A DNA stretch of 44,515 bases from Aquificaceae bacterium (GTDB taxonomy: Bacteria; Aquificota; Aquificia; Aquificales; Aquificaceae), in contig JBBFKQ010000011.1 of the NCBI GenBank assembly GCA_037481935.1, forward strand, positions 1 through 44,515, written 5' to 3'. Below the pieces are notes generated by a model that was not told the origin of the DNA, searched no databases, and saw nothing but the letters and a program-made list of their open reading frames with translations. The translations under genes were made by a program, and so were the position numbers. Below, one piece after another: positions 1 to 44,515 of this stretch. Positions within the stretch are counted from its first letter, which is position 1. Each line of letters opens with the position of its first letter.

Positions 1-7
1 CTTAATC

Positions 8-42
8 CTCCCTATGGGTTTTCCATGGGGAGCTTTTTTTTT
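8..42 (+). terminator. Rho-independent terminator for a gene left of the window
   Basis: An inverted repeat (outer arms CTCCC and GGGAG, inner arms around a TTTT loop) is followed directly by nine T residues at 34-42. This is the usual form of an intrinsic terminator for rightward transcription. No plus-strand gene lies before it inside the window, so it probably ends a transcript entering from the left, convergent with the minus-strand genes that follow. Confidence 0.65.
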
Positions 43-46
43 ACCA

Positions 47-67
47 TAATTTCTTATAACTTGCAAC
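47..67. repeat. 21-bp sequence shared in parts with the right end of the window
   Basis: Read on the minus strand, this stretch contains GTTGCAAGTTATA followed directly by AGAAATTA. The same 13-mer occurs on the plus strand at 44449-44461, and AGAAATTA follows it 34 bp later at 44496-44503. Both copies point outwards within 70 bp of the two window ends. It also sits just after the stop of the truncated gene at 73-480, so it may mark a rearrangement or an assembly break at a repeat. Nothing further is recognised. Confidence 0.4.
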
Positions 68-72
68 TCGGG

Positions 73-480
73 TTAGGTATACCTCTTAAAGGTGCTGAAA
101 GACCGTTTTATCCCCTCGTAAAGGGCATAAACCAGCGAAAGCCTGAAGTTTCTGTTCTCATCGTAGAAGGCAAAAAGACCCACATCAAGGTCCTTCTCTA
201 TGAGCAGTCTCCTGGCAAGCTCAAACTGCCTCTTTCTTCCGCTTTTGTGGGATAGCTCACCCTTTACCTCTATGCAAAGGGCTCCGAATTTTTTCTCGTC
301 CTCAAGCCTTCCTTCTGCAAGGAACAGGATTCTCCCAAAGGATTGCTTCTCCTCTTCTGTGGGCTTCAGCTCTTCCCATATGGCGTGCAGGTCGCCCTTC
401 TTTTCCTCAAGAAAGTAAAGAAATGCCTCTTCAGAAAAGGAATTTATCAGCTCCTCTATTCTTTCCTCAATCTCCCGCAT
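73..480 (-). CDS. N-terminal fragment of a probable type IIG restriction-modification (Eco57I-like) protein
   Basis: This 135-residue protein looks like the start of a much longer one. Residues from about 65 onwards (EVKGELSHKSGRKRQFELAR, then GLFAFYDENRNFRLSLVYAL and STFKRYT) resemble, from memory, the nuclease-like N-terminal part of large Eco57I-type methylase/endonuclease proteins, which normally continue for hundreds of residues past such an RRFT/KRYT motif. Here a TAA follows at once. The start overlaps the end of the helicase gene by 14 bp, so the two were probably one operon with coupled translation. Truncation close to an end-of-window repeat suggests a broken gene. The alternative is a genuine small protein. 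The family assignment is moderate, the truncation an inference. Confidence 0.45.
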   Translation of the reverse strand: MREIEERIEELINSFSEEAFLYFLEEKKGDLHAIWEELKPTEEEKQSFGRILFLAEGRLEDEKKFGALCIEVKGELSHKSGRKRQFELARRLLIEKDLDVGLFAFYDENRNFRLSLVYALYEGIKRSFSTFKRYT

Positions 481-3400
481 GTTGTATGTTTTCTATGGCT
501 ATTATAACCTCTTCCGTGGGGTCTTTCCTCTCCTTTATCTTTTTCAGGAAGTCTTTCCCGAGAAGTGCCTTTAGCTCCTCTATCCTCCGCTTCAGGTCTT
601 CAGTCTTCAACCCGTTCCAGCTCTTTATCAGAGAGAGTGTATACTCAGAAAGGGTGCAGTAGGTGCTTATGTCTTCTATCAGGTCTCTAAGAAAGTCATG
701 ATGTTCCACAAACTCTTCCCTTCCGATAAGGCTCTTTAAGAGGTTTCTTGCCTGCTCCTCCAGCCTTCCCCTGCATCCACCAGTTCTCCTTTTTCTCATC
801 GCCCTTGAGTAGTGCTCCCAGAAGCTGGAGCTCAGGGGTAGAGACTTCTTCTGCGGGTTATCCTCCCTCACCAGTTCAAGAACCTCCTCAAAACCCACAG
901 AAGCAGGCTCAGGGTTTTCATAATTCACATAACTGACAAATATGTCCTCCCCTCTTTTGATGAACACGATAAGGGAGTTCTCTTCTCCAGCTTTTGCCAC
1001 CTTTATCCTCTGGGGCATTTTTTCTATTTCTTTTCTTATGTTCGGGCATGCCTTTTCTATTCTCCTCCATTCCTCCCTCAGCCTTGTTATGAGGCTCTCT
1101 CCTTCCGTAAGCCTCTCCACATCCTCGTAACTGGCGTTAATACGCCTGTAGAGCCTTGAGGGCTGGGGCTCTTCCTCTGGCGAGAGAAGTTTTGAATCCT
1201 CACCAAGAACTCTGTGAATCATAAAGAGCTTTTGCTGGGCTATCTCCCTTGACTTGACAATGTCTGCACCCCTCTCCGTTGGGAAAAAGTTTATTATGTA
1301 TATTTCTTCATAGACCTTCTTCCCTATCCTGTTTATCCTTCCCACTCTCTGTATTACCCTTACAGGGTTCCACGGTATGTCGTAGTTTATAACAGCTCCT
1401 GCCCTGTTCAGGTTAAAGCCTTCTGAAAGCCTGTCGGTGGCAACAAGTATCTTATACTGGTCATCCCAGCTTTCAGCGCTGGCATCAAAGTTCCTGTATA
1501 TGGTCCGTATTTTCCCCTCAAGGTTTTCATAGCCCTTCAGAACCATACCGGGAAAGAACTTCTCCAGAGCATCGCCCAGATACCTCGCGGTGTCCAGGTA
1601 TTCGGTAAATATGACAACCTTTCTGTCCTTGAGAAGCTCCTCAAGACCCAGCACAAGCCTTTTGAGCTTTGGGTCATCATCTCCAAGCTCAAGCATGTCA
1701 AACTCTTCCATAAGGCTCTCAAAGAGTTCCTTATCTCTCTGAATGTCTTTGAGAAAGTCCTGATTCAGCTCCCCAATCCTGTATATTTTCCTGTAATCCC
1801 CGTAGTCCTCTGCAAGCCCTTCCAGCTCCTCCTCACCTTTAAGGAGCTTTTTAAGAAGGCTTCTGTCCAGAACAAACACATGTCTATCTTTTACAAACTC
1901 AAGGATTTTTTCATGGGTCTCCCGAAAGTTATCAAGGCTGTCTCTGAAAGCTCTGAAACTGCTTTCAAAACGCTTGACGAGCAACCTTCTCATGAAGTCA
2001 TACAGGTTTCTCTGGTATAGCCTCTCAAACTCCTCTGGCTTTTCCTTCAGATAGTGGGCGGGATAGTAAAGAGCTCCCGTAAAGGAGCCTCCCTCCTCAA
2101 AGCTCTGGAAGGTATTTATAACCTTATCGTAGAATTCCATCTGGCTGTTTGTGAGCTCATAAAACCATTCTATGGGGTCCATCACCCTGGGCATGTCTAT
2201 CTTTTCCTCGTAGTGTTTGAGGTCAAGCCTGTTTCTTCTTATGACCACAGGCTCAAGGATGCCTCTTATTTCCTTTGCTATGCGTCTGAGCCTGTCTTTG
2301 ACCCTTTCTGGATTAACATCATCTCCTCCAAACTCCTGCTCGTATAGCCTTTTAGCCCTGACCCTTTTATCTTCCTGAACAGAGCTGTAGTATCTGAGGA
2401 TGTAGGAGCAGTTTTCAAAGCTCTTCTGATAGGCTTCAAACTTCCCTTTGAGGTCTTTCTCCAGCAAAATGGAGGAATTACCTGGTGGTGTAAAGAGTTT
2501 GAGAAGGGCGTATATGTCAGAGGGTCTATTGTTAAAGGGTGTGGCGGTAAGCAGCAGAACTTTCCTGCCTCTACATATTGCCTGAAGATTTTGATGGCTA
2601 CTTGTTCTTTCGTTCCTGAAGCGGTGGGCCTCGTCCACTATGACAACCTGAACCTCATCCTCATGCTTCCTTACATACTCCAGAGCACCATCAAGGTTGC
2701 CGGTCGAGAAAACTTCAAATTCATCCCTCAGGCTGAAGTTTCTCAAGTATTTCGTCCAGCCATAGTTCCCGTTGATGTCTCCAACCAGATGGGGAGGACA
2801 TATGACAATACCTCTCCCTCCAAGCTTTCTTGCAACTGCGCAGGCAACCACTGTCTTCCCAAGCCCCACCACATCTGCAAGTATTACACCCCCGTGCATC
2901 TGACAGGTTTTTACCGCCTGAGAGACAGCTTCCAACTGATAGGAGTAGGGAATGAATCCGCTGGCTTTTATGAGCTCGGCAACTGTTCCATCCTCCTTGC
3001 CAGAATAAGAGTTCAGATAAAGGTTGACAAGGTATGCCCACGCCTGAAAGGGTGTCATACTCCTGAAGAAGGTCCTTTCCCTGAAGGTCCTTACAATAAC
3101 ATCCGGGTTCAGGGAGACGGCATTTCTCCACAGCTCGTCAAAGAAGGCCTCTGCCTCCTCAATCCCCCAGTCCTTGAGCTCCACATTAAACTCATGCTGT
3201 TCCTCAAGGCCTGCTCTGGTAAGGTTGCTACTGCCAGTTATAAAAAGGGCTGGTAATACATCGTCTTCCCGTTTGAAGATGTAAAGCTTAGAGTGGTTGG
3301 GCTTTCGTGTCTTTCTGATAACCAGCTTATTTTCCTCAAGTAATCTTAAAAAGAACTTTACCTGTTCCCATACCTCCGGTCTGTCAAGCTCTTCAGCCAC

Positions 3401-3697
3401 AAAAGCCCTGGCAAGAGACTCACAAAAATCCTCCTCCATATCCTTTCTACTGCTGTGCTCCTGTGCATACTCATAAAGCCCATAGAGACCCTGGTCAACG
3501 CCAAGCCCCACAAGCACTTTTATGCTGTTTTCTTTGAGATTACCCTCCCTATCAAGCCTTTCAAGGGCTTTGAAGATAACATCAAGCCCAGAAAAATAAA
3601 AAAAGCCCACAAGGAATTTCATCTCTCTTACTTTTGGCATTATCTGCTCAAGCCTTTCCCTCAGGCTCCTCTGCCCGTAGTTGGTAATAAAGGGCAT
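467..3697 (-). CDS. SNF2-type helicase with N-terminal phospholipase-D-like nuclease domain
   Basis: This is a large ATP-dependent helicase of about 1076 residues. The N-terminal region carries a PLD-like half-site (NHSKLYIF, then GSSNLTRAGL). The SNF2 core follows, with Walker A VGLGKT (about residue 277), VIVDEAH (about 352) and the C-terminal helicase signature QRVGRINRIGKK. PLD-helicase fusions commonly sit beside type IIG methylases in defence islands and presumably process foreign DNA. The open frame extends 22 residues further (to 3763), but that would overlap the divergent gene's start. The ATG at 3697 starts MPFITNYG, and a TATAAT lies 7 nt upstream of it. The partner gene at 73-480 overlaps its 3' end. 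The fold call is firm; the defence role is inferred. Confidence 0.85.
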   Translation of the reverse strand: MPFITNYGQRSLRERLEQIMPKVREMKFLVGFFYFSGLDVIFKALERLDREGNLKENSIKVLVGLGVDQGLYGLYEYAQEHSSRKDMEEDFCESLARAFVAEELDRPEVWEQVKFFLRLLEENKLVIRKTRKPNHSKLYIFKREDDVLPALFITGSSNLTRAGLEEQHEFNVELKDWGIEEAEAFFDELWRNAVSLNPDVIVRTFRERTFFRSMTPFQAWAYLVNLYLNSYSGKEDGTVAELIKASGFIPYSYQLEAVSQAVKTCQMHGGVILADVVGLGKTVVACAVARKLGGRGIVICPPHLVGDINGNYGWTKYLRNFSLRDEFEVFSTGNLDGALEYVRKHEDEVQVVIVDEAHRFRNERTSSHQNLQAICRGRKVLLLTATPFNNRPSDIYALLKLFTPPGNSSILLEKDLKGKFEAYQKSFENCSYILRYYSSVQEDKRVRAKRLYEQEFGGDDVNPERVKDRLRRIAKEIRGILEPVVIRRNRLDLKHYEEKIDMPRVMDPIEWFYELTNSQMEFYDKVINTFQSFEEGGSFTGALYYPAHYLKEKPEEFERLYQRNLYDFMRRLLVKRFESSFRAFRDSLDNFRETHEKILEFVKDRHVFVLDRSLLKKLLKGEEELEGLAEDYGDYRKIYRIGELNQDFLKDIQRDKELFESLMEEFDMLELGDDDPKLKRLVLGLEELLKDRKVVIFTEYLDTARYLGDALEKFFPGMVLKGYENLEGKIRTIYRNFDASAESWDDQYKILVATDRLSEGFNLNRAGAVINYDIPWNPVRVIQRVGRINRIGKKVYEEIYIINFFPTERGADIVKSREIAQQKLFMIHRVLGEDSKLLSPEEEPQPSRLYRRINASYEDVERLTEGESLITRLREEWRRIEKACPNIRKEIEKMPQRIKVAKAGEENSLIVFIKRGEDIFVSYVNYENPEPASVGFEEVLELVREDNPQKKSLPLSSSFWEHYSRAMRKRRTGGCRGRLEEQARNLLKSLIGREEFVEHHDFLRDLIEDISTYCTLSEYTLSLIKSWNGLKTEDLKRRIEELKALLGKDFLKKIKERKDPTEEVIIAIENIQHAGD

Positions 3698-3704
3698 GGA
3701 GATT

Positions 3705-3747
3705 ATTATATTTGCTACGATAAAATTTAAAAACCTCTGCATATAAT
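3705..3747. promoter_or_regulatory. Divergent promoter pair, helicase (-) and GltD-like gene (+)
   Basis: TATAAT on the minus strand at 3710-3705 lies exactly 7 nt before the helicase ATG (3697). TATAAT on the plus strand at 3742-3747 lies 9 nt before the GltD-like ATG (3757). Neither gene has a Shine-Dalgarno sequence, so both transcripts are probably leaderless. No good -35 boxes are obvious. Confidence 0.55.
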
Positions 3748-3756
3748 TATTTACTG

Positions 3757-5184
3757 ATGGCAAAGCGTATAAGATACGAGGACAGAAACCCAGAGCCCCT
3801 CATGCCCCCTTCGGAGAGGGTGAAGACCTTCAGAGAATACGCCTTTGGCTACTCTGTAAGCCTTGCCCTCGATGAAGCCCAGAGGTGTCTCTTCTGCAAG
3901 GATGCAGACCAGAGATGTATAAAGGGATGTCCCATAAATGTGGACATCCCGGGTTTCATAAAGAAGATAACGGAAGGGGACCTTGTGGGTGCCTACAAAA
4001 AAATAATAGAAACGGACCCCTTTCCTTCCATATGTGGAAGGATATGCCCACAGGAGAGACAGTGTGAGGGCTCATGCATCCTCTACTACGATACAGTAAG
4101 GGACAGGAAGAACAAGGGACTCCCCGTAAGTATAGGGGTCTTGGAGAAGTTTGTGGGAGATTTTATCAGGATTTCTGGGCTGGAGGTTGATGGCGAAAGG
4201 GTAAAATCTACCGGCTACAGGGTGGCGATAGTGGGTGCAGGACCGGCAGGGCTTGCCTGTGCTTACGACCTTGCCAGATGGGGACACGAGGTCCATGTTT
4301 TTGAAGCCCTTCCAAAGCCCGGCGGTGTTATGAGCTACGGCATACCTCATGCCAGGCTTCCCAGAGATATCATAGAATGGGATATAAAAAGGCTCCAGAG
4401 GCTCGGAGTTCAATTCTTCTTCGGTCATGTGGTGGGAAGAACTGTAAAGCTCTCTGAGCTTTTAGAGAGATATCATGCGGTCTTTCTTGGCGTAGGTGCC
4501 GGCAGAGGTTCTCTTGGCATAAGAGGAGACCATCTAAAAGGCGTATACTCCGCCATAGAAGTGCTCACAAGGGTTGGCTTAGTGAGATCTGACCTCTTCC
4601 CTCAGAGCGGAACGCCCGTTAACCTTGGAAGAAGGACTGCCATAATCGGTGGTGGCTTTACTGCGGTGGACTGTGCCATAACAGCCCTCAGGCTGGGTGT
4701 TGAAACCCATGTGGTTTACAGAAGAACAAGGGAAACCTCCTCTGCCCGTCAGGAAGAGTGGGACCACATATCAGAGGAGGGGGCCATAATTCACTGGCTT
4801 ACCCAGCCTGTGGAAATACTTGGAGATGAGAGTGGGCATGTGATAGGGTTAAAATGTATAAAAATGACCCTTGGTGAGCCAGATGAAAGCGGAAGACCCA
4901 GACCGGTGCCAGTGGAAGGCTCAGAGCATGTTATAGAATGCGACTCGGTCATATTTGCCATAGGCCAGAAGGCAAACTCCGTAGCTTACGAGGATATGCC
5001 AGGCCTTGAACTCACTAAATGGGGGACTGTAAAGGTAGATGAAGGTTTCAGGACCTCCATAAGGGGCCTCTTTGCCGGCGGAGATGCGGTAAACGGCGGA
5101 GACACGGTAGTCAGGGCCCTTGCTGAAGGAAGAAAGGCTGCACATTCAATCCATAAATTTCTCATAGAGGAGGTTAGGTTATGA
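3757..5184 (+). CDS. GltD/NfnL-family NAD(P)-dependent oxidoreductase (glutamate synthase small-subunit-like)
   Basis: This 475-residue iron-sulfur flavoprotein moves electrons between NAD(P)H and a partner such as a glutamate synthase large subunit or ferredoxin. The N-terminal part has the two family cysteine groups (C44, C47, C54, C58 and C93, C97, C103, C107). An FAD-binding GAGPAG motif lies at about 160-165 and a second, NAD(P)-binding GGGFTA motif at about 300. The C-terminal GLFAGGDAVNGGDTVVRAL closes the FAD site. Length fits GltD, NfnL and SudA proteins. No glutamate synthase large subunit is adjacent, so it could be stand-alone or serve another partner. A TATAAT 9 nt upstream and the lack of a ribosome site suggest a leaderless transcript. 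Its last 4 bp overlap the next gene. Confidence 0.85.
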   Translation: MAKRIRYEDRNPEPLMPPSERVKTFREYAFGYSVSLALDEAQRCLFCKDADQRCIKGCPINVDIPGFIKKITEGDLVGAYKKIIETDPFPSICGRICPQERQCEGSCILYYDTVRDRKNKGLPVSIGVLEKFVGDFIRISGLEVDGERVKSTGYRVAIVGAGPAGLACAYDLARWGHEVHVFEALPKPGGVMSYGIPHARLPRDIIEWDIKRLQRLGVQFFFGHVVGRTVKLSELLERYHAVFLGVGAGRGSLGIRGDHLKGVYSAIEVLTRVGLVRSDLFPQSGTPVNLGRRTAIIGGGFTAVDCAITALRLGVETHVVYRRTRETSSARQEEWDHISEEGAIIHWLTQPVEILGDESGHVIGLKCIKMTLGEPDESGRPRPVPVEGSEHVIECDSVIFAIGQKANSVAYEDMPGLELTKWGTVKVDEGFRTSIRGLFAGGDAVNGGDTVVRALAEGRKAAHSIHKFLIEEVRL

Positions 5185-5609
5185 AAAAGGTTGCCTTAGC
5201 AGTGGGAGCTGTGCTCCTGGCCTTTTTTGTTTTTAGAGCCTGTGGGGAAAACCCTGAGAAATCGGCAAGAAACACAGTTAAGGATTTTATCGAGAACATC
5301 AGGGATGGGGAAGGAAGGGAAGCAGTGATGCTTCTGTATCCACCCTTCAGGGATGCACTTGTGCAGGATGTGAAGCTCCCTCTTCAATTAACAGAAATGA
5401 AACCTTCAGAGGTGCTTGCCTGTCTTCTTTCCTCCATGGGTGAGAACATAAAGAAGGTAAAGGTGCTTGACACAAGCAGAATAGATGACAAGCATGCAGA
5501 GGTTATAGTTAAGGTCACAGACAAGGAAGGAGTGGAAAAGATTTTCACCTTTATAGTGATAAAGGACGAAAAGAGGTGGAGGATAGCCAGCATATCGGGC
5601 ATTAAATGA
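5181..5609 (+). CDS. Exported protein, possible DUF4878/NTF2-like fold
   Basis: A hydrophobic N-terminal segment (residues 4-20, ending at a cysteine in FRACGEN) suggests export, possibly as a lipoprotein or membrane-anchored protein. The remaining 120 residues (ARNTVKDFIENIRDGEGREA at the front, KRWRIASISG at the end) have the look of small NTF2-like DUF4878 domains, in which a helix pair is followed by a curved sheet. No catalytic residue can be named. It overlaps both neighbours by 4 bp (ATGA junctions), so it is co-translated with the GltD-like protein and the heptosyltransferase. Function is unknown. Confidence 0.75.
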   Translation: MKKVALAVGAVLLAFFVFRACGENPEKSARNTVKDFIENIRDGEGREAVMLLYPPFRDALVQDVKLPLQLTEMKPSEVLACLLSSMGENIKKVKVLDTSRIDDKHAEVIVKVTDKEGVEKIFTFIVIKDEKRWRIASISGIK

Positions 5610-6550
5610 AGTTTCTCATATGGCAGACAGCCTATCTGGGGGATGTGGTGCTCGCCACTCCCCTTATAAGAACCCTAAGAAAAAATTTCCCATCTTCTCG
5701 TATTGCCTTTGTGGGCAGGAGCTTTATAAAGGAGCTTCTGAAGGGTTTTGATTTGGAGCTCATAGCCTTTGACAAGGGCGTATGGGAAAGCTTTGAAATA
5801 GTTGAAAAGATAAGAGAATACCAGATAGCCATAAGTCCACATATATCTGCAAGAAGTGCCCTTATACTTTTCATGGCGGGCGTGCCGGTAAGGATTGGCT
5901 TTGACAGGTCAGAGTTCAGCTGGCTTTATACGCACACAGTAAAACACAGGTGGGAGCTCCACGAGGTGGACAGAAACCTTGAGCTTTTAAAGCCACTGGG
6001 CATAAAGGACTACGACAAAAAGCCATGGCTGTTTGTATCCGAAGAGGAGAAAAAGCAGGCTAAAGAGAAGTTTGGACTTCCAGAGAATTTTGTGGTGCTT
6101 TCTCCCTTCTCCAACTTCAGGCTCAAGGAATGGAACATGGAGGGGTGGGTGGAGCTCGCAGGGAGGTTGAGCATAAGACCCGTAGTGGTGGGGACAGAAA
6201 GAGACAGAGAAAGGGCTGAGGTTTTCTGGGCAACAGGGGCTAAAAACCTGGTTGGCAGAACATCACTGAGAGAACTGATGGCAGTAATAAGCCTTTCAAG
6301 GGCTGTCATTTCCTGCGACTCATCCCCGGTCCATATAGCCAACGCCCTTGGGGTGCCTGCAATAAGCGTATACACGGCAACTTCACCGGATTACGGCTTC
6401 TATCCTCTAAAGGGTGAATACGTAAAACCACAGCTCTATTGTTCACCCTGCTCACCAAACCCAAAGGTATGCAAGACTGGAACTCATGCATGCCTGAGTA
6501 TGGTCAGGGTGGAGGAAGTTCTTGAGGCATTAGAGAGGGTTCTTTCCTGA
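5606..6550 (+). CDS. ADP-heptose:LPS heptosyltransferase family protein (GT9)
   Basis: This 314-residue glycosyltransferase of the WaaC/WaaF type would add heptose from ADP-heptose to the lipopolysaccharide inner core at the cytoplasmic face of the inner membrane. Visible signatures are the N-terminal GDVVLATPLIRTLRKNFPSS and the donor-site segment CDSSPVHIANALGVPAISVY at about residues 237-256. Length is slightly short for the family but complete. It is the last gene of a 3-gene overlapping set. Its 3' end overlaps the convergent ftsW-like gene by 67 bp. The exact sugar position (heptose I or II) cannot be told. Confidence 0.85.
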   Translation: MKFLIWQTAYLGDVVLATPLIRTLRKNFPSSRIAFVGRSFIKELLKGFDLELIAFDKGVWESFEIVEKIREYQIAISPHISARSALILFMAGVPVRIGFDRSEFSWLYTHTVKHRWELHEVDRNLELLKPLGIKDYDKKPWLFVSEEEKKQAKEKFGLPENFVVLSPFSNFRLKEWNMEGWVELAGRLSIRPVVVGTERDRERAEVFWATGAKNLVGRTSLRELMAVISLSRAVISCDSSPVHIANALGVPAISVYTATSPDYGFYPLKGEYVKPQLYCSPCSPNPKVCKTGTHACLSMVRVEEVLEALERVLS

Positions 6551-7629
6551 TGGTTTATCACTGACTGGGCTATACCCAGGAAAAGTAAGGAAGCGAGCAG
6601 GTTGGAAGAACCATAGCTGACAAAGGGCAGAGCTATTCCCTTGGGAGGTATCAGGTTAGAGACCATGGCAAGGTTCCAGAGGAAAGAGTAAGCAAAGTTT
6701 ATAGCAGTTCCAAAGAGAATAAGCTTTTCCATCTGCCCCTTAGCCATAAAGGCATGCCATAACAATCTACCCACCAGTATGGCATACAGGATGATAGCCA
6801 ATAAAACACCGAGAAAACCCATCTCCTCCCCTACGATAGCAATCACGTAGTCCGTGTCCGAGGCCGGTAGAGGTCCCAGTTTCTGAAGTCCCTGACCTAT
6901 ACCTACGCCCATAAACCCACCCCTTGCAAGAGCGTAAAGAGACTGTATTATCTGGTATCCACTGTCCTCAGCATCCAGAAAGGGGTCCTTCCAGGCAGAA
7001 AGCCTCTCCGCCACATAACCCTTTGAGGTGAGTATGTAGTAGACCATAAGGGAAAATATAGGAATCACTATAAGGTAGACCCTTTTTGGAACACCGCCCA
7101 CGTAGACCATAAGGGCTGTAATCAGTAGTATAAAGACCGCACCGCCCTTGTCAGGCTGTGCAAGTAGTAAAAGAGCCATGAGAAGAGGAAAAATTAGAGC
7201 CCAGAAAAGATGTTTCCACTGTCTCAGATTCCCCTTACGCACTATGTAATAAGAGAGGAAAAGGACAAGGGCAATCTTGGCAAACTCAAGGGGCTGGAGG
7301 CTGCCACCGAGGAGCCATCTGTCCACAGGTCTGCCAGTTAAAAGCTTTTTTATAAGAACAAGCAGAAGACTCAAAAGGGCAAGGAGAACGAGAAAATAGG
7401 GAATGCCACCGCTCATATATCTTCTGTAATCAAGCCTTGTAAGAAGGCTTGCCAGCAAAAAGCCAGAAATAAAAACTAGAATCTGAAGGAGTGGTTTTTT
7501 GTATATGCTCAGATTCTGGTAGGAGTCCATCAGGTATGGGACCGTGTTTACGCTGATTATGACAGCCTCACCCATAAAAAAAAGAGCAAAGATGCTGAAT
7601 ATTATCCATGCATCCCAGTTTTTCAACAC
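6484..7629 (-). CDS. ftsW: FtsW/RodA family peptidoglycan glycosyltransferase, probably FtsW
   Basis: This is a SEDS-family polymerase of 381 residues with about ten membrane segments, which builds glycan strands at the division septum (FtsW) or side wall (RodA). The conserved stretch SLYALARGGFMGVGIGQGLQ, the motif PASDTDYVIAIVGEEMGFLG and the C-terminal PFVSYGSSNL loop are seen. The ARGGFMGVGIG and EEMGFLG wording is closer to FtsW than to RodA. Translation starts at GTG (7629). A TATACT lies 10 nt upstream and there is no ribosome site, again suggesting a near-leaderless mRNA. It is adjacent to the Min system (opposite strand), which suits a division role. FtsW versus RodA is not fully settled. 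Confidence 0.8.
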   Translation of the reverse strand: MLKNWDAWIIFSIFALFFMGEAVIISVNTVPYLMDSYQNLSIYKKPLLQILVFISGFLLASLLTRLDYRRYMSGGIPYFLVLLALLSLLLVLIKKLLTGRPVDRWLLGGSLQPLEFAKIALVLFLSYYIVRKGNLRQWKHLFWALIFPLLMALLLLAQPDKGGAVFILLITALMVYVGGVPKRVYLIVIPIFSLMVYYILTSKGYVAERLSAWKDPFLDAEDSGYQIIQSLYALARGGFMGVGIGQGLQKLGPLPASDTDYVIAIVGEEMGFLGVLLAIILYAILVGRLLWHAFMAKGQMEKLILFGTAINFAYSFLWNLAMVSNLIPPKGIALPFVSYGSSNLLASLLFLGIAQSVINHQERTLSNASRTSSTLTILRHA

Positions 7630-7639
7630 TGCAGATAAA

Positions 7640-7671
7640 AGTATAGCAAAGGGTCAGACAGGGTGTATAAT
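7640..7671. promoter_or_regulatory. Divergent -10 elements for ftsW (-) and tRNA-Asn/minC (+)
   Basis: On the minus strand TATACT at 7645-7640 precedes the ftsW GTG by 10 nt. On the plus strand TATAAT at 7666-7671 lies 9 bp before the first base of tRNA-Asn, the expected spacing for a transcript starting at or very near the mature 5' end. The -35 boxes are weak. Confidence 0.5.
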
Positions 7672-7680
7672 ATATATGAA

Positions 7681-7756
7681 TCCGGGGTAGCTCAACAGGC
7701 AGAGCAGGCGGCTGTTAACCGTCAGGTTGGGGGTTCGAGTCCCTCCCCCGGAGCCA
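7681..7756 (+). tRNA. tRNA-Asn (GTT), CCA encoded
   Basis: A full cloverleaf can be drawn. The acceptor stem TCCGGGG pairs with CCCCGGA, the anticodon loop contains CTGTTAA with anticodon GTT, and the T-arm has GGTTCGAGTCC. Discriminator G is followed by an encoded CCA (7754-7756). The minC start codon is only 8 nt after the CCA, so the tRNA and the min genes are probably made as one transcript. Confidence 0.97.
7750..7753 (+). promoter_or_regulatory. Possible minC ribosome binding site inside the tRNA-Asn 3' end
   Basis: The only Shine-Dalgarno-like sequence before the minC ATG is GGAG at 7750-7753, formed by the last acceptor bases plus the discriminator of tRNA-Asn. It sits 11 nt from the ATG, slightly far. 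Maturation of the tRNA would remove it from the minC message. Confidence 0.35.
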
Positions 7757-7764
7757 GTAAAAGC

Positions 7765-8340
7765 ATGGTAGAGATAAGAGGAATTACTCTTCCAGTGGTG
7801 CTGATAGAAATAAAGGAAAAGGGGGATGTGGATACCCTTATAGAAGAGATAAAACAGAAGGTTTCTTCCAGACTGTTTGAAGGCAGCTATGTGCTTATAG
7901 ATGGTAAGGGCTTCCTTAAAAGAGGAGATATTGAAAAAATAGAAAAGGCTCTTACGGACAGAAACATAAAGAGCGTAAAGAAACTGAGCTCGGCTGGACT
8001 GGAGGAAGGCAAGAGAGACAGGCTCCTTGTGGTTCAGAAACACCTTCGTTCAGGTCAGAGAGTGGAACATAACGGGGACATACTGGTCCTTGGGGATGTA
8101 AACAAGGATGCACAGGTGATAGCAACCGGAAATATAATAGTTATGGGCAGACTCAGGGGGATTGCCATAGCTGGAGCACTGGGAGATGAAAGGGCTGTGG
8201 TTGTCGCTCTTGAAATGGAGCCACAGCAGGTAAGAATAGGGAAAAAGGTTGCCATTATGGATGAGGAAGAAAGAAAGTCCCCTGGCTATCCAGAGGTTGC
8301 AAAAATTGAAGAGGGTAATATAATACTTGAGAGGGTCTGA
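7765..8340 (+). CDS. minC: Septum site-determining protein MinC
   Basis: MinC blocks FtsZ ring assembly away from mid-cell, carried to the membrane by MinD. The C-terminal half shows the beta-helix domain signature (GQRVEHNGDILVLGDVNKDA, then ATGNIIVMGRLRGIAIAG). The N-terminal half, about 85 residues, is the less conserved FtsZ-inhibiting domain. The protein is 191 residues when started at the ATG at 7765. The frame runs open upstream to 7663, but that part is the tRNA-Asn gene. It is directly followed by minD with no gap, so minCDE form one operon. Confidence 0.93.
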   Translation: MVEIRGITLPVVLIEIKEKGDVDTLIEEIKQKVSSRLFEGSYVLIDGKGFLKRGDIEKIEKALTDRNIKSVKKLSSAGLEEGKRDRLLVVQKHLRSGQRVEHNGDILVLGDVNKDAQVIATGNIIVMGRLRGIAIAGALGDERAVVVALEMEPQQVRIGKKVAIMDEEERKSPGYPEVAKIEEGNIILERV

Positions 8341-9129
8341 ATGAGCAAGGTTTTTGTGGTAACATCAGGAAAGGGGGGCGTAGGCAAAACCACAATAACA
8401 GCCAACCTTAGCGTTGCCTTAGCAAACTTTGGGAGAAAGGTTCTTGCGGTGGATGCGGACATAGGGCTCAGAAACCTTGACATGATACTGGGGCTTGAGA
8501 ACAGGATTGTTTACGATGTGCTTGATGTGCTTGAAGGAAGAGTGGAGTTTCACAAGGCTCTGGTAAAGGATAAAAGGGGGCTGAGCCTCTGGCTCCTTCC
8601 CGCCAACCAGACAAAGAACAAGGATGCCATAGACAGGGGAAGGTGGGTAGAGCTTATAAACAGGGTTAAAGAATCAGGCGAGTATGATTACATATTCATA
8701 GATTCTCCCGCTGGTATAGAACAGGGTTTTCAGATAGCTGCGCTGCCTGCAGACACAGCCCTGGTGGTGGTAAACCCTGAAGTCTCTTCCATAAGGGATG
8801 CAGATAGGATTATAGGCTTGCTGGAAAACATGGGCAAGAAGGAATACTACCTTGTGATAAACAGGATGAAGTGGGATAGCGTGAAAAGAGGTGAGATGCT
8901 CTCAGTGGAAGACATAGTGGACATACTGAAAGCCCAGCCCATAGGCATAGTGCCGGAGGAGCCAAAGCTGGTGGACTTTACCAACAGAGGAGAGCCCATA
9001 GTTCTCTCAAAGGACTACAATGCATCAAAGGCAATCTTAGACATGGCAAGAAGGCTTGAAGGTGAGGATATACCTATGGTCCGCTACGGTGAGAAAAAGG
9101 GCCTTCTTGAGAAGCTTCTGGGTAGATAG
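8341..9129 (+). CDS. minD: Septum site-determining ATPase MinD
   Basis: This 262-residue membrane-cycling ATPase of the ParA/MinD group recruits MinC and is displaced by MinE. The deviant Walker A motif SGKGGVGKTTITANL is at residues 9-23, DADIGLRNLDMILGLENR follows at about 40, and the Walker B-like region IFIDSPAGIEQGF is near 120. The C-terminus (GEKKGLLEKLLGR) is the amphipathic membrane-targeting helix expected for MinD. The ATG follows the minC stop codon immediately, and minE begins 2 bp after its stop. Confidence 0.97.
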   Translation: MSKVFVVTSGKGGVGKTTITANLSVALANFGRKVLAVDADIGLRNLDMILGLENRIVYDVLDVLEGRVEFHKALVKDKRGLSLWLLPANQTKNKDAIDRGRWVELINRVKESGEYDYIFIDSPAGIEQGFQIAALPADTALVVVNPEVSSIRDADRIIGLLENMGKKEYYLVINRMKWDSVKRGEMLSVEDIVDILKAQPIGIVPEEPKLVDFTNRGEPIVLSKDYNASKAILDMARRLEGEDIPMVRYGEKKGLLEKLLGR

Positions 9130-9131
9130 CT

Positions 9132-9374
9132 ATGATATGGGACCTTCTTTTTAACAGAGGCAAGAGTAAAGATGAGGCAAAAAGAAGGCTGACTCTTGTG
9201 CTTTCATACGAGAGAAAGGGTCTTCCACCAAACTTTGTTGACAGGCTAAGAGATGACCTCATATCCGTATTTTCCAAATATCCTCAGTTTGAGGTTAAAA
9301 AGATAGAGGTGGACATAAAAAGGGATAAGGACAATTTTGATGAGCTCTGGATTAGCATACCCTTCAAGCAATGA
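9132..9374 (+). CDS. minE: Cell division topological specificity factor MinE
   Basis: This 80-residue MinE confines MinCD inhibition to the cell poles by stimulating MinD ATPase. The N-terminal amphipathic and MinD-contact region (LLFNRGKSKDEAKRRLTLVL) is followed by the dimerisation domain (FVDRLRDDLISVFSKYPQFE and the final beta strand DNFDELWISIPFK). Length matches the family. Its stop overlaps the next gene by 4 bp (ATGA), extending the operon. Confidence 0.95.
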   Translation: MIWDLLFNRGKSKDEAKRRLTLVLSYERKGLPPNFVDRLRDDLISVFSKYPQFEVKKIEVDIKRDKDNFDELWISIPFKQ

Positions 9375-10168
9375 AAGGTCCTGTTTTCCTTCTGGACCTT
9401 GATGGAGTTCTTGTAAAAGACAAGGCACTGAACCCCTTCGGCGACACGGTTGTCTTTCTTGAAGAACTCAGAAGGCTAAAGATACCCTTTAGAGTGGTTT
9501 CCAACAACTCCACAAGGCCTCCACAAAAACTCATAAGTGCCTTAAGTGAGAAAGGCATTGCGCTTATGGAGGATGAACTCATTACTCCTCTGTCTCTTCT
9601 GGGAAGCTATCTAAGGAGACAGGGTGTAAGAAAGGTTCTGTTTATAGGCATGCCTGCTGTTGAAGAATACCTGAAAGAACTTGGCTTTGAGGTGGTTCAG
9701 GACCATATGGCAGATGCAGTTGTAATAGGTCAGGACAGGAGCTTGGACTTCAAAAAGCTCAAGATGGCAACCTCTGCCGTATTCCTGCACAGTGCCATAT
9801 TAGTCCCCATAAACATGAGCAGAATAGTAAAAGATGACGATGGGCTTTACTTTCCGGGTGCAGGCTCCATCGCCCTTGCCATAGCTCATGCATGTAATTA
9901 CGATAAAGACCTGCCAAACCTTGGAAAACCTTCAGAAGAGTTTATCAGGTATGCCCTTATGGGGCTGGATGGTGAGGATATCTATCTGGTGAGCGACGAT
10001 GTATACACGGACCTGCTGGGTGCCAGAGACCTTGGCTTGAAAACCGTCTTTATGACCACAGGCAAGTATAAGAGAGAAGAACTCCTGAAAGCGGACTTTA
10101 AACCAGACCTTGTCTTTGACAGTCTTACACGGCTACTGGACTACCTTTATAAAGCTGTTCTTTCTTAA
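9371..10168 (+). CDS. HAD-IIA family phosphatase (NagD/PGP-like)
   Basis: This 265-residue haloacid-dehalogenase phosphatase has the catalytic motif FLLDLDGVLVKD (nucleophile and acid Asp at about residues 9 and 11), motif II in VSNNSTRP, and the C-terminal motifs GKPSEEFIRYAL and YLVSDDVYTDLLGARDLGL. The order of cap and motifs is that of subfamily IIA (NagD, p-nitrophenyl phosphatase, phosphoglycolate phosphatase). The substrate is unknown, but a metabolite-repair or phosphoglycolate role is plausible. It is translationally coupled to minE. The 3' end overlaps the convergent SurA-like gene by 36 bp. Confidence 0.85.
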   Translation: MKGPVFLLDLDGVLVKDKALNPFGDTVVFLEELRRLKIPFRVVSNNSTRPPQKLISALSEKGIALMEDELITPLSLLGSYLRRQGVRKVLFIGMPAVEEYLKELGFEVVQDHMADAVVIGQDRSLDFKKLKMATSAVFLHSAILVPINMSRIVKDDDGLYFPGAGSIALAIAHACNYDKDLPNLGKPSEEFIRYALMGLDGEDIYLVSDDVYTDLLGARDLGLKTVFMTTGKYKREELLKADFKPDLVFDSLTRLLDYLYKAVLS

Positions 10169-10975
10169 CCTTTCAAGAAGCTCCTGCCTTCTTGCTTCAA
10201 TTTTTCTGGCAAGGAGTTCTTGCCTTTGCTCCTCTACGCTTTTGCCTTCCGTCACCTCTTCTTGAGAAATTACCTTTGCAATGTATATGTGGTCCTTGTC
10301 TTCGGCAAAGACAAGCTGTCCAGGGCTGGACCTCCAGACTTCTCTGTCAAGGGCTTCAACCAGTTCGCCTCTGCCAACCCTGAGCCTCTCCACCTTCAGA
10401 CCCATTTCCCGTGCCAGGACTTCAGGCCCTTTTGTGGGTTCAAAGATAGCTTTGAGTTTTCCTTCGTCCTTTCTGTCCACCACAAGAAGCTCCACCTCTC
10501 TTACCAACTTTACATTTCCACTTTTCAGCCTTTCCAGCTCAAGCTCCACATCAGAGACCTTTACCTCTCTCTCAAGAAAGGCCCTCAGCCCCTGTGTAGC
10601 CAGAAGTTCCCTCTCTAAAAACCTCCTCAGGTCCTGAAGGGTAAGCCCCTCCCTTGCAAGCTCTTGAGCTATACCGTCAATGGTCATCCTGTTTGCCCTG
10701 GCAATGCTCTGAAGTGCCTCCTCTATGAGCTCAGGGGGAACCTGCAGACCTCTCCCCATGAGAAACTGATACAGAAGCATATTTTCTATGAGCTTATCCA
10801 GAATTTGCTTCCTGTCTGAGGTTGCGTAGTATAACATGCCCATCTTTATATCGCTTTCAAGGACTGGTTCTGAGTTAACAGAGGCCACAACTCTGTCCAC
10901 AAGTGTTGCAGAGAAGCTCAGAGTTGACCAAAGTAGAATTCCACAGAATATCTTTTTGAAGCCTCCTGAAACCAT
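10133..10975 (-). CDS. SurA-like periplasmic chaperone (1)
   Basis: This 280-residue exported protein has a signal peptide (hydrophobic stretch about residues 9-22, ending near SFSA). The SurA N-terminal fold follows (VDRVVASVNSEPVLESDIKM, then the helix-rich IARANRMTIDGIAQELAREG). A parvulin-type prolyl isomerase domain is weak or absent. The C-terminal part (SPGQLVFAEDKDHIYIAKVI) may be a degenerate one. SurA proteins chaperone outer-membrane proteins in the periplasm. It overlaps the second SurA-like gene by 58 bp, so the two form an operon. Confidence 0.75.
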   Translation of the reverse strand: MVSGGFKKIFCGILLWSTLSFSATLVDRVVASVNSEPVLESDIKMGMLYYATSDRKQILDKLIENMLLYQFLMGRGLQVPPELIEEALQSIARANRMTIDGIAQELAREGLTLQDLRRFLERELLATQGLRAFLEREVKVSDVELELERLKSGNVKLVREVELLVVDRKDEGKLKAIFEPTKGPEVLAREMGLKVERLRVGRGELVEALDREVWRSSPGQLVFAEDKDHIYIAKVISQEEVTEGKSVEEQRQELLARKIEARRQELLERLRKNSFIKVVQ

Positions 10976-11739
10976 CTCTGAAAAACCTCCTGCCTTTTTT
11001 CCCTGAGAAGCTTTTCCCTTACTATGGGCCTTGCTTCTTCAAGGGGCATTATACCACTTCCCCTCCTGTCTGCCACCCTGAAGATAACATAAAGGCCACC
11101 CACCTCTATGGGTCTTGTGGTCTTGCCCACCTCGTAAGGATAAAGCTGGCGCCTGACTACCTCCGGTAGAGTCTGTATGGAATACCACATGGGCTGACCA
11201 GCCCTTACACCACTTTCCCTGACCGTAAGTCCTCGTGAGAGGCTGTAGTATACCTCGTTGGCCGTGTCAAGGCTGTCTGAGGTATACCTATCCAGGAGCA
11301 CCTGTGCCGGAAGCTTGAAGTCTCTCAGGTTAAGGTAATAGTAAGCGGTTATCTGACCTTCCTTGACCTCAAGGTCTCCTGCTATCCTGCTTATTATCCT
11401 CTGACTCAGCATCTCTGTGGTTATAAGGTCCTTTGCCACATCGCTAAGGCGCTTGCTACCTATATGCTTTTCCACATATTCTTCAAACTCTCTGGGCGTC
11501 ACGGATATGCCCATCCTTCTGGCTTCCATATGTATTATCTTGCTCCTGACATACTCCACTATAAATTCCTGAAGGTCTCTGGAGGTGGCTCTGGCGATTG
11601 GAAGGTGCAGTATCTCTCTCCAGTAGGCGTTAAAAGCCTGACGAACCTCGTTTAAGGTTATCTGTTCTTTGTCTATGCGTGCCACAACCCTTGCTGACGC
11701 AAGGTTCAGAAGCACAAGGATGATAAGGATTAGCTTCAT
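10918..11739 (-). CDS. SurA/parvulin-like periplasmic chaperone (2)
   Basis: This 273-residue exported protein begins MKLILIILVLLNLASA, a clear signal peptide. It continues with a SurA-type segment (RVVARIDKEQITLNEVRQAF). The C-terminal half resembles a diverged PPIC rotamase domain (VGGLYVIFRVADRRGSGIMP). The open frame runs 9 residues further upstream to 11766, but the ATG at 11739 starts the signal peptide and has a TATAAT 7 nt before it. Together with the downstream paralogue it probably handles outer-membrane protein folding. Isomerase activity is uncertain. Confidence 0.75.
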   Translation of the reverse strand: MKLILIILVLLNLASARVVARIDKEQITLNEVRQAFNAYWREILHLPIARATSRDLQEFIVEYVRSKIIHMEARRMGISVTPREFEEYVEKHIGSKRLSDVAKDLITTEMLSQRIISRIAGDLEVKEGQITAYYYLNLRDFKLPAQVLLDRYTSDSLDTANEVYYSLSRGLTVRESGVRAGQPMWYSIQTLPEVVRRQLYPYEVGKTTRPIEVGGLYVIFRVADRRGSGIMPLEEARPIVREKLLREKRQEVFQRWFQEASKRYSVEFYFGQL

Positions 11740-11744
11740 GGGTA

Positions 11745-11752
11745 TATTATAG
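11745..11752. promoter_or_regulatory. Shared bidirectional -10 element
   Basis: The starts of the SurA-like gene (11739, minus) and the transporter gene (11757, plus) are only 17 bp apart. The sequence between them contains TATTATA. Read on the plus strand it gives TATTAT (11745-11750), 6 nt before the transporter ATG. On the minus strand it gives TATAAT (11752-11747), 7 nt before the SurA-like ATG. The two -10 boxes overlap, and both transcripts would be leaderless. Confidence 0.5.
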
Positions 11753-11756
11753 CAAT

Positions 11757-12647
11757 ATGCAGGCAATTATCACCATAGGGATACTGCTCACCTTCAGTCT
11801 CCTGGGCCTTTATGTAAAAGAGCCTTTTTCCAGGCTCATGCCCGCTGTTCCTTATCTTCTTGCACTCATTATGCTAAGCATGGGTATAACTCTGAGAAGT
11901 GCGGACTTTTTTGAGGTTTTCAGGAGACCTGCAAGAATAATCTATGCGGGGCTTTTACAGTTCACCATCATGCCCTTTCTTGGCTATAGCCTTGCCCTCC
12001 TGCTCCGGGTTGATGAAAGACTTCTTTATGGTTCGGTTCTTGTGGGCTCCGCTCCCGGCGGAACTGCCTCCAATGTGATAACATACCTTTCAAGGGGAGA
12101 CCTTGCCTATTCGGTAAGCATGACCACCTTTTCCACTCTCATATCACCCGTGATGACTCCGCTTCTTACCTATTTTCTTGTGGGAAAAAGGGTTGATGTG
12201 CCCCTGTATTCCATGACCAGGGACTTACTGCTCATAATCCTTCTGCCGGTGATCGCAGGGATAGTAATGAGAAGGCTCTTTCCGCGTGTATTATATCTTG
12301 AGAGGATTTTGCCATACATTGCAGTTTTCTTCATAGGGCTTATAATCGCAACTGTTCTTGCTCTAAATGCAGACAGGCTCAGAGGTTCAGCTTTATCTGT
12401 ATTTGTCCTCGTGATGCTTCACAACCTGCTTGGTTTTCTCCTCGGATACACCTTTGCAAGGCTCACTGGTCTTGACAGAATAAGATCAAAGACCCTTTCC
12501 ATAGAGGTAGGCATGCAGAATTCCGGGCTTGCTACAGTGCTGGCTCTCAGGTATTTTCCTCCAGAGTCTGCCCTGCCGGGAGCACTTTTCAGTCTTATGC
12601 AGAATGTAAACGGTCTACTGCTGTCTATAATCTACAGAAGGCTATGA
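11757..12647 (+). CDS. Bile acid:sodium symporter (BASS) family transporter
   Basis: This 296-residue inner-membrane protein has about nine or ten hydrophobic segments. Family signatures are GSAPGGTASNVITYLSRGD at residues 98-116 and the later EVGMQNSGLATVLALRYF, which form the crossover region that binds sodium and substrate in BASS proteins. Bacterial members carry bile acids, pyruvate, pantoate or other organic anions; the substrate cannot be read from sequence. It starts 17 bp from the divergent SurA-like gene and overlaps rlpA by 4 bp. Confidence 0.88.
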   Translation: MQAIITIGILLTFSLLGLYVKEPFSRLMPAVPYLLALIMLSMGITLRSADFFEVFRRPARIIYAGLLQFTIMPFLGYSLALLLRVDERLLYGSVLVGSAPGGTASNVITYLSRGDLAYSVSMTTFSTLISPVMTPLLTYFLVGKRVDVPLYSMTRDLLLIILLPVIAGIVMRRLFPRVLYLERILPYIAVFFIGLIIATVLALNADRLRGSALSVFVLVMLHNLLGFLLGYTFARLTGLDRIRSKTLSIEVGMQNSGLATVLALRYFPPESALPGALFSLMQNVNGLLLSIIYRRL

Positions 12648-13297
12648 GAAGGCTTGTGTTTCTTGCATCCCTTTTTGTCTCTTCCTGTTCCATTACGGTG
12701 CGGGAGAAACTGCCAGAGACTCGGGGTCAGCTCAGGGTCAACTGTCCTGAAGTTATTCAGACTAAGGGCTTTTACTGCAAGGGAGACAGAGCATACAGCA
12801 ATCTCCTTCAGAGCGGGAGCAGAGTGAAAGTGATAAGCCTCCTTACGGGAAAGAGCATAACCATAGCGGTTTTCAGAGGGGAGGAGGAAAGGGGTATATG
12901 CGTGCCGGCAAGGTTTGAAAGTCTACTTGGCGGTGAGCCATTTCCTGCAAGGATTGAGGTAGAAAGGTGTGGCATAGATGACAGGAGAATCTGCCCTGCC
13001 TACATAAGGGGTCTTGCCAGCTACTACGCAGACCCTTACCATGGAAGACAGACACCTTACGGAAGAGCCTACGACATGCACGGCTATTATGCAGCAAGCC
13101 CAGACCTGCCTCTTGGCAGTCTCCTCATGGTCAGAAACCTGAAGAACGGAAGAGAGGTCAGGGTGAAGGTAATTGACAGAGGGCCTCTGAAGGCGGGAAG
13201 GGTGCTTGACCTCTCTTACTCTGCTGCAAGAGACCTGGATATGATAAAAGACGGTGTGGTGGAAGTTCAGGCTCAGGTGTTAAGATGTGGGGAGTGA
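12644..13297 (+). CDS. rlpA: RlpA-like lipoprotein, septal lytic transglycosylase family
   Basis: This 217-residue lipoprotein has a lipobox-like end to its signal peptide (LFVSSC, cysteine at 15). The C-terminal double-psi beta-barrel domain is clear: GLASYYADPYHGRQTPYGRA, then YAASPDLPLGSLLMVRNLKN and VKVIDRGPLKAGRVLDLS, including the Asp expected for catalysis. RlpA proteins cleave naked glycan strands at the septum. The N-terminal 120 residues hold several cysteines (CPEV, YCKG, GICVP, ERCG, RRICP) and no SPOR domain is seen. It is translationally coupled to the transporter. Confidence 0.85.
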   Translation: MRRLVFLASLFVSSCSITVREKLPETRGQLRVNCPEVIQTKGFYCKGDRAYSNLLQSGSRVKVISLLTGKSITIAVFRGEEERGICVPARFESLLGGEPFPARIEVERCGIDDRRICPAYIRGLASYYADPYHGRQTPYGRAYDMHGYYAASPDLPLGSLLMVRNLKNGREVRVKVIDRGPLKAGRVLDLSYSAARDLDMIKDGVVEVQAQVLRCGE

Positions 13298-13337
13298 AAG
13301 GAGAATCACTTGCCCCTGCAGCAGCTCAAGGAGAGGC

Positions 13338-13374
13338 TTGACAATTTTTCATCCATATAAGACAATATATTATC
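13338..13374 (+). promoter_or_regulatory. Promoter and candidate operator of the mod regulator gene
   Basis: A perfect -35 TTGACA (13338-13343) is followed after 17 bp by GACAAT (13361-13366), a usable -10. Overlapping it is a 14-bp near-perfect palindrome, GACAATATATTATC (13361-13374), ending one base before the ATG of the XRE-type regulator. This is a natural place for autoregulation by that protein. The binding protein is inferred only. Confidence 0.45.
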
Positions 13375-13375
13375 A

Positions 13376-14362
13376 ATGAACAGAGTAAGAGAAAAGCGAC
13401 AACTGCTTGGGTTTTCTCAGGAAGAGCTTGCAAGACTGGCAGGCATTCCAAGAACCACCATAAGCGCCATTGAGTCGGGCAGAGCCGTCCCCTCAGTAGA
13501 TTACGCCATAAGGCTTTCTAAGGTGCTTGGATGCAGCGTGGAAGAACTTTTCTCTCAGGAGGAGTTTATTCCTTTTCCGGGCTTTGAAAGGGGGCTCTTC
13601 GTAAGCTACAGGGTAGGGCACAGAAAGATTCTTTTTCCTGTAAGCCTCGCAGAAAGTAAGGAAAGTCCTGAAGGCTTTTTAAAAAAAGAGGGTATTGAAT
13701 GGTTTGAAAAGAAGCACAGGCATACCTACACCTTTGCAGGCTGTGACCCATCCTTCAAGCTCCTTTCAGAAGCACTGAGAGAGGAAGGGATAAGGCTTCT
13801 GGTTGTAAACCTCCCAAGCATGAAGGCTCTTGAACTTTTAAAGGCGGGCTTTGTTCACATGGCAGGAATGCATATGGGAAGCTTTGAAGAAAATGTGAAG
13901 GTTGCAAGGGATTTTCTTGGTGAAGGATACAGAATTTTAAGACTTTTCTCCTGGGAAGAGGGGATAATGGCAAGAAAAGTTATCTCTCTCAGAGAGCTTG
14001 GAAGGAAATTATGGCTGGCAAGAGAAGAGGGAAGCGGTGCAAGAAAGGTCTTTGATGAGTTAAGGATAGACATGAACATAGAGAACTTTAGAGTGGTCAC
14101 GGGAGGTCATGAGAACATAGCCTTCAGTCTGAAAGAAGGCTTTGGGGACGCCGGAATAGGCACAAGAGCCTCTGCCTTTGATTATGGACTTGATTTCATG
14201 GGAGTCAAGTGGGAGGACTATTGCCTCTGCTACAGGGAGGAGCTAGAGGAGGAGCAAGAGTTTTTAAGATTGCTTGACTTTCTAAGAGGGAAAAGATACA
14301 GCAGACTCCTCTCTTACCTGCCGGGATATAAGAAAAAACCTATGGAGGAGGTAGCCACATGA
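13376..14362 (+). CDS. XRE-family regulator with PBP-like substrate-binding domain (molybdate/tungstate-responsive type)
   Basis: Residues 1-60 are a Cro/CI helix-turn-helix (RQLLGFSQEELARLAGIPRT, then SAIESGRAVPSVDYAIRL). Residues from about 65 to 310 resemble the periplasmic-binding-protein-like domain PF12727 found in MerR/XRE-type molybdate regulators (FAGCDPSFKLLSEALREEG, GFVHMAGMHMGSFEE, GFGDAGIGTRASAFDYGLDF). Such proteins bind oxyanion or molybdenum-cofactor ligands directly and control transport genes. It is 4 bp-overlapped with modA, which makes control of the importer its likely job. Whether the ligand is molybdate or tungstate is open. Confidence 0.85.
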   Translation: MNRVREKRQLLGFSQEELARLAGIPRTTISAIESGRAVPSVDYAIRLSKVLGCSVEELFSQEEFIPFPGFERGLFVSYRVGHRKILFPVSLAESKESPEGFLKKEGIEWFEKKHRHTYTFAGCDPSFKLLSEALREEGIRLLVVNLPSMKALELLKAGFVHMAGMHMGSFEENVKVARDFLGEGYRILRLFSWEEGIMARKVISLRELGRKLWLAREEGSGARKVFDELRIDMNIENFRVVTGGHENIAFSLKEGFGDAGIGTRASAFDYGLDFMGVKWEDYCLCYREELEEEQEFLRLLDFLRGKRYSRLLSYLPGYKKKPMEEVAT

Positions 14363-15117
14363 AAACATTGCTCCTTCTTCTACTGGGACTACTGAGCCTT
14401 GCACATGCAGAGCTTATAAGGGTATTTGCCGCCGCAGACCTGCGGTATGCCCTCAAGGAGATTGCAGGCCTTTATCAAAAGAGGTATCCAGAAGATAAAA
14501 TAGAGCTCGTCTTTGGCTCTTCAGGCAAGGGCTATGCACAGGTCAGAGCTGGAGCACCCTTTCACATATACTTTTCTGCAAATATGAAGTATGTGGAGGA
14601 GCTATACAAAGAGGGGCATATAATAACAGAGCCAAAACTCTACGCAGTTGGAAGGATAGTAGTCTGGACCAGGAAAGACTCGCCTTTTGACCCCTCAAAG
14701 TTTCCGGATGTGCTTCTTGACCCAAGGGCCAGAAGAATAGCCATAGCCAACTGGGAACATGCTCCCTATGGCAGGGCAGCAAAGGAGGCCCTTGAAAGCT
14801 ATGGAGTCTTTGAAAGGGTAAGAAATAAGCTTGTCCTGGGTGAGAATATATCTCAGACTGCCAGCTTTGTTTACTCTGGCGCTGCAGACATAGGCATAAT
14901 AGCCCTTTCACTGGCTCTTGCCCCTCAGATGGAGGCAAGAGGAAAATACTGGCTCATACCAGAAGACAAGCACGAAAGGCTGGCTCAGGGATATGGAATA
15001 ACAAAAGAGGGTGGCAAGCTGAAAAACAGCAAGAGGTTTTACGATTTCATAGGCTCACCAGAAGCAAGAAAAATATTCGTTAAATACGGCTTTGTCCTTC
15101 CGGGAGAGGCAAGGTGA
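14359..15117 (+). CDS. modA: Molybdate/tungstate ABC transporter, periplasmic binding protein ModA
   Basis: This 252-residue secreted binding protein has a signal peptide (LLLLLLGLLSLAHA, residues 4-17). Oxyanion-binding motifs are AAADLRYALKEIAG at about 24-37 and FGSSGKGYAQVRAGAPFHIY at about 52-71, and ANWEHAPYGRAAKEALESYG and TASFVYSGAADIGIIALS follow. It captures the oxyanion in the periplasm and hands it to ModB. It is coupled to the regulator upstream and to modB downstream by 4 bp overlaps. The likely beneficiary is the molybdenum (or tungsten) formate dehydrogenase encoded 11 kb away. Confidence 0.92.
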   Translation: MKTLLLLLLGLLSLAHAELIRVFAAADLRYALKEIAGLYQKRYPEDKIELVFGSSGKGYAQVRAGAPFHIYFSANMKYVEELYKEGHIITEPKLYAVGRIVVWTRKDSPFDPSKFPDVLLDPRARRIAIANWEHAPYGRAAKEALESYGVFERVRNKLVLGENISQTASFVYSGAADIGIIALSLALAPQMEARGKYWLIPEDKHERLAQGYGITKEGGKLKNSKRFYDFIGSPEARKIFVKYGFVLPGEAR

Positions 15118-15785
15118 TGGTAGACATAAACCCCATCCCCATATGGCTCACCCTCAAGCTCTCCTTCTGGACAACCCTGATACTGCTCGTAATTGGTATC
15201 CCCCTTTCTTATTATCTAGCCTACACAAAAAGCAGGCTTGGACTTCTTATTGAAGCCCTTACCACACTACCCCTTGTGCTTCCACCTACGGTGCTGGGCT
15301 TTTATCTCCTTTTGCTCCTGAGCAAGCACGGCATCATAGGCTCTCTGTGGTATAAACTCCTTGACCGTCAGCTGGTTTTTCATTTTGAAGGTATAGTTAT
15401 AGCATCTGTTATATACAGCCTGCCCATGATGGTGCATCCCCTTACATCCGGCTTCAGGAGCGTTCCACTCAACATAATAGAAGCAAGCTGGACGCTGGGA
15501 AAATCAAAGTTACAGACCCTATTCAGAGTCATCCTTCCAAACATGAAAGCGTCCGTGCTTACGGGCACAGTCCTGAGCTTTGCCCACACTATAGGCGAGT
15601 TTGGAGTGGTCCTCATGGTGGGAGGCAATATTGAGGGGGATACCCGTGTGGTCTCCATAGCCATATACGATGCGGTGGAAGCCATAGACTACGCAACCGC
15701 CCATGTATACGCAGGCATCCTTTTTGTGGCCTCCTTCATAAGCCTTGCCCTGCTGTATGCGGTAAACAGGAGGTGGAGCCTGTGA
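15114..15785 (+). CDS. modB: Molybdate ABC transporter permease ModB
   Basis: This is a 223-residue permease with about five or six membrane segments. The family-specific segments are LTTLPLVLPPTVLGFYLLLL, EASWTLGKSKLQTLFRVILP (the EAA loop that docks on ModC) and FAHTIGEFGVVLMVGGNI. Start is either GTG 15114, overlapping the modA stop, or the next codon ATG at 15117. It is complete and in operon order A-B-C. Confidence 0.93.
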   Translation: MMVDINPIPIWLTLKLSFWTTLILLVIGIPLSYYLAYTKSRLGLLIEALTTLPLVLPPTVLGFYLLLLLSKHGIIGSLWYKLLDRQLVFHFEGIVIASVIYSLPMMVHPLTSGFRSVPLNIIEASWTLGKSKLQTLFRVILPNMKASVLTGTVLSFAHTIGEFGVVLMVGGNIEGDTRVVSIAIYDAVEAIDYATAHVYAGILFVASFISLALLYAVNRRWSL

Positions 15786-16558
15786 TAAGGGTAAGGGTCA
15801 AGAAACTGCTTCACGGTTTTGATGGCGATTTCTGGCTTGATGTGGAGCTTGAGGTCAGGGGAACAGAGTTTCTGGTAATCCTCGGTCAGTCTGGCAGCGG
15901 GAAGACCACTCTTCTCAGATGCATAGCCGGACTTGAAAAACCAGAAGAGGGCTACATAGAGGTGGATGGGCAGGTCTGGTTTGATTCAAAAAGGGGAATA
16001 AACCTGCCACCTCAAAGGAGAGATGTGGGCTTTGTCTTTCAGGACTATGCCCTCTTTCCCAACATGACAGTGCTGGAAAATGTCATGTATGGTATGAAAG
16101 AGAAAAACAGAGATTATGCCCTTGAACTTCTGAGGATGGCTGGGCTTGAGGGGCTCAGGGACAAGAAACCAGACAGGCTTTCTGGGGGACAGAAACAGAG
16201 GGTTGCCCTTCTCAGGGCTCTGGCGAAGGAGCCACGGGTCCTCCTTCTTGATGAGCCCCTCTCCGCCCTCGACCCAGAGCTCAGGCAGGAGCTTCAGAAG
16301 GAGCTTAAGGACTTTCAGAGAAAATCCTCCATCCCAGCCCTCATGGTAAGCCATGACAGAGAGGAAGCATTAAGGCTTGCAGACAGAGTTATAAAAGTTC
16401 AGAGGGGCAGAGTAATAGAAGAAGGAGAACCGCAGAGAATTCTCCCAGATAGATATGCAACTCTCATAAGTAAAGTGCAGGAAGAAGACGGAACAATTCT
16501 CACCTTGCGAATCGGAGATAAACTGGCAAGCGTAAAGGTTCCTTTAGCCTCTCCTTAA
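15782..16558 (+). CDS. modC: Molybdate ABC transporter ATP-binding protein ModC
   Basis: This ATPase subunit of about 258 residues has Walker A GQSGSGKTTLLR, Q-loop FVFQDYALFPNMTVLENVMY, ABC signature LSGGQKQRVALLRAL, Walker B LLLDEPLSALD and the switch histidine in MVSHDREEA. The C-terminal oxyanion-sensing (TOBE/MOP) domain is reduced to about 40 residues. The frame opens at GTG 15773, but AGGAGG at 15768-15773 is correctly spaced for GTG 15782, which overlaps the modB stop by 4 bp, so 15782 is chosen. The stop codon lies inside the first half-site of a candidate Pho box. Confidence 0.9.
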   Translation: MIRVRVKKLLHGFDGDFWLDVELEVRGTEFLVILGQSGSGKTTLLRCIAGLEKPEEGYIEVDGQVWFDSKRGINLPPQRRDVGFVFQDYALFPNMTVLENVMYGMKEKNRDYALELLRMAGLEGLRDKKPDRLSGGQKQRVALLRALAKEPRVLLLDEPLSALDPELRQELQKELKDFQRKSSIPALMVSHDREEALRLADRVIKVQRGRVIEEGEPQRILPDRYATLISKVQEEDGTILTLRIGDKLASVKVPLASP

Positions 16559-16591
16559 CTGAATCTTAACAGTCTTTGGGTAAAATACTAT
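16554..16591 (+). promoter_or_regulatory. Candidate Pho box and -10 of phoU
   Basis: CTTAAC occurs at 16554-16559 and again at 16565-16570, exactly 11 bp apart on the same face of the helix, the period used by PhoB-type regulators (compare CTTAACCT repeats in cyanobacteria). A TACTAT -10 follows at 16586-16591, and AGGAGGG lies before the phoU ATGs. The first half-site overlaps the modC stop codon. Confidence 0.45.
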
Positions 16592-16608
16592 ATTTAAGGA
16601 GGGTAATG

Positions 16609-17277
16609 ATGAAGCTTTTTCAGGAACTTGAAGAGACAAAAAACCTTGTTCTTATGATGGCTGGTCTTGTAAAGGAGGCTGTGGATAAGGCTATAGAGTC
16701 TCTCAACAAGCAAGATTTAGAGCTGGCAGAAGAAATCATAAAGGGCGATGACCAGATTGACCAGATGGAGGTGGAGATAGAAAGAAGATGTATAAGGATG
16801 ATAGCCCTCTATCAGCCAGAGGCGGTTGACCTGAGGCTTATAATGGGTATATACAAGATTGTTTCCGACCTAGAGAGAATTGCAGACGAGGCAGAGAACA
16901 TAGCAGAGCGGTCAATTCTTCTTGCACAGGAGCCTCCACTGAAACCTTACATAAACCTGAACCTTATGGCTGCAAATGTAAAGAGCATGATAGAGGATGC
17001 GGTGCTTTCCTTTTTCCAGAGGGATACGGCTCTTGCCAAAAAGGTAATAGAGAGGGACGATATGATGGATGAGCTATACCATCAGGTTCAGAGGGAGCTC
17101 ATAACCTACATGCTGGAAGACCACAGAAACATAAAGAGGTCTCTGCACCTTTCCTTCATAGCAAGACACTTTGAAAGGATGGCAGACCATGCAGAAAACA
17201 TAGCGGAGATGACTATATACTGGTCTGAAGGAGAGGTGGTAAAGCATCAGCACATAAAGGAGAAGGAGATGCATTGA
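16609..17277 (+). CDS. phoU: PhoU family phosphate-signalling protein
   Basis: This cytoplasmic protein of about 222 residues has two repeated three-helix PhoU domains. The metal-binding signatures are EAVDLRLIMGIYKIVSDLER with DEAENIAERSI in the first half, and RSLHLSFIARHFERMADHAE in the second. PhoU damps the Pst transporter and phosphate sensor kinase. The two adjacent ATG codons are at 16606 and 16609; spacing from AGGAGGG (16597-16603) favours 16609. No pst genes are in view. The next gene, a histidine kinase, overlaps it by 4 bp. Confidence 0.93.
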   Translation: MKLFQELEETKNLVLMMAGLVKEAVDKAIESLNKQDLELAEEIIKGDDQIDQMEVEIERRCIRMIALYQPEAVDLRLIMGIYKIVSDLERIADEAENIAERSILLAQEPPLKPYINLNLMAANVKSMIEDAVLSFFQRDTALAKKVIERDDMMDELYHQVQRELITYMLEDHRNIKRSLHLSFIARHFERMADHAENIAEMTIYWSEGEVVKHQHIKEKEMH

Positions 17278-19001
17278 GGCTATACCTCGCCTTTATCCTT
17301 TCCTTCCTTACCTTCACACTCATAAACGTAGCTTTTCTTGATAACCTGAGGGAGATATGGGGTATAAGCTACCCCCTGGTGCTCCTAGTCATAAACCTTG
17401 ACCTCCTTGTCCTGTTTGCAGTCTTTGTAATATTTTTCAGGAAGTTTATAAAAACCTACCTTACAGGCAGGAAAGGACCCCTGAGGCGCAAGCTTTCCAC
17501 AAGCCTCCTTCTTTACATAATAACACCCCTCATTTTTCTCAACGTAGCAACCGCCATAATCCTCCTTCAGTCTACAAAATCCTTCATAAGTGGACAGCTC
17601 AAGGAAGTGGCAAGGAAGTCTGAAAGGCTCAATTTCATGATTGAGGAAGAGGAAAAAAGAAGGGTTGAAGGCTACAGAGAAGTTTTCAGATTGCTGAAAG
17701 AAAATGGTATGAAGCCAGAAGCATTTAAATCCTTCGAAGATGTGGTTGAAGTTGAAAAGGACCCGAAATGTAGAGAGACTATAAGTGAAAAGGCATACAC
17801 ATTATGCTTTGATGGCTACAGACTTCTTATTGCCAGAGAAGCCGGAATAAACTCTCTTATGAGAGACATAGCCCAGACCGCCACAGAACTCAGAAACATG
17901 GTAAAGGCAAGAGACATAATAGGGGGAGTGTATGTTTACTTTATAGTTCTTGCGGGTTTTGTCTCTTTTCTTTCTGCAGTATGGTTTGGTAATCTTGTGG
18001 CAAGGCATGTGAGCCTTCCCCTTGAAAAGCTGTCTCAGAGGGCGGGGGAAATAGCAAGAGGTAACTTTGAGGTCAAAGTGGATGTGCCCCAGACAGGCGA
18101 TGAGGTTCAGGAGCTTGCAAAAAGCTTTGTCAGTATGAAGGAAGAGCTAAAAGGTCTATACGACAGGCTCAGCAAGGAAAGGGAAGTTCTCCTTACCCTG
18201 TTCAATGCCCTGCCTGTGGGCATAGCCTTCCTCTCAAGGGAAGGCGAGCAGTTTTACAACAGAACCTATGAAGAGCTTTCTAAGAAGGCAAACATAAGGC
18301 AGAGCGTGATAGAGCTTGAGATTGGTAAAGTAATAGTATACGAAGACCTTGAGGCGGTCATTCTTGCCGAGCGTTTCAAAACATGGCAGATGGCAGTGAA
18401 AAGGATAGCCCACGAGATAAAAAACCCCCTCACACCCATAAGTCTCAACCTTGAGAGACTTCTAAGGTCTCTGCAAAGAGGACAGTGTGATATGGAACGA
18501 ATCGCCCAGATGGCAGAGCTGATGCTTGAGGAAATACAGAGAATTAAGGAAACCATTGACCAGTTTAGGAGCCTTTCCACAGACACAGAACCTCAGTTTG
18601 GAGAGGTTGACATGGGTGCAACCCTCCGTCAGATGGCAGGGCTCTATGAAGGATTAGAGATAGAGGTTATGGGAGAATTGAAGCTTGTGGGAGATGAGCG
18701 ACTGCTCAGGGACATGTTTTTTAACCTCTTCAACAACAGCCTGGAATGGGGGGCAAAGAGAGTACTGGTTGGGCTGGGGAAAGACACCATAACTTACAGG
18801 GATGATGGGGTGGGCATAGAGGAGGGTAAAGAAGAGTTAATCTTTATGCCCTACCATTCAGAGAATCCCAAGGGTATGGGTCTCGGGCTTGCCATAGTAA
18901 GGCACATAGCAGAGCTTCATGGCTGGCGGGTGAGGGCTGTTCCTGATAAAAAGGGTTTCTATGCGGTCTTTGAACTCAGTTCAAGAAATGGAAGTATCTG
19001 A
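17274..19001 (+). CDS. NtrY-like membrane sensor histidine kinase
   Basis: This 575-residue kinase has three membrane segments in the first 100 residues, a short external region at about 100-210, a fourth segment at 215-240, HAMP (about 243-297), a degenerate PAS-like stretch (about 303-350), then the kinase core. The phospho-acceptor is H380 in RIAHEIKNPLTPISLNLERL. The N box is LFNNSLEWG (485-493), G1 RDDGVGI and G2 GMGLGLAIV. The HEIKNPLTPI wording is that of NtrY rather than PhoR kinases. It starts with TTG at 17274, overlapping the phoU stop (TTGA), so it is likely phosphate-related by context. No response-regulator gene is adjacent. Confidence 0.85.
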   Translation: MRLYLAFILSFLTFTLINVAFLDNLREIWGISYPLVLLVINLDLLVLFAVFVIFFRKFIKTYLTGRKGPLRRKLSTSLLLYIITPLIFLNVATAIILLQSTKSFISGQLKEVARKSERLNFMIEEEEKRRVEGYREVFRLLKENGMKPEAFKSFEDVVEVEKDPKCRETISEKAYTLCFDGYRLLIAREAGINSLMRDIAQTATELRNMVKARDIIGGVYVYFIVLAGFVSFLSAVWFGNLVARHVSLPLEKLSQRAGEIARGNFEVKVDVPQTGDEVQELAKSFVSMKEELKGLYDRLSKEREVLLTLFNALPVGIAFLSREGEQFYNRTYEELSKKANIRQSVIELEIGKVIVYEDLEAVILAERFKTWQMAVKRIAHEIKNPLTPISLNLERLLRSLQRGQCDMERIAQMAELMLEEIQRIKETIDQFRSLSTDTEPQFGEVDMGATLRQMAGLYEGLEIEVMGELKLVGDERLLRDMFFNLFNNSLEWGAKRVLVGLGKDTITYRDDGVGIEEGKEELIFMPYHSENPKGMGLGLAIVRHIAELHGWRVRAVPDKKGFYAVFELSSRNGSI

Positions 19002-19447
19002 AGAACTCTTATAAGATGATTTTCCCATATAATTTCCAGCTCCTCCATAACTGCCTTCTCCTGCTCTTCCGGGGATAGCTTTTTGAAACTTTCAGACTTT
19101 ACACCTCTCTCGTGCAGAAGAAGCGGAACAAAAACCTTCCCTATGGAATAAAAGGCAAAGGCAAGCTCCCTGTCTGAAAGATGGGGAAAACCGTTAAAGG
19201 TTTTGTAGGTCTTTATACCTGCCCAATTGGTCCAGTATCTGACCTCTGGGTCCTCAAGCCTCTTTTCATAGCCTCCCACATACATGGATATCAGGGCTTT
19301 GAAAAGCCTTTCATCCCTATCTGGGTAGAGGCCTGCTATCTCCTCAGCCAGTTGTTCCAAATCCCTTGAGCTTATTTCTCCATAATCTTTCAGAAACTGT
19401 TCTTTCCACCCCTCATACCTTATGAACTTCTGATGGGGCACCCTCAA
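18959..19447 (-). CDS. Conserved-looking hypothetical protein
   Basis: I do not recognise this 162-residue protein. It is soluble, rich in charged and aromatic residues (KFIRYEGWKEQFLKDYGEIS, RYWTNWAGIKTYKTF) and has no membrane segment or cysteine motif. It starts with TTG overlapping the stop of the zinc-ribbon gene (TTGA), so it is probably co-translated with it as the last gene of the long minus-strand run. Its 3' end overlaps the convergent kinase gene by 43 bp. The tight operon position argues it is real. Confidence 0.65.
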   Translation of the reverse strand: MRVPHQKFIRYEGWKEQFLKDYGEISSRDLEQLAEEIAGLYPDRDERLFKALISMYVGGYEKRLEDPEVRYWTNWAGIKTYKTFNGFPHLSDRELAFAFYSIGKVFVPLLLHERGVKSESFKKLSPEEQEKAVMEELEIIWENHLIRVLQILPFLELSSKTA

Positions 19448-20013
19448 CCCGTTTCCTCCGACCTCTCATACTCAGGGCATTCAAGGGTTGAAAGGTCAAC
19501 CTGAGGAGTCACTTCCCTTGTGTCTGTATGATAGCCACACACAAAGCATTCAATGGATACGGCATATCCCACATGCATGTGACCTATATCCCAGCCACAG
19601 AGAGGACACTCTCCTTCTCCAGCCCTGAGAAGCTCCATCAGCCTGTTCCCGTTTCTGAGACCTGCCTGCACAGCCTTTACCCTGTCTATTGACCTCTGCA
19701 CCTCATCGCTGTTCCATTCGGAGCCACAATCAAGACATCTGTATTCAGCATAGCTTCCTTCCTTTATGAGCCTTATAACCTTTGTAGAACCGCACCGGTC
19801 ATCTATGCATATTTCCCCAATGAGCTTTCTTCCCAGCCTGTCCAGCATGTTTTTGAAATCCTCCTGAGTGAGTCTCATGGGCACATCGTAAGCCCTGTAG
19901 CCACAACACTGACATTCTGCCTCCACCCTTGGATAGGGCTCGTCATATTCACAGACCTTGAGGGCTATCCTTTTGCAGTATGGACACAGCTCAAGATGGG
20001 TTATGCAGACCAT
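19444..20013 (-). CDS. Protein with three tandem zinc-ribbon-like modules
   Basis: This 189-residue protein is built from three pairs of cysteine knuckles: CPYC with CQCC (about residues 10 to 37), CIDDRC with CLDC (about 69 to 96), and CPLC with CFVC (about 136 to 159). Such ribbons bind zinc or, less often, iron. No enzyme domain is visible. A strong ribosome site (AAGGAGG) precedes the ATG. It lies downstream of mobB and shares the run with the formate dehydrogenase genes, so a maturation or regulatory role is possible but unproven. Confidence 0.7.
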   Translation of the reverse strand: MVCITHLELCPYCKRIALKVCEYDEPYPRVEAECQCCGYRAYDVPMRLTQEDFKNMLDRLGRKLIGEICIDDRCGSTKVIRLIKEGSYAEYRCLDCGSEWNSDEVQRSIDRVKAVQAGLRNGNRLMELLRAGEGECPLCGWDIGHMHVGYAVSIECFVCGYHTDTREVTPQVDLSTLECPEYERSEETG

Positions 20014-20025
20014 AACAGCCTCCTT

Positions 20026-20457
20026 CTATAACATGTTATACCTTTTCAAAAGTTCAGCCAGCTCTCTGTCCTTCTGAGTAGGTGTTTTCAAAGCCTCCAA
20101 GAACTTCCTGTCCATTTCTTCACCCTTTTCAAATCTTTTTTCAATCTCCTTGCTCTTGTCCTCAAAGGGCTTTATCATACTTCTCCTATCCCATATGGCA
20201 AAGCCTATGGTGGCTGCTGTAATTCTTACAAAGGCACCAGCCATGATACCCATGTAGGTAAGTAACATGTCTATCTTTTTGTCCACCTGCTCAAATCTTT
20301 TGTCAATCTGATTAAAAGCAACCTCTACCTTTGTTTCAAGTTTTTCCATACGAATGTAAATGCTCCTGAGCATTTCCCTGTCTTCAAGGGTAAAGGGAAC
20401 CTCCCTGGCATGTGCTATAGAGAGCAGAAGTGTGATAAGAATGAACAGAACAAACAT
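20026..20457 (-). CDS. Small membrane-anchored coiled-coil protein
   Basis: This 143-residue protein has an N-terminal hydrophobic signal (FVLFILITLLLSIAHA, residues 2-17). A heptad-rich coiled coil follows (RMEKLETKVEVAFNQIDKRF and onwards), then a central membrane segment at about 85-100 (GIMAGAFVRITAATIGFAIW) and a charged tail. It has the look of a small-family exported protein of unknown function. A ribosome site (GGAGGAG) overlaps the end of mobB, whose stop is 1 bp from this ATG. The last codons lie in a 14-bp perfect palindrome, TATAACATGTTATA (20027-20040). Confidence 0.65.
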   Translation of the reverse strand: MFVLFILITLLLSIAHAREVPFTLEDREMLRSIYIRMEKLETKVEVAFNQIDKRFEQVDKKIDMLLTYMGIMAGAFVRITAATIGFAIWDRRSMIKPFEDKSKEIEKRFEKGEEMDRKFLEALKTPTQKDRELAELLKRYNML

Positions 20458-20458
20458 A

Positions 20459-20872
20459 TCACTCCTCCAGTATATAATCTATCACCTTCTGCAGGTTTTC
20501 AAGCCCCATGACCCTAAATCCCTCAAGCTCAAGCCCTCCTAGAACAACCCTCTTTATGCCCTCCAGACCCTTCCATCCCTCCAGAATTACAAGGTCAAAA
20601 TCTGAGAAGTATTTTTCCACCACCTCAAGAGGGTTATCATATACCTTCTCCCAGAGGGTAAGCTTTTCTGGAGAAAGGAGCCCAACCTTCTCTGTGAGCC
20701 TGAAGATTCTGTGGGTGTCGCTGCCTTCCTTATCTGTGATGCCATGTCCCTTAGGGTCGTGCTTGAGATAACCAACTCTTAAACCCATTGCCTGCAACCG
20801 GGGGATGAGAGCTTCTATGAGTGTGGTTTTTCCGGCGTTATGGTGTCCTACTATGCTCACTATCTTTGGCAC
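20459..20872 (-). CDS. mobB: Molybdopterin-guanine dinucleotide biosynthesis adapter MobB
   Basis: This small P-loop GTPase of about 137 residues has Walker A GHHNAGKTTLIEAL near the N-terminus, the MobB-specific LKHDPKGHGITDKEGSDTHR, and VILEGWKG at about 95. MobB helps MobA attach GMP to molybdopterin, giving the bis-MGD cofactor used by formate dehydrogenase. The frame starts at TTG 20878, but AAGGAG is best spaced for GTG 20872. It overlaps plsC upstream. Its presence in the same co-oriented run as fdnGHI is functionally sensible. Confidence 0.88.
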   Translation of the reverse strand: MPKIVSIVGHHNAGKTTLIEALIPRLQAMGLRVGYLKHDPKGHGITDKEGSDTHRIFRLTEKVGLLSPEKLTLWEKVYDNPLEVVEKYFSDFDLVILEGWKGLEGIKRVVLGGLELEGFRVMGLENLQKVIDYILEE

Positions 20873-21497
20873 GGGCAAGCTCCTTTATGCTTTCCATTAT
20901 ATCCTCTGCCACTCTCCTGTAACCCCTGAGACTGTCCTCTTCGTGGTATACTCTGCCTTTTCCTATGAAGACTCTAATGGGATGTCCAGGTTTTGGAAAC
21001 TTTGCTCCCCTTGGAAAAACCATATCCGTGCCTTCAATGTAAACAGGAAGGACCTGTTTCTGGCTTTTGACAGCCAGAAGACCAATACCCAGTTTAGGCT
21101 TCAGAAATTCACCAGGCTTTGCCCTCGTTCCCTCTGGAAATATGCACACCTTACAGCCGGAGTGCATGAGCTCAAGGGCTAGCTCAAGCACTTCAATGTC
21201 TCCAGAGCCTCGTCTGACAGGCAAAGCACCCATGTGAGGAAGTAGCTTTCCAAGGACCGGCACTCTGAAGAGCTCTTCCTTTGCAAGGAATCTGAGAGGC
21301 TCCGGGAATACGCTGTTAAGCACTGGTGGGTCAAGGTGGCTTCTGTGGTTGCTGGCCACTATGCAGGCCTCTGATGGTATATTTTCAAATCCGAAGACTT
21401 CTATGCGGAAAAGACTCCTGAAGGCTCTTTTAACTGGTGGGCACAGTGGGGCAAGGAATACCCTTGCAAGACTACTCACAGGACAACCACGGGACAT
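20838..21497 (-). CDS. plsC: 1-acyl-sn-glycerol-3-phosphate acyltransferase (PlsC family)
   Basis: This 219-residue acyltransferase makes phosphatidic acid at the inner membrane. The catalytic NHRSHLDPPVLN (HX4D) and the FPEGTRAKPGEF substrate motif are in the right order and distance. The start ATG at 21497 has a good AAGGAG 6 nt upstream inside the end of the Usp gene; an internal GTG at 21479 would overlap the Usp stop but lacks such a site. It overlaps mobB at its 3' end. Confidence 0.9.
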   Translation of the reverse strand: MSRGCPVSSLARVFLAPLCPPVKRAFRSLFRIEVFGFENIPSEACIVASNHRSHLDPPVLNSVFPEPLRFLAKEELFRVPVLGKLLPHMGALPVRRGSGDIEVLELALELMHSGCKVCIFPEGTRAKPGEFLKPKLGIGLLAVKSQKQVLPVYIEGTDMVFPRGAKFPKPGHPIRVFIGKGRVYHEEDSLRGYRRVAEDIMESIKELARAKDSEHSRTP

Positions 21498-22264
21498 TTT
21501 AGACTCCTTATTAGATGTAGGGAAACACTGCCTATTCTCTCTCTCATACCTCTTCCTCTTCTTCCCACAACTACCAGGTCATAGTCGCTGGAGTTTATGA
21601 ACCTTACCATATCCCTGTAGGGGTCCCCCTCAAGAAGTATTAAGTTCATCTCCTTTTCACCGAACATATCGGTAAACATGTGCCTTGCCTCTTCTCTTTT
21701 GTCCTCAAGGCTCTTCATGTAATCCCCACTGTCCAGCTTATTCTTTAATCTGACAATGTTGATGGAATAAAGGAGGTCAAAGTCAAAGGGGAAGAGCTCC
21801 TTTAGCTCAAAGACAAACTCCACCTGCCTTAGGGACCTTTCTGAAAAGTCTACAGGGAGGCAAACCTTTTTTATGTCTGCCCTTGCACCTTCCCTGTAGA
21901 CCCAGAGCTTCAGGCTGTCGGTGCCGGATATTATCCATTCTGGTATTGACCTTCTAAAAAGCTGTCTTCTGTATTTTACAAACAGGAGGTCGTAGCTATC
22001 CTGAAGGTGTTCCAGTGTGTTATCAGCAGCGCCGGGAAGGGTGTGAAGTTCGTAATCCTGAAAAAGCTCGCCCACAAACTTCCTCAAGGCATTCTCTCTT
22101 TCCTCTGAGGGCTTTGAAAAGAAGTTCATAAGGTCCCCAAAAAGGTTCTCCTCTTCCACCAGTAGAAAGTGAGGCTTTATTTTGGCTTTTGATAGAATTG
22201 ACCTCACATACAAAAGGTAGTCATAATCTTCTTGCCATATATGAACTGCAACCCTTCCAAACAT
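21476..22264 (-). CDS. Universal stress protein family (tandem or extended UspA)
   Basis: This 262-residue cytoplasmic protein has a C-terminal half that is a typical UspA domain, starting at about VCLPVDFSERSLRQVEF and ending with the nucleotide-binding VVVGRRGRGMRERIGSVSLH and LKCPVVVL. The GRRGRG-plus-GS pattern fits ATP-binding Usp. The N-terminal half (about 125 residues) lacks this signature and may be a degenerate second domain. Its ATG overlaps the thrS stop by one base (TAATG). Role is probably stress response or signalling. Confidence 0.8.
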   Translation of the reverse strand: MFGRVAVHIWQEDYDYLLYVRSILSKAKIKPHFLLVEEENLFGDLMNFFSKPSEERENALRKFVGELFQDYELHTLPGAADNTLEHLQDSYDLLFVKYRRQLFRRSIPEWIISGTDSLKLWVYREGARADIKKVCLPVDFSERSLRQVEFVFELKELFPFDFDLLYSINIVRLKNKLDSGDYMKSLEDKREEARHMFTDMFGEKEMNLILLEGDPYRDMVRFINSSDYDLVVVGRRGRGMRERIGSVSLHLIRSLKCPVVVL

Positions 22265-24183
22265 TACTCCCTATTTTTAACCTTTTGAAGAAGCATATGG
22301 AGGAAACTCTCTGGAGGCATGGAGCCGAGATTTCCCTCTCTTTTACCTCGCACCGAGATGCTTCTGCTTTCCAGCTCTTTGTCTCCAAGAACCACCACAT
22401 AGGGCACTTTCTGAAGCTCCGCATCCCTTATGCGTGCGTTAAGCCTCTCATCCCTGAGGTCTGTTTCAACTCTTATACCATGCTCTTTCAGGAGATTTTC
22501 CACCTCTCTTGCATAGTCTCCATGCTTTTCAGGGGATATGGGTATTACCCTTACCTGCACTGGTGAGAGCCAGAGGGGCAGCAGTCCTGCATAGTGTTCA
22601 AGAAGAACTCCCACGAACCTCTCTATGGAGCCAAAGATGGCTCTGTGAACCATGTAGGGCCGGTGCCTTCTGTTGTCGGGTCCTACGTATTCCATGTCAA
22701 AGCGTTCCGGGAGGTTAAAGTCAAACTGTATGGTGGAACACTGCCAGAGCCTGCCTATAGCATCCCTTATTTTTACATCAATCTTTGGTCCGTAAAAGGC
22801 TCCGCCGCCCTCGTCCACCTCGTAGGGAAGCCCCACCTTTTCTACAGCCTTTCTGAGAGCTCCTTCTGCCAGCTCCCACTGCTCTGGGGAGCCTATGGCA
22901 TCGGAAGGCTTTGTGGATATGTATACCTTGAAGTCTTCAAAGCCAAAGTCCCTGAGCATTCCCACTGCAAAGTCAAGGGTCTCGTGAATCACATCCTCCA
23001 CCTGCTCAGGAGTGCATATAATGTGGGCGTCATCCTGAGTAAAACCTCTGACCCTCATGAGTCCGTGGAGCACCCCTGACATCTCATACCTGTATACGGT
23101 GCCCAGCTCTGCCAGTTTGAGAGGCAGTTCTCTGTAGCTCCTGACCTTGCTCTTGTATACGGCTATGTGGAAGGGGCAGTTCATGGGCTTTACAAAATAC
23201 TCCTCGTGCTCTATGTCCATGGGGGAAAACATGTTTGGTCTGTAGTAATCAAGGTGTCCGCTTGTCTGCCAGAGCCTTGCGTTTCCCACATGGGGTGTGT
23301 ATACGAGCTGATATCCTCTCTTTATGTGCTCTTCTTTCCAGTAGTCCTCAAGGGTCTTCCTCAGTATTGCACCCTTTGGAAGCCATATGACAAGCCCGGC
23401 ACCCACCTCATCCTCTATAAGAAAAAGCTCAAGCTCTTTGCCAAGCCTTCTGTGGTCTCTTCTTCTGGCTTCTTCGTAGAACCTCAGCCTTTCCTCAAGC
23501 TCCTTTTTGTCCCAGAAGGCTATGCCGTATATCCTCTGGAGCATGGGTCTGGAGGAATCCCCCATCCAGTAGGCTCCTGCCACATGGGTGAGCTTGAACT
23601 CCCCCACCATGCCCGTTGAGGGCACATGTGGTCCTCTACAGAGGTCTGTAAAGCCATCCTGACCGTAGACAGATATGGTTTCCTGCGGGTCTATCCTGTC
23701 TATTATCTCCAGTTTGTATTTTTCCTTCATTTCTGAGAAGAGCCTTATGGATTCTTCCCTCTGGAGCTCCTTTCTGAAAAGGGGATAGTTTTTTGCGATT
23801 ATCTCCCTCATCTTCTCCTCAATCTTTGGGAGGTCCTCTGAGCTCAGGGTGTGCCCTTCTATTTCCACATCGTAGTAAAATCCCTCTTCCGTTGTGGGTC
23901 CAACGCCTAAATGAACCCTGTCGTAGCCATAAAGCTCCTTGAGAGCCTGAGCCATTATGTGCGAAAGGGTATGCCTCATTATATGGAGGCTCTCAGGGTC
24001 TTCTTTAAAGATGGGTGTTATCTCCATACTCTCCCTTATGGGAGTCAGAAGGTCTACAAGCCTTGAGCCAGATTTTCCACCCACAGCATTTTCAATGCCA
24101 AGGGTCTTAAAAACATCACCCAGGGGCGTTCCCTTATCTATAAAAAGCTCTTTGCCGTTAACCCTTACTGAAACCTTCTCCAT
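22264..24183 (-). CDS. thrS: Threonyl-tRNA synthetase
   Basis: This 639-residue class II synthetase charges tRNA-Thr. In order it has a TGS domain (residues 1-60), the editing domain with HTLSHIMAQALKEL and the HVPSTG region, the catalytic core with MNCPFHIAVYKSKVRSYRELP and MRVRGFTQDDAHIICTPEQ, and the anticodon-binding domain from about 535 (VRVIPISPEKHGDYAREVEN). Length and domain order are normal. It has its own -10 (TATAAT) 7 nt before the ATG and no ribosome site, so it may be transcribed both from this leaderless promoter and by read-through. Confidence 0.97.
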   Translation of the reverse strand: MEKVSVRVNGKELFIDKGTPLGDVFKTLGIENAVGGKSGSRLVDLLTPIRESMEITPIFKEDPESLHIMRHTLSHIMAQALKELYGYDRVHLGVGPTTEEGFYYDVEIEGHTLSSEDLPKIEEKMREIIAKNYPLFRKELQREESIRLFSEMKEKYKLEIIDRIDPQETISVYGQDGFTDLCRGPHVPSTGMVGEFKLTHVAGAYWMGDSSRPMLQRIYGIAFWDKKELEERLRFYEEARRRDHRRLGKELELFLIEDEVGAGLVIWLPKGAILRKTLEDYWKEEHIKRGYQLVYTPHVGNARLWQTSGHLDYYRPNMFSPMDIEHEEYFVKPMNCPFHIAVYKSKVRSYRELPLKLAELGTVYRYEMSGVLHGLMRVRGFTQDDAHIICTPEQVEDVIHETLDFAVGMLRDFGFEDFKVYISTKPSDAIGSPEQWELAEGALRKAVEKVGLPYEVDEGGGAFYGPKIDVKIRDAIGRLWQCSTIQFDFNLPERFDMEYVGPDNRRHRPYMVHRAIFGSIERFVGVLLEHYAGLLPLWLSPVQVRVIPISPEKHGDYAREVENLLKEHGIRVETDLRDERLNARIRDAELQKVPYVVVLGDKELESRSISVRGKREGNLGSMPPESFLHMLLQKVKNRE

Positions 24184-24190
24184 AGGGTTA

Positions 24191-24196
24191 ATTATA
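24191..24196 (-). promoter_or_regulatory. -10 element of thrS, leaderless spacing
   Basis: TATAAT on the minus strand (24196-24191) is separated from the thrS ATG (24183) by exactly 7 nt. No Shine-Dalgarno sequence is present. Confidence 0.5.
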
Positions 24197-24202
24197 TATT
24201 CT

Positions 24203-24535
24203 TCAGAGCCCGAGGGCAGACCTTACTATACTCAGTCTATCTTTGAGTTTATCCTGCTCCTTCTCTTCAGAGAAGAAACTCAAAACTTCCCCTTCATCAA
24301 GGTAGACCTTCCCCCTCTCCCTAATCTTCTCAGCCACAAAGTCCACCACTGCAAGGAGCTTCTTGCACCTTCTGGTAGCCTTTACCCTTATGTCTTTCAC
24401 GCTGTCTGGAGTGCCTCTTATAAAGAAGGTGACAGAGTGACAGCCCGAGGTGCACTTCCCGAGTGTCTGGTAACCTTCGGGTGGCTCTTCTACTAGATTT
24501 TTAAGCCCCTGTGATACGTAGTCTGCAACCCTCAT
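24203..24535 (-). CDS. Possible IscU/NifU-N-like scaffold protein
   Basis: This is a 110-residue soluble protein. Three cysteines (C28 and C32 in GKCTSGCHSVTFFI, C57 in ATRRCKKLLAVVDFVAEK) lie where a distant NifU/IscU fold would place two of its cluster ligands, and the beta-strand then helix pattern around them also fits. The match is weak and the usual third ligand near the C-terminus is missing, so the function is open. It has its own TATAAT 7 nt before the ATG, starting 16 bp after the tRNA-Sec gene. thrS follows within 20 bp. Confidence 0.45.
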   Translation of the reverse strand: MRVADYVSQGLKNLVEEPPEGYQTLGKCTSGCHSVTFFIRGTPDSVKDIRVKATRRCKKLLAVVDFVAEKIRERGKVYLDEGEVLSFFSEEKEQDKLKDRLSIVRSALGL

Positions 24536-24542
24536 GGTTAAA

Positions 24543-24548
24543 ATTATA
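24543..24548 (-). promoter_or_regulatory. -10 element of the IscU-like gene, leaderless spacing
   Basis: TATAAT on the minus strand (24548-24543) lies 7 nt before the ATG at 24535 and 2 bp after the end of tRNA-Sec. Its upstream promoter half would therefore lie within the tRNA gene. Confidence 0.45.
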
Positions 24549-24550
24549 AC

Positions 24551-24646
24551 CGGGAGAGTGAGGGAATCGAACCCTCCAGGGACCCCTCGCAGGACCCCTC
24601 ACGGGATTTGAAGTCCCGGGACCGCACCAGCGCATCAAACTCTCCC
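24551..24646 (-). tRNA. selC: tRNA-Sec (TCA), selenocysteine tRNA
   Basis: This tRNA of about 96 nt reads UGA. The 8-bp acceptor stem GGGAGAGT/ACTCTCCC is the extended stem typical of bacterial tRNA-Sec. The anticodon arm CGGGACTTCAAATCCCG exposes TCA. A long variable arm (GGGGTCC pairing with GGGGTCCC across TGCGA) precedes the T-arm GAGGGTTCGATTCCCTC. The discriminator is G and CCA is not encoded. Its first base is the last base of the upstream lipoyl-protein stop codon. It lies in the formate dehydrogenase run and would decode the UGA in fdnG. Confidence 0.96.
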
Positions 24647-25167
24647 TACTTTTTGGGCAGACATTCTATCTTTTCCCTGACTATTATACGCTTCACAGGC
24701 TCCACTATGTCACTTGCCGTCTTCAATCTTTTCAGCTCCTCGAGACGCTCAGCCCTTATCCTCACAATCCAGCTTTCGTATGGCCTGCTCACTATAAGGG
24801 ATGGCTCTTTCTCAAGGCTCTTGTTGGCCTCCACTATCCTACCGCTTATGGGGCTGGGAAAGGTGGATACCCTCTTCCCGGATTCAACCACTGCAAGGTT
24901 TCCGTCCAGCTCAACCACTGTGCCTGCAGGCTTTATCCTTATGGCATAGAGGGGGTAAACCAGAGAAGAAAGCAACTGCATAAAGCCAACAGAGTAGATT
25001 CCTGAGCCCTCATCCTTTACCCATTGGAAAAGCATCCTTTCCTCATCTATCCTGTAAAGCCTGTCGGTCTTTATAGTGCAACCGAGAACTTCAATATCCA
25101 TAGCCCTTGTCCTGCCTATAAGGGGTATAGAAAAAAAGAAGCTGAGGAGAATTCTCCTGCTAATCAT
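24646..25167 (-). CDS. GcvH-like lipoyl-domain protein, possibly exported
   Basis: This 173-residue protein resembles glycine-cleavage H protein. The lipoyl-lysine site is VESGKRVSTF (K98), followed by PSPISGRIVEAN, matching the H-protein hairpin. The N-terminus is unusual: residues 4-22 are hydrophobic (LLSFFFSIPLIGRTRA after RR), like a signal peptide, which cytosolic GcvH lacks. A start at the second Met (25101) would remove it, but the ATG at 25167 overlaps the fdhE stop (ATGA), as in other junctions here. The TAG stop shares its G with the first base of selC. Role is unknown; lipoyl-binding H-like proteins serve sulfur metabolism in some Aquificota. Confidence 0.7.
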   Translation of the reverse strand: MISRRILLSFFFSIPLIGRTRAMDIEVLGCTIKTDRLYRIDEERMLFQWVKDEGSGIYSVGFMQLLSSLVYPLYAIRIKPAGTVVELDGNLAVVESGKRVSTFPSPISGRIVEANKSLEKEPSLIVSRPYESWIVRIRAERLEELKRLKTASDIVEPVKRIIVREKIECLPKK

Positions 25168-25931
25168 AAACCAAATAAGTTTCTTTCAAACCTCACAAAA
25201 CCCCTCTCCCTTGCCCAGAGGTCCAGGGCAAGCGTGGCTATATCGTCCACATTTGGAACAGCAAAGCCGTCAATACGCATGTCTATAAGCTTCATATAGT
25301 GACCACACTCATGGCAGCACTGGAGCTGAACCGCTCTGTTTTCCTCGCTGTAGTAATAGTCCATACTGTTGTCATCTTCATTGCCACAGTTTACGCACCT
25401 GTTTCTGTTGTAAAGCCAGTCGGTCCCGCAGAGAACACATATGAGAAACCTGCCCCCCTCCACCTCTTCCCTGTCTGCTATGTAGGATAAATGCGGTCTG
25501 AAACCGCACACAGGGCACTTTGTCTTTAGCCAGTTTTCCCTGTCAATATCCATACTTTCTGCAATGCGTTCATAGAAGGGGTTCAGAAAGGAAAGGAATA
25601 AGAACCTGTCAATATCTTCTGCCTTCTTTTCCTTGAGGAATTTATCTATCATGTTGCCAACCCTGTCCCTTTCCATCTGCTTCATATCTACTGCTCTCTC
25701 AGAAATCTGGGGTGTTCCATACTTTATGCACATGTCCAGTAGTCTGTAAAACCACTTCATGCCCCTGCGCCAGTTGGGTTCTTTCCCATCAAGAGACTCA
25801 TAGACCTCCCTCTGATACTCAAGAATGTGCTGGTAAAAGTCAAGAAGCTCTGAAGCCTCAGAGTATCTGGATTTTAAAAACTTCAGTCTTTCAAGGGCGT
25901 ATTCTTTCTCTCTCTGCTTGAAGATGTTCAT
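25164..25931 (-). CDS. fdhE: Formate dehydrogenase accessory protein FdhE
   Basis: This cytoplasmic maturation factor of about 255 residues, needed for active respiratory formate dehydrogenase, binds iron through rubredoxin-like knuckles. Four CxxC motifs are seen in the C-terminal half: CPVCGF, CVLCGT, CVNCGN and CHECGH. The frame opens at ATG 25946, but ATG 25931 has a TGGAG 8 nt upstream, so it is preferred. It lies after fdnI, separated by a 53-68 bp gap holding a terminator-like hairpin, and overlaps the lipoyl-protein gene by 4 bp. Confidence 0.88.
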   Translation of the reverse strand: MNIFKQREKEYALERLKFLKSRYSEASELLDFYQHILEYQREVYESLDGKEPNWRRGMKWFYRLLDMCIKYGTPQISERAVDMKQMERDRVGNMIDKFLKEKKAEDIDRFLFLSFLNPFYERIAESMDIDRENWLKTKCPVCGFRPHLSYIADREEVEGGRFLICVLCGTDWLYNRNRCVNCGNEDDNSMDYYYSEENRAVQLQCCHECGHYMKLIDMRIDGFAVPNVDDIATLALDLWARERGFVRFERNLFGL

Positions 25932-25943
25932 TTTATGACTCCA

Positions 25944-25972
25944 CATAAAAATAAAGGAGGCAAAAGCCTCCT
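25944..25972 (-). terminator. Terminator-like hairpin between fdnI and fdhE
   Basis: On the minus strand, a perfect 7-bp stem AGGAGGC/GCCTCCT with a TTTT loop (25972-25955) is followed by TTATTTTTATG. This has the form of an intrinsic terminator just after fdnI. It probably lowers expression of fdhE, the lipoyl gene and selC relative to the structural genes, or ends some transcripts. Confidence 0.65.
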
Positions 25973-25999
25973 AATCCTGCCAGAAAAAGCCCTTTCATG

Positions 26000-26635
26000 C
26001 TATAGCCTCCCCATGATTTGCCTGAACCATTTTGGGTGGTGCGACGCAGCCCAGAGGGCAGATACCTTACCGGTTATCATGCTGGATAGTGAGCCAGGGA
26101 CACCCACCGTGCCCATATAAACATGCACTATGAAGCCAGCGCCGACAAGTATGAAGGCAACTGTGTGTAGAAGGATAGATAGCCTTACCAGACTTATGGA
26201 AAAACTCTCTGGGAACCACATGATAATGCCTGTTATCAGAAACACAGCACCACCTATAAAAACCATCCAGCCAAAAATCTTCTGTCCTGCGTTGTATTTT
26301 CCAACCTCTGGCAATTTTTCCTCTTCCCCTTTTACATAATGTTTGACATTTGAGAGCCACTTTATGTCGTCGCTATCAAGAACGAAGTCTTTTGCCCATT
26401 TTAAAAACATGAGAAAAACACCTATGGCGAAGACCACACCTGCCCACTTGTGAAGCCATGCGGAGAACTCCCTTCCTCCAAGGAAGGGAAGGAGCCATGA
26501 AAACTTGGGAGAATACATACCAAGGCCGGAGAGGAAGAGGTAGAGGAAGGGTATGGCGGTAAGCCAGTGTATAAACCTGTCAAAGGCAGAGAACCTTTCC
26601 ACCTCAATCTCTTCAAGCTTCTTCACATCTTCCAT
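26000..26635 (-). CDS. fdnI: Formate dehydrogenase gamma subunit, cytochrome b556
   Basis: This 211-residue inner-membrane subunit takes electrons from FdnH and reduces quinone. Four hydrophobic segments are evident, starting with HWLTAIPFLYLFLSGLGM. Histidines suited to bind two b hemes appear in RFIHWLT, WLHKWAGVV, LLHTVAFI and FIVHVYMGTVG. The last motif and the C-terminal ASHHPKW are typical of FdnI/FdoI. It follows fdnH by 2 bp. Confidence 0.93.
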   Translation of the reverse strand: MEDVKKLEEIEVERFSAFDRFIHWLTAIPFLYLFLSGLGMYSPKFSWLLPFLGGREFSAWLHKWAGVVFAIGVFLMFLKWAKDFVLDSDDIKWLSNVKHYVKGEEEKLPEVGKYNAGQKIFGWMVFIGGAVFLITGIIMWFPESFSISLVRLSILLHTVAFILVGAGFIVHVYMGTVGVPGSLSSMITGKVSALWAASHHPKWFRQIMGRL

Positions 26636-26637
26636 GG

Positions 26638-27528
26638 CTATTCCTCCTTTTTATGTTTTTTGCCCACCTTTATGGGTCCAAAGAGTATGAGCTGCAGGAA
26701 GGCACCCAGAAGTGTTCCCCATAGGATTACTGAGCCTATGAGCTTTACTGGACCTTTCCAGAGGCTCACCAGGGGTGATATGCTTGCCTCCTTTGGAAGA
26801 CCATACATTTCAGGCTTATCACCGTGGGGCAGAAGATAGATGTATCCAGTCCCGCCCACACCCGGTGGGTCGTAGATGGAGGCTTTTTCAAAGCCTCTCT
26901 TCTTAAGCCCCTCAAGGAGTTTATTTGCCCTGATGAGCATCTCTTCTTTTGTTCCAAAGTGGAGGGCATTGGTAGGACATGTCTTTACACACATAGGCTC
27001 AAGGCCTGCTGAGACTCTGTCAACGCAGAAGTTACACTTCCAGGGCTTGTTGTTGGCATCATACCTGGGCACATCAAAGGGGCATCCGGAAAGGCAGAAC
27101 TTACAGCCTATACACTTGGAGTGGTCAAAGTCCACTATACCGTTTGAATACTGGATTATAGCACCCGGAGATGGGCAGGCTTTTAGACAGCCAGGGTCTG
27201 CACAGTGCATGCACTGATACTTGGTAATTGCCCACACAAGACCGTTGGGAGTCTCCTCTTCCTGAAATCTCATAAACATGAACAGATTTGGGGCAAGCCC
27301 TGGACCAGACTGATAGCCAGTGAAGAGCTTCTCATCCGTATGGATTGGTGGCTTCAGGTCGTGCCACTGGGAGCACGCAGCCTCGCATCCCTTACAGCCT
27401 ATGCAGCTTGATATGTCCACAAGTATGGCAAGCTGGTCTGCCTTCTTTATGCTCTGGTCTGGAGCTCTGGAGGCGGAGACCCGCCTCAGCCCCATTCCTA
27501 CAGTCCCATCAGTCGTTACAGTAGCCAT
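26638..27528 (-). CDS. fdnH: Formate dehydrogenase beta subunit, four-cluster ferredoxin
   Basis: This 296-residue electron-transfer subunit carries electrons from FdnG to FdnI at the periplasmic side. Four cysteine groups for [4Fe-4S] clusters are visible: CIGCKGCEAAC, CMHCADPGCLKAC, CIGCKFCLSGCPF and CNFC with CVKTCP. A C-terminal transmembrane helix (about residues 260-283, LIGSVILWGTLLGAFLQLIL) anchors it. Like E. coli FdnH it has no signal peptide of its own and should be carried across by FdnG's Tat signal. It lies 12 bp after fdnG. Confidence 0.95.
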   Translation of the reverse strand: MATVTTDGTVGMGLRRVSASRAPDQSIKKADQLAILVDISSCIGCKGCEAACSQWHDLKPPIHTDEKLFTGYQSGPGLAPNLFMFMRFQEEETPNGLVWAITKYQCMHCADPGCLKACPSPGAIIQYSNGIVDFDHSKCIGCKFCLSGCPFDVPRYDANNKPWKCNFCVDRVSAGLEPMCVKTCPTNALHFGTKEEMLIRANKLLEGLKKRGFEKASIYDPPGVGGTGYIYLLPHGDKPEMYGLPKEASISPLVSLWKGPVKLIGSVILWGTLLGAFLQLILFGPIKVGKKHKKEE

Positions 27529-27540
27529 GTTTTCACCTCC

Positions 27541-30500
27541 TTATGCTTTCACCTTTTCAACTTTGCAGAGGAAACCCTTAAACTCAGGCGTCTGGGAGTT
27601 GGGGTCCCAGACAAAAGGTGTTATCATGTTGGCAAGGGCACCTTTTACAACGCCCTCGTTACCCCAGTGTATGGGTATGCCCACCGTATAAACCTTTTTG
27701 CCGTTTATAAGGAGTGGCTTTATCCTCTTTGTGGGCAGGGCGTAGCCCTCTGCTGAGCCCCTCGCAGTGCTGACCCTTACCCTGTCCCCTTCCTTTATTC
27801 CAAGCTCCTTTGCGAGCTCCTCTGGTATCTCAACAAACATATTTGGCAACAGGGCTGATGTGCCGTATATGTGCTTTGTCCAGTAATGGAAGTGCTCCAC
27901 GACCCTGTAAGTAGTTGCCACATAGGGGAACTGGTCAGGCTTTCCAAGAAGGTCAAGGTCTGACTTGTATATCTTCACGACGGGGTTGTAGGGTGTCTTC
28001 GGATGAAGTATGTTTTCAACGGGTGATTCAAAGGGCTCGTAATGTTCGGGGAAGGGCCCATCAACAAGAGGTGCGCAGAAGAGCCTTCCCCTTCCTTCTG
28101 GTAGCATTATGAAGGGTCCATATTCTGGAGGCAGGTCTGGCTTTATATCCGGCACATCGTATCCTACCCACCTTCCTTCAGCCTCGTTCCACCATAGATA
28201 CTTCTTCTTGGCACTCCATGGCTTGCCTGAAGGGTCTGCAGAAGCTCTGTTGTAGAGTATCCTTCTGTTTGCCGGCCATGCGAAGCCGTAGCCGGGATAT
28301 ACACCAAGCCCCGAGGGGTCAGACAGGTCTGTAGACTTTGCCCTGTTTCCTGTCTGAGGGAATATACCAGAATACAGCCACATGCCACAGGCTGTGGTGC
28401 CATCATCCTTAAGGACTGCAAAGCCAGGAAGTCTCTCGCCCTTCTTTACAACCACATTGCCCTTATCGTCTGTAATGTCCTCAAGGGCATATCCGTTCAT
28501 CTCCCTGAGCACCTCTTCCGCAGTGGGATAGTAGGGGTTCTGGAAGTTCCAGGTGAGGTTAAGAATTGGGTCTGGGAACTTACCCCCTTCCTTCTGGTAG
28601 AGGTTTTTCAGCCTCATCCAGAGCTGACCGGCAATCCACAGCTCATCCTTTGCATCCCCGGGTGGTTCTGCCGCCTTGTATTTCCACTTTATAACCCTTC
28701 CACTGTTGGTAAAGGAACCCTCCTTCTCTGCAAAGAGGGCAGATGGCAGAAGAAAAACTTCTGTCTGAACCTTGGAGGGGTCGTCCACATACTTCCAGAA
28801 GCTTGCCATTTCTGTTTCAAAAACCTCAACAACCACCATCCACTTCAGCTTTGCAAGACCTTCCGCTATCTTCCTGACATTGGGGTTGCTGGCAAGTATG
28901 TTCATACCAACGGAGACAAAGCCCTCCATCTTGCCCCTGTACATCCTGTCAAGTATTTCATCCATTGATATAACCTTTTCCAGTTTTGGCAGGTAGTGGT
29001 AAGCAAACTCGTTCTCTGGTGTTGCCGCATTTCCGAACCATGCTTTCAGAAGGCTCACATAGAACTTTCCGTAGTTAGACCAGTAATTCATAGAAGTATC
29101 CACAGCTTTAGGAGTGCTTGCCTCAATATGGTCCTTGAGGGTCTGCTGGTCTGCCCTTGGAGGCCTGAGATAACCCGGCAGAAACCTTCCCTCTCCGGCA
29201 AGGTCTGTCATACCCTGAACGTTGGCGTGTCCCCTAAGGGCATTTATGGCACCCCCTGGAACGCCTATGTTCCCAAGAAGGAGCTGGAGTATTGCCATGG
29301 AACCTATCAGCTGAGTTCCCGTGGAGTGGTGTGTCCATCCAAGGGCATAGAGATGCGTCATAGCTTTGTCAGGAGCGGATGTTTCTGCCACAAGCTTTGC
29401 CACTTCAAGGAACTTGTCCTTGGGAATACCCGTCAATTTTTCTACAACCTCGGGCGTATACCTTGAGTAGAACTCCTTCATAAGCTGGAAGACGCATCTG
29501 GGATGCTCAAGGGTCATATCCTTCTTTGCCATTCCCTTCTCATCAAGCTCATAAGCCCAGAGAGACTGGTCATACTTTCTTTTCTCAGGGTCGTAGCCAG
29601 AGAAGAGTCCTGTCTGTGGGTCAAAGCCGTAGGTATCTTTGATAATGTAGGCGGCGTTTGTAAAGTGTTTTACATACTCTTCGTTGTATTTTTTGTTCTG
29701 AAGCACGTAGTTTATAAGACCACCCATAAAGGCTATGTCAGAACCCGGTCTAATCTGCAGGAATATGTCGGATACTGCCGCAGTTCTGTTGAACCTGGGG
29801 TCAACGCATATAATCTTCGTTCCTTTTTCTTGACGGGCTTTTATGGCCCACTTGAAGCCACATGGATGGTTTTCTGCAGGGTTTCCTCCCATAACCAGAA
29901 TAAGGTCTGCGTTCTTAATGTCATTCCATCCATTGGTCATCGCACCTCTTCCGAACCTTGGGGCCAAACTGGCCACCGTTGGTGCGTGTCATATTCGCGC
30001 CTGGGTTTCCCTTGCCACAAGTCCAAGGGCCACGCCCATCTTTACCCAGAGGTAGCCTTCTTCGTTGGCTATGGTGCTGCCCTCAACCCATGCTATGCTC
30101 TCACATCTGTTCACGAGCCTACCCTGTTCGTCCCTCTCTATAAAGGTTCTGTCCCTTGTATCCTTTATCAACTTTGCTATTCTATCAAGAGCCTCATCCC
30201 AGCTTATCTCCTTCCATTCCTTTGCACCGGCCGGCCTATAGAGGGGTTTTTTGAGCCTCTGGGGAGAGTTTATGAAGTCTTTGAGGGTTGCACCTTTGGG
30301 GCATAGAGTTCCTCTATTGACGGGATCATCAGGGTTGCCCTCCACATGTATGACTCTGGGCTTTACGTTCATTGCACCATCTGTTAGTGTGTAGACTATA
30401 ACTCCACAGGAAACAGAACAGTAGGGGCATATGCTCTTTACAGCCTTTGCGCTGGAAATCTTTAGGTCGCTCACCCTTGCCATTGCAGGCTTGAGGTCAA

Positions 30501-30576
30501 AGCCAAGGCCACCAGCAAGGGTAGCACCCGTTGATACACCTGCAATTTTAAGAAAACTTCGCCTCGTAAGCTCCAT
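27541..30576 (-). CDS. fdnG: Selenocysteine formate dehydrogenase alpha subunit (UGA readthrough at codon 196)
   Basis: This 1011-residue periplasmic catalytic subunit oxidises formate to CO2 at a Mo(or W)-bis-MGD centre. A twin-arginine signal (LTRRSFLKIAG) starts it. The [4Fe-4S] ligands are C50, C53, C57 and C92, followed by PKGAT. The frame meets TGA at 29991-29989 in the context Q-A-R-I-(TGA)-H-A-P-T-V-A-S-L-A-P, which is the selenocysteine site of E. coli FdnG, also residue 196. Reading continues in frame to 27541, ending with the MGD-binding C-terminal domain. A SECIS-like hairpin follows the TGA and tRNA-Sec lies 5 kb downstream. A good ribosome site (AGGAGGTG) precedes the ATG. Confidence 0.96.
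29951..29991 (-). promoter_or_regulatory. UGA(Sec) codon and bacterial SECIS element in fdnG
   Basis: On the minus strand the UGA (29991-29989) is followed after 14 nt by a perfect 5-bp hairpin GGCCA-GTT-TGGCC (29974-29962), with a G-U-U loop like that recognised by SelB in E. coli fdnG and fdhF. Further sequence to about 29951 can extend the lower stem. Confidence 0.8.
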
Positions 30577-30748
30577 CTTTTACACCTCCTTTTAGACGTA
30601 TGCTTATAAGATAAGGGAAGGGTGAATGACTATCCATACAAATTTTCAAAGAATATCTTCTAACATTTCAAAATTAGAATTTTCTTATGCTGGTAATTTT
30701 ACGAGGGTTGCATATAATTAAAAAATAGATAGAAAAAGGAGGAAAAAA
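30577..30748. promoter_or_regulatory. Divergent control region of the fdn genes and the DEAD-box helicase
   Basis: This 172-bp gap separates fdnG (minus) from the helicase (plus). For the helicase, TATAAT is at 30713-30718, followed by a 30-nt leader with AAGGAGG before the ATG. For fdnG, AGGAGGTG precedes the ATG, but no convincing promoter can be named. A perfect dyad AAAATT-AG-AATTTT (30670-30683) lies between and could be an operator. No sigma-54 -24/-12 sequence was seen. Confidence 0.5.
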
Positions 30749-31846
30749 ATGGACTTTGACTTTTCACAGCTAAGTATGCTTACGCGTAAGGCACTCAAGG
30801 ACATGGGTTTTGAAAAACCCACACCCATTCAGAAAGAGGCCATACCGCTTGCCCTGAAAGGCTATGACATAATGGGTCAGGCAGCAACAGGAACAGGAAA
30901 GACCGCCGCCTTTGGCATACCTATAATCGAGGGAAGCAGGAAGGAAGAGGGAACCACAGCCCTGATAATGGCACCAACCAGGGAACTCGCCCTTCAGGTA
31001 AAGGAACAGCTGTATCAGCTTTCCAAGTATAAGGGGCTAAAGGTCTTCAGTTTTTACGGTGGAACACCAGTGCAGAAGGACCTTGAACTTCTATGGAAGA
31101 TAACCCCCAACATAGTGGTGGGAACTCCGGGCAGAATTAAGGACCTTACCATGAGAGGTCTTTTTAACTTTGATACGCTCAAATACTTTGTGCTTGACGA
31201 GGCAGATAGGATGCTTGATATGGGCTTTATAGAAGATATTGAGTGGATAATAGCCCAGATACCCAAAGAGAGACAGACTTTCCTGTTTTCCGCAACTATA
31301 CCGAGGGAAGTGGAAGAGCTTGCAAAGAGGCATCTCAGAAAGGACTACAAGTTCGTAAAGGTAATAACGGAGGAGCTAAAGCCAAGGATAGAGGAAAGGC
31401 TTATAAAACTTAGTTCCTCAGGACAGAAGCTTTCGGAGCTTGAGAAGATACTCAGAGAACACATCCTTGAAAAGGTTATAGTCTTTGTTAAAACCAAAAA
31501 GGATGCAAAAGAAATAACAGAAGAGCTCAAAAGAAAGGGCTTTAATGTGGTCTCCCTTCATGGAGACATGACACAGAGACAGAGGGAGAATTCTCTCAGG
31601 CTTTTCAGAGAGGGTAAGGTGAAGATAGTTGTGGCAACTGATGTTGCCTCAAGAGGACTTGACATAAAGGGCGTAAGCCTCGTGATAAACTACCACATAC
31701 CAGAAGACCCGGAGGTCTACATACACAGAATAGGAAGGACTGGAAGAATAGGTGCTTATGGAAAAGCATACAGCCTTATTACGCCCGAGGACAGCAAGGC
31801 CCTGTGGAGAATAAAGAAGCTAAAAGAAAGCTACGCTCAGGCATAG
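30749..31846 (+). CDS. DEAD-box ATP-dependent RNA helicase
   Basis: This 365-residue RNA helicase has a minimal core without long tails. The motifs appear in order: Q motif GFEKPTPIQKEAIP, I AATGTGKTAAF, Ia PTRELALQ, II VLDEADRM, III FSATIP, IV region VIVFVKTKKDAKEITEELK, V TDVASRGLDI and VI HRIGRTGRIG. It is likely involved in RNA unwinding, ribosome assembly or mRNA turnover. It is the first gene of a plus-strand run into kdsC and the lpt genes, with a clear -10 and ribosome site. Confidence 0.93.
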   Translation: MDFDFSQLSMLTRKALKDMGFEKPTPIQKEAIPLALKGYDIMGQAATGTGKTAAFGIPIIEGSRKEEGTTALIMAPTRELALQVKEQLYQLSKYKGLKVFSFYGGTPVQKDLELLWKITPNIVVGTPGRIKDLTMRGLFNFDTLKYFVLDEADRMLDMGFIEDIEWIIAQIPKERQTFLFSATIPREVEELAKRHLRKDYKFVKVITEELKPRIEERLIKLSSSGQKLSELEKILREHILEKVIVFVKTKKDAKEITEELKRKGFNVVSLHGDMTQRQRENSLRLFREGKVKIVVATDVASRGLDIKGVSLVINYHIPEDPEVYIHRIGRTGRIGAYGKAYSLITPEDSKALWRIKKLKESYAQA

Positions 31847-31847
31847 A

Positions 31848-32369
31848 ATGGACCTGAAGGAGAGAGCCTCAAAAATAAGGCTTTTTCTCCTTGATGTGGA
31901 TGGCGTCCTGACGGACGGAAGGTTATACTACACATCAAGGGGTGAAGAGATAAAGGTCTTCAATGTAAGAGACGGGCTTGGTATAAAGCTGGCTCAGAAG
32001 GCAGGCATAAGAATGGGTGTAATATCCGGCAGGAAAAGCAGGGCGCTTATCAACAGAATGAGGGAGCTGGAAATAGAAGAAGTGCATCTGGGCTTTAATC
32101 AGAAACTGCCAGTTCTTGAGAACATTATGGAAAGGCTTTCACTGAGTTCTGAAAATGTTGCCTTTCTCGGAGATGATTATGTGGACCTCCCACTTTTAAA
32201 AAGGGTGGGATTTCCCATGGTTGTTCCAGATGCACCGGAAGATATAAAAAAGCATGCACTCTATGTGACCCTTTCAAAGGGTGGGCATGGTGCTGTAAGG
32301 GAAGCCATAGAGTTTCTTCTCAAGCTCAGGGGACAGTGGGAAGAGGTCATTAGCATTTACTATGCTTAG
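31848..32369 (+). CDS. kdsC: 3-deoxy-D-manno-octulosonate 8-phosphate phosphatase KdsC
   Basis: This 173-residue HAD phosphatase removes phosphate from KDO-8-P to give KDO for lipopolysaccharide. The catalytic FLLDVDGVLTDGRLYY motif at residues 13-28, the GISGRKS-type segment VISGRKSRAL, and FLGDDYVDLPLL with the C-terminal GGHGAVREAIEF are all characteristic of KdsC. It begins one base after the helicase stop and overlaps lptC by 8 bp. Confidence 0.92.
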   Translation: MDLKERASKIRLFLLDVDGVLTDGRLYYTSRGEEIKVFNVRDGLGIKLAQKAGIRMGVISGRKSRALINRMRELEIEEVHLGFNQKLPVLENIMERLSLSSENVAFLGDDYVDLPLLKRVGFPMVVPDAPEDIKKHALYVTLSKGGHGAVREAIEFLLKLRGQWEEVISIYYA

Positions 32370-32853
32370 AAGTCTACTGCTGAGTTTATTAATCATTGTT
32401 CTGGCATACACTCTCAAGTTGTATGTGGATAGCTTTAAGCTTGCTGGAGGAAGGGAGGAGATAGTAAATCTTCTTGAGGGTGTAACTATAAAAGCCTACA
32501 GCAGGACCGGGATTGAGTGGACCATAAGGGGTGAGGCTCTGGAGGTTGTGGGCAAAGATGTTAAACTTTCCCATTCAGAACTTTTTTCAGAAGAAGCGGA
32601 CATAAAGTCCAGTAAGGCTTACATAGACAGGTCCACTGGAGAGGGCAAGCTGATGGGAGGTGTAGAACTCAAATCAAAAGACCTGAATGCAAAGACACAA
32701 ACAGCATACATAAATCTGAAAGAGGGCAGAATATGGGGAGAGGAAGAGATAGAAGTTGTGCAGGGAAGGAATATCATAAGAGGTAAAGGGTTTGAGATAA
32801 CCCTAAAACCGCTGAGGGTTATAATTAATAATGCAAAGGTGAACATGGAATGA
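32362..32853 (+). CDS. lptC: LPS export protein LptC-like
   Basis: This 163-residue protein has one N-terminal membrane anchor (LLLSLLIIVLAYTLKLYV, about residues 5-22) and a periplasmic beta-jellyroll region (ELFSEEADIKSSKAYIDRST onwards), as in LptC. LptC passes lipopolysaccharide from LptB2FG to LptA. Sequence conservation in the family is low, so the call rests on the fold pattern and on lying between kdsC and lptA, with 8-bp and 4-bp overlaps. Confidence 0.8.
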   Translation: MLRSLLLSLLIIVLAYTLKLYVDSFKLAGGREEIVNLLEGVTIKAYSRTGIEWTIRGEALEVVGKDVKLSHSELFSEEADIKSSKAYIDRSTGEGKLMGGVELKSKDLNAKTQTAYINLKEGRIWGEEEIEVVQGRNIIRGKGFEITLKPLRVIINNAKVNME

Positions 32854-33308
32854 AAAAGCTTGTCATCCTTTTGAGCCTTTTGCCTTTCTTCCTTTCAGCA
32901 CAGCCAATAGTGGGTGAGGCTGACAGCCTTACCTATGAGAAGGATAAGGTCATATACTCTGGAAATGTAAGACTCACCAGGGGTAACGCACTCCTAACCG
33001 CAAACAGGGTAATAATTTACCTTGACGAGAACAGAAGGGCAAAACTCATAGAAGCAGAGGGCAACGCAAGATACACAGAAGGAAACAGAAAAGGCTCTGC
33101 AGAGAGGATGGTTTACGACCTGAGGGATGAGGTGATAACCCTTAAGGGAAAGGCAAAGGTAGAAGAAGGGCAGAATTTTGTAGAGGCGGAGGAGATAGTC
33201 TATTACAGAAAGGAGGACAGAGCTGTGGCAACAAGTAAAAATTCACGGGTAAGAACCTTCTATGTGGAGGAAAAGGATGAAAAGAACAGACCTGATAGAA
33301 AGCCTTAA
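32850..33308 (+). CDS. lptA: LPS transport periplasmic protein LptA
   Basis: This 152-residue periplasmic bridge protein has a signal peptide (LVILLSLLPFFLSA, about residues 4-17). The OstA-type repeat DSLTYEKDKVIYSGNVRLTR is followed by RVIIYLDENRRAKLIEAEGN and MVYDLRDEVITLKGKAKVEE, which form the beta-jellyroll strands of LptA. It carries lipopolysaccharide across the periplasm. The end overlaps the HU gene by 32 bp, giving a very compact kdsC-lptC-lptA-HU arrangement. Confidence 0.88.
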   Translation: MKKLVILLSLLPFFLSAQPIVGEADSLTYEKDKVIYSGNVRLTRGNALLTANRVIIYLDENRRAKLIEAEGNARYTEGNRKGSAERMVYDLRDEVITLKGKAKVEEGQNFVEAEEIVYYRKEDRAVATSKNSRVRTFYVEEKDEKNRPDRKP

Positions 33309-33555
33309 AAGAGAGTTTTGTCTGAGTAAAGAAGAGGCAAAACTCTTCGTTGACAGCTTTTTTGATGAAATAGTTGAGCTTGTTCTTGAGAAGGGAAGGC
33401 TTGAACTGAGGGGTTTTGGTATTTTTAAGATAAAAAGACTGAGTGGAAGGTTTATAAAAAACCCAAAAACTGGCATTGAAATGTATGTGGAAGAAAGACA
33501 CAGCATAGGTTTCAAACCATCAAGCCTCTTTAACAAAAGGCATGATAAAGGTTGA
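33277..33555 (+). CDS. HU/IHF-family DNA-binding protein
   Basis: This 92-residue nucleoid protein starts MKRTDLIESLKREFCLSKEE, with the beta-arm region LRGFGIFKIKRLSGRFIKNP (GFGxF and the KNPKTG proline-bearing arm). The frame opens at 33262, but GGAGG at 33265-33269 is 7 nt from the ATG at 33277, so that start is chosen. It may be HU or an IHF-like half; a single gene suggests a homodimer. It overlaps lptA by 32 bp and the following flavoprotein gene by 14 bp. Confidence 0.9.
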   Translation: MKRTDLIESLKREFCLSKEEAKLFVDSFFDEIVELVLEKGRLELRGFGIFKIKRLSGRFIKNPKTGIEMYVEERHSIGFKPSSLFNKRHDKG

Positions 33556-34582
33556 TGTTTTAATCGTTGGAGGTGGGCCTGCGGGCTCCGCGTGTGCCTA
33601 CAGGCTTGCACAGAAGGGTAAAAGGGTTCTTGTTGTTGACATAAAAAGAAGCATAGGAAAGCCTGTGCAGTGTGCTGAATTTGTTCCCATACAGCTCTAT
33701 CACCAGTTTAAAGAGTTCTTTCCACAGGAAGCCATCGCTCAGAAAGTCAAAAACATGGTTCACTTTACTCCATGGGGTGATGTGGTAAGCATGTGGTCTG
33801 AGGGATTTGTCCTCAACAGGGAAGTCTTTGACAATCACATAGCCCAGCTTGCACAGAGTAAAGGTGCAGTCTACATGCTCAGAACCCAGTTTCTTGGCTT
33901 TGAAGATGGTCATGCATGGCTTGAAAACATAGACAGCAGGGAAAGGTTTCAGGTAAAAGCAGACTTTGTGGTGGGTGCGGACGGTCCCAGGTCAAAGGTG
34001 GCCAGGCTTACTGGTAAGAGGACAGAAAGCTTTCTGACAACTGCACAGGCAACGATGCCATTGAAGGAGCCGGTTGAAGACCTTCTCATATACTTCAGAG
34101 AATACATACCCGGGGGTTATGGATGGGTGTTTCCAAAGGGAAAACTTGCCAACGTAGGAGTGGGTGTTGACCCAGACTATGGTGTGAATGTAATGGAAAG
34201 TCTGAGAAAGTTTGTGGAGGAAGTTGCAGGAAATGGTATAGTGGAGAAGAATGTGTTAAAGAGAACAGGGGGATGGATACCCGCAGATGGTCTACTTCCG
34301 CCGGTCAGAAGTAGGGTTCTGCTCGTGGGCGATGCCGGAGGTTTCTGTCATCCTATAACAGGGGGAGGAATAGCCAACGCAGTGGTGTCTGGGGATATGG
34401 CTGGCAGAGCCCTTTTTGAGGGCAATCCAGAAAATTTTGAAGAGGAGGCAAGGGAGGTCTTTGAACACAGCCTGTGGAGGGCTGCAGAGAAAAGAAAAAG
34501 ACACATGAAAAGCTGGGATAACCTCAGGGAGACTATTCCCAGAACATGGATAGCCTTTGAAGAATACTGGCGTATAATTTAA
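33542..34582 (+). CDS. Geranylgeranyl-reductase family FAD-dependent oxidoreductase
   Basis: This 346-residue flavoprotein has the Rossmann FAD motif VLIVGGGPAGSACAYRLAQK at residues 6-25, the family's CAEFVP motif at about 44-49, VVGADGPRSKVARLTG at about 145, and the C-terminal FAD site LLVGDAGGFCHPITGGGI. The group reduces isoprenoid chains of archaeal lipids, chlorophyll or quinones. In a bacterium with futalosine-type menaquinone, saturation of a quinone side chain is a reasonable guess. It lies 16 bp upstream of the encapsulin gene, a possible functional link. Confidence 0.82.
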   Translation: MIKVDVLIVGGGPAGSACAYRLAQKGKRVLVVDIKRSIGKPVQCAEFVPIQLYHQFKEFFPQEAIAQKVKNMVHFTPWGDVVSMWSEGFVLNREVFDNHIAQLAQSKGAVYMLRTQFLGFEDGHAWLENIDSRERFQVKADFVVGADGPRSKVARLTGKRTESFLTTAQATMPLKEPVEDLLIYFREYIPGGYGWVFPKGKLANVGVGVDPDYGVNVMESLRKFVEEVAGNGIVEKNVLKRTGGWIPADGLLPPVRSRVLLVGDAGGFCHPITGGGIANAVVSGDMAGRALFEGNPENFEEEAREVFEHSLWRAAEKRKRHMKSWDNLRETIPRTWIAFEEYWRII

Positions 34583-34598
34583 ATCAGGAGGTGTAAGC

Positions 34599-35447
34599 AT
34601 GGACTTTTTGGGAAAAGACCAGTCACCCCTCAGCTTTGAAGAGTGGGACCAGCTTGAAAGTGCTGTGCTGGATGTGGCAAGGAAAACCCTGGTATGCAGA
34701 AGGTTTTTGCCAGTGGTGGGTCCCATAGGTGTGGGCCATCAGGTAATATCCTACGATGTTTACCTCGGGGTTGAACCTGGTGTATGCGAGGTCAGACCCG
34801 GTGAAGAAAGCGAAGTTTGTGAACCTGTAAGAACGGGCAGAAGAAAGCACATAACTCTTCCCACCATATTCAAGCCCTTTTCCATAACATGGAGAGACCT
34901 TGAATACTTCAGACAGTTCAACCTGCCCCTTGACACTTCTCAGGCATCTGCAGCAGCCTTTGCAACAGCTGTGGCAGAGGACACTCTCATAATCCATGGG
35001 AACCAGAAGCTGGAGATAGACGGCTTTCTCACAGTTGAAGGAAGGCAGAGCATGTCCATGAGCGACTGGGATGCCCTTGGAAACGCCTTCAACGATGTAT
35101 CTCTGGGAGTTTCAAAGCTTTCAGAGAAGGGCTTTTATGGACCCTACTACCTTCTCCTCAATCCAAGAGACTACTTTAAGTTAAACAGAGTTTACCACAA
35201 CACAGGGCTGCTTGAGCTTGAACAGATAAAGAAACTTGTGGCGGACGTCTATCATACACCCATAATGCCGGAGGGTAAAGCCCTGCTTATATCGGCAGGA
35301 CCGCAGAATATGGACCTGGTTGTGGGACTGGACTTTAGCCTTGCCTACGTGGAATCCACAAACATGGTTCATCACTTCAGAGTGATGGAAATAGTGGCAC
35401 CACGCATAAAGAGACCAGGAGCCATAATGGTCATAGGAGAAAAGTGA
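34599..35447 (+). CDS. Encapsulin nanocompartment shell protein (family 1)
   Basis: This 282-residue HK97-fold shell protein self-assembles into an icosahedral protein compartment in the cytoplasm. It aligns with Thermotoga maritima encapsulin from the first residues (MDFLGKDQSPLSFEEWDQLE) through GRRKHITLPTIFKPFSITWR (spine helix and E-loop region), DTLIIHGNQ, KGFYGPYYLLLNPRDYFKL and the C-terminal VVGLDFSLAYVESTNMVHHF. Three cysteines (C33, C63, C72) could add disulfide stability. A strong AGGAGGTG ribosome site suggests high expression. Usual cargo (ferritin-like protein, peroxidase, hemerythrin) is absent nearby and no cargo-loading peptide was found. The next gene, a VWA protein, overlaps it by 4 bp. 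Confidence 0.88.
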   Translation: MDFLGKDQSPLSFEEWDQLESAVLDVARKTLVCRRFLPVVGPIGVGHQVISYDVYLGVEPGVCEVRPGEESEVCEPVRTGRRKHITLPTIFKPFSITWRDLEYFRQFNLPLDTSQASAAAFATAVAEDTLIIHGNQKLEIDGFLTVEGRQSMSMSDWDALGNAFNDVSLGVSKLSEKGFYGPYYLLLNPRDYFKLNRVYHNTGLLELEQIKKLVADVYHTPIMPEGKALLISAGPQNMDLVVGLDFSLAYVESTNMVHHFRVMEIVAPRIKRPGAIMVIGEK

Positions 35448-37288
35448 AGGAACGCTGGAAGGTAATAGAAAGGCTTCTTTCTGAAGAATACCATATAGAG
35501 GTTCAGGCAAGCTACGAGGGATGGGGTGCTGGCTATGACCCTAAATTTCTCCCGCTCACAGAGATGTGGGCAAAGGGGGAAATGGAGGATGTGCCAGAGC
35601 CTGTAAAAAGACCCTCGGGTATAGTTTTTTACCTTCAGGAGCTTTCTGGCAGGACAGAGGAAGATGTGATAAACACCATAAGGCATGAGATAGAGTATCT
35701 TTTCAGCACAGACCTTTATTTCTGGAGGCTTGGTCAGAGAGAGTTCTACAAGTTCGGCTTTACGCCCACCTCCTTTCTTGTCCTTTATGCAGTGCTGGAA
35801 TCTATAAAAACGGACGAAAGGTTGATAAAAAGTCATCTAGACAGTGAATATACATTGAAAAAACGCTATCAGACAATACTCAAGGATGTAAAAACCTACT
35901 ACCCTCATCACCTATTTGCCCTGTCTGTATTGAAAAACTGGCTGGGAGAGGAAGCATATCAGAAAGAAATTCAAAAATTCCTTCAGGAATACCTGAGTTT
36001 AAAAAGCAGGGACGCGTATGATGCAATAATGGAAGACCTCTTCGGAAAGTATATGTCATACATAGAAAAGGCACAGGAGATAAACTACATAGACCTCCTG
36101 CTGGAGGAGGCAAGGGGAAAGGTAAGAAAGGACGCCCACAGAGGCAGGATAATGACGGACCTGCTCAAAAAACTCCCGGAACATTTGCAGGAACTTATAA
36201 TGCAATACAGAGAAAAGAATGCTGTTGATATACCGGAAGTAGATAGAAAAGAGATACTGAAAAGCCTGAAAAATGTCCCAGACTGGATGAAGGACTATCT
36301 GAAACAGATGTCCTACATAGACATGATAGAGAGGGATGTGGAGTTCATAAGACACTTTTTGCCAAAGACACTTGAAGTAGATATAGAACACAGGGGCTTT
36401 CTGAGCTTTGTTATAAAAGGTTGGGAAGAGCAATCCTCCTCTTCCTCCCAATCTGGCTTTGGAAGAAGTCAAAAAGAAAAAACAGAGGAGGACAGGCTCT
36501 ACGAAAAGGCCTATGGTCTTAACAGAGAAGAGTTCAGAGTATACAGGAGAATGCTCTCTGAAATCCTACCACATGTGGAAGCTCTGAAAAGAAAACTAAT
36601 CAGGCTCATGCCGCAGGAGGAAGAGGGCTGGGCTGGAAAGCACTTCTATGGCAGAAAAATTGACAACAAAAGCCTGAATATTGAGGCGCCCCTTGGAAGA
36701 GGCAAAATGTATATGAGAAGACATCATCCAGTAAGAAAGGAGCTTGCCTTTAAACTCCTCATAGATATATCCTCCTCAATGAAGAGGGAGGAAAAAATAG
36801 ATAATGCTCTGAAGGCTCTCATGCTCTTTTCTGAGGTTATAAAAAGCCTGAAGATGCCCTTTTCCATAGATGTCTTTTCTGATAGGGTATTCAGGCTAAA
36901 GGAGTTCTCTGAAGACTACAGGAGCGTAAAGTGGAAGATTGTTGAACTCTTTAATTTGCTTGGTGGCGGGACGAACCTTGAGAAGGCCCTTCTGTATTCT
37001 TATGATGATATACAGACCTTTTCAATGAAAAACAGAATGAAAGGCTGTATTATTGTCTTCTCTGACGGAGAACCCACAAGGGGATTGAAGGGTCAGGAAT
37101 TGAAAAACTTCATAGCGCACATAAAGACAAGGCTTCCCCTTATAGGTATAGGAGTTGGACAGGAAAGGAATTACACAGACTACTATTTTGAAGGAACTGG
37201 AATAAGGATAAAAAACCTGAAGGACCTTCCAGCTGCTTTTACAAGGATAATAGAAAATCAGGCAAGGAGGCTTCTGGCTTTTCAATGA
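35444..37288 (+). CDS. VWA-domain protein (CoxE/NorD/CbbO-like) coupled to encapsulin
   Basis: This 614-residue protein has a C-terminal von Willebrand A domain. The MIDAS motif is LLIDISSSMKREEKI (D441, S443, S445), with GGGTNLEKALLYS and IIVFSDGEPTRG completing the metal site. Residues 1-320 form an alpha-helical region with no recognised family, including IRHEIEYLFSTD at about 80-91, which weakly recalls a metal-binding HE motif. A serine-rich linker (about 325-335) precedes the VWA half. VWA proteins of this layout partner MoxR-type ATPases in metal or protein-complex maturation. It starts with GTG overlapping the encapsulin stop (GTGA), so the two are co-translated. It has no C-terminal cargo-loading peptide. 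Confidence 0.8.
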   Translation: MKERWKVIERLLSEEYHIEVQASYEGWGAGYDPKFLPLTEMWAKGEMEDVPEPVKRPSGIVFYLQELSGRTEEDVINTIRHEIEYLFSTDLYFWRLGQREFYKFGFTPTSFLVLYAVLESIKTDERLIKSHLDSEYTLKKRYQTILKDVKTYYPHHLFALSVLKNWLGEEAYQKEIQKFLQEYLSLKSRDAYDAIMEDLFGKYMSYIEKAQEINYIDLLLEEARGKVRKDAHRGRIMTDLLKKLPEHLQELIMQYREKNAVDIPEVDRKEILKSLKNVPDWMKDYLKQMSYIDMIERDVEFIRHFLPKTLEVDIEHRGFLSFVIKGWEEQSSSSSQSGFGRSQKEKTEEDRLYEKAYGLNREEFRVYRRMLSEILPHVEALKRKLIRLMPQEEEGWAGKHFYGRKIDNKSLNIEAPLGRGKMYMRRHHPVRKELAFKLLIDISSSMKREEKIDNALKALMLFSEVIKSLKMPFSIDVFSDRVFRLKEFSEDYRSVKWKIVELFNLLGGGTNLEKALLYSYDDIQTFSMKNRMKGCIIVFSDGEPTRGLKGQELKNFIAHIKTRLPLIGIGVGQERNYTDYYFEGTGIRIKNLKDLPAAFTRIIENQARRLLAFQ

Positions 37289-37598
37289 AAAACCTCAGAC
37301 CTTCCTCTGGCTTTTCCACTGCAAAAACATACTGTGTGGTCTTTGTATGCCTCATAGCCTCCTGCAGAAATTCAAGCCCCTGATATGTCTGTCCAAGGGA
37401 TATGTTGAGAAGTCCGAGAAGCAGGTATTTTTCCTGACAGTCTTCTGCAAGCATGAGCCACTTGGTAGCCTCAAGATACTTGAACTCAGTAACATACCTC
37501 AGCCCCCTGTAGAGTGAGCCAGATGACAGCACAAGGTCCTCCTTATTTACTCTGTTTCCCTGTTTATCATAAACCGCCACTCTGAACCTGACCCTCAT
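37239..37598 (-). CDS. Small hypothetical protein
   Basis: I do not recognise this protein of about 119 residues. It has a beta-rich N-terminus (RVRFRVAVYDKQGNRVNKED) and a helical middle (TKWLMLAEDCQEKYLLLGLL, then GLEFLQEAMRH) that recalls a TPR repeat. The frame opens at TTG 37604; the ATG at 37598 is the more natural start. It is convergent with the VWA gene and overlaps its last 50 bp. It is divergent from the next small gene. Confidence 0.5.
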   Translation of the reverse strand: MRVRFRVAVYDKQGNRVNKEDLVLSSGSLYRGLRYVTEFKYLEATKWLMLAEDCQEKYLLLGLLNISLGQTYQGLEFLQEAMRHTKTTQYVFAVEKPEEGLRFFIEKPEASLPDFLLSL

Positions 37599-37648
37599 CA
37601 CCAAAACCCATCATCCCATATAAGGATAGGGAGTATAAGTTAAAACCT

Positions 37649-37861
37649 ATGAAGTTTTACAGCAAGGAAGATTTGTCATACAAGAACATAATAGTATCAG
37701 AAGAGGGCAGGCCTCCTGAGGGTATAGAGGTTACAGAGGATTTAATAAAAGTTTACTCCTCAAAAAAGGTTTTTGAAATTCCTGTAGCATCCATGAGAGG
37801 CAAGGCTATACTTGACCGCCTAAATTATCAGGGCGAACTTACACAGGAGATATATATTTAA
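37649..37861 (+). CDS. Small hypothetical protein
   Basis: This 70-residue protein of unknown function is acidic and beta-rich (KNIIVSEEGRPPEGIEVTED, KVFEIPVASMRGKAILD). There is no signal peptide and no cysteine. A TATAAG lies 9 nt before the ATG with no ribosome site, fitting the leaderless style of other genes here. It is 29 bp upstream of bioB, which has its own ribosome site. Confidence 0.5.
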   Translation: MKFYSKEDLSYKNIIVSEEGRPPEGIEVTEDLIKVYSSKKVFEIPVASMRGKAILDRLNYQGELTQEIYI

Positions 37862-37890
37862 TAAACTCAAAAGTCTGTAAGGAGGCCTGC

Positions 37891-38907
37891 ATGGATAGGG
37901 TGGAAAGTTTTCTTTTTGAAGTAGCAGAGAAAGCAGCTGCATATGAACCCATAGATAGGGGAACTGCCCTAAAACTTCTCAACATTCCCGATGAATACAT
38001 AGCGTTGATGGTTTACCTGGCGCAGAAAGTGAAAAATAAGTTTCACAGCCCAGACAGGATAGAATTCTGTTCTATAATAAACGCCAAGAGCGGCGCCTGT
38101 TCAGAAGATTGTAAATTCTGCGCCCAGTCAAAGTTCTACAGAACCCCTATAAACATATACAACCTTGTCCCAAAAGAAGAAATACTGGAAGGTGCATACA
38201 GAGGAGTGGAGTTTGGTGCAAACAGATACTGCGTGGTTCTTAGCGGAAGGTCGGCAACAAAAGAAGAAGTAGAAAAGATATGTGAGGGTGTGAGAGAAAT
38301 AAAGAAGGAGGGACTTCCCATAAAGGTGTGCGTTTCTGCAGGAACTCTGGATGAAGAATCCCTCAAAAGACTGAAAGAAGCCGGAGTAAAACGCGTAAAC
38401 CATAACCTTGAAGCATCTGAAGGGTTCTTCCCACGCATAGTGACTACACACACATGGAAGGAGCGTTATGAAACCATAAAAAGGATAAAGTCCCTTGGTC
38501 TTTCCACATGCTGTGGTGGCATATTTGGCATGGGGGAGAGTGATGAGGATAGAGTTGACCTTGCACTCACCTACAGGGAGCTGGAGGTGGACTCCATACC
38601 TCTGAACTTCCTAATGCCCATAGAGGGAACACCACTCCAGAACGCTCCCGGGGTAACGCCCATAGAAGCTCTGAAAATAATAGCCATGTTCAGGTTTACT
38701 AACCCAAAGGCTGAGCTCAGGCTTTGTGGAGGAAGGGAGCAAAACCTGAGAGACTTTCATGGCATGGCGGTTTTGATGACAAACGCCATGATGGTTGGTG
38801 GTTATCTAACCAGAGCAGGAAGAGACATTAAAAAGGACTATCAGCTTCTGAAAGACCTGAGATATGAAAGGCTTATAAGCACAGAAGAAATTTCACAGGG
38901 GGTGTGA
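37891..38907 (+). CDS. bioB: Biotin synthase BioB
   Basis: This 338-residue radical-SAM enzyme inserts sulfur into dethiobiotin. The SAM-cluster cysteines are C70, C74 and C77 in GACSEDCKFCAQSKF, and the later SAGTLDEESLKRLKEAGV, NHNLEAS and FGMGESDEDRVDLALTYREL are typical of BioB. A ribosome site AAGGAGG precedes the ATG. The stop codon lies inside the first palindrome of the repeat region that follows. No other biotin genes are in view. Confidence 0.96.
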   Translation: MDRVESFLFEVAEKAAAYEPIDRGTALKLLNIPDEYIALMVYLAQKVKNKFHSPDRIEFCSIINAKSGACSEDCKFCAQSKFYRTPINIYNLVPKEEILEGAYRGVEFGANRYCVVLSGRSATKEEVEKICEGVREIKKEGLPIKVCVSAGTLDEESLKRLKEAGVKRVNHNLEASEGFFPRIVTTHTWKERYETIKRIKSLGLSTCCGGIFGMGESDEDRVDLALTYRELEVDSIPLNFLMPIEGTPLQNAPGVTPIEALKIIAMFRFTNPKAELRLCGGREQNLRDFHGMAVLMTNAMMVGGYLTRAGRDIKKDYQLLKDLRYERLISTEEISQGV

Positions 38908-38931
38908 AAATTTCACACCCTATATTTTTCT
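38900..38931 (+). terminator. 21-bp perfect palindrome at the bioB stop, terminator-like
   Basis: GGGTGTGAAA and TTTCACACCC face each other around a single A (38900-38920) and are followed by a T-rich tract from 38921. As RNA it would terminate bioB transcription. As DNA it is two head-to-head copies of the repeat motif found throughout the region. The bioB TGA (38905-38907) lies within it. Confidence 0.55.
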
Positions 38932-38990
38932 TCTTTATTTATTTTTTTATTAATAGTAATAATAATAGACCCCCTCAAATTTCACACCCC
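38921..38990 (-). other. Possible origin-unwinding module (box, GC block, DnaA-trio-like tract, AT-rich)
   Basis: Read on the minus strand: a repeat box GGGGTGTGAAATTT (38990-38977), a G-rich block GAGGGGGT (38976-38969), six trinucleotides CTA TTA TTA TTA CTA TTA (38968-38951), then 30 bp of almost pure A/T (38950-38921). This order matches the bacterial origin unwinding system described in Bacillus subtilis, in which a DnaA box and GC cluster lead into DnaA-trios. The box itself is not the standard TTATCCACA, sharing mainly its T-CACA part. Confidence 0.35.
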
Positions 38991-39137
38991 TTTCTGAAAT
39001 CCTTGAAAATCAAGCACTTCCGAAAAGGGAATTTCACACCCCCTTTCAAATCCTTGATTTTCCTTGATTTTCTATGTTAACGAAATCGTTGAGTATCAAT
39101 GCTTCTAAGAGAATTTCACAATTTCACACCCCCTTGA

Positions 39138-39428
39138 CCTAAGTGTGGGCTTTTCCGTCATTTTATTAATTTTCCGCGCTTTAAAAAAGTCTGTAAAAAG
39201 GTATACTTAGGAACAGGGCGTGAAATTCCGTCTATGGGTGTGAAATTCTCCCCTATATGGTGTGTAAAACCTGTGAAATTCCTTTTTGGAAAGCATGGAA
39301 AAACCCAAACTTAGGAATATGATATTTATCAGATGTGAAATTCTGCCCCTGGGTGTGAAATTCCCTGTGAAATTCGGGTTTTTAAAATTATGGAAAAACC
39401 CATATTTACAAACAGGGTGTGAAATTCT
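39138..39428. repeat. Second repeat family GGAAAAACCCA..ACTTAGG in the same region
   Basis: ATGGAAAAACCCAAACTTAGG occurs in parts at 39295-39317 and 39390-39413, and in inverted form at 39138-39161. The sequence ACTTAGGAACAGGG at 39206-39218 and its degenerate copy 200 bp later (39406-39418) each run directly into a TGTGAAATTC box. The region thus holds composite units, not only the short motif. Confidence 0.55.
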
Positions 39429-39430
39429 TT

Positions 39431-39446
39431 TATGATTTAAATCATA
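39431..39446. repeat. 16-bp perfect palindrome at the comM stop codon
   Basis: TATGATTTAAATCATA is its own reverse complement and contains the comM stop (39444-39442). It closes the repeat region on the right as the 21-bp palindrome does on the left. Confidence 0.6.
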
Positions 39447-40968
39447 TTATCGGTGACCTTTCCTTCATCCTGAACTGAAGGGCTTCTGCAAGGTGATGGC
39501 TGGCGATTTTCTCTTCTCCTTCGAGGTCTGCTATGGTTCTTGCCACCTTGAGTGTTTTCATATAGCCTCTGCCGGTGAGATTGAGCCTTTCCACTGCACC
39601 TTTTAGAAGGGATTGGGCTTCCTGAGTCATTATGCAGTGTTTTTTCACCTCTTGGTTTGTCATGCGTGAGTTGTATTTTGTTTTACTGTCTTTAAACCTC
39701 TCTCTCTGTATTTCAATGGCTTTTATGACCCTTTCCCTTATCTGTGCAGAACTTTCTTCAGAGCTCATTTTAAGTAAATCTTCTCTCTCTACTGGGTTTA
39801 TCCATACTTTGAGGTCTATCCTATCTATTATGGGACCTGATATTCTTGACTGGTAAGCCTTTAACTGCACTGGCGAGCACACACAGGCCTTATATGGGTT
39901 TCCATAGTTTCCACATGGGCATGGGTTCATGGCCACTACCAGCAAAAACTCAGCCGGGAATGTTATTCTGCCGCCCACTCTTGACACAGTTACTCTTCCA
40001 TCTTCAAGAGGTTGCCTGAGAGCTTCTATTGCCTTTCTGCTGAATTCTGGAAACTCATCAAGAAAAAGAACTCCCCTGTGGGCAAGAGAAATCTCTCCAG
40101 GCTGTGGCACTGTGCCACCACCAACAAGGGCTGAGTCGGATGCGTTTGTCAGGGGGTTTCTGAAGGGTCTCTTTGTGATAAGAGGTTTATCCTCATCAAG
40201 AAGACCGGCCACGCTGTATATGTGGGTTATCTCTACAGCTTCTTCAAAGGTCAGAGGCGGCATTATGGTTATTAGTCTCTTTGCCAGCATACTCTTTCCA
40301 GCTCCTGGGGGACCAACAAGAGCGACTGGGTGAAAACCCGCCGCGGCGATTTCCATGGCTCTCTTTGCCTGGTGCTGTCCGTATACTTCGCTAAAGTCTA
40401 CCTCAAAGACTTCTCCAGAATTGAAGAGCTCTTCCACATCCACCTTTACAGGCTCTGCATCCATATTGCCCGTAAGAAAATCTACAACCTCTTTCAGGCT
40501 TCCAAATCCATATGCTTCTACCCCTTCCACAAGACCCGCTTCCCTCGCATTACCGGAGGGAACTATAAAGCGTCTGTAGCCAAGATTCCTGAGAGATAGC
40601 ACTATGGGTAGGGCCCCCTTAACGGGATTTATCTTCCCATCAAGAGAGAGCTCACCGAAAATCACCCAGTCTTCAGGGAAATCTATGCCAGTGGAAAGTT
40701 TTAATATACCAAGAGCTATGGGCAGGTCATAAAGAGTTCCCTGTTTTTTAAGATGCGATGGAGAGAGATTTACCGTTATCCTTTTTACGGGAAGTTGAAA
40801 TCCGGTGTTTTTGAGTGCGGACCTGACCCTGTCTCTTGCCTCATTTATCGCTTTGTCAGCAAGACCAACTATGGAAAACTGAGGCAGTCCATTTGATATG
40901 TCTACCTCCACGTCCACCTCATAGCCGTCTATTCCCAGAACTCCTCCACTTTTTATCCTGCAAAACAT
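39442..40968 (-). CDS. comM: YifB/ComM-family Mg-chelatase-like AAA+ ATPase
   Basis: This 508-residue protein has an N-terminal Lon-S5-like domain (GLPQFSIVGLADKAINEARD, NLSPSHLKKQGTLYDLPIAL). The AAA+ core has Walker A VGPPGAGKSMLAKR, Walker B GVLFLDEFPEFSRKAIEALR and the MNPCPCGNYG motif. The C-terminal Mg-chelatase region is ARTIADLEGEEKIASHHLAE. ComM is a hexameric helicase driving branch migration in natural transformation. TATAAT lies 9 nt before the ATG without a ribosome site. It is convergent with bioB across the repeat region. Confidence 0.93.
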   Translation of the reverse strand: MFCRIKSGGVLGIDGYEVDVEVDISNGLPQFSIVGLADKAINEARDRVRSALKNTGFQLPVKRITVNLSPSHLKKQGTLYDLPIALGILKLSTGIDFPEDWVIFGELSLDGKINPVKGALPIVLSLRNLGYRRFIVPSGNAREAGLVEGVEAYGFGSLKEVVDFLTGNMDAEPVKVDVEELFNSGEVFEVDFSEVYGQHQAKRAMEIAAAGFHPVALVGPPGAGKSMLAKRLITIMPPLTFEEAVEITHIYSVAGLLDEDKPLITKRPFRNPLTNASDSALVGGGTVPQPGEISLAHRGVLFLDEFPEFSRKAIEALRQPLEDGRVTVSRVGGRITFPAEFLLVVAMNPCPCGNYGNPYKACVCSPVQLKAYQSRISGPIIDRIDLKVWINPVEREDLLKMSSEESSAQIRERVIKAIEIQRERFKDSKTKYNSRMTNQEVKKHCIMTQEAQSLLKGAVERLNLTGRGYMKTLKVARTIADLEGEEKIASHHLAEALQFRMKERSPII

Positions 40969-40977
40969 ACGACTTTT

Positions 40978-40983
40978 ATTATA
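40978..40983 (-). promoter_or_regulatory. -10 element of comM, leaderless spacing
   Basis: TATAAT on the minus strand (40983-40978) lies 9 nt before the comM ATG at 40968. No ribosome site is seen. Confidence 0.45.
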
Positions 40984-41012
40984 ATCTGGCTTTCTGGCAA
41001 AGTTTTTAGGAT

Positions 41013-41630
41013 TTAACCTTCTATCTCCTCCTCAAGTAAATTTTGCAGGTTTATTTTTATATCCTCTATTATCTCAACCTCTTCATCCCAGCCTGTAATG
41101 AACCATTTTTTGCCCTCTTCTGCTATCATTACCTTTTTATCAAAGGTGGTATACCATATGACCTTTTTTACACCTGCGTCCAGCAGTTCCTGAGTTTTTT
41201 CCCTGCAGTAGTTCATGAAGTCTCCATACTTTGTCAGGTCAGCCTTTGTGTCTATTTCTATAACTACCTCTGGGGCAACTGCGGTGTATCTGTGGTCTAT
41301 GCCTTCTCTGAGGAGCTTTTCCTTTTCAAAGATGGCTATGTCAAGATTACGCCAGCTTCCTTTTGTGGTTTTAAAGCCAGCTTCATTGGTTGCTATAATA
41401 TACCTATTCCTGTCGAGTTTTTGCACTAAATACGAATAGATCAGGTAAAGGATGAACCACTGAATCTTACTGCTTCCCATAACCTCCTCCGGAGTTTTTT
41501 CCCCAGACAGAACTTTCTGATAATCGCGGTAGTATATGGGCTTGCCCCTTTTCATTTCGTATATCAAGACCTCTGGGACTCTTCGCTTCTCCGATTTCTT
41601 GATTACTCTTTTTCCACCTTTTACTGCCAT
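41013..41630 (-). CDS. Uma2-family (DUF820) putative restriction endonuclease-like protein
   Basis: This 205-residue protein has a PD-(D/E)xK-like core: RNLDIAIFEKEKLLREG gives the Asp, and PEVVIEIDTKADL the acidic pair with the downstream lysine, as in Uma2 proteins common in cyanobacteria and thermophiles. Then KTQELLDAGVKKVIWYTTFD matches the usual continuation. The N-terminus is very basic (GGKRVIKKSEKRR), unlike most relatives. Biological role is unknown. It starts 28 bp after mqnC ends. Confidence 0.75.
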   Translation of the reverse strand: MAVKGGKRVIKKSEKRRVPEVLIYEMKRGKPIYYRDYQKVLSGEKTPEEVMGSSKIQWFILYLIYSYLVQKLDRNRYIIATNEAGFKTTKGSWRNLDIAIFEKEKLLREGIDHRYTAVAPEVVIEIDTKADLTKYGDFMNYCREKTQELLDAGVKKVIWYTTFDKKVMIAEEGKKWFITGWDEEVEIIEDIKINLQNLLEEEIEG

Positions 41631-41658
41631 ACTATACCCCTAAAAATCTTTACTGACT

Positions 41659-42738
41659 TTAAGAATCAAAGACCCTCATTATCCTGTAATATGTATCTCG
41701 CTGGGCCGGAGTAAATCCTGCAGACCTTATGGCATAGACCATGTCTTCCACCTTTGGAATGTTTACTCTGTAGGATGTGGAAGATATGACGTTCTCCTCT
41801 ATCATCACACTTCCAAGGTCGTTGGCACCAAAGTGAAGTCCCAGAGTTCCTATCTGCATGGTCTGGGTCACGTGAGAGCTCTGGATGTTCTTAAAGTTAT
41901 CCAGATAAAGCCTTGATATGGAAAGCACCTTAAGGTAGTAGGTGGATGGTGCCTCTTCCACCATATCCAGCTGGGTTTTGCCCTTTTTAAAGGTCCATGG
42001 TATGAAGGCTGTAAAACCTCCCGTCTGGTCCTGCAGTCTTCTTACCCTCTCCAAGTGCTCCACAATGTGCTCCGGCTTTTCCACATGTCCGAACATCATG
42101 GTGGCAGTGGAGGTCATTCCAAGTTCGTGAGCAGTCCTGTGGACAGTTTCCCACTCTTCAACAGTGCATTTTCCTGGGCTCAGAAAGCTTCTTACCTCCT
42201 GAGACAGTATCTCTGCACCACCTCCAGGCAGAGAATCAAGCCCTGCAGCCTTTAGCCTTCTGAGCACTTCCCTTATACTGAGCTTCTCTATCCTTGCCAG
42301 ATATACTATCTCTGGAGCGGAGAAGGAGTGCACCTGCACCTGCGGAAACCTTTCCTTTATGGAGCTTATCAGGTCCTCATAGTAGCTAAGCGGAAGGTCT
42401 GGGTTTAGACCGCCCTGCATTAGAAGGGTTGTCCCGCCCCATTCTATGAGCTCCTGCACTTTTCTAAGCACTTCTTCCTTGGGGAGCACATAGCCTTCTG
42501 GAGAGCCCACCTTCCTCTGGAAGGCGCAGAACTTGCACCCAGCAACGCACACGTTGGTGTAGTTGACGTTCCTGTCTATAACAAAGGTGACTATGTTTTC
42601 AGGATGGAGCCTTTTTCTAACCTCACTGGCAAGGAAGCCAAGGGTTGAAAGCTCTTCTTCAAAAAGACTGAGAGCTTCTTCCTGTGTAAGTCTTTCTCCT
42701 TCAAGGATTCTATCATAAACTTCTGCATGCGTTCTCAT
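41659..42738 (-). CDS. mqnC: Cyclic dehypoxanthinyl futalosine synthase MqnC
   Basis: This 359-residue radical-SAM enzyme of the futalosine route to menaquinone has cluster cysteines C64, C68 and C71 in TNVCVAGCKFCAF. GGTTLLMQGGLNPDLPLSYY and SLPGGGAEILSQEVR are characteristic, as are TSTATMMFGHVEKPEHIVEH and the C-terminal SVMIEENVISS. It lies 15 bp after the phosphoglycerate mutase gene. Other mqn genes are not in the window. The quinone it helps make is the likely acceptor for the formate dehydrogenase. Confidence 0.93.
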   Translation of the reverse strand: MRTHAEVYDRILEGERLTQEEALSLFEEELSTLGFLASEVRKRLHPENIVTFVIDRNVNYTNVCVAGCKFCAFQRKVGSPEGYVLPKEEVLRKVQELIEWGGTTLLMQGGLNPDLPLSYYEDLISSIKERFPQVQVHSFSAPEIVYLARIEKLSIREVLRRLKAAGLDSLPGGGAEILSQEVRSFLSPGKCTVEEWETVHRTAHELGMTSTATMMFGHVEKPEHIVEHLERVRRLQDQTGGFTAFIPWTFKKGKTQLDMVEEAPSTYYLKVLSISRLYLDNFKNIQSSHVTQTMQIGTLGLHFGANDLGSVMIEENVISSTSYRVNIPKVEDMVYAIRSAGFTPAQRDTYYRIMRVFDS

Positions 42739-42753
42739 GTTTAAGAATTTATC

Positions 42754-43971
42754 TCATGCTCCAAACTTAGCAAGCCTGAGGGAGTGAGCCAGCATAAGGT
42801 TTATGAGTTTTTCTGCGGGTAAGATGCCAAGCTCACCCTTTAAACATTCCCTTTCGGTAAACCTCTCAGAAGTGCCCCCAAGCACATAGGGTGAGTGTAG
42901 AAGCACAGGAACAGGGTGCCAAGAGTGACCTTTCAGCACAGAGGGAGTAGAATGGTCTCCAGTTATAAAGAGCACATCTGGCTTAAGCTCAAGTATATCC
43001 GGGACATGCCTGTCAAACTCCTCAAGAACCTTAATCTTTCCCTCGTAGTTTCCATCCTCTCCGTAAGAGTCCGTCTTCTTTATGTGAAGAAAGAAAAAGT
43101 CATAGTCTTCCCATACATCTTTTACTGCCATGATTTCGTCCCTTATAGACTGTCCTTCAAAGTCAACAAGCTCCATACCCACAAGGCTTGCAAGACCCTT
43201 ATACATGGGATAGACTGCAACGGCACAGGCTTTTAAGCCAAACCTCTCCTCAAAGCTCTCCATCTTTGGCTTCTGAGAAAAGCCACGCAGGAGCATGTAG
43301 TTTGCCTTCGGCTCATCTGCAAGAACACTTTCAATTCTCCTTAAAAGCTCCCTCACAACCTTTGCGACCCTTTCGGATGCCTCCGTCTGTCCATAAGGCT
43401 CTATGGGTTCAAGTCCCTCCTTCTGTGGGTCAGTATCCTTTATGCTATCGCTACCCTCAGGAAGAGGCTCTGGAAATCTAAGGAGCAGTGCAACTCTGTG
43501 CTCCATGCCCGGTGCAAAAAATACCTCTACTCCATCCACTTCCCTTATCTCTTTAGAGAGCCTGTCAGTTATCCTTCTGTTCTCCTCTGTGGGAATCCTT
43601 CCAGCCCTTCTGTCTTTTACCAGAAGCCTGCCTTCTATCCTTTCCACCGTGGCGTAGTTGCCCCTTATGGCAATGTCCGTGTCCTTTACCTCAAGACCAA
43701 GACCAAGTGCTTCCAGTATACCCCTCCCAATCTGGTATTTCAGGGGGTTGTATCCGAATATGCCAAGATGTCCAGGACCGCTTCCTGGAGTTATGCCATG
43801 GTCAACAGGGACATGCATGCCAAGGGCTGACCTCTTTGCAAGGGCATCCAGATTGGGTGTTCTGGCGAGCTCAAGCTCTGTTTTCCCCTCCTTTACGGGA
43901 AGACCACCAAGGCCATCAAGCACAACCATGAGTATCTTTGTGTTGTTTCTGTTAATCAGCTCCGCAAGCAT
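42754..43971 (-). CDS. apgM: 2,3-bisphosphoglycerate-independent phosphoglycerate mutase, archaeal type
   Basis: This protein of about 405 residues interconverts 2- and 3-phosphoglycerate. It belongs to the alkaline-phosphatase superfamily: the metal-binding start [50 protein letters not shown], and the late [20 protein letters not shown] carry the metal ligands. This is the short ApgM form rather than the 510-residue bacterial GpmI. The frame extends to a TTG at 44001 overlapping the upstream gene; the ATG at 43971 gives the normal N-terminus. Confidence 0.9.
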
Positions 43972-43990
43972 AAACAAAAATTTTAACAGC

Positions 43991-44473
43991 TTAGGGTCCA
44001 ATCTGTCTCAGGAAGGGTGGTATTTCTTCACTCTTCAGCCATCCACATTCTTCAAGACCTCTTTCCACAATCTCTTCAGACTTTCCTGTTCTCTGCATCA
44101 GCAGTTTAACAAAGTCTGACCTTTTCCCCTTGAACTCTTCTATTTCCTCGTAGCTTACCTCTGGGAAGCGGGAAACTATCCTGTCTTTTACTATGTTCCA
44201 TGCGGCAAGGTTGGAGTAGAGGTTAAACTCCTTTCCTCTCACTGTCTCCTTTACTGCAAGAGATTTTAGAAATTCAAACCTTTCAGGCTTTATGGTCAGT
44301 ATAGCCTCAGCCATTAGGGGGTCAACGGTGTAGAACACTCCAAAGAGCTTACCCAGTATCCTTTTCTGCGTTCTTATAATCTGGTCAAGAATATCCTGAA
44401 CCTCGGGTTCTACCTTCTCATATATGAGTTCAAAGTAGTTTAACGCAAGTTGCAAGTTATAGCATCCCTGCAC
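43991..44473 (-). CDS. Hypothetical protein, start uncertain near window end
   Basis: I do not recognise this protein of about 160 residues. It is soluble and mostly helical ([60 protein letters not shown]). The frame begins at GTG 44473 and is closed upstream by a stop; a TTG at 44455 is another candidate. The first codons lie in the sequence shared with the other window end (44449-44461), so the true 5' end may have been altered or the gene may have lost its natural start. apgM follows directly. Confidence 0.55.
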
Positions 44474-44503
44474 TCCAGAGCCTATGGAGATTGTAAGAAA
44501 TTA
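44449..44503. repeat. End sequence sharing parts with positions 47-67
   Basis: GTTGCAAGTTATA at 44449-44461 and AGAAATTA at 44496-44503 flank 34 bp that include the hairpin-like CTCCA..TGGAG (44473-44489). At the left end of the window the two flanks are joined without this 34 bp. It may be a mobile or repeat-derived sequence; no family is recognised. Confidence 0.4.
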
Positions 44504-44515
44504 CCGCCATGTAGA

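Follow-up and report, generated by a model that had tools for sequence, protein, structure and literature searches.

A candidate chromosomal replication origin with a proposed DnaA box type of its own in a genus of Aquificaceae

A 540-bp array of short repeats between the convergent genes bioB and comM, located in a 44,515-bp stretch of Aquificaceae DNA (hereafter the window), is very probably the chromosomal replication origin (oriC) of a genus of this family, as judged from comparative sequence analysis. The assignment builds on an array that is both unique and conserved, on its layout of DnaA-trios, spacer and box, on a weak duplex and on a position opposite dif/xer. The kind of origin is known, while its box, AATTTCACACCC and not TTATCCACA, as well as the recognition helix of its DnaA and the box polarity are unusual.

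The region at 38888-39427 holds 13 exact copies of TTTCACA/TGTGAAA and one variant, GGGCGTGAAATT (39216-39227), in line with the roughly fourteen copies in two arrays reported in the initial annotation; dinucleotide shuffling of this stretch (2000 rounds) left 0.2 copies of TTTCACA on average and at most 4. Only seven copies, four in the left and three in the right array, carry the full 12-mer AATTTCACACCC, the others keeping AATTTCACA alone. All seven 12-mers present in the whole 1.69-Mb genome lie inside the array (reversed control: 0). Left copies point right and right copies point left, so the two arrays face each other overall as described earlier, with the exception of the left copy at 38903-38909, which points the opposite way. 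Perfect palindromes had been reported at both borders; the one over the comM stop codon, TATGATTTAAATCATA, is indeed perfect, while over the bioB stop codon this is true only of the two 7-bp arms around a ggggg centre (TTTCACA-ggggg-TGTGAAA). The earlier description did not include the DnaA-trios at 38954-38968, nor did it mention two more motifs that are repeated between the boxes. The following features were assigned to the locus:

38889-38920, three boxes at the left border, overlapping the bioB stop codon: AATTTCACA (+, 38889), TGTGAAA (-, 38903-38909) and AATTTCACACCC (+, 38909-38920)
38920-38969, no strand, candidate AT-rich DNA unwinding element (nearest-neighbour energies)
38954-38968, + strand, DnaA-trio tract TAG-TAA-TAA-TAA-TAG (motif definition: PMC8287927, PMC10316083)
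38969-38977, + strand, C-rich spacer ACCCCCTCA between the trios and the first box
38978-38989, + strand, DnaA-box-like AATTTCACACCC adjoining the trios
39002-39014, no strand, accessory motif C CTTGAAAATCAAG, from varied repeats between the left boxes
39030-39041, + strand, box AATTTCACACCC
39112-39131, + strand, two overlapping boxes AATTTCACA-ATTTCACACCC
39132-39215, no strand, core separating the opposed arrays, with motif B once per direction (39138-39157; partial, 39200-39215)
39216-39227, - strand, variant box GGGCGTGAAATT
39236-39247, - strand, box GGGTGTGAAATT
39272-39280, - strand, short box TGTGAAATT
39297-39319, - strand, accessory motif B GGAAAAACCCAAACTTAGGAATA; a related copy (39392-39414) immediately adjoins the last box
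39334-39342, - strand, short box TGTGAAATT
39351-39374, - strand, boxes GGGTGTGAAATT (39351-39362) and TGTGAAATT (39366-39374)
39415-39426, - strand, outermost right box GGGTGTGAAATT
39431-39446, no strand, TATGATTTAAATCATA, a perfect palindrome spanning the comM stop codon, beside the outermost box in most relatives

Across the relatives, motifs B (GGAAAAACCCATACTTAG-like) and C (CTTGANAATCAAG) and the border palindrome are found again between the boxes or next to them. The palindrome itself, found in most of the genus and in a looser form in a genome of a different genus (G019), resembles ATGAT-N4-ATCAT sites, with 12 strand-wise matches in the complete genome G013.

The flanking genes bioB (37891-38907, + strand) and comM/yifB (39442-40968, - strand), whose family identities are backed by profile matches, both end at the region, and the neighbouring genes run towards it, on the + strand from 30.7 to 38.9 kb and on the - strand from 39.4 to 44.5 kb; the gene coordinates thus agree with what had been noted before. 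An array touching both stop codons might be taken for regulatory sites or a transcription terminator of bioB or comM. There is no promoter at hand, because both genes end here, and the opposed array of G019 sits between unrelated genes, so we give this explanation next to no credence.

Elsewhere in the window, the gene for the formate dehydrogenase-N alpha subunit (27541-30576, - strand) encodes a selenoprotein; a single in-frame TGA (U196) joins two open reading frames, and a tRNA-Sec gene (24551-24646, - strand) lies 3 kb from it. A gene for a family 1 encapsulin shell protein (34599-35447) shares an operon-like arrangement with genes for a VWA-domain protein and a geranylgeranyl-reductase-like protein, and the product of 41013-41630 (- strand), adjoining comM, gave a weak match to Uma2-type putative nucleases below the curated cut-off.

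At the left edge of the array, an AT-rich stretch is followed from left to right by TAG-TAA-TAA-TAA-TAG, ACCCCCTCA and AATTTCACACCCC. Nearest-neighbour energies identify 38920-38969 as the least stable 50-bp duplex of the 44.5-kb window (rank 0 of 44465). Published origin-unwinding modules combine a DnaA box with a minimum of three DnaA-trios, the two being separated by a GC-rich spacer of up to 16 bp (PMC8287927; PMC7561715). The left edge offers a box, five trios and the 9-bp spacer ACCCCCTCA, where this basal unwinding system calls for a box, a spacer no longer than 16 bp and three or more trios of the form 3'-NAN-5'. Trios, C/G-rich spacer and box were found in all 10 genomes with an intact edge, with identical spacing in nine and a spacing one base shorter in G004. 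Exact matches to the module occur in eight genomes and are confined there to the array. T-rich triplets (CTT/TTC runs) at the left side of the unwinding element form a counterpart to the TAG/TAA trios at its right side, each beside a box (38909-38969 and in relatives), and the two together possibly form a two-sided opening module.

A search of related genomes for the array between bioB and comM, as proposed in the initial annotation, recovered a single motif cluster per genome in 11 of the 14 species of the genus, with bioB and comM kept as flanks in nearly all members; the three species without a cluster are represented by fragmented or incomplete assemblies, and in G009 the array is interrupted by contig ends. 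G006, G011, G012 and G002 retain the trio-spacer-box module despite rearrangement of their outer boxes. G019 carries a looser opposed array between unrelated genes, beside a 319-aa open reading frame in place of bioB/comM; apart from this array, ATTTCACACCCC occurs in other genera as scattered copies only. A phylum-wide search for TAATAATA-N-TTTCACA was discarded, as matches outside the genus look like chance, with one possible case in G044 (TAATAATAGGGCGCCCCTTTTCACA).

When about 95 % of G013 was scanned without bias for 9-mers that cluster, five clusters emerged: the array described here, a coding repeat and three CRISPR-like arrays. No other intergenic non-CRISPR cluster and no dense cluster of the canonical TTATCCACA was detected in this part of the genome. 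The canonical DnaA box TTATNCACA is missing from the G013 array, where AATTTCACA shares only T-N-CACA with it.

These data also bear on readings in which the array is a protein-bound locus of another type. Iteron-like direct repeats next to an AT-rich region would suit an origin brought in by an integrated plasmid or phage; the probability of this appears vanishingly small, given one array per genome, a bioB-comM location that is constant in nearly all genus members and no recognised rep, integrase or mobile genes next to the array. Partition sites are often situated near origins, and repeated sites forming one cluster per chromosome could equally describe a centromere-like, parS-type array bound by ParB. 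Unlike the palindromic parS, the motif lacks symmetry, canonical parS (TGTTTCACGTGAAACA) was not found in about 95 % of G013, and the trio-spacer-box module would be left unexplained, which makes a partition site highly unlikely. We consider it very improbable that the array serves as a reservoir or timing site resembling datA or DARS, bound by DnaA without being an origin. A dense box cluster distant from dnaA is what such a site would look like; against it stand the complete unwinding module, the position opposite dif, and the lack of a second candidate origin in about 95 % of G013.

The position of the terminus was approached through the Xer/dif system. A putative dif palindrome of 28 bp, TGTTAAYATAA-N6-TTATRTTAACA, with two 11-bp inverted arms around 6 bp, was detected in 43 of 64 Aquificaceae genomes, usually as a single copy, while reversed controls gave none. 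All four genomes tested carry a tyrosine recombinase gene at 1-1.5 kb from the palindrome, as expected for an Xer/dif pair, and in G000 and G006 it is the sole such gene. The palindrome beside this Xer-type recombinase gene is therefore likely the dif site of the family, placed at G013:C1:530197, G007:C1:285001, G006:C1:1099436 and G000:C10:40273. An earlier guess at position 283634 of G007 looked coding and was not conserved, and it was replaced by the palindrome at 285001. For the genus, the distance between array and dif was measured on its three complete chromosomes and amounts to 0.472, 0.495 and 0.486 of the circle (combined Fisher P 0.0011); the window's own genome consists of 26 contigs. 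With the array about half a circle from dif, the terminus would lie opposite the array. This evidence is independent of the motifs and strongly disfavours placing the terminus at the array.

A terminus or fork trap, in which two opposed clusters of terminator-protein sites stop forks arriving from either side, had been preferred in the initial annotation on account of the converging genes, although a replication origin was listed first among its options. Opposed repeats and convergent flanking genes do fit a fork trap, yet dif and xer occupy the opposite pole in three complete chromosomes, the locus carries a DnaA-trio module together with the weakest duplex of the window, and raw GC skew, where it gives any signal, shows a minimum as at origins (G013). 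Thus, the origin listed first is the option that stands, and a terminus at this site is very improbable.

The cumulative GC-skew test proposed earlier gave a mixed outcome. The raw curve of G013 reaches its lowest point at the array and that of G006, as far as sampled, close by; G007 shows no such minimum. Raw skew follows gene direction, and after correction for gene strand (third-codon and fourfold sites) no signal was left at the array or along the array-dif axis. GC skew cannot decide between origin and terminus here. Strand skew near zero is described for Aquifex aeolicus (PMC2099444), as is a gene-strand bias that is not significant in A. aeolicus and several relatives (PMC4070872). Because skew and gene-strand bias are near absent in Aquifex and relatives, converging genes are no argument against an origin.

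As candidate binder of the boxes we turn to DnaA. Nearly all of the relatives searched have a single dnaA gene, which lies apart from the array, at a distance of 36 kb, 363 kb and 857 kb in three genomes. The recognition helix of the protein is DHTSA both in the genome that the window comes from and in eight relatives, DHTTV in A. aeolicus and E. coli, and DHTT with V or I next in the sister family; DHTSA is missing in some genus members, with G011 carrying DHTIA. A changed DnaA helix together with a changed box would be the expected pairing, for which the Thermotoga helix provides a precedent. Judging from helix and box sequences, DnaA probably is the protein that binds the array. The DnaA of A. 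aeolicus (PDB 1L8Q, 2HCB, 3R8F) comes from the same bacterial family and is the closest solved structure to the DnaA of the genus, from which it differs in its canonical DHTTV helix. Thermotoga maritima is likewise a thermophile with a divergent DnaA recognition helix and a divergent DnaA box; its oriC differs from the array in box sequence and in having fewer boxes, with five in the minimal origin.

The overall architecture resembles E. coli oriC in being one intergenic region with an unwinding element at one end and opposed left and right DnaA-box arrays (PMC8235120, PMC10316083). It differs in the box, TTATCCACA in E. coli versus AATTTCACACCC here, in having many full-consensus boxes instead of few, and in boxes that face inward instead of outward. 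When aligned by CACA, R1 of E. coli reads TGTGGATAA on the strand of the unwinding element versus AATTTCACA here, and the polarity is thus opposite. With the basal unwinding systems of Bacillus subtilis and Helicobacter pylori the locus shares DnaA-trios, a GC-rich spacer, a box and an AT-rich region. The trio tract resembles that of B. subtilis, and the TTCAC part of the H. pylori boxes (TYATTCACN) recurs in the array box. Unlike these systems, the origin proposed here is not split by dnaA, which lies far away, and the polarity of the box towards the trios appears reversed. Reversing the trio-side boxes abolished origin activity in B. subtilis (PMC6669920), while DnaA oligomers of T. maritima form whatever the box direction (PMC10316083). 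Either the protein arrangement differs in the Aquificaceae genus, or the box alignment based on CACA is wrong. One tentative possibility, which we regard as somewhat doubtful, is that DnaA with a DHTSA helix binds the AATTTCACACCC boxes of reversed polarity in an inside-out orisome, whose AAA+ domains swivel or whose oligomer runs the other way to reach the trios, while motifs B and C may bind a further initiation factor.

Among the hallmarks of an oriC, the array shows a unique intergenic box cluster, an easily opened AT-rich element and a position opposite dif, and it lacks the canonical box TTATNCACA. A non-canonical box is no bar to an oriC, as the divergent boxes of H. pylori and T. maritima show. 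Counting against an oriC are adjoining genes oriented head-on to the proposed forks, the lack of a skew signal on the array-dif axis, a box with only the CACA end of the canonical one, the reversed polarity and the distant dnaA.

We infer binding of the array by DnaA, opening of the duplex at the trios and a start of replication at this locus. On both arrays, whose AATTTCACACCC boxes face inward, DnaA would bind and stack into an oligomer; from the trio-proximal box (38978), this oligomer would reach past the C-rich spacer to a single strand of the trios (38954-38968). The weak duplex at 38920-38969 would then open and helicases would load for two forks, which would meet near dif/xer, half a chromosome away.

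Aquifex DnaA serves as a main structural model for bacterial origin opening, and we found no matching Aquificaceae origin or motif described in the open literature, although a DoriC prediction may exist. The genomes of this family are without the skew normally used for finding origins. What is gained is a precise, testable oriC candidate with a box of its own, together with a family-wide candidate dif site. Natural covariation of DnaA recognition helix and box would come with it, as would a way of probing the role of box polarity in strand opening.
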